This document shows positions 1-46,273 of a stretch of 46,273 bases of DNA, piece by piece. The stretch is taken from IMG/VR virus record IMGVR_UViG_3300046471_000252, positions 1-46,273 of that record; one strand, written 5' to 3'. Numbering within the stretch: position 1 is the first letter of the stretch; each line of letters begins with the position of its first letter. The translations under genes were made by a program, and so were the position numbers. The stretch is from a virus. The notes under the pieces were generated by a model that was not told the DNA's origin, made no database searches, and saw only the letters and a program-made list of their open reading frames with translations.

Positions 1-333
1 GTGGAACCCTCCGACATCGAAGACACCAGCGACTGGCTGGGTTGTCCCACCGAGCTTCAAACCTGCCGTCACTTTCTGCGCATGGCCGAGAACGAAGTCC
101 TTGAGCTGACCCTGCAAATGCGCAAGGCCAGAGAGGACATCTTCGGCCTGGTGCAAATGCATGCCGACGTATCCACGGAGCGTGACCACCTACGAACAGA
201 GCTGAACCGCCTTAAAGAAGAGCATTCTGAGCTATCCAGTAAGGCTTACAGCCTCCAGCTAATAGCCGACCAGCGGGATCATCTTTTTAGAGAAAACCAG
301 AATCTGCTCAGGGAGAAGAGGGAGCGGCAATAG
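1..333 (+). CDS. hypothetical coiled-coil protein
   Basis: A 110-residue frame opens with GTG at the first base of the window, so a longer start upstream cannot be excluded. From about residue 25 to the end it is rich in E, K, R, L and Q with heptad-like spacing, which suggests one long coiled coil. No enzymatic motif or signal peptide is visible. It runs against the late operon and its last 26 bases overlap the 3' end of Rz on the other strand. I do not recognise the family; a small phage regulator or structural protein is possible. Confidence 0.5.
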   Translation: MEPSDIEDTSDWLGCPTELQTCRHFLRMAENEVLELTLQMRKAREDIFGLVQMHADVSTERDHLRTELNRLKEEHSELSSKAYSLQLIADQRDHLFRENQNLLREKRERQ

Positions 334-832
334 CCTTCACGTAGGCTTGGCAGGCCTTCAGCGCAATCAATCCTTGGTCGCCGGCGTCAGTGATGGCGAT
401 AATTCGTTGAGCATGCGCTGGGTCAAGTCGGGCGCGCGTTCCTCCATGAACCACGCCGCCGGCTTCGGCACCGGCTGGCACTGAACAGCCACCGGCTGAA
501 TCCGTTGCGTCGAGAAGGACTGACAGCCGGAGCTCAGCACTAGCAAGGCTGTCACGCACGCGATTCTGTTTCGTTTGAGCATCGCTCAGTTCCTTGTGGT
601 GGGTTTGGTCACTTACTGACAGACGCTGCTCGAGCGCCAGGCGCTTGTCTTGATCGGCACGCACCTGGGCGGCGGCCGCGTTGCTGATGGCGGTCAGGTC
701 ATCCTTGTGCAGCCCGGCCTGCTCGGCAAGCTGCTTACCGAAGCGCCAGTCCTGAATCTGCCAGGCGCTGCCGGCGGCGACCAGAGCCAGCGCCAGCACG
801 CCGATCAACTTCCACGGAATTTTCACTGGCAT
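308..832 (-). CDS. Rz: Rz-like i-spanin (inner-membrane lysis subunit)
   Basis: This 174-residue protein has the Rz plan: a short N-terminal tail, one hydrophobic segment at about residues 7-24, then a long Q/A/K/R-rich periplasmic coiled-coil region with a Cys near the C terminus. Rz proteins pair with the outer-membrane lipoprotein Rz1 to fuse the two membranes in the last step of lysis. I chose the ATG at 832 because it overlaps the stop of the upstream gene in a TAATG junction; a start five codons earlier is less likely. A separate reading frame inside it encodes the Rz1 partner, the classic nested arrangement. It is the last gene of the late operon. Confidence 0.85.
   Translation of the reverse strand: MPVKIPWKLIGVLALALVAAGSAWQIQDWRFGKQLAEQAGLHKDDLTAISNAAAAQVRADQDKRLALEQRLSVSDQTHHKELSDAQTKQNRVRDSLASAELRLSVLLDATDSAGGCSVPAGAEAGGVVHGGTRARLDPAHAQRIIAITDAGDQGLIALKACQAYVKAIAAPSSP
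367..582 (-). CDS. Rz1: Rz1-like o-spanin lipoprotein nested in Rz
   Basis: This 71-residue frame lies wholly inside Rz in another frame. It starts MLKRN and has a short hydrophobic stretch ending in LVLSSGC, a lipobox-like motif with Cys20 as the lipidation site (the -3 residue is S, so not ideal). The mature part contains several prolines, as in Rz1 proteins that span from the outer membrane to Rz. The embedded position, lipobox and proline content together make the assignment strong, although no homology search was made. Confidence 0.82.
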   Translation of the reverse strand: MLKRNRIACVTALLVLSSGCQSFSTQRIQPVAVQCQPVPKPAAWFMEERAPDLTQRMLNELSPSLTPATKD

Positions 833-1140
833 TACTCGTCCTCCCAAGCGGGCAGATCCACAGTCTGCCCGGCCAGTGCGTGCGTGCAGTCACCAAGAAA
901 CTGAATGCGACCGTCGGTTACGAACGAGTGGCACACCCGATCCCCGTCAGACCATGGATAGCGCACCAGAACCGAAGGAGTGAACGTCGGGCTTTCCAGA
1001 TTTCCGTTAAATCCCCAGCGCGGCTCTGGACCAGGACCATGCATGATCCGGTGCACCATCTCGCAGCCTGGGCACTCGAACCACAGACTTCCTTCATCGG
1101 TAGTGGCCAGTACGCGGGATATTTTGCGAAAGGCTGTCAT
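832..1140 (-). CDS. DUF6527-like small phage protein
   Basis: A 102-residue protein. Its spaced motifs (FECPGCEMVH, W-FNG-L--PTF-PS, CHSFV-DG-IQFL-DC-H-LAGQTV-LP) fit a family often annotated DUF6527 and sometimes mislabelled ammonia monooxygenase. The conserved Cys and His residues (CPGC, CH, DC-H) look like a metal site. The ATG at 1140 overlaps the stop of the endolysin gene in an ATGA junction, and its own stop overlaps the Rz start, so it is translated as part of the lysis cassette. Function is unknown. Confidence 0.75.
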   Translation of the reverse strand: MTAFRKISRVLATTDEGSLWFECPGCEMVHRIMHGPGPEPRWGFNGNLESPTFTPSVLVRYPWSDGDRVCHSFVTDGRIQFLGDCTHALAGQTVDLPAWEDE

Positions 1141-1685
1141 GACAACACCTTCAGAGCCTTCGCGTAGAGCGCGTCGCGATTCTGCGCGCCGTTTGGCACA
1201 CGGCCCTTTCGACCGGTGTTGATGATGCTTCCAATATTCGCGTTGTCCCCGGCATCCGCCAGCGTGCTCAGTCCATGGGTGGCCCAGAACCAAGCCGCCG
1301 ACAGGCATGCATACTGCGGCTGCTCCAGTAGTTCCGGGGAGCTGATCAGGTCAAGCCCCAGCGCTTCACCGCACGCAGCGTAGTTGGCCCGTCCGGTGAC
1401 CTGGATCAGGCCGCGCCCGCGATACTTGAAGCCGTCGCCGGTTGCTGTGTTTCCCAGGTCTGCCCGGCCTTCGTACTTGGCCTGGGCGGGAGTAGGCCCC
1501 CAAATCTCACGTACGTAGATCAGTTGGCCAGACTCATGGCCGATCTGGGCAATAAATGCGGCTACACGTTGGGCGCCCACGATCTGGTATCGGCACATGG
1601 CCGTATTGAGCACAGGAGCAAAAACGCCGGCTTTCGCGCCGGCGTTTGGAAGGATCTGCAGCAGCTGCTGCGCAGTGATGGGCAT
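1137..1685 (-). CDS. endolysin, glycoside hydrolase family 19 (chitinase-like)
   Basis: This 182-residue protein is a compact GH19 domain of the kind phages use as a peptidoglycan-cleaving endolysin. The first catalytic Glu lies in the HES motif (Glu51), the second acidic residue is Glu60 in the VREIWGPT region, and the FKYRGRGLIQVTGRANY block is the signature substrate-cleft segment of GH19. There is no signal peptide, so release needs a holin; the holin-like genes lie about 23 kb away at the head of the same operon. An ATGA overlap couples it to the next gene. A terminator just upstream separates it from the gene before. Confidence 0.92.
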   Translation of the reverse strand: MPITAQQLLQILPNAGAKAGVFAPVLNTAMCRYQIVGAQRVAAFIAQIGHESGQLIYVREIWGPTPAQAKYEGRADLGNTATGDGFKYRGRGLIQVTGRANYAACGEALGLDLISSPELLEQPQYACLSAAWFWATHGLSTLADAGDNANIGSIINTGRKGRVPNGAQNRDALYAKALKVLS

Positions 1686-1702
1686 GCTTTTCTCCAGGCA
1701 TT

Positions 1703-1725
1703 AAAAAGCCCGCACTTGGCGGGCT
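1703..1725 (-). terminator. intrinsic terminator between late genes
   Basis: On the minus strand a 7-bp stem (AGCCCGC / GCGGGCT, 5-nt loop) is followed directly by TTTTT. It lies between the small secreted-protein gene and the endolysin gene, so it would end or attenuate late transcription before lysis unless antitermination is active. Confidence 0.8.
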
Positions 1726-1745
1726 CATGACTTGCGATTTGGCGG

Positions 1746-2063
1746 TTATTCGAGAAGCCAGAATATACCGGCGGATGACTCGACCTGACGCAGGCCGTCG
1801 ACCTCTTGGACTAGGGCGAACTGCCCAGTCAGTGGCTGGCACTTCGACTCGTTGAGAGCTCTCAGTGCGGCCTTGTTTGCATCCTGCCGGACAATGTCCT
1901 CCGGCGCGAACGACTGAAGATCTCCAATCAGCACTCCGCGGGCTTTCTGGTCATCAAGGTTCTGGCAGCCATATTCGTTGCTCAACACAACGCCTTGGGC
2001 AAAGCACTGAAGGGATAGACCGCAAAGCGCGGCACCGATTACGAGCAGGATTTTGTTTTTCAT
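1746..2063 (-). CDS. small secreted protein of unknown function
   Basis: This 105-residue protein starts MKNK and has a typical Sec signal peptide: charged start, hydrophobic core at about residues 5-19 and a likely cleavage site after CFA (residues 21-23). The mature part of about 82 residues has two Cys (near residues 33 and 75) that could form a periplasmic disulfide. It sits between the SGNH hydrolase and the endolysin. A role in the periplasm during late infection or lysis is plausible, but I do not recognise the family. Confidence 0.7.
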   Translation of the reverse strand: MKNKILLVIGAALCGLSLQCFAQGVVLSNEYGCQNLDDQKARGVLIGDLQSFAPEDIVRQDANKAALRALNESKCQPLTGQFALVQEVDGLRQVESSAGIFWLLE

Positions 2064-2109
2064 TGCGGTCCATCACGTTGGTTTTCCGCAGTATCTCACC
2101 CACCCACGC

Positions 2110-2739
2110 CTAGAGCCAATGACCAAGCTCTCTCATTTTCATGACCAGCCACGGGGCGAAGATATCGTGACCCTCTTCATTCATATGGACCCCATCGCAA
2201 AACAACTCTGGATGATTTGACACAGGCGCACTTAACCCATCAATAAATCCAACACCTGCAAAAGAAGCCATTGACTGAATCCACGAACGAAAATTCGCTA
2301 ATGGGTATCCGGCATCTGCATGCTGCATAACAACTTCCTGCATGTAATGCCAAATCGGGGAAACGCACACTACCTGCATGCCCATTGACTTACAGTAATT
2401 TATAACTTTCGGATAGTCAGTGGTGAATGTGCTACCAGTAACAGAGTAATTCGCCCAGTCGTTAACTCCCAGCATAATAATAATGCCGGATGGAGGAACT
2501 AGCCCAATTGCACCGCCAATCAGTCCGCTGCGATTTGCGCATGCACCGAAGCCCGGCAATTCGCCCTGGCTCATCCTAAAGCCAGGAGACGACAGGTTTT
2601 GGATTGTTACATTGGCAAGGCTGGGTATCTGACTTGCTGTAAGTGCGCTGGCTGGGCCGACTGGATGGCCGTTCTCCGAAAACACAGATGACTGTATTGA
2701 GTCACCCAACAGAAACCATCGCTCAACGGCATTGGACAT
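2110..2739 (-). CDS. SGNH/GDSL-type hydrolase, tail-fibre associated
   Basis: A 209-residue protein with SGNH-hydrolase blocks in order: LLGDSIQ (block I, nucleophile Ser), an N/G-rich block II region, GVNDW (block III, Gly and Asn of the oxyanion hole), and DGVHMNEEGH (block V, catalytic Asp and His). Such enzymes deacylate carbohydrates. Directly after the tail fibre and its assembly peptide, this one most likely trims O-antigen or other surface glycans, perhaps as a separate tail component. I chose the ATG at 2739 because it forms a TGATG junction with the preceding stop; a GTG one codon earlier is the alternative. Confidence 0.82.
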   Translation of the reverse strand: MSNAVERWFLLGDSIQSSVFSENGHPVGPASALTASQIPSLANVTIQNLSSPGFRMSQGELPGFGACANRSGLIGGAIGLVPPSGIIIMLGVNDWANYSVTGSTFTTDYPKVINYCKSMGMQVVCVSPIWHYMQEVVMQHADAGYPLANFRSWIQSMASFAGVGFIDGLSAPVSNHPELFCDGVHMNEEGHDIFAPWLVMKMRELGHWL

Positions 2740-2915
2740 CACTCACCCCCGCCTTCTCGCGCTTTCTCCATCCTCGATTTGATCTCATCATGAAAAGCGA
2801 CGACACGTTTATCGTCATCCTCTACCTCGATCACACCGGGCCAATATTTTTCTTCTTGAGGGCTTGAGAAAATAGCCACAACAGTATTGCCAACCAACTG
2901 AGCGTAAATAGTCAT
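2739..2915 (-). CDS. short tail-fibre assembly (Tfa-like) peptide
   Basis: This 58-residue gene begins MTIYAQLVGNTVVAIFSS and contains EKYWPGVIEVEDDD. That pattern matches the N-terminal part of the tail-fibre assembly/chaperone proteins which follow fibre genes in Pseudomonas phages. It overlaps the fibre gene in an ATGA junction and the SGNH gene in a TGATG junction, so it is firmly embedded in the operon. It is much shorter than lambda Tfa, and the C-terminal half of the usual protein is missing, so it is either a minimal form or a remnant. Confidence 0.75.
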   Translation of the reverse strand: MTIYAQLVGNTVVAIFSSPQEEKYWPGVIEVEDDDKRVVAFHDEIKSRMEKAREGGGE

Positions 2916-4249
2916 ATTCTGTAACCCGATGCGTAGAAATAATAAGTAGGGGTACCAGCGGAGTTGTTACTTGTAAACATTACAATCTGTGGCGATATAA
3001 TTGGTAGATTTGAGTAGTTAAGTGTAAATGACTGCCCACCCCCCAATGTTATCGAAACGTTTTGCTGCCCTACAAATGAAACGTCTGGCGACACAGTCAA
3101 ACTCAAGAAAGAGGTGAGCGTGCTACCAACACTAAGCTCGCCGGCGATAATGATTTTTGCATTTGCAGGAACAAAATTTGCAATTGAAATTGGGTTATTT
3201 GAAACAACAGCGGAACCATTGTAGAGAATTGCTAGCTGCGTAAAAACATCTCGACCGGTCACATGAACAAGCTTGAATTGACCGCTAGCGTTTGTTGCAA
3301 CAACAGTTAGCAAGGCGGACGCCGTGTAGCCTGCTGGCATGTTCGCTCCGCCATATACAGCAGGCATAACGGAGTTAGGCGAGGCAACCCCAAGCGTGGC
3401 TTTAGCGTTGGTTAATGGGTTATAGATTGCATAAATAGCAACCCACCCATTGACCGGCGCCGCCCCGGTATCCATGGCACCAGCTCCGGTCGAAGCCAAG
3501 TTGATCGGGGCATTAAAGCTCGCGATCCGGTAGGTCTGCCCGCCGAGCGCAGCACCCACAATGATTTCGTCGGCAGTAACAGTGGCTGTTGCGGAAACCG
3601 TCGCGACGGTCATTTTTAGATTCGTAGCGGTGCCGATCGGCGATGAGAACATCGACTGACCTTGGCCGAGTTGCAATGCGTGCAAAGTCTTCGTTGCCGC
3701 TGCCACCTGAGATGCACCACCGAGCGACTCAATGACGATCCACGCACCGTTACCGCCGTTAACTCCGGCCTGCACCAGGTACATCAATACCGCAACACCA
3801 GCCGGTAGCTCGCCGCCCTGCAACGGCTGAAGACCAAGACCATAAATCGGTTTCGCCGCAAGCCCGTCCGGGGCGTAGGTTGAGGCCCCGGTGTTTACGT
3901 TGGCGATGTTGATCCGCTGAATGTAGCCACTTGCAGGTAATGCCGCGAGTGCTGGAGTGTTGGCCGCGGCGTAAGTACCGGCTACGCCCGTATCGGTGAG
4001 GATGGTCCCTTGGCGGCCCACTGCTCGAATAGCCGTGAGCAACTGAGTGAAGTTTGACTTTGACGGCGTCACACCGGCGGCGGCCAGCACGTTGATGATT
4101 TCCATCATCAACATGTTCTGATATTCCGCGGGCATGATTGTCGCGGCTACGCCAGTGGCCGGATTCCCATCAGTGAAAAAGCCCGGGGTTCCCGCAGCGG
4201 TGCTCGCAGGAATAGTGGCTGCTGCCGTTGAGTTGTCGATTTGATACAT
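2912..4249 (-). CDS. tail fibre / receptor-binding protein
   Basis: A 445-residue protein. The N-terminal 80 residues (MYQIDNSTA..., AEYQNMLMMEIINVL, TPSKSNFTQLLTAI) match the baseplate-attachment domain of Pseudomonas contractile-tail fibres. The rest is rich in T, A, V, G and N with beta-strand-like repeats, as expected for a trimeric fibre shaft and tip, ending in the aromatic YYFYASGYRI. The 3' third has lower GC than the surrounding tail genes, typical of a swapped receptor-binding module. It follows gp48 and precedes the assembly peptide, the standard order. Confidence 0.88.
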   Translation of the reverse strand: MYQIDNSTAAATIPASTAAGTPGFFTDGNPATGVAATIMPAEYQNMLMMEIINVLAAAGVTPSKSNFTQLLTAIRAVGRQGTILTDTGVAGTYAAANTPALAALPASGYIQRINIANVNTGASTYAPDGLAAKPIYGLGLQPLQGGELPAGVAVLMYLVQAGVNGGNGAWIVIESLGGASQVAAATKTLHALQLGQGQSMFSSPIGTATNLKMTVATVSATATVTADEIIVGAALGGQTYRIASFNAPINLASTGAGAMDTGAAPVNGWVAIYAIYNPLTNAKATLGVASPNSVMPAVYGGANMPAGYTASALLTVVATNASGQFKLVHVTGRDVFTQLAILYNGSAVVSNNPISIANFVPANAKIIIAGELSVGSTLTSFLSLTVSPDVSFVGQQNVSITLGGGQSFTLNYSNLPIISPQIVMFTSNNSAGTPTYYFYASGYRI

Positions 4250-4257
4250 CTAGGGCC

Positions 4258-4854
4258 TCACGAATAGTGGAATTGGAGAATGGTGTGCGCAGGTTTGGAT
4301 TGGCTGAGCTCGCACTCGAGAACCGCATTCCCCCAAGACGCCAGCGGGTCGCCCATCGCAGATTGCCCGGTGCGGAAATATGTGATCGTGTTGAGTGGCG
4401 AGTTTATGGCCCAGGTGAAAAACCAGTCCTCGCCACCGAGCTGCTGACCACAGGTGCTTTGCCCGCATCGAAACGGGGCGTACTGCGTGACGGTTACGGT
4501 GTATCCAAGACCCAGGGCAAAAGACTCAAAGAACTGGATCGACTGGCCGCCGCTATTGGTGAAGCGAGCAACCACCTGGTTGCGGCGACCTTGGAACGTA
4601 GGCGAGACGCCTGCGCATGGATCAGGCAAACCGAGCGTCGACTCCCATTCACCCAGCAGGTTTACAGTCGTTGCTGGGAATGCATCGACCAGCAAACCCA
4701 AGGCGGCATCACTGAGTCGTTGGAAGGTTGGTGCATAACAGGAAACGGCTTGTGCATGGACACTGCTGAGCTCTTTCGGCCAAACGCGGCCACGCGGAAG
4801 CAGCCCAAGCAGCGCGGATGTGAAGTCGGCGCTCGTGAACGAAGGCTTTGGCAT
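4258..4854 (-). CDS. Mu gp48-like baseplate protein (DUF2313/YmfQ)
   Basis: A 198-residue protein whose N terminus (LLGLLPRGRVWP) and following region (LLGEWESTLGLPDPC, RRNQVVARF, QSIQFFESFALGLGY) match the YmfQ/DUF2313 family, equivalent to Mu gp48. These proteins join the baseplate to the tail fibres. It stands between gp47 and the fibre gene, the same order as in Mu. I see no clear Shine-Dalgarno before the ATG at 4854; translation is probably re-initiated after gp47, which ends six bases upstream. Confidence 0.85.
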   Translation of the reverse strand: MPKPSFTSADFTSALLGLLPRGRVWPKELSSVHAQAVSCYAPTFQRLSDAALGLLVDAFPATTVNLLGEWESTLGLPDPCAGVSPTFQGRRNQVVARFTNSGGQSIQFFESFALGLGYTVTVTQYAPFRCGQSTCGQQLGGEDWFFTWAINSPLNTITYFRTGQSAMGDPLASWGNAVLECELSQSKPAHTILQFHYS

Positions 4855-4860
4855 AGGAGA

Positions 4861-5988
4861 TCAGCTATAGGTAATGGTGCCGAGAGTGGGGAGGTAACCG
4901 AGCACGTTGGCGAAATTCGCTACTGGCGACGTGATCACGAACCCCTTCGTCGATGCGATTGCTGCGATTGCTGAGTCGATGTCGGACAACGCCACAAAAG
5001 ACCCGTCACTTACCGGAGCGCCTTGCTCTACAAACACCTCTGCAATGGCTGCCGCAACAGCGTTACGGGTAGCTGTCGAAGCCCCCGTCAAACCAGTGAT
5101 CGTGAAGTTTTTCGGCGCGGCGATTGGCGAGCAGACATAGACCATTGCCGTCACGGGCTGTTTTGGAAAGATGCTGTTTGCCACTGTGAGCTGGTCGCCG
5201 GCGGCGAGGTTGCCCGGGGTGACTCTGTTATCGCTGGCTGAAATGCCGTTTGTACCTTGAGGGAAGCCCTGATGGTCAGCGTTTGCCTCATCAAACATCA
5301 CATAGACCACAACGGTTCCGGTACCGAAACCGTTGGGGGCGCACCACGCCCGGGTCACACCTTGGACTGCCTTGGCCCAGATTGGGTAATCGGTAACGGA
5401 TCCACCGTTTGGCGTGTTCTGGTAAGCCTCCAGCATGCGCTGAAAGAACGCATCGTCCCCCTCCTGCTCGGCGCCGCCAGTAATAACGGTCGTTACCGCA
5501 CCACTGGACGGAATCCCGGGAATGGAGACCCCCAGTGTCATCAGGCTTCCTACCGGCGTGTTTCCGAGTTCTCCTGCCACATCGGCCTTTACCTGAACCG
5601 TCGCCGTCCCACCAATGCCAACCGTGGCGCTTGCCTGCACAGTGAAAGTCGCCGAGTCGCTACGGGTGATCTCTGTGCCGATATCGATTATGGCCCCGAC
5701 GGTCCCGGGGAAAGTTACGGCGCCAGCGGCGAACGATGCTGTCTTGGGGTAGACATTTTTCAGCGCGCCCCAGGCGTACAAGTACTCGCCCGATGAGGTG
5801 TAGGGTACTGCTTGCTTGGCGATCCAATCCAGATACCCGTAGTTCAGATGGCCAAGCCCGGCAACAGCCTTGCCAAGGATCTGAAGATTGGAAAAGCGTA
5901 GTAAGCCGTCAGCGGTGGGAAGTCCGGAGGTAATGTCGGACGCTACCCGCGATCGCAGCTCCGAGAGCGTCGGTCTCGTAAATGGCAT
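4861..5988 (-). CDS. baseplate J-like protein (Mu gp47)
   Basis: A 375-residue protein of the baseplate J/gp47 family, the wedge component of contractile-tail baseplates. Recognisable parts are the N terminus (RPTLSELRSRVASDI), a conserved segment FQRMLEAYQNTPNGGSVTDYPIWA near the middle, and the VTRAWCAPNGFGTGTVVVYV strand region. Length is close to other gp47 proteins. It follows gp46 across a gap that holds an intrinsic terminator, so its expression depends on read-through. Confidence 0.9.
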   Translation of the reverse strand: MPFTRPTLSELRSRVASDITSGLPTADGLLRFSNLQILGKAVAGLGHLNYGYLDWIAKQAVPYTSSGEYLYAWGALKNVYPKTASFAAGAVTFPGTVGAIIDIGTEITRSDSATFTVQASATVGIGGTATVQVKADVAGELGNTPVGSLMTLGVSIPGIPSSGAVTTVITGGAEQEGDDAFFQRMLEAYQNTPNGGSVTDYPIWAKAVQGVTRAWCAPNGFGTGTVVVYVMFDEANADHQGFPQGTNGISASDNRVTPGNLAAGDQLTVANSIFPKQPVTAMVYVCSPIAAPKNFTITGLTGASTATRNAVAAAIAEVFVEQGAPVSDGSFVALSDIDSAIAAIASTKGFVITSPVANFANVLGYLPTLGTITYS

Positions 5989-6005
5989 AAGGGATGAACT
6001 CCAGG

Positions 6006-6032
6006 CGAAAAAAATCCCGCTCGTGGCGGGAT
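6006..6032 (-). terminator. intrinsic terminator inside the baseplate gene cluster
   Basis: On the minus strand a 7-bp perfect stem (ATCCCGC / GCGGGAT, 5-nt loop) is followed by seven T residues. It lies between gp46 and gp47, inside a continuous set of tail genes. Confidence 0.82.
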
Positions 6033-6048
6033 CATAAAAAGTCAGCGA

Positions 6049-6492
6049 TCAGCTTGGTCGCCATGCCCAGTTGAATTTGAGCGGGATCACTGTGCCGTCG
6101 CTGCGAGTGATCGTAATGATCGAGTTCAATTGGCTGTTGCCTGCAATCGCGGTCAGCACCTTGATGCTGGAGGCCACTTCATCATCAATCATCCACTTGA
6201 GTGCCTCCTCCATGTAGATACGTGCAGTATTGGCAACGGCAGGAGTCAGCCGAGAGCGATCGAGTAGCCAAAGCCTTGAGCCGATCGGAACGTCTTCGCC
6301 ATCATCTCCCCACCAGCCCCGGCGATCATCGCCGCCGTCGGGGGGAATATCGGCCGCATCTGCTTCGCGATCACTGAACAAACTGATCAGTGCAGCCGTT
6401 GCCAAATCATCCCCGCTGGCCAACGCGCCACCGCTGATTGACCAGTCACCTGTGCCTGATTCGACGATCCAGGTTGTTGTGATATCGCTCAT
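6049..6492 (-). CDS. Mu gp46-like baseplate wedge protein
   Basis: A 147-residue protein of the GP46 family. The hallmark segments are ALISLFSDREA, the G/D/W-rich RRGWWGDD followed by IGSRLWLLDR, and YMEEALKWMIDDEVA. In Mu this protein is a small baseplate wedge subunit comparable to T4 gp25. An ATGA overlap links its start to the end of gp45. Family membership is clear from the RRGWWGD motif and position. Confidence 0.88.
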   Translation of the reverse strand: MSDITTTWIVESGTGDWSISGGALASGDDLATAALISLFSDREADAADIPPDGGDDRRGWWGDDGEDVPIGSRLWLLDRSRLTPAVANTARIYMEEALKWMIDDEVASSIKVLTAIAGNSQLNSIITITRSDGTVIPLKFNWAWRPS

Positions 6493-7085
6493 TGTTGTGG
6501 TGTCGGCGTTGTCGTGCCGCTCCCGTTGTTGTGGGCATTGAAGATCAGGCGATCGGCAGCCATCGTCCGGACGCTATCGCTAATGTCACCGTCAGCGACG
6601 ATGTCGCCAGTAACGTGCAGCAATGGCGTTGCCATCTGAATGCTATCTGCCGCATTGATGGTCACCACCGTTGCATTGTTGACTGTCACTGGCGTGCCCT
6701 GGGCTTCGACCACAATGCCACCGTCCTTGGTGAGGTAGATGCTTTTCCCCCAGAGGTCATACACCATGCTTTCGCCGGAGGTCAGGCCTACTGGCCGGCT
6801 ACCTTGGTGACCAGTGGCGACCACGACGCCCTTGGATCTATCGCCGCCCATGAAGACAATCAGCACGTCGGAACCATTGGGCGGCATAGAGGTAAAGCCG
6901 AACTCGGCTACCCGGGGGGTTGCGTCGCGCGTTTCGGAGTCATTGAGTTTCACCTGCAGGAGCTGAGCGGTTTTGCTGTCGTCTGCAAACGTCACGCGCC
7001 CCCAACTCGACATCAGTTGAACTCTTCGCCATAACCGTTGAAGCGCGCCGACATCATCGCGAGGCTGATTCATTGGATGGCTCAT
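6489..7085 (-). CDS. Mu gp45-like baseplate spike protein
   Basis: A 198-residue protein like Mu gp45, the trimeric membrane-piercing spike at the baseplate centre. The N-terminal half (LQRLWRRVQLMSSWGRV, ...VAEFGFTSMPPNGSDVLIVFMGGDRSKGVVVATG) is the OB-fold region. The second half has repeating V-T-N/I-T strands typical of the spike beta-helix, and the tail is G/T/P-rich. It overlaps gp44 and gp46 by ATGA junctions. Confidence 0.88.
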   Translation of the reverse strand: MSHPMNQPRDDVGALQRLWRRVQLMSSWGRVTFADDSKTAQLLQVKLNDSETRDATPRVAEFGFTSMPPNGSDVLIVFMGGDRSKGVVVATGHQGSRPVGLTSGESMVYDLWGKSIYLTKDGGIVVEAQGTPVTVNNATVVTINAADSIQMATPLLHVTGDIVADGDISDSVRTMAADRLIFNAHNNGSGTTTPTPQQ

Positions 7086-8179
7086 TGCGTCACCGGTGTA
7101 GAGAATTCGCCATACAGCGGCGTAAGGTTGATCGGTTGCGGCAGGAAGGCTTCAGGCGCCATCAAGGTCACCTCCGCAGTGGTCCCAGAGTACGAATTTC
7201 GCAGGAAGGTGACTTCGCTGATCAACATGCTTTCTGCGACAAATTTCAGTTTCGGTAGAGAAACAGAGACCAGGGTGTTTGGCTCCCACAGGGCGCCAGA
7301 AGAATCCCGCCAACTGTCGGTGGTGAGCCTGATCACCCGCGAACGTCCGAAGCGCCTGGCGGCCTCCCATTCAGCGCGCTGCACCGCAATTTCATTACCC
7401 AGCCCACCACCTTCAGAGATGATAACCATCGCTCTGTGCCGCTTGCAGTTGAGGTCCTTCACTTTGTAGAGCTGGTTGCCGGCCTGCCCAAGGTCCGTAA
7501 AGGTATCTACCGATTGAATGTAAACGTTGTAATCGGAATAAATGAGGTTCGAGGAGTAGTCGATAAACGCACGCTGGACGTTTTCGCCTTCCGCAAATCC
7601 ACTCGCGGCACGGCGGGTACCGGCTCTGGATAGAAACAGGCTGCCGTCTGCAAGGTCGTAAGCAAGTACCGCAGAAAATCGCGCCATCCTGTCGATGATA
7701 TCGAAGGCCGACTCACCCAACATGACATTGGTCTGAGGGAGGATCGGCAGGTTAGCCACATCGGATGTCACTCGAATCCCTTCGGGAACCCCGTTGACGG
7801 CCGTACCGTAAATGGAAGCAAGCTTCTGCGCGATCCCCAGCACCGTCTGATTGGTAATCTGGCCGCCGGGCCACTCCGCAGCGCAATCGATCAGATCCGC
7901 GCACTTTGATCGACCGTTGACTCGGATCGAGTGCTCACCTGACGTGATGCTGGGCACAAAGTGGTCGACGTACCCGGTAATCACCGGGTCCTTGCCCAGG
8001 CGAACCTGACAGGGTGCATCAGGCTCTATCGTCAAGCGATTGAGCTCGCCCGGGTAGAGCTCAGTCATTCCTATGTTGAAGTCGCTGGGCAGCCGCTCAA
8101 TACCCCGAGTCACCCGGATATCCGTCCAGCCGGTCACGACCTGCTCCCCGGAGGTCAGGTAGAGTTCGTCTTCTTCCAC
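7082..8179 (-). CDS. Mu gp44-like baseplate hub protein
   Basis: A 365-residue protein matching the Mu gp44 (gpP) family, which forms the trimeric hub that holds the spike and is structurally related to T4 gp27. Motifs include the GWTDIRVTRGIERLPSDFNI start region, VITGYVDHF, and SGEHSIRVNGRSKCADLIDCA. Translation starts at GTG 8179 after a good Shine-Dalgarno (AAGGA, seven bases upstream). It ends in an ATGA overlap with gp45. Confidence 0.88.
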   Translation of the reverse strand: MEEDELYLTSGEQVVTGWTDIRVTRGIERLPSDFNIGMTELYPGELNRLTIEPDAPCQVRLGKDPVITGYVDHFVPSITSGEHSIRVNGRSKCADLIDCAAEWPGGQITNQTVLGIAQKLASIYGTAVNGVPEGIRVTSDVANLPILPQTNVMLGESAFDIIDRMARFSAVLAYDLADGSLFLSRAGTRRAASGFAEGENVQRAFIDYSSNLIYSDYNVYIQSVDTFTDLGQAGNQLYKVKDLNCKRHRAMVIISEGGGLGNEIAVQRAEWEAARRFGRSRVIRLTTDSWRDSSGALWEPNTLVSVSLPKLKFVAESMLISEVTFLRNSYSGTTAEVTLMAPEAFLPQPINLTPLYGEFSTPVTQ

Positions 8180-8188
8180 AAGTTTTCC

Positions 8189-9619
8189 TTACCTGGCCAG
8201 GGCCTTGAAAGTGGTCGGCATGAATGCCGGGTGTATCGGGTCTGCCTGCTGGATCAACTCATCAGCACGAGATGCATCCTGATAAAGCCTGTTGGCTATG
8301 ACCAACGCTGGCAGGGCGGTGCGGAAGGTGAAGATTTCAAGGTTGGGAAGTGTCGCGCCAGTTGTAGTCAGCGCCACAACCACCGCCTGCCGGAGCGCAA
8401 GCAGCGCGTTATAGCTTTCGTCATCGCCGGAATCCCCCGCCGCCAGAACCTCGGCATCGATAAAACCAGTGACGACGTCCATGGTGTCGATGGCCTCGTC
8501 GTACGAAGTCGGCACATAGGTCGCCACCACTTTCCCGATCGCCGCCAATGCCGATCGCCGCAACAGCGCAGCGGTCGCATCTTGAGCGACGACTCGCGCC
8601 GAACCAATCACCCCCGTCCCGGTAAACGCATCAGGGGTGTAACTGGCAAGTGGACCGAGAAGCACGATCGCATCACCGGGGTCAGCGATACCTGCCACCA
8701 AAGAATCCATGAGAGCCTGAACGGCATCGGTAAAAACCTCGGCATTACTCGCATCAAGGTTTGCCGCAGCTTCAACCAGGTTGTTCATAGCTGTGTCGAC
8801 AGCAGCGCGGTTTGCAGTGTTCTTGGCAATCAAGTCCGCCATCGTTGCACTGCTGTCCTTTGATTTTTTGCTGGTGATCAATGCGCTGCTGACATTTCCA
8901 TTGGCATAGCGACCGAAGTCACCAGTCATCAGGCTGGCCAGGCTGGTGATGCTGCGCACGTCTCGCGTGATACGCCCCACCAGTACCTTGAAGTCAGCGA
9001 TGACTCCAACAACCATGCCGACGATTGCTTTGCCGAATTTAATCACCCCTTCGACCGCATTGATCACGGAGGTAACACCGCCGATCACCTTGCGAACGAA
9101 ATCCAGCGCGGACGACAAACCTAACGCTGCCGCCAACTTATCCAGCAAGCTGCCGGAAGAAGAAGTAATGCTCGGAAATACCCGGTCGCCGGATTCGATG
9201 AAGGTGAAGCTGATCTCGAAGTAACGCCCCATATCCCAGCGTTCTACGACGCTCAGGCCCTCCGCCGGCACGCTCACCGTCAACGCCCCGAGCGTTGGAT
9301 GAACGAGTGCCCCTGGCCCCGGCTTCTCTGCCGCAGCTACCAGCGCATCGCGCTGGGCAAGCGCGCTTCCTCCACCGTAAATGAAGCTGTCGGTGACGAG
9401 GAAACCGCTCATGCGGATCCGTCGAGTCGACCGCCCCATGTCTTCGATATACGGCTTATCCCGGCCTGGGTATTCATGGAGTGCAAGTCGACGGCCAAAG
9501 CGAGCATCCCCGCCGTAGACCGCGAACGGCACCCCTCTGAATGAGGCCTTATGCAGGGTCTCGGTCCAGGTTTTGTTGGAATCCTCTGCGATCTGGATGA
9601 TGTCGGATAGTAAACTCAT
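8189..9619 (-). CDS. N: Mu N-like DNA circularisation/tail protein
   Basis: A 476-residue protein whose N terminus (TWTETLHKASFRGVPFAV, GRRLALHEYPGRDKPYIEDMGR) matches the DNA_circ_N domain of Mu gpN. The domain was named from an early report on DNA circularisation, but in virions gpN acts as a distal tail/baseplate protein. The C-terminal half is Ala-rich and helical. It overlaps the tape-measure stop by an ATGA junction, and its position between tape measure and gp44 is the Mu order. Confidence 0.88.
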   Translation of the reverse strand: MSLLSDIIQIAEDSNKTWTETLHKASFRGVPFAVYGGDARFGRRLALHEYPGRDKPYIEDMGRSTRRIRMSGFLVTDSFIYGGGSALAQRDALVAAAEKPGPGALVHPTLGALTVSVPAEGLSVVERWDMGRYFEISFTFIESGDRVFPSITSSSGSLLDKLAAALGLSSALDFVRKVIGGVTSVINAVEGVIKFGKAIVGMVVGVIADFKVLVGRITRDVRSITSLASLMTGDFGRYANGNVSSALITSKKSKDSSATMADLIAKNTANRAAVDTAMNNLVEAAANLDASNAEVFTDAVQALMDSLVAGIADPGDAIVLLGPLASYTPDAFTGTGVIGSARVVAQDATAALLRRSALAAIGKVVATYVPTSYDEAIDTMDVVTGFIDAEVLAAGDSGDDESYNALLALRQAVVVALTTTGATLPNLEIFTFRTALPALVIANRLYQDASRADELIQQADPIHPAFMPTTFKALAR

Positions 9620-11646
9620 ACGCCTGCCCCTACTCCGGTGTAAGCGATACGACTGGAGCCCTGTACATTCCCCTCGGACTGAACGTTCACCTTGGTCCCC
9701 TCGGTTGCACCTTTAAGCTCAACTTCGACCTTTACTTTTCCATTGGTTGGGCCAGGAACGTTGCCCATGTTATACGGGCCTTTTGGAGCAACGGGCTGGT
9801 CTTGTGAAGTCGGAGATGCAGCTGAGGTGACAGGTCCTTCCAATACTCGAGCCAGCGCAGCACGAGCAGACGCCTCGCGATCCTTCGCCTCCTCCGTGGT
9901 ACCAGGTCTCAACCAGCTGCGAGAGGCAATTGCACCAGCTTCTTCAGCCGTTTTGGCTCCCCGAAGTTTTGCGCCAGCACCCGACTCTGTTCCCTGAGTC
10001 AGTTCGTAGTTGGCAAACTCCAACTGTTTCATGGTGTCCGCGCGCGGATCCATCATGTTGAAGCCGGCCCACTTCTCGAAGTTGTCCTGCCGATCCCGGT
10101 GCCATTGGAAAATCCCGCGAGCTCTCCCCCAATCACCTAAGGCCGTGGGGTCGAGGTTACTTTCGGCAATACCGTTTCCGACAATGCCGGCCGCGGCCTG
10201 CTTGCTCCAGCCCTGCGCCTGAAAATAATCCTGAGCAAAGTTGGCCACATCCTTGTTCGTACCCTGAACCTTGTTCCAGGCATTCGCGAGCGAATCCAGT
10301 TTCGGGGTTTTAGGCTCGTTCTCAGGGAGTCCCTGCGAAGCGCGAATGCGGCGAATTTCCTCGTCTTCACCCTGATTGAGGGACGGGGAATACAGCATGG
10401 CGCCAGCACCGGCAGCAGCTGTCGCTAGTCCAACAGCAGCGCCAGAGGCCAGCCAACTAACGCCCTGCCCTGTGGCCAACGAATTCTGCGCTACCGCCGC
10501 GGCATTGGCCGCGCCTTTCCAGCGGCCGAGCAGGCCGATAAACGACAGAATCCCAACTCCCGCACGACCAAGCGTCAAGCCCAAAGAAAGGACGCTTCCA
10601 ATCAAGCCTGCGTTCATCACCAGTACAACTGCGATTGCAGCGTTTTCCCAACCGCCCAGCCAGTCGACGATCTTGCCGATGCCTTTGCCAAAACTGACGA
10701 TCCCGTCGCCAACCTTCTTCCAGTCGATTTTGCCGATCCAAGTAGCAAACCCTTTCGCCCAGTCACCAACATTCGTTGCGATGAGCTCCCGATTTACTCC
10801 CAGCCAGTTGGTGAATTCGTCGATCAGCGGTTTCATGACAGGAATCAGTTTGTCACCGATGGCATTTTGGGTTCCGTCAACGACCACGCCGAGTCCGGCC
10901 AGTGATTGTGAAAATTCCTTGCCGCGCTTTACTGCCCCCTCGCTCATCACATAGCCAAGACGCTTGACCATGGTTTCATAGCGCTCGATGCCAGCAGCCC
11001 CTTCGCGAAGGAACGGCAGCATCCCCTCCATACCAAACGCTCTGGCAATGAGTTTTTGCTTCTGCGGATCAGCTTCCTTAGCAATGGCATTGGCCACTGC
11101 CTTGTACTGCCCGACCACATCCCACGCGCCTTCCTTGGTTTTCTTCAAGCCAATACCGAGCTTGTTGAACATCATCAGGGCGCCCTGGTTACGTCCCCAC
11201 TGCGCGTCCTGCATCGTGGTCGCCAGGTTATCCAGGCTCGAAGTGGTATCAGCAGCATCCACGCCAACCATTTTCGCCGCACCACGAAAGGACTGCAGCT
11301 GTCCGGTCGAGATACCAATGCTGTGTGCGCTGTTGTCGATGGACCGGCCGAGGTTTGCCCAGTTACTGGCCAACGCGGCAATCCCGGCCACCGAACCGAT
11401 GCCGGTAATTGCGGCCATCGGTGCGACAATAGAACCAATACCTCTCGCGGCAGTACTGGCCTCGCGACCGATATTGCCCAGATTCTTGCCGATTTTTTCA
11501 AAACCCAACTCACGCCCTAGGCCTTTGAAGGACTTGCCCACCTCCTCAAACGGCCGAGTCAGCCGGTTGATGGAATCGTTGACCTTGCGCACCGTGGCAG
11601 TGGCTTTATCCACCGCGTCGATCGTGATCGTGAAGGTATTACCCAC
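9616..11646 (-). CDS. tail tape-measure protein with a tail-lysozyme domain
   Basis: A 676-residue tape-measure protein. Residues 1-130 are helical and coiled-coil-like. Hydrophobic, Gly-rich segments at about 90-115 and 340-420 fit the membrane-inserting parts of tape measures. At about residues 455-590 there is a phage tail-lysozyme domain (AQDYFQAQGWSKQAAAGIVG, then AESNLDPTALGD, ARGIFQWH), with the Glu after GNGI as likely acid catalyst. It would cut peptidoglycan during DNA entry. The C-terminal 70 residues are polar and Gly-rich. It follows the frameshifted chaperone, as in most long-tailed phages. Confidence 0.9.
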   Translation of the reverse strand: MGNTFTITIDAVDKATATVRKVNDSINRLTRPFEEVGKSFKGLGRELGFEKIGKNLGNIGREASTAARGIGSIVAPMAAITGIGSVAGIAALASNWANLGRSIDNSAHSIGISTGQLQSFRGAAKMVGVDAADTTSSLDNLATTMQDAQWGRNQGALMMFNKLGIGLKKTKEGAWDVVGQYKAVANAIAKEADPQKQKLIARAFGMEGMLPFLREGAAGIERYETMVKRLGYVMSEGAVKRGKEFSQSLAGLGVVVDGTQNAIGDKLIPVMKPLIDEFTNWLGVNRELIATNVGDWAKGFATWIGKIDWKKVGDGIVSFGKGIGKIVDWLGGWENAAIAVVLVMNAGLIGSVLSLGLTLGRAGVGILSFIGLLGRWKGAANAAAVAQNSLATGQGVSWLASGAAVGLATAAAGAGAMLYSPSLNQGEDEEIRRIRASQGLPENEPKTPKLDSLANAWNKVQGTNKDVANFAQDYFQAQGWSKQAAAGIVGNGIAESNLDPTALGDWGRARGIFQWHRDRQDNFEKWAGFNMMDPRADTMKQLEFANYELTQGTESGAGAKLRGAKTAEEAGAIASRSWLRPGTTEEAKDREASARAALARVLEGPVTSAASPTSQDQPVAPKGPYNMGNVPGPTNGKVKVEVELKGATEGTKVNVQSEGNVQGSSRIAYTGVGAGV

Positions 11647-11651
11647 TGTCG

Positions 11652-12052
11652 TTACCCCGCCATGCGCTTAGCTTGGTCATTCCACCAGCTCAGTTCCTTC
11701 AAACTCAACGACCACGCCTCGCGCGGGCCCCAGCCGTAGTACTTGGTCAGTTCGGCAATCAGCTCTGGCCAGCCTCCTCCACCGGCAGGCCAGAGTCGGT
11801 AAAACCCTCGAGGAAGTTGTTTGCCGCTACCAGATCCCGTTTGCAGAGTTTTTCTGCCGCACCGCGCGGGATGCCGGCAATCAGACCGATCAGCGTGATC
11901 GCCGCGCCAACAGACGTGTCCGCGCGGGTGGCCTTTTCAATTTCGCCGGCGTTTGGCTCCCGCAATTTCAGTTCCGAGTAAGTGATGGCGGAATCGCCCT
12001 TCCCGAGCACTACAGGCTTAACCAGGGTGATGGTGATTTCTTCTTCGAACAT
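11652..12052 (-). CDS. tail assembly chaperone, -1 frameshift extension product
   Basis: Reading the gp41-like frame to codon 83 and then slipping back one base at GGGTTTT (11801-11807) joins it to an open frame that ends at TAA 11652-11654, giving about 133 residues. The extension reads GWPELIAEL, then KYYGWGPREAW, then LSLKELSWWNDQAKRMAG. That is the W/YGW/EL/W-A pattern of the second half of P2 GpE' and other frameshifted tail chaperones. The heptamer sits in the X-XXY-YYZ phase of the zero frame. It abuts the tape-measure gene, the expected neighbour. The slip itself is inferred, not observed. Confidence 0.75.
11759..12052 (-). CDS. tail assembly chaperone (Mu gp41-like), short form
   Basis: A 97-residue protein of the phage tail assembly E/41/14 family: EITITLVKPVVLG, TYSELKLREPNAGEIE, a central hydrophobic segment LIGLIAGIP and KLCKRDLVAANNFLEGF. 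These proteins coat the tape measure before tube assembly. A Shine-Dalgarno GGAG lies nine bases before the ATG. The gene contains a candidate slippery heptamer near its 3' end, which would make the longer form. It follows the tail-tube gene directly. Confidence 0.85.
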   Translation of the reverse strand: MFEEEITITLVKPVVLGKGDSAITYSELKLREPNAGEIEKATRADTSVGAAITLIGLIAGIPRGAAEKLCKRDLVAANNFLEGFTDSGLPVEEAGQS

Positions 12053-12055
12053 GGA

Positions 12056-12424
12056 TCAATTCTCCGTTACGGAAGGGCTTTCCCACTTCACTTCAATAGT
12101 GGCGTCGGAAGATTTGGCTTCTTGTTGGTCGAGGGCCCACATGTTGCGCCCGATGATGGTTTTGCCGTTGGCCAGTTCGGCCACAACGGTCGCGTTGCTC
12201 ATGCCGTTGATGTCGGCCAGGCTCAGGTTCGCCGAGTCACGCAGCGTCGCGGCGATGTAGCCGGGTTGCGGCGTCTCGCTGTAACCGTGGACGCCGTCCT
12301 GACCTTTCAGCGTTTCACGGGACACCCCGGATACCTTGTAGGAAAAGTCACCGGCAAGCATGTAGCTCACGCCGTCGACGGTCAGGTAGCAGGTCCCAGC
12401 GAGGCGGTTGGTGTTATCAGCCAT
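12056..12424 (-). CDS. M: tail tube protein (Mu gpM-like)
   Basis: A 122-residue protein of the Mu gpM tail-tube family: N terminus NRLAGTCYLTVDGVSYML, then KVSGVSRETLKGQDGVHGYSE, and IAATLRDSANLSLADINGM. The beta-rich plan fits the subunit whose hexamers stack to form the inner tube of a contractile tail. It follows the sheath gene after an intrinsic terminator, an arrangement that could set the ratio of sheath to downstream proteins. Confidence 0.9.
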   Translation of the reverse strand: MADNTNRLAGTCYLTVDGVSYMLAGDFSYKVSGVSRETLKGQDGVHGYSETPQPGYIAATLRDSANLSLADINGMSNATVVAELANGKTIIGRNMWALDQQEAKSSDATIEVKWESPSVTEN

Positions 12425-12439
12425 GTTTATCTCCAGGCG

Positions 12440-12462
12440 AAAAAAAACCGCTCGAAAGCGGT
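12440..12462 (-). terminator. intrinsic terminator between sheath and tube genes
   Basis: On the minus strand a 6-bp stem (ACCGCT / AGCGGT) closed by a TTCG tetraloop is followed by TTTTTTT. It lies between two abundant structural genes that must both be made late. Confidence 0.85.
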
Positions 12463-12481
12463 CGTTGACGGACGGCCTGGG

Positions 12482-13960
12482 TTACAGGCGGAATTGAGCG
12501 AGCAGAGCGAAAATACGCAGCTGGTTGATCAGGGTACCGGGCCACAACACGTCAACCCGATTGGGATTGATACTGTTCTTCTCGACGATGAGGCCCTTGG
12601 CGAAGCCCGCGGCGTCCTGCACATAGCCGTTGAATTCCAGTTCACCATACTGGGCGATCAGGTCGGCCTTGATGATGTTTGGGGTGACAATGGCCGAACC
12701 CGGAGCAAAGCGGGTGCCATTGGCTGCCAGCTTCACTCGCGAGTACTTGGACGTCACCAGCGAGCGTTGAGCCCGCAAAACGAACATCAGCAGGAACAGC
12801 GTTTCGACTTGCAGGTAGCTGTCGTCGGCCGCGCCGAAGGCATTCTGCTGGTAGGTGGTGATCAAGTTCTCGATCGCCACGGTACCGTCACTGCCAACCA
12901 TGAACGTCGAGATACCATCCCACAGCAGCGTATTGCGCTCGCCCAGAATGAATTGCGCCGGCGACGGTGGCGCCAGCACTGTGCTCAACGTGAGCGTTTG
13001 CAGCGGACGGCCAGGATCGGCGCGCAGCGCGACAGCGGCAGTACCGGCGACATCTGCGGCCCAAATCCACGCCGGCGACGGCGAGTTATAGAAACCCATG
13101 ATGCTTTCGTGCTGGTTGTTGCGGGCATTACCGGCAGTCGACAACGCCGAAACTGTTCCGCGCTGCGCAGCAAACACATGCCCATACACCTGATTCGCGT
13201 AACTCCACCGGCCCGTTTTGTCATTGAGCAGATTTTTCAACGCGTTCAACGAAGCGGTATCGGTGTAAGGGCAAACGATAAAATCGAAGGGCTCGTCACC
13301 CAGGTTCGCCAGCGCAGTGTCCAGCGTCGGGTTAGTGGCCCCCGAAGCCATCTGCGTCAAGGTCAGGGTCAGGCCTGCCGGAACAGCCTCACCGCTCGAT
13401 GAGCCCTGGTAGTTCAGTCGCAGGTCAATTTCGTTGCCCCCAAGCCCCTTGTTTTTGGCCGTGAGGGTGACCGTCGCAGTAGTGGCTGCCGCAGTCACAG
13501 GCAGATTACTGGAACTGTTCACCAACGCCGCCAACGCGGTGGCGATATCGGCAGCCAGTTCACCGGTGGTGACGGTCAGACTCAACAGTTGCCCCGCGAT
13601 GTACAGCGAGATCACGCCAGTCGCGGTTGGGGTTCCGGCGATGAGCACCGTCCCCGTCGCGGCAACACCACCGGCAGCATCCGCCAGCGGCAAAAACCAG
13701 ACCTCACCGAAATCATCGGCACGCACATATGCGTCGGTCATCAACGCCAGCATGGAGCCCAGACCGCCCTTGGCTTTGGCATCGCTGACGCCCTGCCCCA
13801 GTACCGGGACGTTTACCACACCGTTACCCGACGCAGTGATCTGACCGATGATCAGGGTGCGCTGGGTCTGGGCGCCGCTGTTCGCCTGGGAGTTATCGAC
13901 TTCGGCGTAGAACAATGGAACCCGCAGGTTCGCCGGGATATTGCTGAACGGGACGGTCAT
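12482..13960 (-). CDS. L: contractile tail sheath protein (Mu gpL-like)
   Basis: A 492-residue protein of the Mu gpL sheath family. The N terminus (VPFSNIPANLRVPLFYAEVDNSQA) is characteristic, as are the RTLIIGQ strand, LGSMLALM, and near the C terminus RVKLAANGTRFAPGSAIVTPNIIKADLIAQYGELE and NPNRVDVLWPGTLINQLRIFALLAQFRL. It proves a contractile tail. It overlaps the gp38-like gene by four bases (ATGA). Confidence 0.93.
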   Translation of the reverse strand: MTVPFSNIPANLRVPLFYAEVDNSQANSGAQTQRTLIIGQITASGNGVVNVPVLGQGVSDAKAKGGLGSMLALMTDAYVRADDFGEVWFLPLADAAGGVAATGTVLIAGTPTATGVISLYIAGQLLSLTVTTGELAADIATALAALVNSSSNLPVTAAATTATVTLTAKNKGLGGNEIDLRLNYQGSSSGEAVPAGLTLTLTQMASGATNPTLDTALANLGDEPFDFIVCPYTDTASLNALKNLLNDKTGRWSYANQVYGHVFAAQRGTVSALSTAGNARNNQHESIMGFYNSPSPAWIWAADVAGTAAVALRADPGRPLQTLTLSTVLAPPSPAQFILGERNTLLWDGISTFMVGSDGTVAIENLITTYQQNAFGAADDSYLQVETLFLLMFVLRAQRSLVTSKYSRVKLAANGTRFAPGSAIVTPNIIKADLIAQYGELEFNGYVQDAAGFAKGLIVEKNSINPNRVDVLWPGTLINQLRIFALLAQFRL

Positions 13961-14169
13961 GGACGGTCACTCCCTTCATTGGCTTTGGTCTTTTCCTCTT
14001 TGGCCGGTACAGAAACAACCGGGTCTGGAGGGGTGAGAGTTGCGTCGTTGCAGTTCAGCCGGCGGGACCAATAAATGTCGCCTTCAGGAACTTCGCGGCC
14101 AGCTTCTGGCAGGAAGTCGCGCTTTACCGGGTCACGCACCAGCAACCCCGGCGAGGGATAAATTCGCAT
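13957..14169 (-). CDS. Mu gp38-like small tail protein (DUF2635)
   Basis: A 70-residue protein with the DUF2635 signature: IYPSPGLLVRDPVKRDFLP, then EGREVPEGDIYW-like spacing (GREVPEGDIYWSRRL). It always lies immediately before the sheath gene in Mu-type tail clusters, as here. Its role is not known in detail. The C-terminal 20 residues are charged and disordered. Confidence 0.87.
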   Translation of the reverse strand: MRIYPSPGLLVRDPVKRDFLPEAGREVPEGDIYWSRRLNCNDATLTPPDPVVSVPAKEEKTKANEGSDRP

Positions 14170-14171
14170 GA

Positions 14172-14858
14172 TTACTCCTGCAGGTTTTCAAAAGAGAGAC
14201 CGCCCTCTGCGCGCCCGTCTGGACCAGCAGTTCGTGGGGCCGGATTGATCGAATCAGGAAACGGGGCATCGACATAGGTACCCGCAGGATCAAAGACGTT
14301 GACCATATCGTCTGTAACGTCGACCAAATTGAGGGGAACAATCGGCTGGACTGAGGCCACCTCCGCAGCGGGATCAAACGGTGGGATTGGCTGTGGCCCT
14401 TCGAGTGGATAAAAGTCCTCGGGACCCTGGTAAAACTCCATGCCCACATCCATGACCAACTCACCCAGGTTCTGCTCGCCATCACCGTCTTCTGCCATCC
14501 GGGAATGGATGAAAGGAAATTGCTGAAGGCGACTCATTAGCGGAGGAAAATTGATCAATGCCATCTCAATCTGGCGCTGCATATCCTCCAACGCCAAGAT
14601 CATCGCGCCAGCCGCAGCATTACGAGGGAGCGCTTTAAGCTGAACGCGCGCGGAAATCCGGATCGTCGCCGTTACGTTGAACTGCGGCGCTGTCCGACCA
14701 AGAGATTCCTTGCTCTCCTCTGGCGAATGCAGCCAGATAATCGGGTAACTGCCGTTCCATGTTGGCCAAGATCTGGCCGCGAAAACGTTGTCACCTGCTG
14801 GTGTATTGCCTTTCAGGGCTTCAGCGGTGATTTGCCGCAACTGGGAAGTGGTGGTCAT
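14172..14858 (-). CDS. Mu gp37-like tail protein (DUF1834), probable tail terminator
   Basis: A 228-residue protein in the gp37 slot. The first 130 residues show a helix start, a YPIIWL strand, NVTATIRISARVQLK and an alpha/beta pattern like tail-terminator folds. The remaining 100 residues are a P/D/A-rich tail, longer than in Mu. It starts in a TAATG overlap with the gpFII-like gene, marking the seam between the lambda-like head genes and the Mu-like tail genes. The terminator role is inferred from position. Confidence 0.7.
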   Translation of the reverse strand: MTTTSQLRQITAEALKGNTPAGDNVFAARSWPTWNGSYPIIWLHSPEESKESLGRTAPQFNVTATIRISARVQLKALPRNAAAGAMILALEDMQRQIEMALINFPPLMSRLQQFPFIHSRMAEDGDGEQNLGELVMDVGMEFYQGPEDFYPLEGPQPIPPFDPAAEVASVQPIVPLNLVDVTDDMVNVFDPAGTYVDAPFPDSINPAPRTAGPDGRAEGGLSFENLQE

Positions 14859-15193
14859 TACATTTCGCTCAGCATGAGTTTGGCCCAGCCATGACTGTCG
14901 GGCCGGACCTCTGTCACCAGGTACCGTTGGTTAACGCGAGGGATAAAGACTTGGTCGTCCTGCTCAGGCGGTTGAGTAAACGTTGAGAGGCGAACCCCCA
15001 GCACCGGCTGAGTAGAGGCAACCCCAACCATCGGGTCGATCAATTCGACCTCCCGATAGGCTGAGTCGAAAACGCCATCGATGGCATAGCCGATACCGCC
15101 CGCTGGATAGAACATCACCTTCCCGGCTGGCTGCTCGCCTTCACCGAAAATGGTTTCCAGTGGCCCGAGCACCAGGCTATCCCAATCGATCAT
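14858..15193 (-). CDS. head-tail joining protein (lambda gpFII-like)
   Basis: A 111-residue protein resembling gpFII/head-tail joining proteins: DWDSLVLGPLETIFGE, YPAGGIGYAIDGVFDSAYREV, QPVLGVRLSTF and a C-terminal YLVTEVRPDSHGWAKLML. In lambda, FII completes the head connector and receives the tail. It is coupled on both sides by TAATG overlaps. Here it would have to match a lambda-type head to a contractile Mu-type tail. Confidence 0.8.
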   Translation of the reverse strand: MIDWDSLVLGPLETIFGEGEQPAGKVMFYPAGGIGYAIDGVFDSAYREVELIDPMVGVASTQPVLGVRLSTFTQPPEQDDQVFIPRVNQRYLVTEVRPDSHGWAKLMLSEM

Positions 15194-15429
15194 TACGCGA
15201 TCCTCACGGTTGGCCCAGCTGCCACACTGATATGCGGCCCGGTCTGTTTCTTAACGACGGCATTGCCATCGACGAGAAACCCCAGAACCGTCAGAGACGC
15301 GACCTCAATCGCGGGCAGCTTGACGGTTTCACCCGGCCCTTTTTTCTTGCCATCAACGCCGATCACGGTTCGGCCATTGGCCACGACAGCCTCTGCGAGA
15401 GAAGCTGCCGCTGTGCCCGCGGCCGCCAT
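15193..15429 (-). CDS. small protein in the gpFI position
   Basis: A 78-residue protein with an Ala-rich start and a V/K/G-rich body (VIGVDGKKKGPGETVKLPAIEV, LTVLGFLVDGNAVVKKQTGPHISVAAGP). It lies between the major capsid and the gpFII-like gene, the slot of lambda FI, but it is shorter than FI and I see no clear sequence match. TAATG overlaps at both ends show tight translational coupling with the head genes. A small head-completion or packaging-aid role is a guess from position only. Confidence 0.6.
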   Translation of the reverse strand: MAAAGTAAASLAEAVVANGRTVIGVDGKKKGPGETVKLPAIEVASLTVLGFLVDGNAVVKKQTGPHISVAAGPTVRIA

Positions 15430-16520
15430 TAGCTGCCACTCGACGGGTCGCAGACCTTCGCAGCCAGACAGGCGTTGACCCGGCTTGGAATCACCAGCGG
15501 CGAGCTCTGCATGAGCAGAATGCGTTGGGCCGGATCGTTTTCAACCCAGGTCTTCGGCGCGTAGGGCATTGCCTGGTAGTTGAAGGCCGGATCAAGGATC
15601 GAGCCGAAGGCACGGGTGCCCATCAACTGCTGGCCGGACATGATCATGTAGCCGTCTGGCAGCATTGGCTGTTCGACGCCGTTGTCGTCGATGAACCAGT
15701 CGTTGTACAGCCACAGATCGAACTGACCCCAGCGCCCTTTGTAGACGGCGCCCGGCGCAATTTGTGGACCGATGTTGATGCTGCCGGCCTCGGATTGTTT
15801 CGGGAAGAAGATCGCACCGAAGACTTTTTCATCGTTGGAGAAGGTCTTCCACGCCGATGTGGTGAACACCAGGTCCGTGGCCTGAGCACCGGAAAGCTGA
15901 AGCATCAGGGTCTGCCATTCTTCCAAGTCATTGGCCGGAATGGTGTCGCGGCCAGCGGCGTTGAAGTTGGCAGGAATGCCCCAACGGTTATTGCCGGTCA
16001 GGGCAATCGACAGTTGGGAGTCACGGCCGAAGTCCACAACTTCAGTTTCGAAACCCTCCCCCGACACCACAACTTTGCCGGTCAGCAGCGCGGAGGCGGC
16101 CATCCATTCCAGACGACGATCGAGCATGTCGATCTGGTCGGCCATTTCGAAGGCAACGTTGGCCATCTCGCGTTCGCCAGCAGTCATGGAACCACCACCG
16201 ATGCGCTCACCGATCTGACGCATGATCGGCTTGCGCAGGTCAGGGGCGCGCTTGTCCTTGATGTACGCCGGTTTGTAGGTGTTGGTTTGGTAGCGACGCT
16301 GTTCAACCAGCTTGCCCTGCACCAGCGGGCTGATAAAAGGCGCCATTCGGCGAAGGCCGACATCGATGTCGATCGCCACGAACTCGGTTTCCGAGCTCTG
16401 AATGTTCGGGAAGAACTTGTCGAGCAGGAATTTCTGCGGACGCTTGAGCGTCGGCACGACCTGAATCAGGTCGGTGGTGCTGAAAGGAAACGAACTGGCG
16501 GCGGTCATGGGCCTCTCCAA
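15429..16520 (-). CDS. major capsid protein (lambda gpE-like)
   Basis: A 363-residue protein of the lambda gpE family. Conserved parts are FPFSTTDLIQVVPTLKRPQKFLLDKFFPN at the start, IDVGLRRMAPFISPLVQGK, RRYQTNTYKPAYIKDK, and the C-terminal third LWLYNDWFIDDNGVEQPMLPDGYMIM. This fold builds the icosahedral shell. It follows the decoration protein as in lambda, separated by an intrinsic terminator. Confidence 0.92.
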   Translation of the reverse strand: MERPMTAASSFPFSTTDLIQVVPTLKRPQKFLLDKFFPNIQSSETEFVAIDIDVGLRRMAPFISPLVQGKLVEQRRYQTNTYKPAYIKDKRAPDLRKPIMRQIGERIGGGSMTAGEREMANVAFEMADQIDMLDRRLEWMAASALLTGKVVVSGEGFETEVVDFGRDSQLSIALTGNNRWGIPANFNAAGRDTIPANDLEEWQTLMLQLSGAQATDLVFTTSAWKTFSNDEKVFGAIFFPKQSEAGSINIGPQIAPGAVYKGRWGQFDLWLYNDWFIDDNGVEQPMLPDGYMIMSGQQLMGTRAFGSILDPAFNYQAMPYAPKTWVENDPAQRILLMQSSPLVIPSRVNACLAAKVCDPSSGS

Positions 16521-16540
16521 GCAATAAAATGCTAAATCCA

Positions 16541-16576
16541 GCCCACAAAAAAACCCGCATCAGCGGGCCTTTGTGG
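16541..16576 (-). terminator. intrinsic terminator between decoration and capsid genes
   Basis: On the minus strand a stem GCCCGC / GCGGGT-type core (CCCGC / GCGGG with a TGAT loop) is followed by TTTTTTT. An outer pairing CCACAAA / TTTGTGG can extend it. It sits between the two most abundant head genes. Confidence 0.8.
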
Positions 16577-16596
16577 ACAGTGGGGTATGGGCCGAA

Positions 16597-17292
16597 TTAC
16601 GGCGCCGAGTTGTTCGACGGCGAGGCCGACGAGATCGAGGATTTGGCGAACAGCCCGTAAGGGCGCATTGCCGATACCAGGGCGGCGAGTGCCCAAGTCG
16701 AACTGAAGATCAGTTTCGACGCATTGAACTCACCGGCCAGATAAGCGCCGGCAGTTACAGGGCCAGCAGTCGCATCAGCATCATCGACGAGAATGGCAAC
16801 CGGGGTCTGGCTGCCGTCTGATGCAGTGCGCACACACTGAATGTAGGTGCCGACCGCATCAAATACATTGATGGTGAAGGTATCAGTGGCAACGAAGGCA
16901 GTACCGCCTGCGGTGATGGTGAAGCCGATCTCCGCATGGCTGAACGCGGTGCCGACGGTTGCGTTGCCCAGCACCGTGCCTTCTGGGTTGGTCACTTTGA
17001 ACACTGTGGCCGAGGTGGCCAGCAGCACATAGCCGCCAGTTTCCACCGCGGAGCCCACCGCCACCGTTCCAACGGTGCCGTTGCCGGTGTTGCTCGAGCC
17101 TGTCACTACCTGAACAGGGTTGACGTTTTGCTGCCCGAGCACGGTGCCGCGCTTCAGCACGCCAGCACCCAAAAGAATCGGCTGGGTTACCAGGTTGCGC
17201 GCATCGGCAATCAGTTGATCAGGAACGTAGACCTGAGCCTGGACGCCGGGCTGTTGGGGATTGTCTCGAATTTCAGTTGGGGTCAGCGACAT
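16597..17292 (-). CDS. head decoration protein (lambda gpD-like) with an inserted repeat domain
   Basis: A 231-residue protein, about twice the size of lambda gpD. The N-terminal part (QPILLGAGVLKRGTVLGQ) and C-terminal part (TPVAILVDDADATAGPVTAG, AYLAGEFNASKLIF) form the gpD-like trimeric cap that stabilises the capsid. Between them, at about residues 63-145, lies an inserted beta-rich module (GNGTVGTVAVGSAVETGGYV, VTNPEGTVLGNATVGTAF, FTITAGGTAFVATDTFTI) of the kind found in surface-displayed phage domains. The tail is S/N/P-rich. Confidence 0.85.
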   Translation of the reverse strand: MSLTPTEIRDNPQQPGVQAQVYVPDQLIADARNLVTQPILLGAGVLKRGTVLGQQNVNPVQVVTGSSNTGNGTVGTVAVGSAVETGGYVLLATSATVFKVTNPEGTVLGNATVGTAFSHAEIGFTITAGGTAFVATDTFTINVFDAVGTYIQCVRTASDGSQTPVAILVDDADATAGPVTAGAYLAGEFNASKLIFSSTWALAALVSAMRPYGLFAKSSISSASPSNNSAP

Positions 17293-17319
17293 GCTGTCGA
17301 TCTCCGTTTGGCGTTGGGG

Positions 17320-17958
17320 TTAGCGAGACTGAGGCTGAGCGCGAGCTGCGGCCGCAATGATTTGTTGCGCGGCCGGCGTTACACCTGCCGGGAGATCGTC
17401 ACCGCCATCAGACTCAACGTTTTTGATCTTGGCGGCATCCATGCGGTCTTTGAAGCTGCCACCTTTTCCACCTACAGCGCCGGCGGCGTTGATAGCACTG
17501 ATCGCGGCATCTGCCGACATGCCGGTGTCAAACGCAAATACGCAGGCCTGCTCCGGGCTGCCGGCTTTGAAGCCGTGTGCCACGATCGCCGCGCAGCGGG
17601 CGCGTTCCTGACTGACGATGGCCTGTGTCTCGTCGTCATCTTCGGCGTCAGGATCATCGGAGTCATCGTCGGCGCGTTTTGCCTTACGACCTTTGGTGTC
17701 GTCCTTGTCGGGATCATCACCTTCGCCCTTGGCACCTTTGGCATCCTTGTCGCCGTAGTCGTCATCATTGTCGTCTGCGGCTTTATTACCTTTGCCTTTT
17801 TGGCCTTTGGCGTCGTCGTCCTTGTCCGGTTCATCGCCCTCACCCTTGGCACGCTTGGTTTTATCCTCGTCGTCGCCCTCATCGGCACGCGGGTGAAAAC
17901 CCAGCAGCTGGGCAAACGGCATCGCCGCACTCAGTCTGTTTCGAATGGTCATGGTCAA
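17320..17958 (-). CDS. scaffold-like protein with a charged repeat linker
   Basis: A 212-residue protein between the S49 protease and the decoration gene, the slot of lambda's Nu3 scaffold. Residues 25-112 are an extreme low-complexity stretch of D, K, G and E with recurring KGEGDEPDKDD / GEGDDPDKDD units. The C-terminal 100 residues are helical: ERARCAAIVAHGFKAGSPEQ, FAFDTGMSADAAISAINA. That resembles the scaffold-like tail found behind phage S49 proteases, here encoded as a separate gene. The scaffold role is inferred. Confidence 0.6.
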   Translation of the reverse strand: MTMTIRNRLSAAMPFAQLLGFHPRADEGDDEDKTKRAKGEGDEPDKDDDAKGQKGKGNKAADDNDDDYGDKDAKGAKGEGDDPDKDDTKGRKAKRADDDSDDPDAEDDDETQAIVSQERARCAAIVAHGFKAGSPEQACVFAFDTGMSADAAISAINAAGAVGGKGGSFKDRMDAAKIKNVESDGGDDLPAGVTPAAQQIIAAAARAQPQSR

Positions 17959-17976
17959 TCCTCTGAATGGTTGGTG

Positions 17977-18855
17977 CTAGGCCAGCTGGGAAATCAGCGC
18001 CCGGAAAGCGGCGTCGGGCGCCGCGACAGCGTCGGCCAAACCAGCAGCAACACCGGCGGCGCCGAGGTAGGTGCCAGCTTGCGTTGCGCGAACCTTGCTG
18101 GCCGCGATGTTTCGGTTACGGGCGACGGTTTCCACAAACAGTTCGCCCATGGTGTCGATGTCATCTTGGAAACGCGCCAGCGCCTGCGCCGACAGCGGGA
18201 TCTCGGAATGACCGTCAGCCTTGCGATCGCCGTAGGTGATGAACGTCACCTCGATGCCGGCGGAGGTCAGCGCCTTGGAAAAATCGACGTGCATGCAGAT
18301 CACGCCGATAGACCCGGTGCCACCGGTGCGCGGGACGTAAATCCGGTCAGCCGCGCTGGCCAAGGCATAGGCCGCTGAATAGGCCGATTCATTGAGGATC
18401 GACCAGATCGGCTTGACCCCACGAGCACTGTAAATGGTGTCGACCAGATCGAAACAACCGGAAACTTCGCCTCCCGGCGAATCAACGTCCAGCACGATGG
18501 CCTCGACCTTGGGATCGTACAGAGCGGTCAAGAACGCCTGGCGCAGCCCGTCGTAACCCGTCATGCCACTCCATGGCCTTAGTGTCCCGGTCTTCTGCAC
18601 GAGGGTGCCGTGAATGGGGATCACCGCCACGTTCCCGACCAGGTCATAACCGGTATCGCGAGACTCCCGATCGGCGTAGCTGTAGCCATCACCTTCCAAA
18701 GCGAGGGGTGTCAGGTCGATGGCATCGCCACTGACCCGCATCATCCGGCCGATGCCCATTCGCTCAGCCAGGGCGGCCATGATGACCTCAGCTTTCTCCG
18801 GCCGAATCGCTACCGGCACATTGAAGAGCCGTTGAGCAAGATGTCCAAATTGCAT
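17977..18855 (-). CDS. prohead protease, S49 family (lambda gpC-like)
   Basis: A 292-residue S49 peptidase. VAVIPIHGTLVQK begins the ClpP-like fold, IVLDVDSPGGEVSG is the oxyanion-hole region, Ser160 in ESAYSAAYALAS is the likely nucleophile and Lys212 in YGDRKADGH the general base. It would cleave scaffold and head proteins during maturation. Unlike lambda gpC it ends shortly after the catalytic domain; the scaffold-like part is the next gene. The start overlaps the portal stop (TAATG). Confidence 0.9.
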   Translation of the reverse strand: MQFGHLAQRLFNVPVAIRPEKAEVIMAALAERMGIGRMMRVSGDAIDLTPLALEGDGYSYADRESRDTGYDLVGNVAVIPIHGTLVQKTGTLRPWSGMTGYDGLRQAFLTALYDPKVEAIVLDVDSPGGEVSGCFDLVDTIYSARGVKPIWSILNESAYSAAYALASAADRIYVPRTGGTGSIGVICMHVDFSKALTSAGIEVTFITYGDRKADGHSEIPLSAQALARFQDDIDTMGELFVETVARNRNIAASKVRATQAGTYLGAAGVAAGLADAVAAPDAAFRALISQLA

Positions 18856-20507
18856 TATTGAGGCCTCGGTTTCTCTATGGCTTCATCCGCCGACGTGTAT
18901 CCGCCCGGAATCTGCATGCCAGCCCATGTCGGACAAGGGATGCCCAGTTCTCTGAACTTTTCGATTTCGCGTTTGCGTTGCTCGAGCACTTCCTCGTAAT
19001 CCAGCCCCTGCTCCATACATTCCTGTTGGAGCGTGGAAAGACCCGCATCCATACCCAGCACAGCGCCCTGTTTCTCTGCCACGGGGTCGATCCAGCCCCT
19101 TGCTGGGCCCATCCACTCAGCACGCGAGTACATCGACCGGCATTCCATAAACTCCGGAGCGCCATGCGGCAACGGGTAGTCGTCGACTTCCATGGATTCC
19201 TCCATGAAGCATCCGAGCACCGGTTGGGCAGTGTTGTTGGCAAAATCGTTACGACGACGCGTCAGGGTCTTGAACGCTTCCAGCAGAGCGCCGCGCGCCG
19301 AGCTGTAGTTGGTATCCGACCAGTCATGCGACATTTGCTGCGCCGACAAGCCAGTGGCCGAGGCGAAGTTGTTCAGGAACGATTTCTCGAATCCAGCAAA
19401 GTTGGCATTTGGACGCGTAGCGGTGACCGCGTGAATTTTCTCACCCGGGAACAGAATCGGGAGGCGCGACTCACCCAGCATGGTTTTCTTTCTGTCGTGA
19501 TAATCAGCCCGCTGGTCCTGATAGGCGGACATGTCATCACCCTCACCGACCGCTTCAGCCACGAGGCTGTGATCGAACGGGCTTTCGATGTAAGCACCAA
19601 AAATCGAGTTGATCACCGCGGCATCCAACTCGACCGCATCGTACTTGGCGAGCATTTTCATGCGCTGCAGGATCGGCGCGAAAATGCCGGAACCCCCTCG
19701 GTGCTGGGACGCTCGATCATGGTCAAAATCATGAATGATGACCGGACGCCCCCATTCGGTTTCCCGAGGAATCTGCTCCCAGGTCACGCTATCAGCGGCG
19801 GCCCACCAGTCACCTTGGTGCGCCTTACGGATCCAGTACGCCTTGGCGGCGCCGAAACGATCAAGGATGACCCCGCCGCGAGACGAGGTTGAGTCAAACT
19901 GCTGTTGCGGATTGCTCAATCGGTCCGGGTCAATCAACTGAATAGCAGTGGAGTAGCGCGCTCGGCCAAGACCAACCCGCTCGGGTATGTAACAGGCCTG
20001 CATCAAGGAATCGCCATCGATCAACTTGTGGCGGAAGCCCAGACGCATCATCTGCGTAATGGTCAGAGAACGTTGCGCATCGCAGTAGCGGCCGGTATCG
20101 AACGCCCAGCTCCGATAGTTCGCGCTGGCGACCTGTGCGAATTCATGCGCCCAAGTGGCATCAAACGCTTTTTTCCCGGTGTACGCCGCCAGGGCACGCC
20201 AGTCCGGTTTGATCAGCGGGCGGAAGTGCCCGCCAATGGCGTTGTCGAGAATGCGAGTAACCGCACCCGAGGCCCAGCCGTCATTTCGGACCAGGTCACG
20301 GACGCGGGAGACGATCCGGTCACGGTACATGTTGAGTTCGCCATCGGGCGAACCAAGGACAGGATTCCAACCAGCAACGTGCTCGCCGCGAATGTCCGCA
20401 GCGTCATAGGGTGCGCCGCCACCAGGTGCAAGCGCTTTTCCCCGGCTCGGCCGCAGAGGCTGGATCGGCTTGCCGTCGAGCCCAACAATCGATACAGGGT
20501 TATTCAT
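18855..20507 (-). CDS. portal protein (lambda gpB-like)
   Basis: A 550-residue portal protein. Key regions are RDRIVSRVRDLVRNDGWASGAVTRILDNAIGGHF near the start, GDSLMQACYIPERVGLGRARYSTAIQLIDPDRL in the middle and IHDFDHDRASQHRGGSGIFAPILQRMKML, all typical of lambda gpB. The dodecameric ring is the DNA entry and exit channel. I chose the ATG at 20507 (MNNPVSIVG) because it forms a TGATG junction with gpW; a frame 13 codons longer exists but overlaps gpW more. Confidence 0.92.
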   Translation of the reverse strand: MNNPVSIVGLDGKPIQPLRPSRGKALAPGGGAPYDAADIRGEHVAGWNPVLGSPDGELNMYRDRIVSRVRDLVRNDGWASGAVTRILDNAIGGHFRPLIKPDWRALAAYTGKKAFDATWAHEFAQVASANYRSWAFDTGRYCDAQRSLTITQMMRLGFRHKLIDGDSLMQACYIPERVGLGRARYSTAIQLIDPDRLSNPQQQFDSTSSRGGVILDRFGAAKAYWIRKAHQGDWWAAADSVTWEQIPRETEWGRPVIIHDFDHDRASQHRGGSGIFAPILQRMKMLAKYDAVELDAAVINSIFGAYIESPFDHSLVAEAVGEGDDMSAYQDQRADYHDRKKTMLGESRLPILFPGEKIHAVTATRPNANFAGFEKSFLNNFASATGLSAQQMSHDWSDTNYSSARGALLEAFKTLTRRRNDFANNTAQPVLGCFMEESMEVDDYPLPHGAPEFMECRSMYSRAEWMGPARGWIDPVAEKQGAVLGMDAGLSTLQQECMEQGLDYEEVLEQRKREIEKFRELGIPCPTWAGMQIPGGYTSADEAIEKPRPQ

Positions 20508-20776
20508 CACTTGAACCTGAATGTAATAGGTCGACGGGCCTGGCAAACAATTCCGAGTTGCTGTTGTAGCATCAGAATGATGTTTGCCAGCTGGGCAATA
20601 TTGGCCCGCGTGTAGGTGATGCTCTTGGAGCCATCACCCTGGGTGTACGTCGCGGTCTCGATCTTTCCGCCCGTTGATAACTGGATGTAAGCCTGCTGCG
20701 CGTTCTGCAACGACACCTGCAAGGACTCCCGGGAAATGCCCGCCAGCAAACTACTGTTTGGACCACAACGGCTCAT
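20507..20776 (-). CDS. head-tail joining protein (lambda gpW-like)
   Basis: An 89-residue protein. The middle (LQNAQQAYIQLSTGGKIETA, GDGSKSITYTRANIAQLANI, ILMLQQQLG) fits gpW: helix, beta hairpin carrying the GDG turn, then helix. In lambda, gpW plugs the portal after packaging and helps create the tail-binding site. It sits between the large terminase and the portal, exactly as in lambda. The extra N terminus and short basic C terminus are not conserved. Confidence 0.82.
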   Translation of the reverse strand: MSRCGPNSSLLAGISRESLQVSLQNAQQAYIQLSTGGKIETATYTQGDGSKSITYTRANIAQLANIILMLQQQLGIVCQARRPITFRFK

Positions 20777-20794
20777 GGGATAACTCCAGGTCAG

Positions 20795-20816
20795 CCCCGC
20801 CGAAGCGGGGAGTTTT
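20795..20816. other. strong hairpin between terminase and gpW genes
   Basis: A 6-bp GC-only stem (CCCCGC / GCGGGG, CGAA loop) lies between the two genes. T residues follow it only on the plus strand, so on the coding strand it is more likely an RNA-stability or translation element than a terminator. Confidence 0.5.
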
Positions 20817-22953
20817 ACGCGAGCCGGCTGGCCAACGTTTTTTTCTTGGCGGGTTTCGACGGAATGATCTGAGGGCCGGTTTTCTTGCCATCAGATTCAG
20901 ACTCATCCAGCGGAACTGTCGGCTCGGGATCCGGGCGATGAACGGGAACACCGATCAGCGCATTGACCTTTTCCGCCAACTTATTCAGCTTGATGCCCAT
21001 GTGTAGGAGCCCGCACAACGCGGCATATCCATACACACGACAGTCGAGACCTTCGTTTGCACGACCTGGCCGAGGCTCCCAGACGCGATACTTCACGCCA
21101 CCAGTTTCTTTCACCACCGATCGTTCAGCGGTCAGCTGGGCGAAGTAGTTGATGTCTCGACTGACCGGAAAGTGCATGTAGCCCGGCCCGGGTTTGTCCT
21201 TCATCAAGCGCGTAACGATGGTGTCTTTAGCCGCGTTCACACCCAGCATGACCGGCCGGTAGGTGGCCTTGCTGCGCCGGCTTGGAACCTTCGTCGGCCA
21301 GACCGGAGAACGTTTGCCGTTTCGCGCCGATTCGCCTTTGATCGCCCAGATTCGGCGACCGATGCGCGCCTTGCAAAAGGCATACACCGCCTGCGTATGG
21401 TGACCGCCGGAGTCAAAACAGGCGGCCATCACCGGAAAGGCGTAACCGTCGGCGCGGTACCAGATACGCTTGAGGTACGCATCAAGCAGGGCCTGGGTTT
21501 CCGGTTGATCAAACTCGCCTTCAATGACGTGGTAATCGATCGACCATGACTCTTCATTGACGCCCCAGCCAATGACTTCCATCTCAAGACGGTAGTCCTG
21601 GCAGTCGATACCGACAGTGATCAACGCGACCCCGTCGGGCACCTCGGCGGCCCAGATTTCACAGCGCGCCGCCAGGCTTTCGATTTGGATCTCCCGGCCG
21701 GAGTTCTTCCGGTACGGAAGGCCAAGCTGGGTGTTGTAAAAGGCGAGCTTCATGTCCTCGTCGTCGCCACAGGCCAACCATTTGCGGGCAATGTCTGCCG
21801 GCTTGTCTTTAGACCAGGGGCTGTACAGCTTCGACGCGGTGAAACCCGCATGTTCGTTATCAACCGGGTGGCTGCCACAGGTTGGGCAGCGCGCCAGATA
21901 AACCGAATGCCGAGGGCTTTCGGAAAGTGTCCACACTCGCTCTACGGCACCAACACGGTCGAGATTCCAAGAGGCTTCGTATTGCTCCAACGGCTGATGC
22001 CGATCACCGCAGCACTGAAAGACCTTGGTCTGATGCCAGCGAATGCTGCGCAACGACTTGAGTCGGTCACCTTCGGACCACTGATCGCCACACCCCTCGC
22101 AATACATCCGCGCGGTCTTCGGCAGGTGAGCGCCGGTGTCCGGATCCTTCTGCCAATGGACGTGTTTGAAAAACTCGGGAAACTGCCGATGCCCGCAGGC
22201 TGGACACGCCACAGAGGCGCGACGCTGATCGGAGGCCAGATAACTTTTTTCGATCCGCGACTCATCTTCCACCGTCGGTGAGCAGGCACGCACCGAAAGC
22301 CAGTTGGCCCCGAAGCTGGCCGTCCGTTCTTCAGCGAGCATGATCGGATCGCCCTCGCGGGTGATCGGGTATTTGTCGACTTCGTCACTCAGCAGAATGC
22401 GAATCGGACGACGCGCCAGGTTGTCCGGGCTACCGGCACCGGCCAGGGCCAAAAACCCACCGGGGAAAGCCTTGTACAACAGCGTCTCATCCGAGGATCG
22501 GGTTTTCCCTGTCCCCACCAATGCACGCAGTACCGGTGTTGTACGGACCAACGGGCTGATGCGTTCCTTGGAGAACTGCTCGGCGGCAGCCTCCTTGGGC
22601 TGCAGCAACAGCATCGGGCACGGGTCCAAGTGTGCGAAGTAACCGAAGATGTTTTCCAGCAGCGCCGTTTTCAGTAACTGCGTGCTGACCATCACGGTGA
22701 TGACATGCACACCGGCTTCAGTCACGGCCATCATGGGGCCGCGGGCTACTTCAACAGTGGAGGTTTCCCAGTTACCGGAAATTGCCCCAGCCTCTTTGGC
22801 CAGGCGGCGGTACCGATCTGCCCAGTCCGGGACAGTGATGCGCGGTGGAGGGGTCCAGCCTTGGCGATAGGCCAGAACCAGGCGATCAGGTTTCGCTAGC
22901 GAACTCGACCTCAATTTCTGGCTCGCCGAGCTGGCTGATGTGTTTGTGGACAT
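20815..22953 (-). CDS. terminase large subunit (lambda gpA-like)
   Basis: A 712-residue GpA-type packaging motor. PPPRITVPDWADRYRRL opens the ATPase domain. A deviant Walker A-like loop lies near Lys95 (VSTQLLKTAL), and Walker B is IRILLSDEVDKYP (Asp190, Glu191). Zinc-knuckle-like pairs CPACGH and CEGCGD are near residues 250-290. The nuclease domain follows (LITVGIDCQDYRLEMEVIGWG, then FDSGGHHTQAVYAFC). GpA-type terminases usually cut at cos sites. It overlaps the small subunit by 68 bases, so a later start is possible. Confidence 0.93.
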   Translation of the reverse strand: MSTNTSASSASQKLRSSSLAKPDRLVLAYRQGWTPPPRITVPDWADRYRRLAKEAGAISGNWETSTVEVARGPMMAVTEAGVHVITVMVSTQLLKTALLENIFGYFAHLDPCPMLLLQPKEAAAEQFSKERISPLVRTTPVLRALVGTGKTRSSDETLLYKAFPGGFLALAGAGSPDNLARRPIRILLSDEVDKYPITREGDPIMLAEERTASFGANWLSVRACSPTVEDESRIEKSYLASDQRRASVACPACGHRQFPEFFKHVHWQKDPDTGAHLPKTARMYCEGCGDQWSEGDRLKSLRSIRWHQTKVFQCCGDRHQPLEQYEASWNLDRVGAVERVWTLSESPRHSVYLARCPTCGSHPVDNEHAGFTASKLYSPWSKDKPADIARKWLACGDDEDMKLAFYNTQLGLPYRKNSGREIQIESLAARCEIWAAEVPDGVALITVGIDCQDYRLEMEVIGWGVNEESWSIDYHVIEGEFDQPETQALLDAYLKRIWYRADGYAFPVMAACFDSGGHHTQAVYAFCKARIGRRIWAIKGESARNGKRSPVWPTKVPSRRSKATYRPVMLGVNAAKDTIVTRLMKDKPGPGYMHFPVSRDINYFAQLTAERSVVKETGGVKYRVWEPRPGRANEGLDCRVYGYAALCGLLHMGIKLNKLAEKVNALIGVPVHRPDPEPTVPLDESESDGKKTGPQIIPSKPAKKKTLASRLA

Positions 22954-23491
22954 ACTCCGTCAATGCTCCAACCACACGATCAGCCTCAAGCCCTAGGTCC
23001 GCGGCCAAGAGTGGGCCAACACGGGTAGGCCAGTTGAGCCAGGCATCACGTGATGCCCGCGCTTGTTCAAATAGGATTTTTTCAGCGATCTCCAACGAGA
23101 CCAGGGCGCCAGACTTCTGCTCGTACTCAAGTTGACGCAACAGCGCCAGGTAGTTCTCTTTCAGGCGCAGCGCTTCGGCATAGTCGCGGGTGGCAACTCC
23201 GCCGTTTTCCAGCAACCACAACGCCTGCCCTTCGAGCGACTCATCCTCGTCCGGCAACAGGTTCGCAGCGCGCGGCTCGACCTGCGAACTGCGAACCACA
23301 GGGTTCGCACTTTGGTTCGCACTGTTCGCAGCCTTCGCATTGCCTTCGCGCCAACTGCTTCCGACCAGCGCCGGATTTATCGAGCCGTCGTCGAAAGCCA
23401 CGAGGCGCTTGAGTTTCAGCGCTTTTCGAACCAGCGTGTCGGACACGCCTTCGCGTCTCGCGAACTCGCGAATGGAGATACCTTCTTTCAT
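22886..23491 (-). CDS. terminase small subunit (Nu1-like)
   Basis: A 201-residue protein with an N-terminal winged-helix motif (ISIREFARREGVSDTLVRKALK) like lambda Nu1, which binds cos DNA. A polar linker rich in N, S and A follows, then a helical C-terminal half (YAEALRLKENYLALLRQLEY, then FEQARASRDAWLNWPTRV) that would contact the large subunit. It directly precedes the large terminase gene, and the non-coding DNA on its 5' side (23492-23651) is where a cos site is expected. Confidence 0.87.
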   Translation of the reverse strand: MKEGISIREFARREGVSDTLVRKALKLKRLVAFDDGSINPALVGSSWREGNAKAANSANQSANPVVRSSQVEPRAANLLPDEDESLEGQALWLLENGGVATRDYAEALRLKENYLALLRQLEYEQKSGALVSLEIAEKILFEQARASRDAWLNWPTRVGPLLAADLGLEADRVVGALTEYVHKHISQLGEPEIEVEFASET

Positions 23492-23651
23492 TGTCGGGCC
23501 CGGGGTGCGAACACCTTTGAGACTTCATAGCTGGGGGAGAAGCGCGGCGCGCAATGCCCTCGATGCCAGAAGGGCGCAGAGGGACCCAACATGGGGGGGT
23601 ACCCCCTCCCAGGGAAGCCAAAGCGCACCACCATGGTGCAAAAAGGGAACC
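23492..23651. promoter_or_regulatory. non-coding spacer before terminase, candidate cos region
   Basis: This 160-base gap holds no convincing gene. It contains a 12-bp perfect palindrome GGGGGTACCCCC (23595-23606) inside a G-run/C-run, and a second 10-bp palindrome CACCATGGTG (23629-23638). In lambda-type phages cos lies just upstream of the small terminase gene, so the GC-rich palindrome is a candidate cleavage site. This rests on position and symmetry only. Confidence 0.4.
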
Positions 23652-24281
23652 TCAGCGTGCGGTCGCGAGCGCGTGCCCGATGGCCTCGCTGAACACGACG
23701 TTGAAGCGTCGGTTGACCAGCGCCTGAGCGCGACTGCGGTAGTTCAGGCGCTTGGTCACGGCCAACGCGTCGCCGAAGCGGATCAGCAGCTTGAGGTGTG
23801 CCGCGATCTTCTTCTTCGCCGGTATCCGCTGCCATACACCGTTGACCATTCCGGCCTTGGTCTTGACTGGACCAATGAACACATCAGGTCTGGCCTTCAG
23901 CCGCTCCAGCACCTTGCGAGGCAACTGCCCGTACTTGTCGAGCTTGATGTTCTTCGGGTTGAGCAATGCGCGACCCGACAGAACGTGCGAGCCACCAGTT
24001 TCGTATGGCTCCAAATACTTGGCCGCGATGGGTTTGACATAGACGGTCGCCGTCAGCGTGTCCTTCCTTGCACCCTGGACACCCACCGAGTTCCGAGTGA
24101 ATGGCCGAGGCTGCTTGAATGTCGATGCGATGTTATCGATCTCATCATCCGCAACCTCTGTGGCGATGGCAGTCAATGCAATGGCTGTCGCATAACCTAT
24201 CTGCTTGTAGGCCAGCGCTGAGAGCTTCTTGCTCAGTTCCTTCACGTCATATCTGACGGATATTCCGATTGGCCCCGACAT
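23652..24281 (-). CDS. gpZ-like minor structural protein
   Basis: A 209-residue basic protein. The pattern of an N-terminal helix (VKELSKKLSALAYKQIGYAT), FKQPRPFTRNSVGVQGARKD, TATVYVKPIAAKYLEPYETGG, and a long basic helical C terminus fits minor tail/tail-completion proteins in the lambda gpZ or HK97 gp10 group. Its place before the terminase genes, far from the tail genes, is unusual. Assignment is by overall pattern; the exact role is uncertain. Confidence 0.55.
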   Translation of the reverse strand: MSGPIGISVRYDVKELSKKLSALAYKQIGYATAIALTAIATEVADDEIDNIASTFKQPRPFTRNSVGVQGARKDTLTATVYVKPIAAKYLEPYETGGSHVLSGRALLNPKNIKLDKYGQLPRKVLERLKARPDVFIGPVKTKAGMVNGVWQRIPAKKKIAAHLKLLIRFGDALAVTKRLNYRSRAQALVNRRFNVVFSEAIGHALATAR

Positions 24282-24307
24282 GAAGGATCCTCGCTCACCT
24301 GCAGCGC

Positions 24308-24658
24308 CTATGACTTAGGCTGATTTGTTTTATCCGGGGCTTTCGGCTTCTCGCAACCCATGCAGTGCTCACAGTTCAACATCCTGCAGAGCCAGGCTTT
24401 CACGCGCTGCCAATACGTGACCATGAAGATGTGCCGAGCACCGGCAAGGGCTAACGATACGTGCAGCGTAAGACCAGCCGCAGTGGGGCCAATGAAAATG
24501 TTCTGTTCACGATTCACCACCACGAAACCACTGATTGCGATCGCGGAATAGATCAACTTCCCGAGAATGCCATCCCTCACCTTGCCACTCAGAACACACC
24601 AGAGAGCCCACAGCGCGATCAATCCACACGCTATTGAGTTGATCAGTTCGTAGTTCAT
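24308..24658 (-). CDS. holin-like membrane protein, second of a pair
   Basis: A 116-residue protein with hydrophobic segments at about residues 6-24 (SIACGLIALWALWCVLSG), 33-48 (IYSAIAISGFVVV) and 58-80. The cytosolic tail is short, Cys-rich (CRMLNCEHCMGCEKP) and charged. Three segments and a charged tail fit a class I holin. It overlaps the preceding holin-like gene by an ATGA junction. One of the pair may be the holin and the other an antiholin or pinholin partner. Confidence 0.65.
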   Translation of the reverse strand: MNYELINSIACGLIALWALWCVLSGKVRDGILGKLIYSAIAISGFVVVNREQNIFIGPTAAGLTLHVSLALAGARHIFMVTYWQRVKAWLCRMLNCEHCMGCEKPKAPDKTNQPKS

Positions 24659-24987
24659 GGTGGATTACCTCCTCCAAACCGCTGGCGGATAAACGCCCAG
24701 AGGTCGGCGGCTTTGATTGCTCGCGTGATTGCGGCGATCAACGACCCGCCAAAGGTCCCCAGCAAGAATCCAATCCCCGCAACACTTCGTGGCTCCACCA
24801 CACCCAAATAGGCGCTGATCAAGCCAGTTAAGTAGTGCGCGCACACTGCGCCGGAGAAAATGAAGATCGCCCAGGCTTTACGATCAATCAGGTCGTCCTT
24901 GTGCCAAAAGCTTGCAGCGACTGCTCCAAGCAAACCAGCCACAAACCATGAATCCAACCTGTCGAGCAGGCGGTATAGGAAATCCAT
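24655..24987 (-). CDS. holin-like membrane protein, first of a pair
   Basis: A 110-residue protein with hydrophobic segments at about residues 14-28 (WFVAGLLGAVAASF), 38-58 (AWAIFIFSGAVCAHYLTGLIS) and 66-90 (SVAGIGFLLGTFGGSLIAAI), and a basic, Gly-rich C terminus. This is the plan of Pseudomonas phage holins. It is the first gene of the late operon after the leader terminator, like lambda S, but the endolysin and spanins lie about 23 kb downstream. Confidence 0.68.
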   Translation of the reverse strand: MDFLYRLLDRLDSWFVAGLLGAVAASFWHKDDLIDRKAWAIFIFSGAVCAHYLTGLISAYLGVVEPRSVAGIGFLLGTFGGSLIAAITRAIKAADLWAFIRQRFGGGNPP

Positions 24988-25050
24988 GCGCTCGACTCCG
25001 CTGTTGGCATGATTGAGAAAAAAGGCCTACAAGGCCGAGGGGATAACCCC

Positions 25051-25083
25051 AAAAACGAAAAAGCCCCGACGCAGAGTCGAGGC
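25051..25083 (-). terminator. late-leader terminator (tR'-like) upstream of the holin genes
   Basis: On the minus strand an 8-bp stem (GCCTCGAC / GTCGGGGC, one wobble pair) is followed by TTTTTCGTTTTT. It lies 64 bases before the first holin gene, as lambda tR' lies before S. Confidence 0.82.
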
Positions 25084-25298
25084 CTTGAATAGGTGTGCGG
25101 TCTTTCCCGCCGTCCGCCGAAGAGATTCGCAACGCCGGCACCCAAATGCACCAGTCTCGTCGTTCGCTCGCGCGCCATCCAGCAAGCACTGTTAGGGTCT
25201 GGATGCACGGGCTGCCGGTGTTTTGTCGTAGCACTGCACGACCGGCTGATCAGTGTCCAGGCCTTCCCTAAGGCTGCCCTGGCTACAGTGGATCGAAA
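25084..25298 (-). promoter_or_regulatory. late leader region
   Basis: This 215-base stretch has no convincing gene. It lies between the tRNA and the leader terminator. By comparison with lambda it should contain the late promoter or a short leader RNA. It has imperfect inverted repeats (for example around 25258-25283), but I could not pick a convincing -35/-10 pair. Confidence 0.4.
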
Positions 25299-25374
25299 TG
25301 GTTGCGAGGGCCGGATTCGAACCGACGACCTTCGGGTTATGAGCCCAACGAGCTGACCGCTGCTCTACCACGCA
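25299..25374 (-). tRNA. initiator-type tRNA-Met (CAT anticodon)
   Basis: A 76-base cloverleaf with encoded CCA. The stems are acceptor TGCGTGG / CCTCGCA (one T-T mismatch), D arm GAGC / GCTC, anticodon arm TTGGG-CTCATAA-CCCGA, variable AGGTC and T arm GTCGG-TTCGAAT-CCGGC. Three G-C pairs next to the anticodon loop and the A11-T24 D-stem pair are initiator-tRNA hallmarks, and the sequence closely resembles bacterial tRNA-fMet. It differs in having T1-A72 in place of the usual C1 x A72 mismatch and a D loop one base shorter. It lies seven bases after a terminator, so it needs read-through or its own promoter. Confidence 0.88.
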
Positions 25375-25380
25375 GAAACG

Positions 25381-25404
25381 AAAAACCCGGCTCAAGGGCC
25401 GGGT
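25381..25404 (-). terminator. intrinsic terminator after the Q-position gene
   Basis: On the minus strand a 7-bp perfect stem (ACCCGGC / GCCGGGT, 6-nt loop) is followed by TTTTT. It closes the early operon just before the tRNA. Confidence 0.85.
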
Positions 25405-25479
25405 TCTGGAAGGGTGTGCGTTGGAGGTAAGTTGCGCACTGTGGGAAAATTAACTGCAAACCCCCACCATGTCAACAGA

Positions 25480-26157
25480 TTACGCTGCTGATTCTTCCTT
25501 CTCCGCGTGAATCAACTGCCATACCGGCGATTGGGCCTCTAGATCCACTTCTTTGATGACGCCTTTCAGTGATTCCCACAACTCTAACCAGTCGCGATTC
25601 CAGTGCTTCGGCTCGATCGATACACCGAAGAAAGCATTCATTTCAGCAGCCACGCGGGCTGGCCCCCACTCGGCCGCACCCGTGACTTCAGCCTTGTACG
25701 ACTGCAAGGCCAGCGTCACCAGGTACTGAGCCTTCACGCGCTTGGCCGAGGTCAGATCGGGGAGCTGCGCCTTGGCGGTGACCAGCAGCACGGCATTCAT
25801 TACGTGCTGCATGGTCAGGCATGGGTGATAAAGGAAGTGCCCGAACTGCTGCACCTGAAAAGGTAGTGTGCCAATGGCGCGCTGAATCTTGCCCATCATC
25901 ACCAGGTGCGCAGCGCGGGCCGTGGAACGGCCTATCGGTGTGCGGCGCGTCTCGCTGATGCTGATGCGCTGGCGAGCAACCTTGATTCGTTCTTCCTTGT
26001 CATCGCCCATGGCGGCAAAAACCACCTCATGCTGGCGAGCTCTGGCCTTCTTGGCGACGGTGGCAGACTTGGCCGAGTCAATGGCTACAGCGGATATCGA
26101 GGAGTTCGACTCATGCTGCGAGTCGGTCCAGGCTTGACGCGCTCCAATCAGTTTCAT
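25480..26157 (-). CDS. protein in the antiterminator Q position
   Basis: A 225-residue protein. I chose the ATG at 26157 because a strong Shine-Dalgarno (GGGGAG) lies eight bases upstream. Residues 40-90 are strongly basic (KKARARQHEV, KEERIKVARQRISISETRRT, IGRSTARAAH), and the rest is helical with aromatic motifs (FGHFLYHPCLTMQHV, FFGVSIEPKHWNRDWLELWE). It is the last gene of the early operon, just before a terminator, the late leader and the lysis/late genes, which is the place of lambda Q. I do not recognise the family; a late regulator is the best guess from position. Confidence 0.55.
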   Translation of the reverse strand: MKLIGARQAWTDSQHESNSSISAVAIDSAKSATVAKKARARQHEVVFAAMGDDKEERIKVARQRISISETRRTPIGRSTARAAHLVMMGKIQRAIGTLPFQVQQFGHFLYHPCLTMQHVMNAVLLVTAKAQLPDLTSAKRVKAQYLVTLALQSYKAEVTGAAEWGPARVAAEMNAFFGVSIEPKHWNRDWLELWESLKGVIKEVDLEAQSPVWQLIHAEKEESAA

Positions 26158-26191
26158 AGTGACTCTCCCCAACAAAAATAAAGAACGGCGA

Positions 26192-26512
26192 TCAGTCGCC
26201 GGTGAAGTTTGATCCGCCGGCACCGCGGCGATTGTTCTGGTTGTACTGCTCAGCCGCACCACGACCCGGCATCGAGCGGCGCATCTCTTGCACCTCCTCG
26301 GATGACTGACGCAGGCGGCGGCCGAGTTGCATAGCGAGCGTTTCCAGCGGCAACGCCTGGCCCGTGGTGGCGTCAACCCAGCCCGAAGCGTTGCAGTGGT
26401 TGCAGGCGATCTGGTGGAACACACCCTCAATGAATGTTTTGCCGAGGCACACCGGGCATTGATCCAGGGGGATCAGTGGTGCACGGAAGGCGGGGCCATG
26501 ACTTCGATTCAT
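26192..26512 (-). CDS. zinc-ribbon protein of unknown function
   Basis: A 106-residue protein with CPVCLGKTFIEGVFHQIACNHC, two CxxC knuckles about 17 residues apart, followed by the sequence ASGWVDATTGQ. This looks like a DnaJ-type or ribbon zinc module. The second half is basic and G/N/R-rich (RRSMPGRGAAEQ, NNRRGAGGSN) and likely disordered. It overlaps the upstream gene by ATGA. Nucleic-acid binding is plausible. Confidence 0.6.
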   Translation of the reverse strand: MNRSHGPAFRAPLIPLDQCPVCLGKTFIEGVFHQIACNHCNASGWVDATTGQALPLETLAMQLGRRLRQSSEEVQEMRRSMPGRGAAEQYNQNNRRGAGGSNFTGD

Positions 26513-26718
26513 GCAGCCTCCAGCAACTGCTGGTGGAGCTGCTCAACGTCGATGCCAACGTCGGGGCAGTGACGAATCTGGAGCTCGTAGCCGCTCTTCA
26601 TTTTGATCGCCAAACGGGATGCTGGGCCGCGAGTGCCTTCGCATCGCTCGATCATCATTGAACTGATTTCCTGAGGATTGACGGCGAGGCCGGTGGCTGG
26701 ATTGAGCAAAATCATCAT
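26509..26718 (-). CDS. small protein of unknown function
   Basis: A 69-residue protein, MMILLNPATGLAVNPQEISS, then TRGPASRLAIKMKSGYELQI and a C-terminal amphipathic helix (DVGIDVEQLHQQLLEA). The beta-strand pattern of the first 50 residues resembles the small beta-barrel flagellar FlbD type, but this is weak. It is coupled by ATGA to the zinc-ribbon gene and follows the recombinase gene by two bases. Confidence 0.55.
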   Translation of the reverse strand: MMILLNPATGLAVNPQEISSMMIERCEGTRGPASRLAIKMKSGYELQIRHCPDVGIDVEQLHQQLLEAA

Positions 26719-26720
26719 TT

Positions 26721-28001
26721 TTAAACCTCGCCTATGGTTGATTCTTGAATGGCCTCGCAGGCCTTATGTTCTGCGGCTTCCGGGGCATTACCAGAATCTC
26801 CCGATCTAAAGCCGGTCAACGCGTGAATACGTTTGAAGCCCTTCGCATCTAGATACGCGCACCACCGATCCAACGCCTCACGCTTGCGGCTCATCACGTC
26901 TGACTGGATGTACACCTTCACGTTGTGGCCCATGGCGTGGTTAATCAGCAGCTCACCGATCAGGTGATCGACGCCGATGTCTGCCCAGCCGGTGCGGGCC
27001 ACCTTGCGCAGGTCATGACTGGTCCACTCGCCCTGCCCCAGTCGGGTGAACACGGCACTCGCCTGACCTTCACTGAGCGCCTTGCCATTGCGTGATGGGA
27101 ACAGGTACTGACCGGCGTAGCCGCTTGCCCACTGGGTTTCGCGATAAGTCATCAGCAGCTGGCGTACCTGGTCCGTCAGCGGCAGGTGATGCTCGACGCC
27201 GGTCTTGGTGTTCTCGGCCGGAATGAACCACTCGCGCTCGGCCAGGCTGATGTGCGACCACTGAGCCTGACGGGTCTCACCGATGCGGGTGCCATGGCAG
27301 AGCATCATCAGGGCAAGCATGGCATCCGCCGGGGCGCTGGCCAGGGCATCCCGCAGCAGAGCAATCAGGTCCTGAAGCTGGGTCACCCGCAACCGGGACG
27401 GCTTCACCCCGACCTTGGCCTTGGAGAAGTCGCTGAATTTGACGTCCTTCATCGGGTTGGCCGCGATCAGCCGAAGCTTGAACGCCTGGCGGAATGCCAG
27501 GGCCAGCAGCTGGAACGCCGAGCGCACGTAGTCGATACCGATGGATTCCTGCGCAGGCCACATGAACTGATCGTCGAGGGTCGCCTTGTCGATTGAGGCC
27601 AACGGCACAGCGCCCAGCAGCGGCTTCAGGTGGCACTTGATCAGCGATGCGCCCGTCTTCTTGCGCTTGCTCGACAGACTACGGTCGCGGGCCATCCGGT
27701 CGGCATACCAGTCCAACAGCTCCCCCGTCAGAACCCACTTCGACAGGTTGGAGCCAGCACCGGCATCAAGACGCAGGCGAATCGCCGGCAGCGCCGCGAC
27801 CACCTGCTTGGTATTGAGGTCAGGGAAGTTGCCGACGAGGTTCCATTTCCCCTTGAGCACCAGGTACCACGAAGCCCGAGCGCGATCCTTGTTGAAGCGC
27901 AGGTAGAGGCCACGGTTGTCGGTGTCGCGCAGATCGCGCACGGCGCCGGCGGCCTGCCGTTTGATTTCGGCGTCAGACATCTTCACCGCAGCGGTACTCA
28001 T
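26721..28001 (-). CDS. tyrosine recombinase inside the early operon
   Basis: A 426-residue tyrosine recombinase of the P4-like type. Residues 1-100 are the arm-type DNA-binding part (GLYLRFNKDRARASWYLVLKGK), followed by a core-binding domain (YADRMARDRSLSSK...). The catalytic residues are visible: Arg in CHGTRIGETRQAQW, Lys in ENTKTGVEHHL, His-x-x-Arg in WTSHDLRKVART, His in NHAMGHNV and the Tyr in KVYIQSD. It is not the integrase at the right end, is coupled by ATGA to the gene before it, and has no adjacent excisionase. Its target site is not apparent. Confidence 0.88.
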   Translation of the reverse strand: MSTAAVKMSDAEIKRQAAGAVRDLRDTDNRGLYLRFNKDRARASWYLVLKGKWNLVGNFPDLNTKQVVAALPAIRLRLDAGAGSNLSKWVLTGELLDWYADRMARDRSLSSKRKKTGASLIKCHLKPLLGAVPLASIDKATLDDQFMWPAQESIGIDYVRSAFQLLALAFRQAFKLRLIAANPMKDVKFSDFSKAKVGVKPSRLRVTQLQDLIALLRDALASAPADAMLALMMLCHGTRIGETRQAQWSHISLAEREWFIPAENTKTGVEHHLPLTDQVRQLLMTYRETQWASGYAGQYLFPSRNGKALSEGQASAVFTRLGQGEWTSHDLRKVARTGWADIGVDHLIGELLINHAMGHNVKVYIQSDVMSRKREALDRWCAYLDAKGFKRIHALTGFRSGDSGNAPEAAEHKACEAIQESTIGEV

Positions 28002-28372
28002 GACTTAGCCTCGGTGCAGAAATCGAAGGCCCAGCAGCCCGAGCCCCAGGTCCAGAATGCCCAAGGCCGAGCAAACGAAACCCACCTGCCCAAAACATCA
28101 CGAAATCCGGAACGACTACCGCAGTGACCGCATACGCGGGTGTGCCTGAAAGAGTTTTCGAACTCGGCATCAAACGGGCAGCTATGAACGTGTCCGCAAT
28201 CTCGACACACAACGACATTTTGGTACGGCCCCGCCGACGCTTTCAGTGCGTCCATTTCCCGAAGCAGGCGATCAAAATTAGGGGTTGCAAGTCGTGCTGC
28301 GTCCATATCTGGGCGAAGGCCGATGCGCTTTAAAGCCTCAGCTTGAATGTTTTGGTTGTCGGCCAGTTTCAT
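27998..28372 (-). CDS. zinc-ribbon-like protein
   Basis: A 124-residue protein starting MKLADNQNIQAEALKRI. The middle carries CRDCGHVHSC and, 21 residues later, CGHCGSRSGF, giving two CxxC pairs that likely hold one zinc. A Trp/Phe-rich C terminus follows (WVSFARPWAFWTWGSG). I chose the ATG at 28372 because of its ATGA overlap with the VRR-NUC gene. Likely a small nucleic-acid-binding protein of the replication module; family not recognised. Confidence 0.6.
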   Translation of the reverse strand: MKLADNQNIQAEALKRIGLRPDMDAARLATPNFDRLLREMDALKASAGPYQNVVVCRDCGHVHSCPFDAEFENSFRHTRVCGHCGSRSGFRDVLGRWVSFARPWAFWTWGSGCWAFDFCTEAKS

Positions 28373-28797
28373 TGGATCACCACGACAGTAGGGGGCAGAC
28401 GCAGGTAAGCGCGGATAGCTTCCATGGCGTCGAAATGCCCACGGCACACGATCGCCAAATAGCCCTGTTCATTGAGCTTGCGGATTCGCTCATGCTGACT
28501 CGCCGAGATAGCGGCGTCGTTCGGTGGGGTGGCCTTAAACTCGATGTACAAGCCGAAGTAACCGCCGCGCGCCATGGTGAGCACTAGGTCGGGGATACCC
28601 GCAACCACACCTTGGCGCTTCAACTTCGCCGCCACCGACTTGAGGCGATGACCGCCGTTCGGGACGTGATAGATCAGGTCCGCTACTTTCGGCATCCGTA
28701 TGCGCAACTCGGAGATCAACGCGGCCTGCTCATTGCCCTCACGATCGATGGACTTGCCGCGCGGTGCGGCAGGTACCTGCAAATGCAAGGCGCTCAC
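28369..28797 (-). CDS. VRR-NUC domain nuclease
   Basis: A 142-residue protein with the VRR-NUC fold of the PD-(D/E)XK group: Glu in EGNEQAALISELR, HVPNGGHRLKSVAAKLKRQG, GIPDLVLTMARGGYFGLYIEFKA (the Asp, Glu and Lys of the active site) and the later Gln in SASQHERIRKL. Phage VRR-NUCs are thought to act on branched or flapped DNA during replication and recombination. I chose the GTG at 28797 (GTGA overlap with the gene before); an ATG 16 codons earlier would add a poorly fitting tail. Confidence 0.85.
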   Translation of the reverse strand: MSALHLQVPAAPRGKSIDREGNEQAALISELRIRMPKVADLIYHVPNGGHRLKSVAAKLKRQGVVAGIPDLVLTMARGGYFGLYIEFKATPPNDAAISASQHERIRKLNEQGYLAIVCRGHFDAMEAIRAYLRLPPTVVVIQ

Positions 28798-28997
28798 GCC
28801 TTTTCTCCAGTAACGACATCGATTATTTCGAAGGTGTTCGGCCACATCAGACGGCCAAATTGTTGGGCAACTGCGTGGTGTTCAAACAACGCCACCGCGC
28901 GATCTGGCTTGTCGGTGAGGTCCCACTTGTAGCCGCAGCTGTGCACGGCGAAGCGGTACTCGACGGGATTGGTTGGTGCAAGGCGCAGGTCAGCCAC
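28794..28997 (-). CDS. small phage protein of unknown function
   Basis: A 67-residue protein, reading VADLRLAPTNPVEYRFAVHS, CGYKWDLTDKPDRAVALFEH, HAVAQQFGRLMWPNTFEII. I chose the GTG at 28997, which has GAGG eight bases upstream and lies next to the stop of the P-like gene; a longer frame starting at 29051 would overlap that gene by 62 bases. The family is unknown to me. It is coupled to the nuclease by a GTGA overlap, so a replication-related role is plausible. Confidence 0.6.
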   Translation of the reverse strand: MADLRLAPTNPVEYRFAVHSCGYKWDLTDKPDRAVALFEHHAVAQQFGRLMWPNTFEIIDVVTGEKA

Positions 28998-29691
28998 GGG
29001 CAACACCTCGCGAACGCATGGCACGAAGTTCGGCCAACGCTGAATTGCCAACTTCGGGGGTGCGTTCAGGCGCTGGCCCGGCCAACTCTGCTACCGGTAC
29101 AGGGCCGAGATGCTCACCCATCCAAACCTTGCGAACCTGCTCCAGATACCGCTTCTCGAAACTGATCAAGCCCAGCTCACGACTGAGCAGTGGCAGGCTG
29201 TTAAACCCGGCGGCCGCGGTCGCATGGTAGACGGCCGGGTGAAACCACTTTGCGATGCCGTGCATCGTTGGATGGCAGTTGCGAAGGGCCTGCTTGTAAG
29301 CCGTCTCCACGCTCGGCAATGGCGGGCTGAGCATTTCCGGCGACGGCACGCAGCCTTGAATGAACTTGCCGGGGCTCGGGATGAAGTCGGACGGCTCGGC
29401 GCGGCAACGGATCAGGCCGATGTCGATCTGCTCCTGGGTGCAGATACCGTTCTCGATGAAAGCCAGCAGCCAGGTCGCCTTTGATTCCATGTAGGCCTTT
29501 TTGTCCGGCCACGCCTGGCGCCATGCCGTGCGGATCGTACGCAGCTCGCGAAATAGCTGGTTGATCACCTTGCCGGTTTCGCGGGCCTGATCTTGCTGGG
29601 CCTGCGCCGAAACCTCGGTGCTCGCTTCGATGAATTCGCCGTGGCGAACTTTGGTCATGGCCTGGGCCGCTACCGTGGAAACCATTTTCAT
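28990..29691 (-). CDS. replication protein, lambda P-like helicase loader
   Basis: A 233-residue protein. Residues 25-120 (VINQLFRELRTIRTAWRQAW, then YMESKATWLLAFIENGICTQ, then GLIRCRAEPSDFIPSPGKFI) match the phage replication protein P family, which delivers host DnaB helicase to the phage origin. I chose the ATG at 29691 because it forms ATGA with the stop of the initiator gene, the same O-then-P order as in lambda. The C-terminal third is A/P/E-rich. Confidence 0.85.
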   Translation of the reverse strand: MKMVSTVAAQAMTKVRHGEFIEASTEVSAQAQQDQARETGKVINQLFRELRTIRTAWRQAWPDKKAYMESKATWLLAFIENGICTQEQIDIGLIRCRAEPSDFIPSPGKFIQGCVPSPEMLSPPLPSVETAYKQALRNCHPTMHGIAKWFHPAVYHATAAAGFNSLPLLSRELGLISFEKRYLEQVRKVWMGEHLGPVPVAELAGPAPERTPEVGNSALAELRAMRSRGVARG

Positions 29692-30482
29692 TTGGCACCC
29701 CCTTTCATCCATTCGATGTTGGTGTCGTCGAACTCATCCGTCTTCGCTTCGGTACCGGCGTTTTTGGTCCTGTCTCGCTTCACCCACTTGACCAGTTCGA
29801 AACACCAACCAGCTGCGCTCTGGACTGATGCTGGGCGGGCAACGTAGAAACCCATGAACGTTTCGAGCAGTTGATCAGTGATGACTTCGGCGGGGAGTTT
29901 GGCAATCGCAAGCTGGTCGGCGAGTGCCTTCTCGTTCGGTGTCCATGCGGCGAACATGGCGAAGCGTTGGCGATCATCCAGCGCCTCGATAGCGGCCTGA
30001 TCCTGTTCAGCAATCACATCGGCAATCGGCTGCCGCTGCTGCTGTTCGGTTCCTTGATGGTTAATTGATGTATTGGGTGCAGCGGCTGCACCCCGTTCTG
30101 TTCCAGGCTGCACCCCGTTCTGTTGTGAGTTGCACCCCGTTGCGTCATTTGCACCCCGATTTGAACGGGGTGCAGGATTTGCACCCCGTGATAGTTGGAG
30201 GTCATAGACAACTGGGCGGCGGTCATGACGGCCGATGTAAACGGCGGCGATCGCCTGATTGCCCTGAAGGATCAATCCGGACTTTTCCAAGTCATCCAAT
30301 TTGTAACGAACAGTTCGCTCGGAAAGACCGGTGTCCTGCGCAAGAGTCGAGGCGGACGGAAAGGCGCCAGCACCATTTGAACCAGCGTAATTGGCCAAGC
30401 AGAGCAGCACGTGACGTGCACTTGGGTCTTTGAGGGATTGCGTGGGCAAAGAGAGCGCCCATGACATTGCTTGAACGCTCAC
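29688..30482 (-). CDS. replication initiator with wHTH and DnaT-like domains
   Basis: A 264-residue protein. Residues 6-85 are a winged helix (ALSLPTQSLKDPSARHVLLC, TLAQDTGLSERTVRYKLDDL, EKSGLILQ). A polar linker at about 95-145 carries an iteron array in its DNA. The C-terminal domain (FAMFAAWTPNEKALADQLAI, then LETFMGFYVARPASVQSAAG, WCFELVKWVKRD) matches the DnaT-like ssDNA-binding domain of primosomal proteins. I chose the GTG at 30482 (AAGGA eight bases upstream, GTGA overlap); an ATG five codons later is the alternative. It would bind the origin inside its own gene, like lambda O. Confidence 0.83.
   Translation of the reverse strand: MSVQAMSWALSLPTQSLKDPSARHVLLCLANYAGSNGAGAFPSASTLAQDTGLSERTVRYKLDDLEKSGLILQGNQAIAAVYIGRHDRRPVVYDLQLSRGANPAPRSNRGANDATGCNSQQNGVQPGTERGAAAAPNTSINHQGTEQQQRQPIADVIAEQDQAAIEALDDRQRFAMFAAWTPNEKALADQLAIAKLPAEVITDQLLETFMGFYVARPASVQSAAGWCFELVKWVKRDRTKNAGTEAKTDEFDDTNIEWMKGGAK
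30075..30188. repeat. iteron array, candidate phage replication origin
   Basis: The 9-mer TGCACCCCG occurs at 30087, 30109, 30131, 30150 and 30180, once inverted at 30166, plus a partial inverted copy near 30075. The first three are 22 bases apart, two helical turns. They lie inside the replication-initiator gene, as the lambda origin lies in O. A relatively AT-rich stretch (about 30055-30075) flanks them. Confidence 0.75.
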
Positions 30483-31183
30483 AACGTGATTCCTTGAAGT
30501 TGTTCCGCCAGCGTGACGATGCCCGAACGGGTCACCATCACTTGTTCGACGACCTTGATGTCTTGCCCTTCCCCGCCGCCGACCTTGATCAGCTTGTGCT
30601 TGAGCCAGCCGGTGTTCAGCCGAGGCTGATACGCGACCCAGCTTGAATGGGCGGTGCGACGATGAATCCAGCGATTCTGGTTCAGCCAGGCGAACAGCTT
30701 TGTCGGACGAATACCGAGAAGCTGAGCTGCAGTGGTGATGCAAACGTCACCCTGGGTTCTGGCCAAGCGCTGGAGCGCTTCGACCTTCGGCGTCTGCTTA
30801 TCGATCACATGCTGAAGCTGGAGATTTTGTTCGGCCTGAGATGCGGCGAGTCGAAGCGCCGAAGGAAGATCTTGAGGGATTGTGAAAGCCTGTCGCGACA
30901 CGTTTTCCAACTCGCTTAAACGTGTCACGACACGATGACGAAGCGGGATGCTGTAACCAGTTAACAGGGTTTCAGTCAGGATGCGGTCCAGGTGGAATTC
31001 AGCGGTGTAGTCACGCCCATCCTTGACCTCATGGAGATGGCGCAAATCTGCGCCATCGTCTGCAAGGGCCTTGCGCATCACTCGGATATCCCGGAGGACG
31101 TCCTTGTGCTGCTTGCCGGTGAGTTCGGCGATCTCCCTGCTCGACATGGTGACCGTATTGCTTGGAGCGACGATCGTGTTCAT
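30479..31183 (-). CDS. Rha/ANT-type antirepressor
   Basis: A 234-residue protein with two phage domains. Residues 10-95 are the Rha (pRha) domain: MSSREIAELTGKQHKDVLRD, then LHEVKDGRDYTAEFHLDRIL, TETLLTGYSIPLRHRVVTRL. Residues 120-230 are the KilA-C/ANT domain: TTAAQLLGIRPTKLFAWLNQ, NRWIHRR, and TGWLKHKLIKVG. Such proteins act as antirepressors or early regulators. A good Shine-Dalgarno (GAGGGG) lies seven bases before the ATG. It is separated from cro by a small frame and a hairpin. Confidence 0.85.
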   Translation of the reverse strand: MNTIVAPSNTVTMSSREIAELTGKQHKDVLRDIRVMRKALADDGADLRHLHEVKDGRDYTAEFHLDRILTETLLTGYSIPLRHRVVTRLSELENVSRQAFTIPQDLPSALRLAASQAEQNLQLQHVIDKQTPKVEALQRLARTQGDVCITTAAQLLGIRPTKLFAWLNQNRWIHRRTAHSSWVAYQPRLNTGWLKHKLIKVGGGEGQDIKVVEQVMVTRSGIVTLAEQLQGITL

Positions 31184-31214
31184 AATGGCCCCTCAACTGT
31201 TGTACGTTTTAAAG

Positions 31215-31240
31215 AAGCCGGTCTAGCCACCGGCTTTTTT
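31215..31240. terminator. hairpin terminator between cro and the antirepressor
   Basis: An 8-bp stem (AAGCCGGT / ACCGGCTT, 6-nt loop) is followed by T residues on the plus strand; on the minus strand, the direction of the operon, the tract is TTCTTTAAAAC and weaker. It could attenuate the early transcript after cro, or end plus-strand antisense transcription. Confidence 0.6.
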
Positions 31241-31337
31241 GTGTCTGTTATTTGGCTACTGGATGGATCAACAGCCATTCCGGTGCACTACCTCGAATCC
31301 CCGCTAAATCCGATACTGACGCCAATGGACCTTCAGG

Positions 31338-31451
31338 CTATTTCTCAGTGTTTCGAAGGTCTTCCCGAATCCCTTCAAGGTCTTCCTTGAGTAAATCGAG
31401 GTGGTGCTGCATGGCTTCCAATCGCTCCAGCGTGTTTTCGGTGGTAGGCAC
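31338..31451 (-). CDS. possible 37-residue coiled-coil peptide
   Basis: A short frame from GTG 31451 encodes an acidic helical peptide (ENTLERLEAMQHHLDLLKED, LEGIREDLRNTEK) with clean leucine heptads. It follows cro by eight bases and lies in the early operon. The start has a G-run but no well-spaced Shine-Dalgarno. Codon use and amphipathic pattern argue for a real product; the size argues for caution. Confidence 0.4.
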   Translation of the reverse strand: MPTTENTLERLEAMQHHLDLLKEDLEGIREDLRNTEK

Positions 31452-31459
31452 AGCCCCCG

Positions 31460-31720
31460 CTATGCCACAGCCTTTTTTGGGTGGGCTTCGGGAACGCGAA
31501 GCACCTTATGGGCGAGCTCAACAAGGTCAGGCCGTAAACCAGCGATAGTGATCTCGCCGTCAGAGGCGTCTTGGAGTCGCTCGGCAAGTTCGGCAGATGC
31601 TTTCCGATGACCGCCAGCAAGCTGCCAGAGATGTCCGACGGTCGTCTTCGCTACTTCGGCTACCAGCTGACGGCGGTCGGCTGTTGCGCTGGCGAGCCAA
31701 TCTCGCAAGTGGTCATTCAT
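31460..31720 (-). CDS. cro: Cro-like repressor
   Basis: An 86-residue protein with a helix-turn-helix (LVAEVAKTTVGHLWQLAGGH, RKASAELAERLQD) of the Cro/YdaS type. It is the first gene of the leftward early operon and lies back to back with cI across three operator-like sites, as cro does in lambda. A strong AGGAG lies seven bases before the ATG. It should bind the same operators and tip the switch to lytic growth. Confidence 0.83.
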   Translation of the reverse strand: MNDHLRDWLASATADRRQLVAEVAKTTVGHLWQLAGGHRKASAELAERLQDASDGEITIAGLRPDLVELAHKVLRVPEAHPKKAVA

Positions 31721-31745
31721 AGGGGTTCTCCTAAAACGTAGGAGA

Positions 31746-31774
31746 AATTTAGCTTAGGGCTAACATCAGAGCAA
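31746..31774 (-). promoter_or_regulatory. leftward early promoter for cro (PR-like)
   Basis: On the minus strand -35 TTGCTC (31769-31774), a 17-base spacer and -10 TAAATT (31746-31751). The spacer contains a perfect operator (31749-31763). The -10 is the same hexamer, in the same GCTAAATTT context, as in the rightward promoter at 33205. Confidence 0.65.
31749..31763. promoter_or_regulatory. CI/Cro operator O1
   Basis: TTAGC-TTAGG-GCTAA: a perfect 5-5-5 inverted repeat overlapping the -10 and spacer of the cro promoter. Confidence 0.78.
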
Positions 31775-31781
31775 GGAATAT

Positions 31782-31796
31782 TTAGCTGTGAGCACA
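31782..31796. promoter_or_regulatory. CI/Cro operator O2 (imperfect)
   Basis: TTAGC-TGTGA-GCACA: one perfect half-site, the other with changed bases, between O1 and O3 in the cI/cro intergenic region. Confidence 0.6.
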
Positions 31797-31797
31797 T

Positions 31798-31812
31798 TTA
31801 GCATTGAGCTAA
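31798..31812. promoter_or_regulatory. CI/Cro operator O3
   Basis: TTAGC-ATTGA-GCTAA: perfect inverted repeat, 16 bases after O2 and 21 bases before the likely cI start. Confidence 0.75.
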
Positions 31813-31832
31813 AGAATGGCATTCTTGCTCGC

Positions 31833-32681
31833 ATGGATATCTACGCGATTCGCAAACGCCAATTGGTCAATTTGATCGGCGATCAAAAAAAAGGCGCCTG
31901 CGCCGAGCGCTGGGGGATGGCGCCTGCGCACTTGAGCCAAATCCTTTCGGAAAAGACCGCCAAGAATTTGGGCGATGACGTAGCTCGCCGGATTGAGGTG
32001 GTTGAGAAGCTGCCTAGGGGATGGTTTGACTCTCTACCGACCGACGAAGAGTCGGTCGCTCCGGGTCCGAGAGAGATCATCACAGCGCCGGCCGCAGAAT
32101 CAAATTCATCGGCCGCAGACCAAGTAAAGCGAATGCTTGGAAAAGTGAAGGGACTTTCGATTGAGGCACGGGATCGAATTGTCGCCGCTGCCGAAGAACC
32201 TGACGATGGGCTGCCCAATCAACTCTCGGCGAGTATCGCAAGTCTACGCCCGACCAATGACGAGATCGTCATCCCTCAGTACGACATTCGAGCTGCAATG
32301 GGCCATGGCCAGGTTCCGCCTGACTACACGGAGGTTGTCCGAAATCTGGTGGTGCGCGAGGAAATCCTGCGCGAGAAGGGCATCACCTACACGTCGAAGA
32401 CATCTCTGGGGATGATCAACGGGTGGGGGCAGAGCATGGAAGGCACCATTAATGACAAGGACTTGGTCATAGTTGATAAGGGGGTGAGGGATTTCATCGG
32501 TGAAGGGATTTACGTTTTGACCTGGCATCACGAGCTTTATATCAAGCGGATAATGCGTCTCGACGAGGACCATTACCGGCTGATTTCTGACAACCCACAC
32601 TATGAAAACCAAACAGCCCGGATCGATGACGTAACCATTCATGCGAAAGTACTGCTGATCTGGAACGCCAGAAAGGCCTGA
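31833..32681 (+). CDS. cI: CI-like repressor (HTH plus S24 peptidase fold)
   Basis: A 282-residue repressor. The N-terminal HTH is ACAERWGMAPAHLSQILSEK; a linker follows; the C-terminal S24 domain has GQSMEGTINDKDLVIVD (Ser) and ELYIKRIMRLD (Lys). At the usual cleavage position the sequence is RAAMGHGQVP, not a plain Ala-Gly pair, so self-cleavage is uncertain. I chose the ATG at 31833, downstream of all three operators; a GTG at 31788 would extend the frame by 15 codons through O2 and O3. No Shine-Dalgarno is seen at 31833, so the message may be leaderless as in lambda. A bidirectional terminator follows. Confidence 0.88.
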   Translation: MDIYAIRKRQLVNLIGDQKKGACAERWGMAPAHLSQILSEKTAKNLGDDVARRIEVVEKLPRGWFDSLPTDEESVAPGPREIITAPAAESNSSAADQVKRMLGKVKGLSIEARDRIVAAAEEPDDGLPNQLSASIASLRPTNDEIVIPQYDIRAAMGHGQVPPDYTEVVRNLVVREEILREKGITYTSKTSLGMINGWGQSMEGTINDKDLVIVDKGVRDFIGEGIYVLTWHHELYIKRIMRLDEDHYRLISDNPHYENQTARIDDVTIHAKVLLIWNARKA

Positions 32682-32696
32682 TCGATCGAAACAAGT

Positions 32697-32725
32697 AAAA
32701 GCCCGCCACTTCAGCGGGCTTTTTT
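32697..32725. terminator. bidirectional terminator between cI and the DUF1654 gene
   Basis: A 10-bp stem AAAAGCCCGC / GCGGGCTTTT with a 7-base loop gives a T tract on both strands. It lies between two convergent genes. Confidence 0.88.
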
Positions 32726-32732
32726 GTGCCTG

Positions 32733-33053
32733 TCAGAAAGGCGCTAGCTCTTCCACCGCATCAAACTCTTCTTGAGCTTCTACACGCGGGTCTTCATCCG
32801 CAGGAGCTTCCCATCGAAGCGTAACCGATTCGTCCTCGTCGTTGAATGTCATCTCGATGCTATCCACCTCGCCGAGTGTCCCCATCACCTCTTCCCATTC
32901 CCTATCCCCATCGGTGTCGAGGCGATGAATCGTCGCCCACTTCCGATCCTGGGCAACTGGGTGATTGATCATGTTCGAAACTCTGAGGGTCAGGCGCTCC
33001 ACACCTGACATCTGCTTCGATTCTTGCGGTTTTTTCTTCTGCGGGTTCGCCAT
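32733..33053 (-). CDS. DUF1654-like protein under a LexA box
   Basis: A 106-residue protein. The central pattern SGVERLTLRVSNMINHPVAQ, then KWATIHRLDTDGDREWEEVM, then IEMTFNDEDESVTLRWEAP matches DUF1654 as I know it from Pseudomonas. The N terminus is basic and the C terminus acidic. GGAG lies seven bases before the ATG. Its promoter overlaps a CI operator, and a perfect LexA box lies over the transcription start region. Convergent with cI, it is a good candidate for an SOS-induced regulator such as an antirepressor, though no function has been shown here. Confidence 0.75.
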   Translation of the reverse strand: MANPQKKKPQESKQMSGVERLTLRVSNMINHPVAQDRKWATIHRLDTDGDREWEEVMGTLGEVDSIEMTFNDEDESVTLRWEAPADEDPRVEAQEEFDAVEELAPF

Positions 33054-33070
33054 CAGTCACTCCATGATTA

Positions 33071-33086
33071 CTGTATGCATGTACAG
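33071..33086. promoter_or_regulatory. LexA (SOS) box
   Basis: CTGT-ATGCATGT-ACAG matches the CTGT-N8-ACAG consensus perfectly, with TA in front as in strong sites. It lies between the -10 (33096-33101) and the start codon of the DUF1654 gene. Confidence 0.85.
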
Positions 33087-33095
33087 CGATTCAGA

Positions 33096-33125
33096 ATATT
33101 AGCTTGATGCTAATACCCGCGTAAA
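33096..33125 (-). promoter_or_regulatory. promoter of the DUF1654 gene
   Basis: On the minus strand -35 TTTACG (33120-33125), an 18-base spacer and -10 TAATAT (33096-33101). Operator O4 overlaps the -10 and the spacer, and the LexA box follows about ten bases downstream. Confidence 0.6.
33099..33113. promoter_or_regulatory. CI/Cro operator O4
   Basis: TTAGC-TTGAT-GCTAA: perfect copy of the operator, over the DUF1654 promoter. Confidence 0.75.
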
Positions 33126-33170
33126 GACCGACAGCTAATTACCTTTCACAACCTCCAACGCCAAAATAAT

Positions 33171-33185
33171 TTCACTCAAAGCTAA
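33171..33185. promoter_or_regulatory. degenerate operator-like site
   Basis: TTCAC-TCAAA-GCTAA: right half perfect, left half degenerate. It lies 20 bases before O5, in the same phase direction. Confidence 0.4.
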
Positions 33186-33190
33186 AATAT

Positions 33191-33205
33191 TTAGCTCGAA
33201 GCTAT
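33191..33205. promoter_or_regulatory. CI/Cro operator O5
   Basis: TTAGC-TCGAA-GCTAT: one mismatch from the perfect repeat, abutting the -35 of the rightward promoter. Confidence 0.68.
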
Positions 33206-33233
33206 TGACTGATCTTTAGCTCATGGCTAAATT
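33205..33233 (+). promoter_or_regulatory. rightward early promoter (PL-like)
   Basis: -35 TTGACT (33205-33210), a 17-base spacer and -10 TAAATT (33228-33233). O6 fills the end of the spacer and O5 abuts the -35. It would start the long plus-strand operon that runs to the integrase. Confidence 0.72.
33216..33230. promoter_or_regulatory. CI/Cro operator O6
   Basis: TTAGC-TCATG-GCTAA: perfect operator within the spacer and -10 of the rightward promoter, the mirror image of O1 at the cro promoter. Confidence 0.78.
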
Positions 33234-33278
33234 TACCTCAACGCCGAGAAACATAGCGCCAGAGCAAAACCCGCTCGC

Positions 33279-33290
33279 CGCTCTTTAACA
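33279..33290 (+). promoter_or_regulatory. boxA-like antitermination site
   Basis: CGCTCTTTAACA, about 40-45 bases after the predicted transcription start. It differs by one base from the rrn boxA TGCTCTTTAACA. It should load Nus factors on the rightward transcript. Confidence 0.75.
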
Positions 33291-33479
33291 ATCAGCGAGA
33301 CAAACAACAGACCGCATTGCCTCTACCGGCGACCGGCGAACAGACAGGCCCGAAAGCCTGCCAACGACAGGAGAACCCTGTACGGCTGATCGATGGTGAA
33401 ACGCCATAACCGTGTGAATGACCCGGCAAGCAATGCGCCCCGCCCCTCCGGCGGTAATAGGACGGACAGTTTCACTGAT

Positions 33480-33499
33480 GCACCTGGTTCTCCGGGTGC
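33480..33499 (+). repeat. intergenic hairpin element, copy 1
   Basis: An 8-bp stem GCACCTGG / CCGGGTGC with a TTCT loop is followed by the tract GCATTGGGAAATCA (its GC is shared with the stem) and then the Shine-Dalgarno of the LuxR-type gene. The same design precedes the next genes. Confidence 0.6.
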
Positions 33500-33528
33500 A
33501 TTGGGAAATCAACCGAGAGGTACACAGC

Positions 33529-33834
33529 ATGGAATCAACAATCAAAAGCGGCACATGGATCGGCCATCTCGGCCGAGGCCTTGCCCGTCGAGAGCTTCAG
33601 TTTCTGCTTTCAGTTGCCCAGGGATTGACCGCCAAACAGATCGCCAGGGCGTTCGATGTTGAACCTGGGACAGTGGTCAAGCGGATATCCAACGCAATGT
33701 TCAAGCTGGGTGTTCACCGCCAAACCGCACTGGTCGCCGAGGCGATGCGCCGAGAAATAATCGTTGGACTGGCTGACTGCCCAAATCCTCAAGGCCCAGC
33801 TGGGGAATCTACTGATGGTGTTTTTATCGCGTAA
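33529..33834 (+). CDS. LuxR-type HTH regulator, small
   Basis: A 101-residue protein. LARRELQFLLSVAQGLTAKQ, IARAFDVEPGTVVKRISNAM, FKLGVHRQTALVAEAMRRE is a GerE/LuxR C-terminal DNA-binding domain on its own, without a sensor domain. I chose the ATG at 33529 because GAGAGG lies eight bases upstream. First gene of the rightward operon, it is in the place where lambda has N, but the sequence is a DNA-binding regulator and not an Arg-rich peptide. It may regulate phage or host promoters. Confidence 0.78.
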   Translation: MESTIKSGTWIGHLGRGLARRELQFLLSVAQGLTAKQIARAFDVEPGTVVKRISNAMFKLGVHRQTALVAEAMRREIIVGLADCPNPQGPAGESTDGVFIA

Positions 33835-33856
33835 ACGACGGCAAAGCATCACTGCT

Positions 33857-33876
33857 GCACCTTGGCGACAGGGTGC
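33857..33876 (+). repeat. intergenic hairpin element, copy 2
   Basis: An 8-bp stem GCACCTTG / CAGGGTGC with a GCGA tetraloop, followed by ATCGGGATGTCA and the AGAGG of the TAXI-like gene. Confidence 0.6.
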
Positions 33877-33908
33877 ATCGGGATGTCACCCAACCCAGAG
33901 GAACACCC

Positions 33909-34799
33909 ATGAAATCGAAAGCGTTATTGCTGGCTGTGCTGCTGAGTGTTTCAGCGATCGCCAGCGCGGCACCGCCTCCCCTGCGCTTCTGCTCCGGTGG
34001 TGAAGGCGGCTTTTACGAAAGCCTGGCCACCAGCATCGGCAACACCATCGCCAAGCAGCACGGTGGCGAGGTGAAGGTGATCAACACCGGCGGCTCGGTT
34101 GAGAATGCCGAGAAGCTGAAGGACGGGGCCTGCGACATTGCGGTCATCCAGAACGACGCGGTGATCAGTTTGCCGATGCCGGCCGACCTCAAGGTCAGCG
34201 ATGCACACCAGGAGGTCATCTACTGGCTACACGGTAAGTCCGGTGTCGATGACTTCGGCAAGATGGAAAAAGACAGTGTGGCGGCGAAGTACGCCTTCGC
34301 TGCAGTGTCGGGATCCGGGGCATTGGTCACGGTCCGCAACTGGATCAAGACCGACAAGGATTACGAAGGCGCGCGCATCGTCGAGTTTGACGACTGGTAC
34401 AGCGCGGCCGAAGCCGTCGCACAGGGCTATGTCACGAAGGCCGGTGTGCGCATTGAGATCGCCGGCATGTTGTACATCGGTCGCGCCGGGAAGATCCCGA
34501 ACGACATCACCGCCGACTTCAGCAAGCAGATTCTCATCGGCGAGGTTAACGATAGTTCGTTCGAAGACGCCAAGGACGCCAACAACAACCCTCTTTACAC
34601 CCACTGCGTTGTCGACAAGGAAGGCCAAAGCGGAAGCGGCCTGGACACTTCGACGATGGGCAAGCCTGACACCTACTGCCTGCGCGCTCAGATCGTGTTC
34701 AACAACGACTACCTGAAAAGCACGGAGCCAGACGAAGCGAAGAAGGTCCGCCGCGCTGTGGATAAGGGCATCAACAGCGTAGTGAAGGTGGTTCGGTGA
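33909..34799 (+). CDS. secreted TAXI-like periplasmic binding protein
   Basis: A 296-residue protein. Residues 1-20 are a clear Sec signal peptide (MKSKALLLAVLLSVSAIASA). The mature part starts with RFCSGGEGGFYESLATSIGN, then VKVINTGGSVENAEKLKDGA and CDIAVIQNDAV, the signature order of TAXI-type TRAP solute receptors. No TRAP membrane subunits are nearby. AGAGG lies seven bases before the ATG at 33909. Expression from the CI-controlled operon suggests early lytic expression unless a local promoter exists. It could bind a ligand or a cell-envelope partner; the phage function is unknown. Confidence 0.75.
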   Translation: MKSKALLLAVLLSVSAIASAAPPPLRFCSGGEGGFYESLATSIGNTIAKQHGGEVKVINTGGSVENAEKLKDGACDIAVIQNDAVISLPMPADLKVSDAHQEVIYWLHGKSGVDDFGKMEKDSVAAKYAFAAVSGSGALVTVRNWIKTDKDYEGARIVEFDDWYSAAEAVAQGYVTKAGVRIEIAGMLYIGRAGKIPNDITADFSKQILIGEVNDSSFEDAKDANNNPLYTHCVVDKEGQSGSGLDTSTMGKPDTYCLRAQIVFNNDYLKSTEPDEAKKVRRAVDKGINSVVKVVR

Positions 34800-34945
34800 T
34801 CAGTCGCTTGCTCACCGCAATGCTGCTAGGCCTTGGCCTGCTTGTGGGAGCGAGCTTTCTTCACATCATCTCCGTCGCATACCTAGCCGGCGTTGCCTCC
34901 GGCCTCGCCCTGGGCATGGTGATGTGGTTTCGCTTCGCTCGATAG
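34796..34945 (+). CDS. 49-residue membrane protein
   Basis: A GTG start at 34796 overlaps the stop of the TAXI-like gene (GTGA). The product is nearly all hydrophobic: segments at about residues 4-20 (RLLTAMLLGLGLLVGAS) and 22-44 (IISVAYLAGVASGLALGMVM), ending in the basic WFRFAR. It is likely a two-helix inner-membrane peptide. Coupling to the secreted protein suggests they work together. Confidence 0.62.
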   Translation: MISRLLTAMLLGLGLLVGASFLHIISVAYLAGVASGLALGMVMWFRFAR

Positions 34946-34954
34946 CATCACTTC

Positions 34955-34975
34955 TGCCCATTCACTGAGTGGGCA
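34955..34975 (+). repeat. intergenic hairpin element, copy 3
   Basis: An 8-bp stem TGCCCATT / AGTGGGCA (one wobble), 5-base loop, followed by GCGGGATGACA and the CGGAG ribosome site of the next gene. Confidence 0.6.
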
Positions 34976-35000
34976 GCGGGATGACAACCGGAGCATGACA

Positions 35001-35303
35001 ATGAACAAAGAACAGGTTTACGACGATGAGATCAGCCCACTCATGCAGCAGATCATCGCCATCAGCAGGGAGCACGGTATCGCGATGATGGCGAGCTTCG
35101 ACATTGCTCACGATGGTGAGGGGCCAAATGGTGAGGACTGTTCGGCCCTGGTGTGCAGCACTCTGCTGCCCGATGGCGACGACAAACACAACCAACGGTT
35201 TGTGGATGCCAATTCGCTGATTCGAGGTGCTGGCCGACCATCTCCGATGATGATCACTACCACGCACGGCGACGGGTCCAAGACCATGACCGCAGTGATT
35301 TGA
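35001..35303 (+). CDS. small acidic protein of unknown function
   Basis: A 100-residue protein: MNKEQVYDDEISPLMQQIIA, then HGIAMMASFDIAHDG, then CSTLLPDGDDKHNQRFVDAN. The C-terminal half ends in PMMITTTHGDGSKTMTAVI. I chose the ATG at 35001, which has GGAG seven bases upstream; an ATG two codons earlier is too close to it. It looks like a compact alpha/beta protein present in phage early regions; function unknown. Confidence 0.62.
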   Translation: MNKEQVYDDEISPLMQQIIAISREHGIAMMASFDIAHDGEGPNGEDCSALVCSTLLPDGDDKHNQRFVDANSLIRGAGRPSPMMITTTHGDGSKTMTAVI

Positions 35304-35344
35304 GACAACCAGCGCCACGTCAGCCTGACGATAACTGCCCGATC

Positions 35345-35380
35345 ACCTCGCAAGAGGCTGCATCGGAATGTCGGCGGGTC
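35345..35380 (+). repeat. intergenic hairpin element, copy 4 (shorter stem)
   Basis: A 4-bp stem CCTC / GAGG with a GCAA tetraloop, then CTGCATCGGAATGTCGGCGG, which repeats the conserved flank of copies 1-3, before a small frame starting at 35381. Confidence 0.5.
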
Positions 35381-35500
35381 ATGAAAAAAGCATCTCCAGA
35401 GCAATCAGATTGTGGCGAATACCCGGACGTCGATTGCAGAAAATGGTGTGGACCGACATTCCAATGCAGCTTCGATAGGTGGCCACTGCCTTCCCAGTGA
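35381..35500 (+). CDS. possible Cys-rich 39-residue peptide
   Basis: A short frame, MKKASPEQSDCGEYPDVDC, then RKWCGPTFQCSFDRWPLPSQ, with four Cys in 20 residues. It starts directly after a copy of the hairpin element, which precedes genuine genes elsewhere, but the ribosome site (GGCGGG) is weak. It could be a small zinc or disulfide peptide. Confidence 0.38.
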   Translation: MKKASPEQSDCGEYPDVDCRKWCGPTFQCSFDRWPLPSQ

Positions 35501-35522
35501 GCGAGTAACAGGAGTCGTCACC

Positions 35523-35672
35523 ATGAAATAGATCACCGATCCCCCGGCGTGGCGCAGTAAGCCTGAAGGCTGCGCCCTCCACCCTGGCAGGCAGCGGACA
35601 TCTGTGCCGTCGGTGTCACCGCGCACCATCCGGACAACCGGTAGGCCACCCCAAGTTCAAGGTCACCGCTGA
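35523..35672 (+). pseudogene. 49-codon frame interrupted by an amber codon
   Basis: A strong AGGAG lies eight bases before an ATG, but the frame stops at codon 3 (ATG AAA TAG). Past the TAG it stays open for 46 codons (ITDPPAWRSKPEGCALHPGR and onward) to TGA at 35670. This suggests a small gene cut by a point mutation, or a leader peptide of two codons with a regulatory role. Confidence 0.35.
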
Positions 35673-35819
35673 TGATTCAAACCCAGGCCGTCGCCAGTAG
35701 CGGGCCTGGGCATCCTCCCTTTGTCGATATTCGCCAGCACCCTCCCCCCGCGCCCACCGGCCCAAGCGGGTAGCCAGGGTGTTGCCGAATATCCGCAAAC
35801 CCACACCGAGGGATCAGCC

Positions 35820-36092
35820 ATGCATCCATCATTTCAAGAGCGCATCGACGAACTCGGTGTGCTGCTACAACAAACGAATGCCGCGCGCGCCGCGTTCTTC
35901 GGCCGCATTGATCGGCCGATGCCACCAAAACCGGTGCGCTTTCAGGTAACTGGCGAAAGCGTCGGCATGTTCCAGATCGTCGACCTCATCACCGGCAAGA
36001 CCCGCGCCTTCCGCCAGGACTATAAGGCCGCTCACGACCTCGCAATGCAGTTCGAAGCAAAGGCCAACCGCCTGCCGGGAGGTGCTCAGTGA
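35820..36092 (+). CDS. small phage protein of unknown function
   Basis: A 90-residue protein: MHPSFQERIDELGVLLQQTN, then PVRFQVTGESVGMFQIVDLI, then TGKTRAFRQDYKAAHDLAMQ. An N-terminal helix is followed by a beta-hairpin and a C-terminal helix. GAGGG lies nine bases before the ATG at 35820. About 140 bases of structured non-coding DNA (for example CCCAGGC / GCCTGGG, 35682-35710) precede it. Family unknown to me. Confidence 0.65.
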   Translation: MHPSFQERIDELGVLLQQTNAARAAFFGRIDRPMPPKPVRFQVTGESVGMFQIVDLITGKTRAFRQDYKAAHDLAMQFEAKANRLPGGAQ

Positions 36093-36322
36093 TCGGCGAA
36101 CCGATGCCCAATCCGAAAGACTCGCTCATCGCGAACCTCAATCGGCAGATGGATAAGTTCTTCGGCAACGGAGGCAATGCTGAACCGGCTGCCGCCTTCA
36201 AACCTGAGCCCCGCCCACCCCGCTCGGACAAGATCGATCCCGACACCGTCCTGAAGCGCCGGCGCCCTTCCCCATCCCACGCAGAGCGGATCGCACTGAG
36301 GCGTATCACGGAGTCTCTATGA
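36089..36322 (+). CDS. small basic protein of unknown function
   Basis: A 77-residue protein, reading MIGEPMPNPKDSLIANLNRQ, MDKFFGNGGNAEP, then a P/R-rich stretch PEPRPPRSDKIDPDTVLKRR. The GTG at 36089 has GGGAGG eight bases upstream and overlaps the previous stop (GTGA). It is basic and likely disordered in the middle. It is coupled on both sides, so a role with its neighbours is likely. Confidence 0.6.
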   Translation: MIGEPMPNPKDSLIANLNRQMDKFFGNGGNAEPAAAFKPEPRPPRSDKIDPDTVLKRRRPSPSHAERIALRRITESL

Positions 36323-36780
36323 GCAAACGCAAGCCCAACAACATGCGCGCTCGGGTCGAGCGCTCGTGTCGGGCACTGCTCAGCACCAATCACGTCGCGG
36401 TGGTGAACATCGATCCAAGCGGCCGCCAGGGCATGATCAACTGGAAGAACTGCAAAAACATACCGTCCGGCCAACGCCTCGCCGACGCGGTCTGCGACTT
36501 CCCGCACCGCTGGACAATCTATGTCAGCGTCCAGTGCCGCGATCAGCGCGGGCACCGATACACCAAGTCGGTAGAAGTCGCGCCCCTGGGCAACTACTTG
36601 GCCGCGCACATCGAAGACGTGATCGAGGAAACCTACAAAGACCTGGTCGCCGAGAGCAATCCGAATCATCGGGTCGCATCGGGCTGGATTGCCATCCCGG
36701 CCGAGGTATCGCTTACGGAAGAACAGGCCGCCCGGGTGTTCGACGCCGTGGGTGCCTGGAATCAGCAGAGAGCCGCATGA
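36319..36780 (+). CDS. phage protein of unknown function
   Basis: A 153-residue protein. MSKRKPNNMRARVERSCRAL is a basic helical start, then NHVAVVNIDPSGRQGMINWK, FPHRWTIYVSVQCRDQRGHR and the C-terminal ASGWIAIPAEVSLTEEQAAR, VFDAVGAW. Strand-rich middle, helical end. It overlaps neighbours by ATGA junctions at both ends. Function unknown. Confidence 0.65.
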   Translation: MSKRKPNNMRARVERSCRALLSTNHVAVVNIDPSGRQGMINWKNCKNIPSGQRLADAVCDFPHRWTIYVSVQCRDQRGHRYTKSVEVAPLGNYLAAHIEDVIEETYKDLVAESNPNHRVASGWIAIPAEVSLTEEQAARVFDAVGAWNQQRAA

Positions 36781-36914
36781 GACGTATCAACCACCAGGTG
36801 CGCCAGCGCCTTCGCCAGTCGCAATTCAACCTTCCCCCCAGCGGCCTGTTGGCCATCCCGGAGAAACAGCAATGCCAACCCCAACCGATACCGCCGAGTT
36901 CCTCGAAGAGCTGA
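36777..36914 (+). CDS. 45-residue basic peptide
   Basis: A short frame starting in an ATGA overlap: MRRINHQVRQRLRQSQFNLP, PSGLLAIPEKQQ, then a Q/P/S-rich tail. Its last 43 bases overlap the next gene in another frame. The strongly basic first 14 residues could bind nucleic acid. The perfect coupling supports translation, although conservation cannot be judged here. Confidence 0.45.
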   Translation: MRRINHQVRQRLRQSQFNLPPSGLLAIPEKQQCQPQPIPPSSSKS

Positions 36915-37219
36915 ACGGCGGCGCATTTGCCAGCCAGATCGGCCACGCCCTCTCTGAAGTAGCCGCGGGGGTAGTTGACCACGGCAAAGTAGGAAAGCTG
37001 GTCATCACCTTGGACTTCAGCCAGATCGGCGAGTCGAGTCAGGTGAAGATCAAGCACAAACTCGACTACAAGGTGCCGACCAAGCGCGGCACCCGCAGCG
37101 AGAACACCAGTCTCGACACGCCGATGCACGTCGGCAGCGGCGGCAAGATCTCGCTGTTCGCCGAGAAGCACGACCAAATGTTCACCCGGGATGAGGCGCC
37201 AATCCCGCGCCGTACTTGA
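36872..37219 (+). CDS. small protein preceding the DUF2303 gene
   Basis: A 115-residue protein: TAEFLEELNGGAFASQIGHA, LSEVAAGVVDHGKVGKLVIT, LDFSQIGESSQVKIKHKLDY. This helix-strand plan is found just before YfdQ-type genes in Pseudomonas phages. GGAG lies eight bases before the ATG at 36872. It may be a partner of the DUF2303 protein; the function of both is unknown. Confidence 0.68.
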   Translation: MPTPTDTAEFLEELNGGAFASQIGHALSEVAAGVVDHGKVGKLVITLDFSQIGESSQVKIKHKLDYKVPTKRGTRSENTSLDTPMHVGSGGKISLFAEKHDQMFTRDEAPIPRRT

Positions 37220-37252
37220 TCCCCCTCCACCTTCCCAATAGAGACCAGAAAT

Positions 37253-38068
37253 ATGCCCCTCACGAAAGAAGCAATACAACTCATCACCGACACCGCGCTC
37301 GAAGCCAACGGCAAGAAACTGGACACCTTGATCCCCACCGTGGTCCTGCCGGAAGACTCGAGAGTCATCAACCTGGAGCAATTCCAAGCTGGCCGCAGCC
37401 GCTTCCGCGGCGCCTACACAACTCACTCGCTGGCTGACTTCAGCACTTACGTGGCTGACCGTGCTGCACCGGGCGCCCGAGGCTTCATCAACCAGGATGA
37501 AATGAGCTGTGTGCTGCTGTTCAACCTGGGCACCGTCGCCGAGCCAGGCCATGCGGATGACCGAGCAGTTCTGAAACTGAAGGCAACCGCCGGTTACACC
37601 GCCGCCCAAGCAATCGGCGGGCGAGGCATCAGCCAAAAGGATTTGAGCGATTGGATCGAAGACTGGCACCAGTACCTGACGCCGGTTGACGATGAAGGCA
37701 ACGCAATCCCGGTGGCCAAGGCCATCGCCGCTGTTCGAACGATCACTATCAAGGCCACCAGCGAATCGGAAACTACGGTGGGCGACACCAGCGCCAGCCG
37801 CAGCGCCATGGACCAGATCGAGGCACGCAGTAAAGAAACCCTGCCGGTCGCCCTGCAATTCCGCACGATCCCGTTCGAAGGCCTGACCGAACAGCAAATA
37901 ACGCTGCGTCTGTCGGTCATCACCAGCGGTGCACAACCAGTGCTGAAACTGCGCTGGGTCGGGGAAGAAGTTCAGCGCGAGGATATTGCGCAGGAATTCA
38001 AAGCCGTGCTGCAGCGGAATATCGGCGATGCCGCCACGTTGTCACTGGGCGCATTCGATCCGAAGTAA
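37253..38068 (+). CDS. DUF2303 (YfdQ-like) protein
   Basis: A 271-residue protein of the DUF2303 family, named from E. coli prophage YfdQ. Hallmarks are VVLPEDSRVINLEQFQAGRS, RFRGAYTTHSLADFSTYVAD, CVLLFNLGTVAEPGHADDRA, LSDWIEDWHQYLTPVDDEGN, and VALQFRTIPFEGLTEQQI. These proteins are common in early operons near recombination genes, without known function. A long hairpin follows its stop codon. Confidence 0.88.
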   Translation: MPLTKEAIQLITDTALEANGKKLDTLIPTVVLPEDSRVINLEQFQAGRSRFRGAYTTHSLADFSTYVADRAAPGARGFINQDEMSCVLLFNLGTVAEPGHADDRAVLKLKATAGYTAAQAIGGRGISQKDLSDWIEDWHQYLTPVDDEGNAIPVAKAIAAVRTITIKATSESETTVGDTSASRSAMDQIEARSKETLPVALQFRTIPFEGLTEQQITLRLSVITSGAQPVLKLRWVGEEVQREDIAQEFKAVLQRNIGDAATLSLGAFDPK

Positions 38069-38101
38069 GTACAGCAGGCCGGGCAACCGGCCTCACTTAC
38101 G
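38066..38101. terminator. long hairpin between convergent genes
   Basis: A 7-bp perfect stem AGGCCGG / CCGGCCT with a GCAA tetraloop, extended by GTAAGT / ACTTAC after a bulge, at the junction of two convergent genes. No T tract, so termination would need another factor. Confidence 0.5.
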
Positions 38102-38681
38102 AGCCCTTTTCGAGAGTGAGCCGACGAAGCAGTTCAAACCCATCTTCACCTTTCTTCCATACCCATGGAAGAACTTCTACTGTTGTTTGAACATCCCCAT
38201 ACAGACACCGCGCAAGCGCGACGCACCAATTTCGCACGTCTGTCAGCAACTTAATGAAATCTCCACTTTTGATGCTGTGGGTAATTCGACTGTCGCCTAG
38301 GGAGGTTTTTAGATCATGATGGGCAACGCATTTGTGCCGAAATGTTTTTACTTTTAATGCTGTATAGCAACTCTTTATTTCTAGGTAATCCACAAGCAAT
38401 TCGTCTGTAAGCTTTTGGCGATGCGCATCGACTAGGTAATCAAGTGAAAGATTTACATCCTTGTTGCCTTTACTATCAAGGACCGCAGAAATTTGAGTCA
38501 ATATGCTTATAAACATTGCTTTTTGAAGAACATTGAACACAGGAGAAAGGTTAGCACTTAACACCTCACATGAATCCTCGGAGCAGTAAAGCTGCTCGTA
38601 CAATTGGACCTCATATTTAAGAGAATTAACTCGCTTTGTGTATGTATCTAGAGCTTTAAACTCTCGACTCGGCTCGCACAT
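38097..38681 (-). CDS. HEPN/AbiU2-like protein, probable defence cargo
   Basis: A 194-residue helical protein on the strand opposite to its neighbours and lower in GC. NVLQKAMFISILTQISAVLD, a long helix, then ALKVKTFRHKCVAHHDLKTS carries an R-x5-H motif (Arg115, His121) like the RNase motif of HEPN proteins; the overall pattern fits AbiU2. Such proteins can block rival phages by abortive infection. The position as a lone, opposed gene between operon genes is that of a moron with its own promoter. Activity is inferred. Confidence 0.7.
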   Translation of the reverse strand: MCEPSREFKALDTYTKRVNSLKYEVQLYEQLYCSEDSCEVLSANLSPVFNVLQKAMFISILTQISAVLDSKGNKDVNLSLDYLVDAHRQKLTDELLVDYLEIKSCYTALKVKTFRHKCVAHHDLKTSLGDSRITHSIKSGDFIKLLTDVRNWCVALARCLYGDVQTTVEVLPWVWKKGEDGFELLRRLTLEKGS

Positions 38682-38763
38682 AACTCACTCCTGTTTAACC
38701 CCATGCCGGGCCGAACACAAATACCCCACTTCAACGAATCACGCCAGCCGGCGAGGATCCCCT

Positions 38764-40569
38764 ATGTCCGCACAACAGAAGTTACCCCAGTTCATCCATG
38801 GCCAGCCAAGCATGGGCCTGCCGTTCGAAAAAGAACTGGTGGTGGACCTGTTCGCCGGTGGCGGTGGCGCCAGCACCGGCATCGCCCGGGCGTACCGGGA
38901 GCCGGACGTGGCGGTAAACCACAACCCGATCGCCCTGGCCGTGCACCGTGCCAACCACCCGAAGACGGCACACTATGTTGCCGATGTGTATGAGGTATGC
39001 CCCCGAGCGGCAACCGGCGGCCAGCCAGTGGCGATCATTTGGGCATCACCCGATTGCCGCCACCACAGCAAAGCCAAAGGCGGCGCACCGCGTGACCGAG
39101 GCGTCCGCGGGCTGGCATGGGTGGTGATTCGTTGGCTGTTCATCACCAAATCGCGACTTCTCTTCTTGGAGAACGTCGAAGAGTTCTGCGACTGGGGGCC
39201 GATCGACGACGAAGGTCAGCCGATCAAGGCCGACCGCGGGCGCACGTTCAAAGCATTCATTGCCGCGATCAGCTCGGGGCTTCCTGCTGATCACCCGGAT
39301 ATGCTGGAGATCATGCAGGCTATCGGCGAGTTCGTGCCGATGGAGGCACTGGTGCGTGGACTTGGCTACAACGTCGAATGGCGCGAGCGCATCGCAGCCA
39401 ACGCCGGCACGCCAACCATTCGCAAACGTCTGTACCTGGTCGCGCGCAGCGATGGCAAGCCGATCGTTTGGCCAGCGCCGAAACGGCACAAGACACCGAC
39501 CGCCAAACAGCAACCTTGGCGCACTGCCGCGGAGTGCATCGACTGGAGCAACTTGGGCCGAACGATCTTCCGCGCCAAGCCGATGGCGGTGAACACGATG
39601 CGCCGCGTGGCCAAGGGCTGTTGGAGGCATGTGCTGACCAGCGCGAAGCCGTTCATTGTCCCGATGCGCGGCACGTCAGAATCGCACACCAGCACCCACG
39701 GCGTGGATGGAGCCTTATCGACCATCAGCGCCGGCGGCACGCATCACGCACTGGTGCAGCCGGTAGCGGCGCCATTCCTCACCGAGTGCGCCAACGGCTC
39801 ATCTCAACGCAACTTCGACGCACAAGAACCACTGCGCACACAGGTCGCCCAGGTCAAAGGTGGCCACTTCGCGATGGTTGCCGCACACATGACGGCCTTC
39901 GGGCAGAACGCTGCTGGCAGTTCCCCGGACGAGCCAACGCAGACTGTGCTAGCCGGCGCCGCAAGACACGGTATCGTCGCCGCGTTCTTCGAACAGGCGA
40001 ACGGCGGGTACTACAAGGGCGACGGCCGTTCGGCCTATGACCCAATCTCGACTATCTGCCAATCCGGCGCCAACCAACGGCTGGTCAACGCCTACCTGGT
40101 GAAGTACTACGGCAACGAGAAGGACGGCATTTCGCTCGCTGAGCCGATGCACACTCTGCCGACAAAGGACCGCGTTGCGCTGGTCGAGGTTGTTCAGGTG
40201 CCGGACACCCTGACTCCGGAACAGATGGAAGGCGCTCGGCGCTGCGCCGCCTTCATGCACGAGCATCTGCCGGAGCATTTCAAAGACCCGGCCGAGATGG
40301 TCATGGTCGGCGGCTATGTGCTGGTCGACATCACCCTGCGCATGCTGCAGCCACCTGAGCTGAAGGCAGCGCAGGGATTCGACAAGGGCTACATCATTGA
40401 TCGCGGGTTGTTCGTCGACCCGGTAACCGGCGCCGAAGAATGGCGCGACATAAACAAAACGGACCAGGTTCGGCTGATCGGCAACAGTGTCTGTCCGGAC
40501 GAAGCCGAAGCACTGGTCGCCGCAAACGCCGCCGACATCATCGAGCTTTACCAACGCCTCGCGGCCTGA
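38764..40569 (+). CDS. DNA (cytosine-5) methyltransferase with repeat-built central region
   Basis: A 601-residue C5-cytosine methyltransferase. Motif I is VVDLFAGGGGASTGI (26-40), motif IV is WASPDCRHHS with catalytic Cys98 (PDC instead of PPCQ), motif VI is LFLENVEEF (Glu136), motif VIII is PTIRKRLYLV and motif X is RLIGNSVCPDEA. Between VIII and IX, residues 296-470, are about five tandem repeats of 31-39 residues (for example HFAMVAAHMTAFG, RHGIVAAFFEQANGG, QRLVNAYLVKYYG, each followed by a P-x-x-T element). No restriction enzyme is next to it, so it likely protects phage DNA. GAGGA lies seven bases before the ATG at 38764. Confidence 0.88.
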   Translation: MSAQQKLPQFIHGQPSMGLPFEKELVVDLFAGGGGASTGIARAYREPDVAVNHNPIALAVHRANHPKTAHYVADVYEVCPRAATGGQPVAIIWASPDCRHHSKAKGGAPRDRGVRGLAWVVIRWLFITKSRLLFLENVEEFCDWGPIDDEGQPIKADRGRTFKAFIAAISSGLPADHPDMLEIMQAIGEFVPMEALVRGLGYNVEWRERIAANAGTPTIRKRLYLVARSDGKPIVWPAPKRHKTPTAKQQPWRTAAECIDWSNLGRTIFRAKPMAVNTMRRVAKGCWRHVLTSAKPFIVPMRGTSESHTSTHGVDGALSTISAGGTHHALVQPVAAPFLTECANGSSQRNFDAQEPLRTQVAQVKGGHFAMVAAHMTAFGQNAAGSSPDEPTQTVLAGAARHGIVAAFFEQANGGYYKGDGRSAYDPISTICQSGANQRLVNAYLVKYYGNEKDGISLAEPMHTLPTKDRVALVEVVQVPDTLTPEQMEGARRCAAFMHEHLPEHFKDPAEMVMVGGYVLVDITLRMLQPPELKAAQGFDKGYIIDRGLFVDPVTGAEEWRDINKTDQVRLIGNSVCPDEAEALVAANAADIIELYQRLAA

Positions 40570-40570
40570 C

Positions 40571-40768
40571 TCACGCAAACCACACCTGCCAAGGTGCCGT
40601 GTTGAGCCATTCGATCAGGTGGTAGATCTGCGTCATCACCTGGTCGATCAGCACTTGGAACAGCAGGTCTTCAACAACTCGCTTCATTTTGTAGATCTCT
40701 GGTTTGGTTGAAGCCCAGATATTTACGTCACGACTTTCGAAAACCCCGACAAATAGTGCTTTTTTCAC
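40571..40768 (-). CDS. possible small protein opposite the operon
   Basis: In the 248-base gap after the methyltransferase the minus strand has a 65-codon frame from GTG 40768: MKKALFVGVFESRDVNIWAS, then EDLLFQVLIDQVMTQIYHLI. Composition looks protein-like and the DNA is AT-richer, but there is no good ribosome site. It may be a small moron or chance. The gap also holds one perfect DnaA box, TTATCCACA (40779-40787). Confidence 0.28.
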   Translation of the reverse strand: MKKALFVGVFESRDVNIWASTKPEIYKMKRVVEDLLFQVLIDQVMTQIYHLIEWLNTAPWQVWFA

Positions 40769-40817
40769 GGAATAAAACTTATCCACAGCCCGGGCATGAC
40801 CCGGCATAGGACGCCCC

Positions 40818-41396
40818 ATGCCCACAGAAAACAAACCGGCCGAGCCGCTGAAGGTTGAGCGCTCGACAGTGACGAAGCTGGTCATCACCGGCGCGCCACG
40901 GCTCGACCCGATCACCGTGTTCCTCGAGGACCTAGCCCCGTGCAAGGGCAAGATCACCGTCAGTTGCTGGGGCAAGAGCTGGACGGCCTACTGGGGCGGA
41001 ATGTGGGACGGCCTGAATATCGGCCAGTTCTTTTGCAAGCTGAACACCGGCTACATCATCGGCTACTTCGATCAGACGATGAACCCTAGGCAATTCAGCG
41101 GTGACGCGCTTGCAAACGAAGCACAGCGCCTGGTCCTGAAAGAGCGACGGACGTTTTGTTACGGCTCGGACGAGGCGCGCGAGCGGTTCGATGAGGCGGA
41201 GGATCTGCGCGACTCGCCATCGATTGATCACCTCCATGGCGCGCACAGCGAACTGATGACGAAGCTTTTCGGTGATGAGTGGTGGCAACTGACGAACGAT
41301 GCCACCGAGCCAAACCCTGACTACGTCTATCTCGAGCGAATCATTCTTGCAGTGCAGCAGGCCCTCGGCCAGGAACAACAACAGGAGGCAGCATGA
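40818..41396 (+). CDS. phage protein of unknown function
   Basis: A 192-residue protein: TVTKLVITGAPRLDPITVFL, KITVSCWGKSWTAYWGGMWD, QFFCKLNTGYIIGYFDQTMN. The first 90 residues are beta-rich with many aromatics; the rest is helical and acidic. AGGACG lies about eight bases before the ATG at 40818. It is ATGA-coupled to the first cupin-like gene. Family not recognised, though similar proteins sit in phage early operons. Confidence 0.68.
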   Translation: MPTENKPAEPLKVERSTVTKLVITGAPRLDPITVFLEDLAPCKGKITVSCWGKSWTAYWGGMWDGLNIGQFFCKLNTGYIIGYFDQTMNPRQFSGDALANEAQRLVLKERRTFCYGSDEARERFDEAEDLRDSPSIDHLHGAHSELMTKLFGDEWWQLTNDATEPNPDYVYLERIILAVQQALGQEQQQEAA

Positions 41397-41908
41397 TCAA
41401 TCTCTTCTGGCGCCTGGTCGCCAAGCTGCTTGCCCGCCCGGCCATTGCCGCCTGGCTCATCGCCCGCGCCAAGCGTACGCCTTACCTGCACATCATGTCC
41501 GCCGACGGCGCCGAGATGTACATGGGCCGCTGGTGGCTGTTCAACCCCTACAGCAGGGAGACGCACAAGCCCGCGCTCTGGTGGTTCCCGTGGTCGTTCC
41601 GCATCCACCACATCATGCGGCCGGACGAAGACCGGGATCTGCATGACCACCCGTGGAACGCGAGGACGATCATCCTGCGCGGCTTCTACAAGGAGCAGCG
41701 CCGGCACAGCGGACACGGCGACATCGATTACTGGCGCGAACCTGGCGACACCGCACGTCTCAAACACGGCGAGTACCACCGGATCGACGAGGTATCGCCC
41801 GGCGGCGTCATCACCCTGTTCATCACCAGCAAGTGGCGTGGTGACTGGGGCTTTCTGGTCAACGGCGTCAAGGTCCCTTGGCGCACCTACACGGGTACGG
41901 ACAATTGA
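41393..41908 (+). CDS. cupin-like protein 1
   Basis: A 171-residue protein. After a hydrophobic N-terminal helix (INLFWRLVAKLLARPAIAAW) come YLHIMSADGAEMYMGRWWLF, then HHIMRPDEDRDLHDHPWNAR, TIILRGFYKEQR and LKHGEYHRIDEV. H-x-H near DHPW and the later H in GEYHRI are arranged like a cupin metal site. It shares the HDH and FHR/YHR pattern with the protein at 42931-43497. The N-terminal helix suggests membrane association. Reaction unknown. Confidence 0.65.
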   Translation: MINLFWRLVAKLLARPAIAAWLIARAKRTPYLHIMSADGAEMYMGRWWLFNPYSRETHKPALWWFPWSFRIHHIMRPDEDRDLHDHPWNARTIILRGFYKEQRRHSGHGDIDYWREPGDTARLKHGEYHRIDEVSPGGVITLFITSKWRGDWGFLVNGVKVPWRTYTGTDN

Positions 41909-41922
41909 AGAGGTTTCTCAAG

Positions 41923-42453
41923 GTGAGCGAGCCAAAAGTGATTTACCTCGGCCCCGCATGCGGAGTTGATGCCGGAGGTTGCAGGATGAATAAGCATTCC
42001 AATGAGGCCGTCGAGGGAGACGATGGCGGACTGGTGATCTGCCGTGGTTGCAAAGCTCATGGCACCTTCGCGGAGCCGCCCAGCGGTGAATGCCCAACGC
42101 CTTACAAACCGGACCGCGTTCTGCTCGCAGAATCCATGGCGCGCGAACAAGCCCTGCAACTGCGCCTGAACGAAGCTGATCAGCGCTTCGATGACCTTCA
42201 AGAAGAACGCCAGAAGCTGATCGCGTACGGGCGCAGCCTTGGCCTGGATGAAGCGTCGACACTGTGCAGTCGCATGGCCTATGACACTTACTACCCAGCC
42301 GGCTCCCGCTTCAAGCACTTCATACCGAAGGTGCTGGAGCAGCAAGGCAACCTGCTGATCAAGGCTGCGAATTCGATCGCCTCTCTGCCAGACGGCCCAT
42401 ACGACCGGTTCAAGGCTCGCCAGAAAAGCCCCGACAAGTCAGCCGCTGCCTGA
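41923..42453 (+). CDS. phage protein with Cys motifs and a coiled coil
   Basis: A 176-residue protein. I chose the GTG at 41923 (AGAGG nine bases upstream); a start at 41878 would overlap the cupin gene. The first 50 residues hold CGVDAGGC and CRGCKAHG, possible metal ligands. Residues 60-100 form a coiled coil (REQALQLRLNEADQRFDDLQ, EERQKLIAYG). The end is basic. Family not recognised. Confidence 0.6.
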   Translation: MSEPKVIYLGPACGVDAGGCRMNKHSNEAVEGDDGGLVICRGCKAHGTFAEPPSGECPTPYKPDRVLLAESMAREQALQLRLNEADQRFDDLQEERQKLIAYGRSLGLDEASTLCSRMAYDTYYPAGSRFKHFIPKVLEQQGNLLIKAANSIASLPDGPYDRFKARQKSPDKSAAA

Positions 42454-42455
42454 CA

Positions 42456-42524
42456 GGAGTACATCTGTACTCCACTCCGATTTTAGCAACTCCCTCCCCC
42501 TTCAAAGTCAGCCGCTATAGCGGC
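42456..42524 (+). other. two intergenic hairpins before the 42537 gene
   Basis: GGAGTACA / TGTACTCC with a TC loop (about 42456-42473) and GCCGC-TATA-GCGGC (42511-42524), the latter directly followed by the AAGGA ribosome site of the next gene. They resemble the hairpins that precede other early genes. Confidence 0.5.
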
Positions 42525-42536
42525 AAGGACGAAGTC

Positions 42537-42860
42537 ATGCCTGAAGAAATTGTTTTGATCCAACCTGTCCCTGTTGTGCGCGAGGCGGATGGCTGGTGGC
42601 ACCACCCCAATCTGCCGATGTTCGATGAGGACCAGGGCGAAGAATCGCGGGAGTGGGTAAAGGCTCAGGGCCTGAACATCGTTACCGCTGAAATGGAATA
42701 CGAAGTCGATACCGACAACGACCCGTATTTTGATCAGGGCGAAGGTTCCTGTGCGCATTGGGAGCCGAGCAAACCTGAGGGTGATGGCTGGTTCACGCTC
42801 GCCATTTCTGACACCGAGAACGGCCCTGTCTGCTGGTGGGCAAGGCGCGTGACGCCATGA
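42537..42860 (+). CDS. acidic phage protein of unknown function
   Basis: A 107-residue protein: VPVVREADGWWHHPNLPMFD, then LNIVTAEMEYEVDTDNDPYF, then GDGWFTLAISDTENGPVCWW. The Trp- and Asp-rich pattern is seen in small phage proteins from Pseudomonas; function unknown. AAGGACG lies five to six bases before the ATG, right after a hairpin. Confidence 0.68.
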   Translation: MPEEIVLIQPVPVVREADGWWHHPNLPMFDEDQGEESREWVKAQGLNIVTAEMEYEVDTDNDPYFDQGEGSCAHWEPSKPEGDGWFTLAISDTENGPVCWWARRVTP

Positions 42861-42934
42861 TCCTGAAATGCATGGCCGTAAGCGCCTGCATCTGGGGCGC
42901 CATCATCTTCTCCATTGGGGCGGTGTACTCATGA
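42857..42934 (+). CDS. 25-residue membrane peptide
   Basis: A micro-gene, MILKCMAVSACIWGAIIFSI, GAVYS. One transmembrane helix with two Cys. It is ATGA-coupled to the gene before and the gene after, which strongly suggests it is translated. Such peptides are found in phage operons as membrane regulators or subunits; its partner could be the following cupin-like protein. Confidence 0.5.
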   Translation: MILKCMAVSACIWGAIIFSIGAVYS

Positions 42935-43497
42935 TCATCGACGATGTGATGACCGACAAAATCACCCTGCACGGCCTGGGCTTTGTGCAGGTACAGCTCG
43001 AAGGCAATCAGCGTCTGCATGTTTGGCACCCTGAGTTACCGCGTCGCGCCTGCTTCAAGCACTCCTCAATCCACGACCATCGCTTCGACTTCACGTCGAG
43101 GGTGATCATCGGTATTCAACGGAACATCGCCTTCAGCGCAGAGCCGTCCCAGTTGGGAACTCACATTCTGTACCTCCACGAGGGAGCCAGGACCGTGTGT
43201 GGTGGTCGTCCATGGGTGCGAGATGGTCGAGTGCAGATGATTGAGATTGACGACTTCACCGTGCCAGCAGGCCTTGAGTATCAGTCGAAGGCTTATGAAT
43301 TCCATCGGACTGAACCTGCCGGAGATGGACGAGTCGCCACGATCATGCGCAAGGGCGCTGAGTATCCACACGGCGCACATTCAAGCTGTGTCGTTGGCAT
43401 TGAGCCGGACGATCAGTTCGACCGCTTCCAGTGGCCACCGGCCAAACTGTGGGAAGTTGTAGCCGACGTGATGCTCGGCCAGAAGGTGACTCCGTGA
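42931..43497 (+). CDS. cupin-like protein 2
   Basis: A 188-residue protein. GLGFVQVQLEGNQRLHVWHP, then FKHSSIHDHRFDFTSRVIIG, then GLEYQSKAYEFHRTEPAGDG. HSSIHDH and the later FHR give three or four His in cupin-like order on a beta-rich fold. It seems to be a distant relative of the protein at 41393-41908 (LHDHPW...GEYHRI). The reaction is unknown; metal-dependent chemistry on a small molecule or nucleotide is possible. ATGA-coupled to the micro-gene before it. Confidence 0.68.
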   Translation: MIIDDVMTDKITLHGLGFVQVQLEGNQRLHVWHPELPRRACFKHSSIHDHRFDFTSRVIIGIQRNIAFSAEPSQLGTHILYLHEGARTVCGGRPWVRDGRVQMIEIDDFTVPAGLEYQSKAYEFHRTEPAGDGRVATIMRKGAEYPHGAHSSCVVGIEPDDQFDRFQWPPAKLWEVVADVMLGQKVTP

Positions 43498-43547
43498 TCG
43501 CCCTCGCCTGGTTCGCCTACGTGTACTGCTACAAGGGGCCGCGGTGA
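43494..43547 (+). CDS. possible 17-residue peptide
   Basis: A GTGA-coupled frame, MIALAWFAYVYCYKGPR, hydrophobic with a basic end. It overlaps the gene before and the next micro-gene by GTGA. Very short, but it belongs to an unbroken chain of coupled frames. Confidence 0.33.
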   Translation: MIALAWFAYVYCYKGPR

Positions 43548-43624
43548 ATAGAAACCGCCTCATCAGCCACCGAATGAACCGGAAAGTAGTTCGACAACTG
43601 ATGAGGCGCAAGCTCAAACAATAG
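43544..43624 (+). CDS. possible 26-residue basic peptide
   Basis: A GTGA-coupled frame, MNRNRLISHRMNRKVVRQLM, RRKLKQ, with ten Arg or Lys in 26. It could bind RNA or DNA. A degraded second copy of its coding DNA lies about 120 bases downstream (43655-43760), where the start codon is missing. Confidence 0.38.
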   Translation: MNRNRLISHRMNRKVVRQLMRRKLKQ

Positions 43625-43848
43625 CTCACTTACTCAACTTGTCGTGGACGGAACCATGTCCGGGCCGCGGCGATAGCCAAGAAGTGTCCCCCTCACCAGT
43701 CGCTTCAGGGACGAGCTGATTGGGCTGCAACTGGTGAGGCGAACGATTAAACGTTAGCTGACCTTCCCCGCTTTGCATGTCACTTCTCATCTCATTTTTT
43801 CAAGACTTACTTATCAGCCTGCCGGTGAACGGCGGGCAAGGACTGCGC
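43625..43848 (+). other. non-coding stretch with a diverged duplicate
   Basis: About 220 bases without a clear gene. 43655-43760 resembles 43535-43640 (shared GGGCCGCGG, CTCA-CAG and CAACTG-TGAGGCG blocks). A hairpin of 8 bp (GCCTGCCG / CGGCGGGC, loop GTGAA, 43818-43838) precedes the AAGGA of the next gene. Confidence 0.5.
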
Positions 43849-44094
43849 GTGAATATTTACCGACATACCTTCGCAGCCGTCTGCCCGTCCGACGGCGAAT
43901 TGATCATCTACCAGTTGGAAGTTCGGGCACCCACGATGATCCGCGTCGAGCACATCAAGGCCGCGACCGCAGTCATCAAGAAGGGCTGGCACGAACAGAT
44001 CGCTGACCGACTGGCCGAGGACATCGGAGGCGATCAAACAATTACCGCCACGCACCAGGGTGTCGAGATCGAAACAGTGAGGCTTAGCGGATGA
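43849..44094 (+). CDS. small protein of unknown function
   Basis: An 81-residue protein: VNIYRHTFAAVCPSDGELII, YQLEVRAPTMIRVEHIKAAT, AVIKKGWHEQIADRLAEDIG. A beta-start followed by helices. I chose the GTG at 43849 because AAGGA lies six bases upstream and a hairpin precedes it; the longer frame from 43777 has no ribosome site. It is ATGA-coupled to the TGT-like gene, so it may be its partner. Confidence 0.62.
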   Translation: MNIYRHTFAAVCPSDGELIIYQLEVRAPTMIRVEHIKAATAVIKKGWHEQIADRLAEDIGGDQTITATHQGVEIETVRLSG

Positions 44095-44837
44095 TTCATT
44101 ACCACGGCTTGCCGATCACACCAGAGACAGCGGCAGCCGCGGCGATTGGCGGTGGCCACGCCTTTGTGAGCTTCAGCGATCCTCGGCAACTCGCCCTGGC
44201 AGCCCAAATCTGCCAGTCGTTTGCCATCGATAACGGGGCGTTCTCCGCCTGGAAACAAGGAAAACCCGTCACCGACTGGGAACCGTTCTACCGCTGGGCG
44301 GCGGATGCCAAGCTGATACCTGCGTGCGACTTCGCCGTAATACCTGATGTGATTGATGGTGACGAAAAGGCCAACGACGCATTGCTCGAAGAGTGGCCAT
44401 TACCTCGATGGTTTGGCGCGCCGGTTTGGCATATGCACGAAAGCCTCGAACGGTTGGAGCGATTGGCAAGTGGATGGCCCAGGGTCTGCATCGGCAGTTC
44501 GGGAGATTTTTCGCAACCAGGCAGCCCCGCCTGGTGGGTGCAGATGGGCAAAGCCATGCGGGTTGTTTGCGACGATGACGGTCGCCCAATGTGCAAGCTT
44601 CACGGACTGCGGATGCTTGACCCGGCCATCTTCGGCCACCTGCCACTCTCCAGCGCCGACAGCACCAACATCGGTCGGAACATCGGCATTGATCAGGCTT
44701 GGCGCGGGACGTACTCGCCACCGACGAAGGAGGCGCGAGCTTCGGTGATGCGCAGCCGAATCGAGTCCCACAACTCTCCGCCACGCTGGACCTACAGCAT
44801 TCCAGAAGCTGCGCCGACCCAAGGCGCACTGCTTTAA
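44091..44837 (+). CDS. TGT/DpdA-like protein, candidate 7-deazaguanine DNA transferase
   Basis: A 248-residue protein with the landmarks of the tRNA-guanine transglycosylase fold: FAIDNGAFSAWKQG (Asp47, like the substrate-binding Asp of TGT), CDFAVIPDVIDGD (Asp80/Asp86), WHMHES, RVCIGSSGDF, MCKLHGLRM and SSADSTNIGRN (Asp190 in the place of the nucleophile). Phage DpdA enzymes of this superfamily put 7-deazaguanines into DNA. No preQ0 synthesis genes are in the window, so it would use host precursor. It is short for the family. Assigned by motif order; DNA or tRNA as target is open. Confidence 0.55.
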   Translation: MIHYHGLPITPETAAAAAIGGGHAFVSFSDPRQLALAAQICQSFAIDNGAFSAWKQGKPVTDWEPFYRWAADAKLIPACDFAVIPDVIDGDEKANDALLEEWPLPRWFGAPVWHMHESLERLERLASGWPRVCIGSSGDFSQPGSPAWWVQMGKAMRVVCDDDGRPMCKLHGLRMLDPAIFGHLPLSSADSTNIGRNIGIDQAWRGTYSPPTKEARASVMRSRIESHNSPPRWTYSIPEAAPTQGALL

Positions 44838-44848
44838 ACCCTTCCCCA

Positions 44849-44863
44849 CCTTCTGCCGCCACG
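44849..44863 (+). other. hairpin before the excisionase gene
   Basis: GCCGC-CACGC-GCGGC, followed by ATGGAGAACC and the ATG of the next gene; another case of a hairpin placed just before a ribosome site. Confidence 0.45.
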
Positions 44864-44882
44864 CGCGGCATGGAGAACCATC

Positions 44883-45224
44883 ATGGCAGCAGCAGAACAG
44901 ATACCAGTTGAGTACCTGTCCGATAAAGTCGCCGAGAAGAACTTCGCGGAGATGGTCGGCACAACCCGGCGCGCGCTCCAAGGAAAGCGTCAGCGCAACA
45001 TCATCCCGAAAGGGGTGTGGAACGAAATCGACGGGCAGATTTATTACAGCATCAGGAGATATGAGGCATGGCTAGAAAGCCTTTGGGATTGCCCGCCGGA
45101 GTTGAATTCGCAGGTCAATCAGTCCGCATTCGCTTCACTTGGAAGTTCCGGCGCTGCGAGACCCTCGCCTATTCCCAAACGCCAAAAGGCATTAAAGCGG
45201 CCGCAGATCTACGCGCTACAGTAA
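44883..45224 (+). CDS. xis: excisionase-like protein
   Basis: A 113-residue protein. Residues 5-65 (VEYLSDKVAEKNFAEMVGTT, RRALQGKRQRNIIPKGVWNE, then YYSIRRYEAWLESLW) have the winged-helix pattern of phage excisionases of the AlpA/Xis type. The last 52 residues are encoded in DNA that overlaps the integrase gene in another frame. GGAGAACC precedes the ATG. Together with the integrase it would direct excision. Confidence 0.78.
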   Translation: MAAAEQIPVEYLSDKVAEKNFAEMVGTTRRALQGKRQRNIIPKGVWNEIDGQIYYSIRRYEAWLESLWDCPPELNSQVNQSAFASLGSSGAARPSPIPKRQKALKRPQIYALQ

Positions 45225-46273
45225 TCAGCCTGATCAAGCACGGCGTGATGGACGACCAGCGTTACGCCGAGCTTTTTCCGAACTCGACCTATTCCACCTA
45301 TTCTGCGACTCCGCTGTTCGGCGAGTACGCGCAGACCTGGCTCGACAGCCGGGAAGTCGTCGGGGGTACCCGGAAAAACTACCGGATTTCCCTCAACCTT
45401 TATTGGATGCCTCACCTGGCATTGCTCCCGATCGATCAGATCAGTTCGGCGATGATCCGGAAAATCGTCGGCGAGACGAAGTGGAAGTCGTCGACAGTAA
45501 AACGGTCGGCGATCCAGCGCCTGCACACCATGTTTGAAAGCGCGGTGAATGATGAGCTGATCACACGGAACCCGGTCGGCTCGATCGAACTGCCGGCGAA
45601 GGCGAAGAAACCAGTGGACCCGTTTACGGTAGTGGAGGCGGATTTGATCATAGGGCACCTATATAAGGTGCTGACCGGTTCGATGCGGGTTTACGCGGCC
45701 TACTTTGAGTTCGCGTTTTACACCGGCATGCGGCCAGGGGAGATAGCGGCGTTGCGCTGGGATGAGGTAGATACAGAGGGGCGAGTCGCCAACGTGTGCA
45801 GAATCGTGGCGGACTACAAGATCGAGGAGCGCACGAAAACCCGCGAGACACGGCGAGTCATGCTGAACAGCAGGGCATTGAATGCCATTGAGGCGGCCAA
45901 GGGCGTGGCCGATTTAAGGGCGAAGCAGAGCCGGCGCCAGCACAAGCAATCGCCGTACGTGTTCCCGCCGACGAAGAACTTTGAGTTCATCCAGCAAGCC
46001 AGCGTGACCGACAAACACTTCAAAGCGGCGCTGGTCACACTGAACATCCGGGCCAGACGGCAATACAACTGCCGGCACACTTACGCTACCATGTGCCTAA
46101 TGGCAGGCATGAACCTCGGGTTCATTGCGAATCAGCTCGGCCACAGCGTGCAAATGCTGCTGACGACATACGCCCGATGGATCAATTCCAGTGAAGACTG
46201 GAGCGAAGTCGGGAAGCTGGAGCAAAGCCTGATTGGTACAAAATTGGTACAGACAGAAACCGTACCCCTCTAG
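45068..46273 (+). CDS. int: integrase, tyrosine recombinase
   Basis: A 401-residue integrase. Residues 1-70 are an arm-type DNA-binding domain (GLPAGVEFAGQSVRIRFTWK, like DUF3596). Residues 80-180 are the core-binding domain (FGEYAQTWLDSREVVGGTRK). The catalytic domain has Arg in TGMRPGEIAALRW, His-x-x-Arg in CRHTYAT, His in LGHSV and the nucleophile Tyr in TTYARWI. AGGAG lies 10-12 bases before the ATG. The stop codon is the last three bases of the window. It overlaps xis by 157 bases. Confidence 0.92.
   Translation: MARKPLGLPAGVEFAGQSVRIRFTWKFRRCETLAYSQTPKGIKAAADLRATVISLIKHGVMDDQRYAELFPNSTYSTYSATPLFGEYAQTWLDSREVVGGTRKNYRISLNLYWMPHLALLPIDQISSAMIRKIVGETKWKSSTVKRSAIQRLHTMFESAVNDELITRNPVGSIELPAKAKKPVDPFTVVEADLIIGHLYKVLTGSMRVYAAYFEFAFYTGMRPGEIAALRWDEVDTEGRVANVCRIVADYKIEERTKTRETRRVMLNSRALNAIEAAKGVADLRAKQSRRQHKQSPYVFPPTKNFEFIQQASVTDKHFKAALVTLNIRARRQYNCRHTYATMCLMAGMNLGFIANQLGHSVQMLLTTYARWINSSEDWSEVGKLEQSLIGTKLVQTETVPL

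Follow-up and report, generated by a model that had tools for sequence, protein, structure and literature searches.

We find that a temperate lambdoid Pseudomonas phage carries an initiator-type tRNA gene at the entry of its late operon, in the leader between a gene for a Q-like antiterminator and the lysis genes. Similar tRNAs recur at this regulatory position in other phages and retain the features that set initiators apart. We consider it probable that the gene encodes a functional tRNA, an accessory RNA module of a Q-type late leader that would supply initiator during late infection. Throughout, the window refers to the whole stretch of DNA analyzed, 46,273 nucleotides in length.

An initiator-type tRNA on the minus strand

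ARAGORN identifies a single tRNA in the window, tRNA-Met(cat) at positions 25299-25374, read on the minus strand (25374→25299). The same segment scores 61.8 bits against the Rfam tRNA model, for which the gathering score is 29. A cloverleaf with a CAT anticodon had been described here in a first-pass annotation; the two programs agree with it and the strand is now added. The minus-strand sequence, separated by structural element, is as follows:

UGCGUGG UA GAGC AGCGGUCA GCUC G UUGGG CUCAUAA CCCGA AGGUC GUCGG UUCGAAU CCGGC CCUCGCA ACCA

The anticodon CAU is carried on a stem with three consecutive G:C pairs (G29-31:C39-41), and the D stem contains A11:U24, both as the annotation had read them. 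Also present are A73, G2:C71, C3:G70, G4:C69 and an encoded CCA. Two features of the acceptor stem, reported earlier as T1-A72 replacing C1 x A72 and a T-T mismatch, are confirmed as U1:A72 and U5•U68, the latter being the only mismatch in the stem. Position 1:72 is not the unpaired C1xA72 of a typical initiator. Because U1:A72 is able to pair, we use the label "initiator-type" instead of plain tRNA-fMet. ARAGORN, the Rfam score and the comparison of relatives bear out the assignment to the initiator type, as neither an elongator nor a pseudogene.

At minimum energy the sequence folds into the cloverleaf, but no more stably than shuffled sequences do (z 0.15). The reality of the tRNA is therefore established by homology and covariation, not by stability. 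About 23 other loci carry tRNAs of this kind, most of them in a matching context, which argues that it is more than a chance resemblance.

Conservation of the tRNA

The pattern of conservation was analyzed in 15 distinct late-leader sequences with a UGCGUGG acceptor. U1:A72 and U5•U68 are present in 15/15 sequences of this class. A11:U24, the GGG/CCC of the anticodon stem and the CCA are also constant, the constancy of GGG/CCC and CCA being partly imposed by the search pattern, which fixed the anticodon arm and CCA in part. The positions free of this bias are the 5' strand of the acceptor, the D stem and pairs 27:43, 28:42, 50:64 and 51:63. Among these, pair 27:43 is U-A, C-G or G-C, pair 50:64 is U•G, C-G, A-U, G•U or G-C, and pair 51:63 is C-G or U-A, with pairing kept at each. 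The anticodon and T stems thus vary yet continue to pair while the acceptor is invariant, indicating maintenance of the gene in its initiator-type form.

These data also bear on whether the gene is a degenerate tRNA in the process of being lost, with U5•U68 and U1:A72 as marks of decay. One acceptor mismatch and a weak predicted stability are what decay might produce, but the two supposed marks are shared by all 15 sequences while the other stems change with pairing preserved, and the CCA and loop landmarks are intact. We regard decay as extremely unlikely. A pseudogene was rejected on the basis of the conserved acceptor and covarying stems of the relatives.

Anatomy of the late leader

The leader is untranslated and lies in the order Q-like gene, promoter, terminator, tRNA, Proteo-phage-1 RNA, terminator, holins and terminase. 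The individual features are:

25480-26157, minus strand: Q-like late antiterminator gene (phrog_3373, E 1.3e-73; phrog_304, E 2.6e-7)
25447-25475, minus strand: late promoter TTGACA-N17-TAATTT, read in the sequence and conserved in Q relatives
25382-25407, minus strand: first intrinsic terminator of the leader (t1), from a terminator scan; ends a few bases before the tRNA
25299-25374, minus strand: initiator-type tRNA(CAU) with encoded CCA, U1:A72 and U5•U68 (ARAGORN, Rfam, relatives)
25210-25288, minus strand: Proteo-phage-1 RNA, Rfam RF03044 (79.5 bits, gathering score 42, model positions 1-82)
25088-25292, minus strand: full-length Proteo-phage-1 RNA of about 205 nt, from a 41-sequence alignment; ends in CACCTATT
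25060-25086, minus strand: second intrinsic terminator (t2), from a terminator scan
24655-24987, minus strand: holin, the first gene past the leader (phrog_2359, E 1e-34)
24308-24658, minus strand: second holin (phrog_2508, E 1e-34)

The reading frame of the Q-like gene is open to 26430, and the protein is likely 225 residues long, starting from an internal ATG. Its weaker match, phrog_304, is the family named "anti-termination protein Q-like"; searches of the protein against Pfam and NCBIfam gave no match. The TTGACA of the late promoter starts four bases past the stop codon of this gene. A promoter of this kind is present in 82 of 87 distinct Q relatives. A sigma-70 promoter scan missed this promoter because TAATTT fits only three of the six bases of TATAAT; comparison of the relatives recovered it. 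The promoter is followed by CCCAYAGTGCGCAACTTACC, both in the window and in the Q relatives inspected. Q relatives conserve this element, at about 25425-25445 on the minus strand, whether or not they have a tRNA, and it may be a Q-loading or pause element. Downstream of the two holins are a minor tail protein-like gene and the terminase genes. With a Q homologue upstream, a late promoter, an early terminator and lysis genes downstream, the predicted gene layout is that of a lambda-type late leader. The first-pass annotation had placed the tRNA at the head of the late operon, a position now upheld and sharpened by the Q-like gene, the promoter and a terminator on each side.

The excisionase and main integrase (45068-46273) are at the right end of the window. 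A second tyrosine recombinase is encoded in the early region near the Q-like gene (26721-28001, minus strand).

An alternative is that the tRNA is an attachment-site remnant or a recent host copy, taken from the host initiator gene through site-specific integration. The 3' half of the tRNA is nearly identical to the host gene and the second recombinase is 1.35 kb away. However, the gene is whole and has a conserved, non-host acceptor stem, and the main integrase is encoded, with the excisionase, at the opposite end of the genome. In Pseudomonas sp. GM18, moreover, the prophage copy is on another contig than all three host initiator genes. Such an origin is very unlikely. An attachment site within the tRNA gene, which should be adjacent to the integrase, match the 3' end of the host gene exactly and mark a prophage end, was rejected on these grounds.

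Other genes in the window include one at 44091-44837 (plus strand), whose product matches the queuine tRNA-ribosyltransferase-like phage family phrog_887, and a DNA methyltransferase gene at 38638-40569 (plus strand); the two are possibly DNA modification genes. The product of 33418-33834 (plus strand) matches the phage "sigma factor" family phrog_3282, and its NCBIfam matches, below cut-off, are mostly to LuxR-type DNA-binding domains.

Distribution of related tRNAs

One prophage contig (L006/L100) has an identical copy of the tRNA; that of Pseudomonas sp. GM18 (L401; L005) is diverged. The pattern used to search viral contigs left everything free but the anticodon arm and the 3' strand of the acceptor; TGCGTGGTAGAGCAG by itself is too loose a pattern. 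U1 and U5, neither of which was required, are present in 22/22 matching contigs. Among 400 Pseudomonas genomes, six contain an initiator-type tRNA with U1, one of them with A5:U68 paired.

The surroundings of these genes are also similar. Counting the window, a terminator lies within 45 nt upstream of the tRNA in 18 of 24 distinct loci, versus 1.9% of random positions, and within 420 nt downstream in 21 of 24, versus 16%. The upstream genes tested fall in two different Q-type families, phrog_3373 and phrog_3412, the latter including the gene at the Q position of phage D3. Judged by this context, most of the related tRNAs sit in a late leader. Two loci with the U1:A72/U5•U68 acceptor, L139 and L150, have no Q-type late leader that we could see, and L139 is part of a multi-tRNA cluster; the acceptor type is therefore not exclusive to late leaders.

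Two samples were assembled independently of the tRNA pattern. When leaders were collected by their Q gene, a tRNA was present in 3/87, and when collected by their holin, in 2/72; all of these tRNAs are initiator-type (3/3 and 2/2), although the numbers are small and one phage is common to both samples. As far as these sequences indicate, the tRNA is an optional module of the late leader, missing from most relatives.

The adjacent Proteo-phage-1 RNA

The tRNA is separated by 10 nt from a match to Proteo-phage-1. The 82-nt Rfam model covers less than half of what is conserved: the conserved stretch extends about 120 nt beyond it, to CACCTATT. In the 41-sequence alignment, six helices are backed by covariation, with 96.2% of cells paired. 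Seventeen of 37 pairs are changed on both sides, a level reached in 0/500 shuffles, and sliding the helix partners abolishes the support. Three of the covarying helices and the last hairpin are outside the Rfam model. In this hairpin, just before the terminal motif, the G(A/G)AAGA loop is kept, and its stem comes in at least five fully paired, interchangeable versions. A GCCGG loop and a CCGGC tail could form a pseudoknot; the pairing is conserved without any covarying change, and in many rows of the alignment this segment is out of register by one base. Given this lack of variation and the shifted rows, we treat the pairing as unproven. Our literature search on Proteo-phage-1 found no openly accessible paper.

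The longer RNA is also present in L202, L313, L325 and others. An initiator-type tRNA directly precedes Proteo-phage-1, with differing upstream sequences, in L313, L427, L428, L437, L439, L440 and L441. Other late leaders contain conserved stretches, probably RNAs, that alternate with tRNAs and Proteo-phage-1: at about 3330-3600 in L203, in L351, L356 and L432 (GAATGCGCAGGCTGATGCGC and variants), and in L392, L395 and L433 (GCCCGGCGGAAACG...GTAACAGTCAG). In some phages, such stretches or tRNAs come after Proteo-phage-1. No Rfam family matched them at the gathering threshold in L203, L351, L356, L392, L432 and L433, the loci scanned. A relaxed-E-value Rfam search of the leader of the window gave only sub-threshold extra matches, and neither GOLLD nor ROOL matched the window at the gathering threshold.

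The proximity of the two RNAs raises the question whether the tRNA serves as a processing or structural element, its fold cutting or protecting the leader through RNase P or RNase E sites, or acting as a partner of Proteo-phage-1, with the charged tRNA unused. The first-pass annotation had offered an RNA-processing point as one role. The tRNA lies between two terminators and 10 nt before Proteo-phage-1, and in other phages leaders found through Proteo-phage-1 may hold Thr, Asn (as Thr-Asn) or Gly tRNAs next to it instead. GOLLD and ROOL RNAs likewise have tRNAs in their vicinity, and in one case a GOLLD follows immediately after a Met-tRNA (PMC12286853). On the other hand, 77 of 84 Proteo-phage-1 RNAs have no upstream tRNA and some late-leader tRNAs have no Proteo-phage-1. 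Two further points weaken processing as the main role: the tRNA is absent from most phages that share the Q and promoter (present in 3/87), and the initiator-specific features, needless for a cleavage site, have been kept. We think a purely processing or structural role distinctly unlikely, and favor a tRNA that acts in translation.

A possible role in late translation

If the tRNA is a working initiator, its position suggests how it would be used. Transcription from the late promoter would normally halt at t1, just before the tRNA. The Q-like protein would make the polymerase resistant to terminators, so that leader RNA with the tRNA and Proteo-phage-1 appears as the late phase begins. Excision of the tRNA, charging with methionine and formylation would be the work of host enzymes, and the product would top up or replace host initiator tRNA during synthesis of structural and lysis proteins. 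From the sequence, it is plausible that the phage tRNA raises translation starts, as the annotation had suggested; nothing links it to GTG starts, which the annotation had connected with it.

Efficient formylation is not assured. The elements listed for this reaction, A73, G2:C71, C3:G70, G4:C69 and A11:U24 (PMC9976931, PMC7949028), are in place; the only initiator identity element missing from the window tRNA is the unpaired 1:72. It is this open position that chiefly determines formylation (PMC9976931), and U1:A72 is able to pair. This pair may also weaken discrimination from elongators. We speculate that U5•U68 loosens the acceptor stem and in this way offsets U1:A72. Nor is it obvious that extra gene dosage alone would help, because the host has about 2-4 initiator genes per genome, as estimated from 60 Pseudomonas genomes.

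Could the phage tRNA instead, or in addition, be a spare that escapes nucleases, replacing host initiator tRNA destroyed by VapC-like anticodon nucleases? VapC of enteric bacteria cleaves initiator tRNA between A38 and C39 (PMC4105405), and phage tRNAs have been proposed in general to escape anticodon nucleases through loop changes (PMC10264068). The anticodon loop is CUCAUAA in every host initiator gene listed from the 60 Pseudomonas genomes but differs in 9 of 18 distinct late-leader phage copies; the change is to U38 or C38 in seven and to C33 in two D3-type copies. In some relatives, therefore, a changed base at the VapC-type cut site might also protect the phage tRNA. The window copy, however, keeps A38 and a loop identical to that of the host, with no change at the cut site, and phages of the host of VapC-LT2 generally avoid encoding tRNA-fMet (PMC10264068). 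Since the window copy has the host loop, nuclease evasion is at most part of the story of the family; we consider it the strongest alternative or supplement to a role in late translation, possible but doubtful.

A broader version of the translational reading is rather unlikely, in our estimate. The late leaders of many Pseudomonas phages would form a Q-controlled, modular RNA island, in which the phage-specific U1:A72/U5•U68 acceptor is tuned differently from that of the host, and the tRNA and the RNA of about 205 nt act as a unit that redirects late translation.

The gene bears on the old question of why phages carry tRNAs, and compensation for rare internal codons cannot account for an initiator tRNA. 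Here an initiator-type tRNA recurs at one regulatory position, and the sites at which it diverges from the host match determinants of nuclease cleavage and formylation. Inducible Pseudomonas prophages, such as that of GM18, make its function open to direct test, and with the longer Proteo-phage-1 model there is a defined new target RNA.

Comparison with known systems

Phage initiator tRNAs are a known kind: 334 phage records match the window tRNA, and 83 of 113 CAU tRNAs are initiator-type in a sample of viral contigs with a host-like anticodon arm. Many of the latter have U1 or another non-C base at position 1. The general statement of the first-pass annotation that phage tRNAs normally support elongation was therefore too strong. 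As far as we have searched, mostly in open-access literature, four aspects appear to be new. The first two, for which we found no description, are the recurrent late-leader position and the conserved U1:A72/U5•U68 acceptor. The third is that half of the phage copies, but no listed host gene, have an altered loop, position 38 being the one most often changed. The fourth is the lengthening of Proteo-phage-1, supported by covariation, from 82 nt to about 205 nt.

Compared with the tRNA-fMet of the Pseudomonas host, the window tRNA shares CAU, the three G:C pairs of the anticodon stem, A11:U24, G2:C71, C3:G70, G4:C69 and A73. It differs in having U1:A72 where the host has C1xA72, in U5•U68 and in a D loop one base shorter, and it is located in a phage late leader whereas the host gene is at a chromosomal locus.

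The closest parallel in position is found in phages D3 (AF165214) and BUCT566 (NC_074664), in which an initiator-type tRNA, annotated merely as tRNA-Met, comes directly after the Q-position gene, a promoter and a terminator, and before the lysis genes. These tRNAs have A11:U24 and GGG/CCC, like that of the window, but differ in C1xU72, G5•U68 and C33, and the sequences downstream are not Proteo-phage-1. Similar CAU tRNAs occur in large phages such as Aeromonas AP1 and in viral contigs, and are initiator-type in AP1 and most of the sample; these genomes are of other kinds, with another gene order.

The leader as a whole resembles the pR'-Q-tR' late leader of lambda, with its Q gene, late promoter, early terminator and lysis genes. 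Stx phages have tRNA genes in the leader downstream of Q, and these are elongator tRNAs. The Q of the window phage is of a different family.

The neighboring RNA matches the whole of RF03044, and conservation continues for about 120 nt beyond the model. Like Proteo-phage-1, GOLLD and ROOL are structured phage RNAs of obscure function that lie near tRNAs, and both are much larger.
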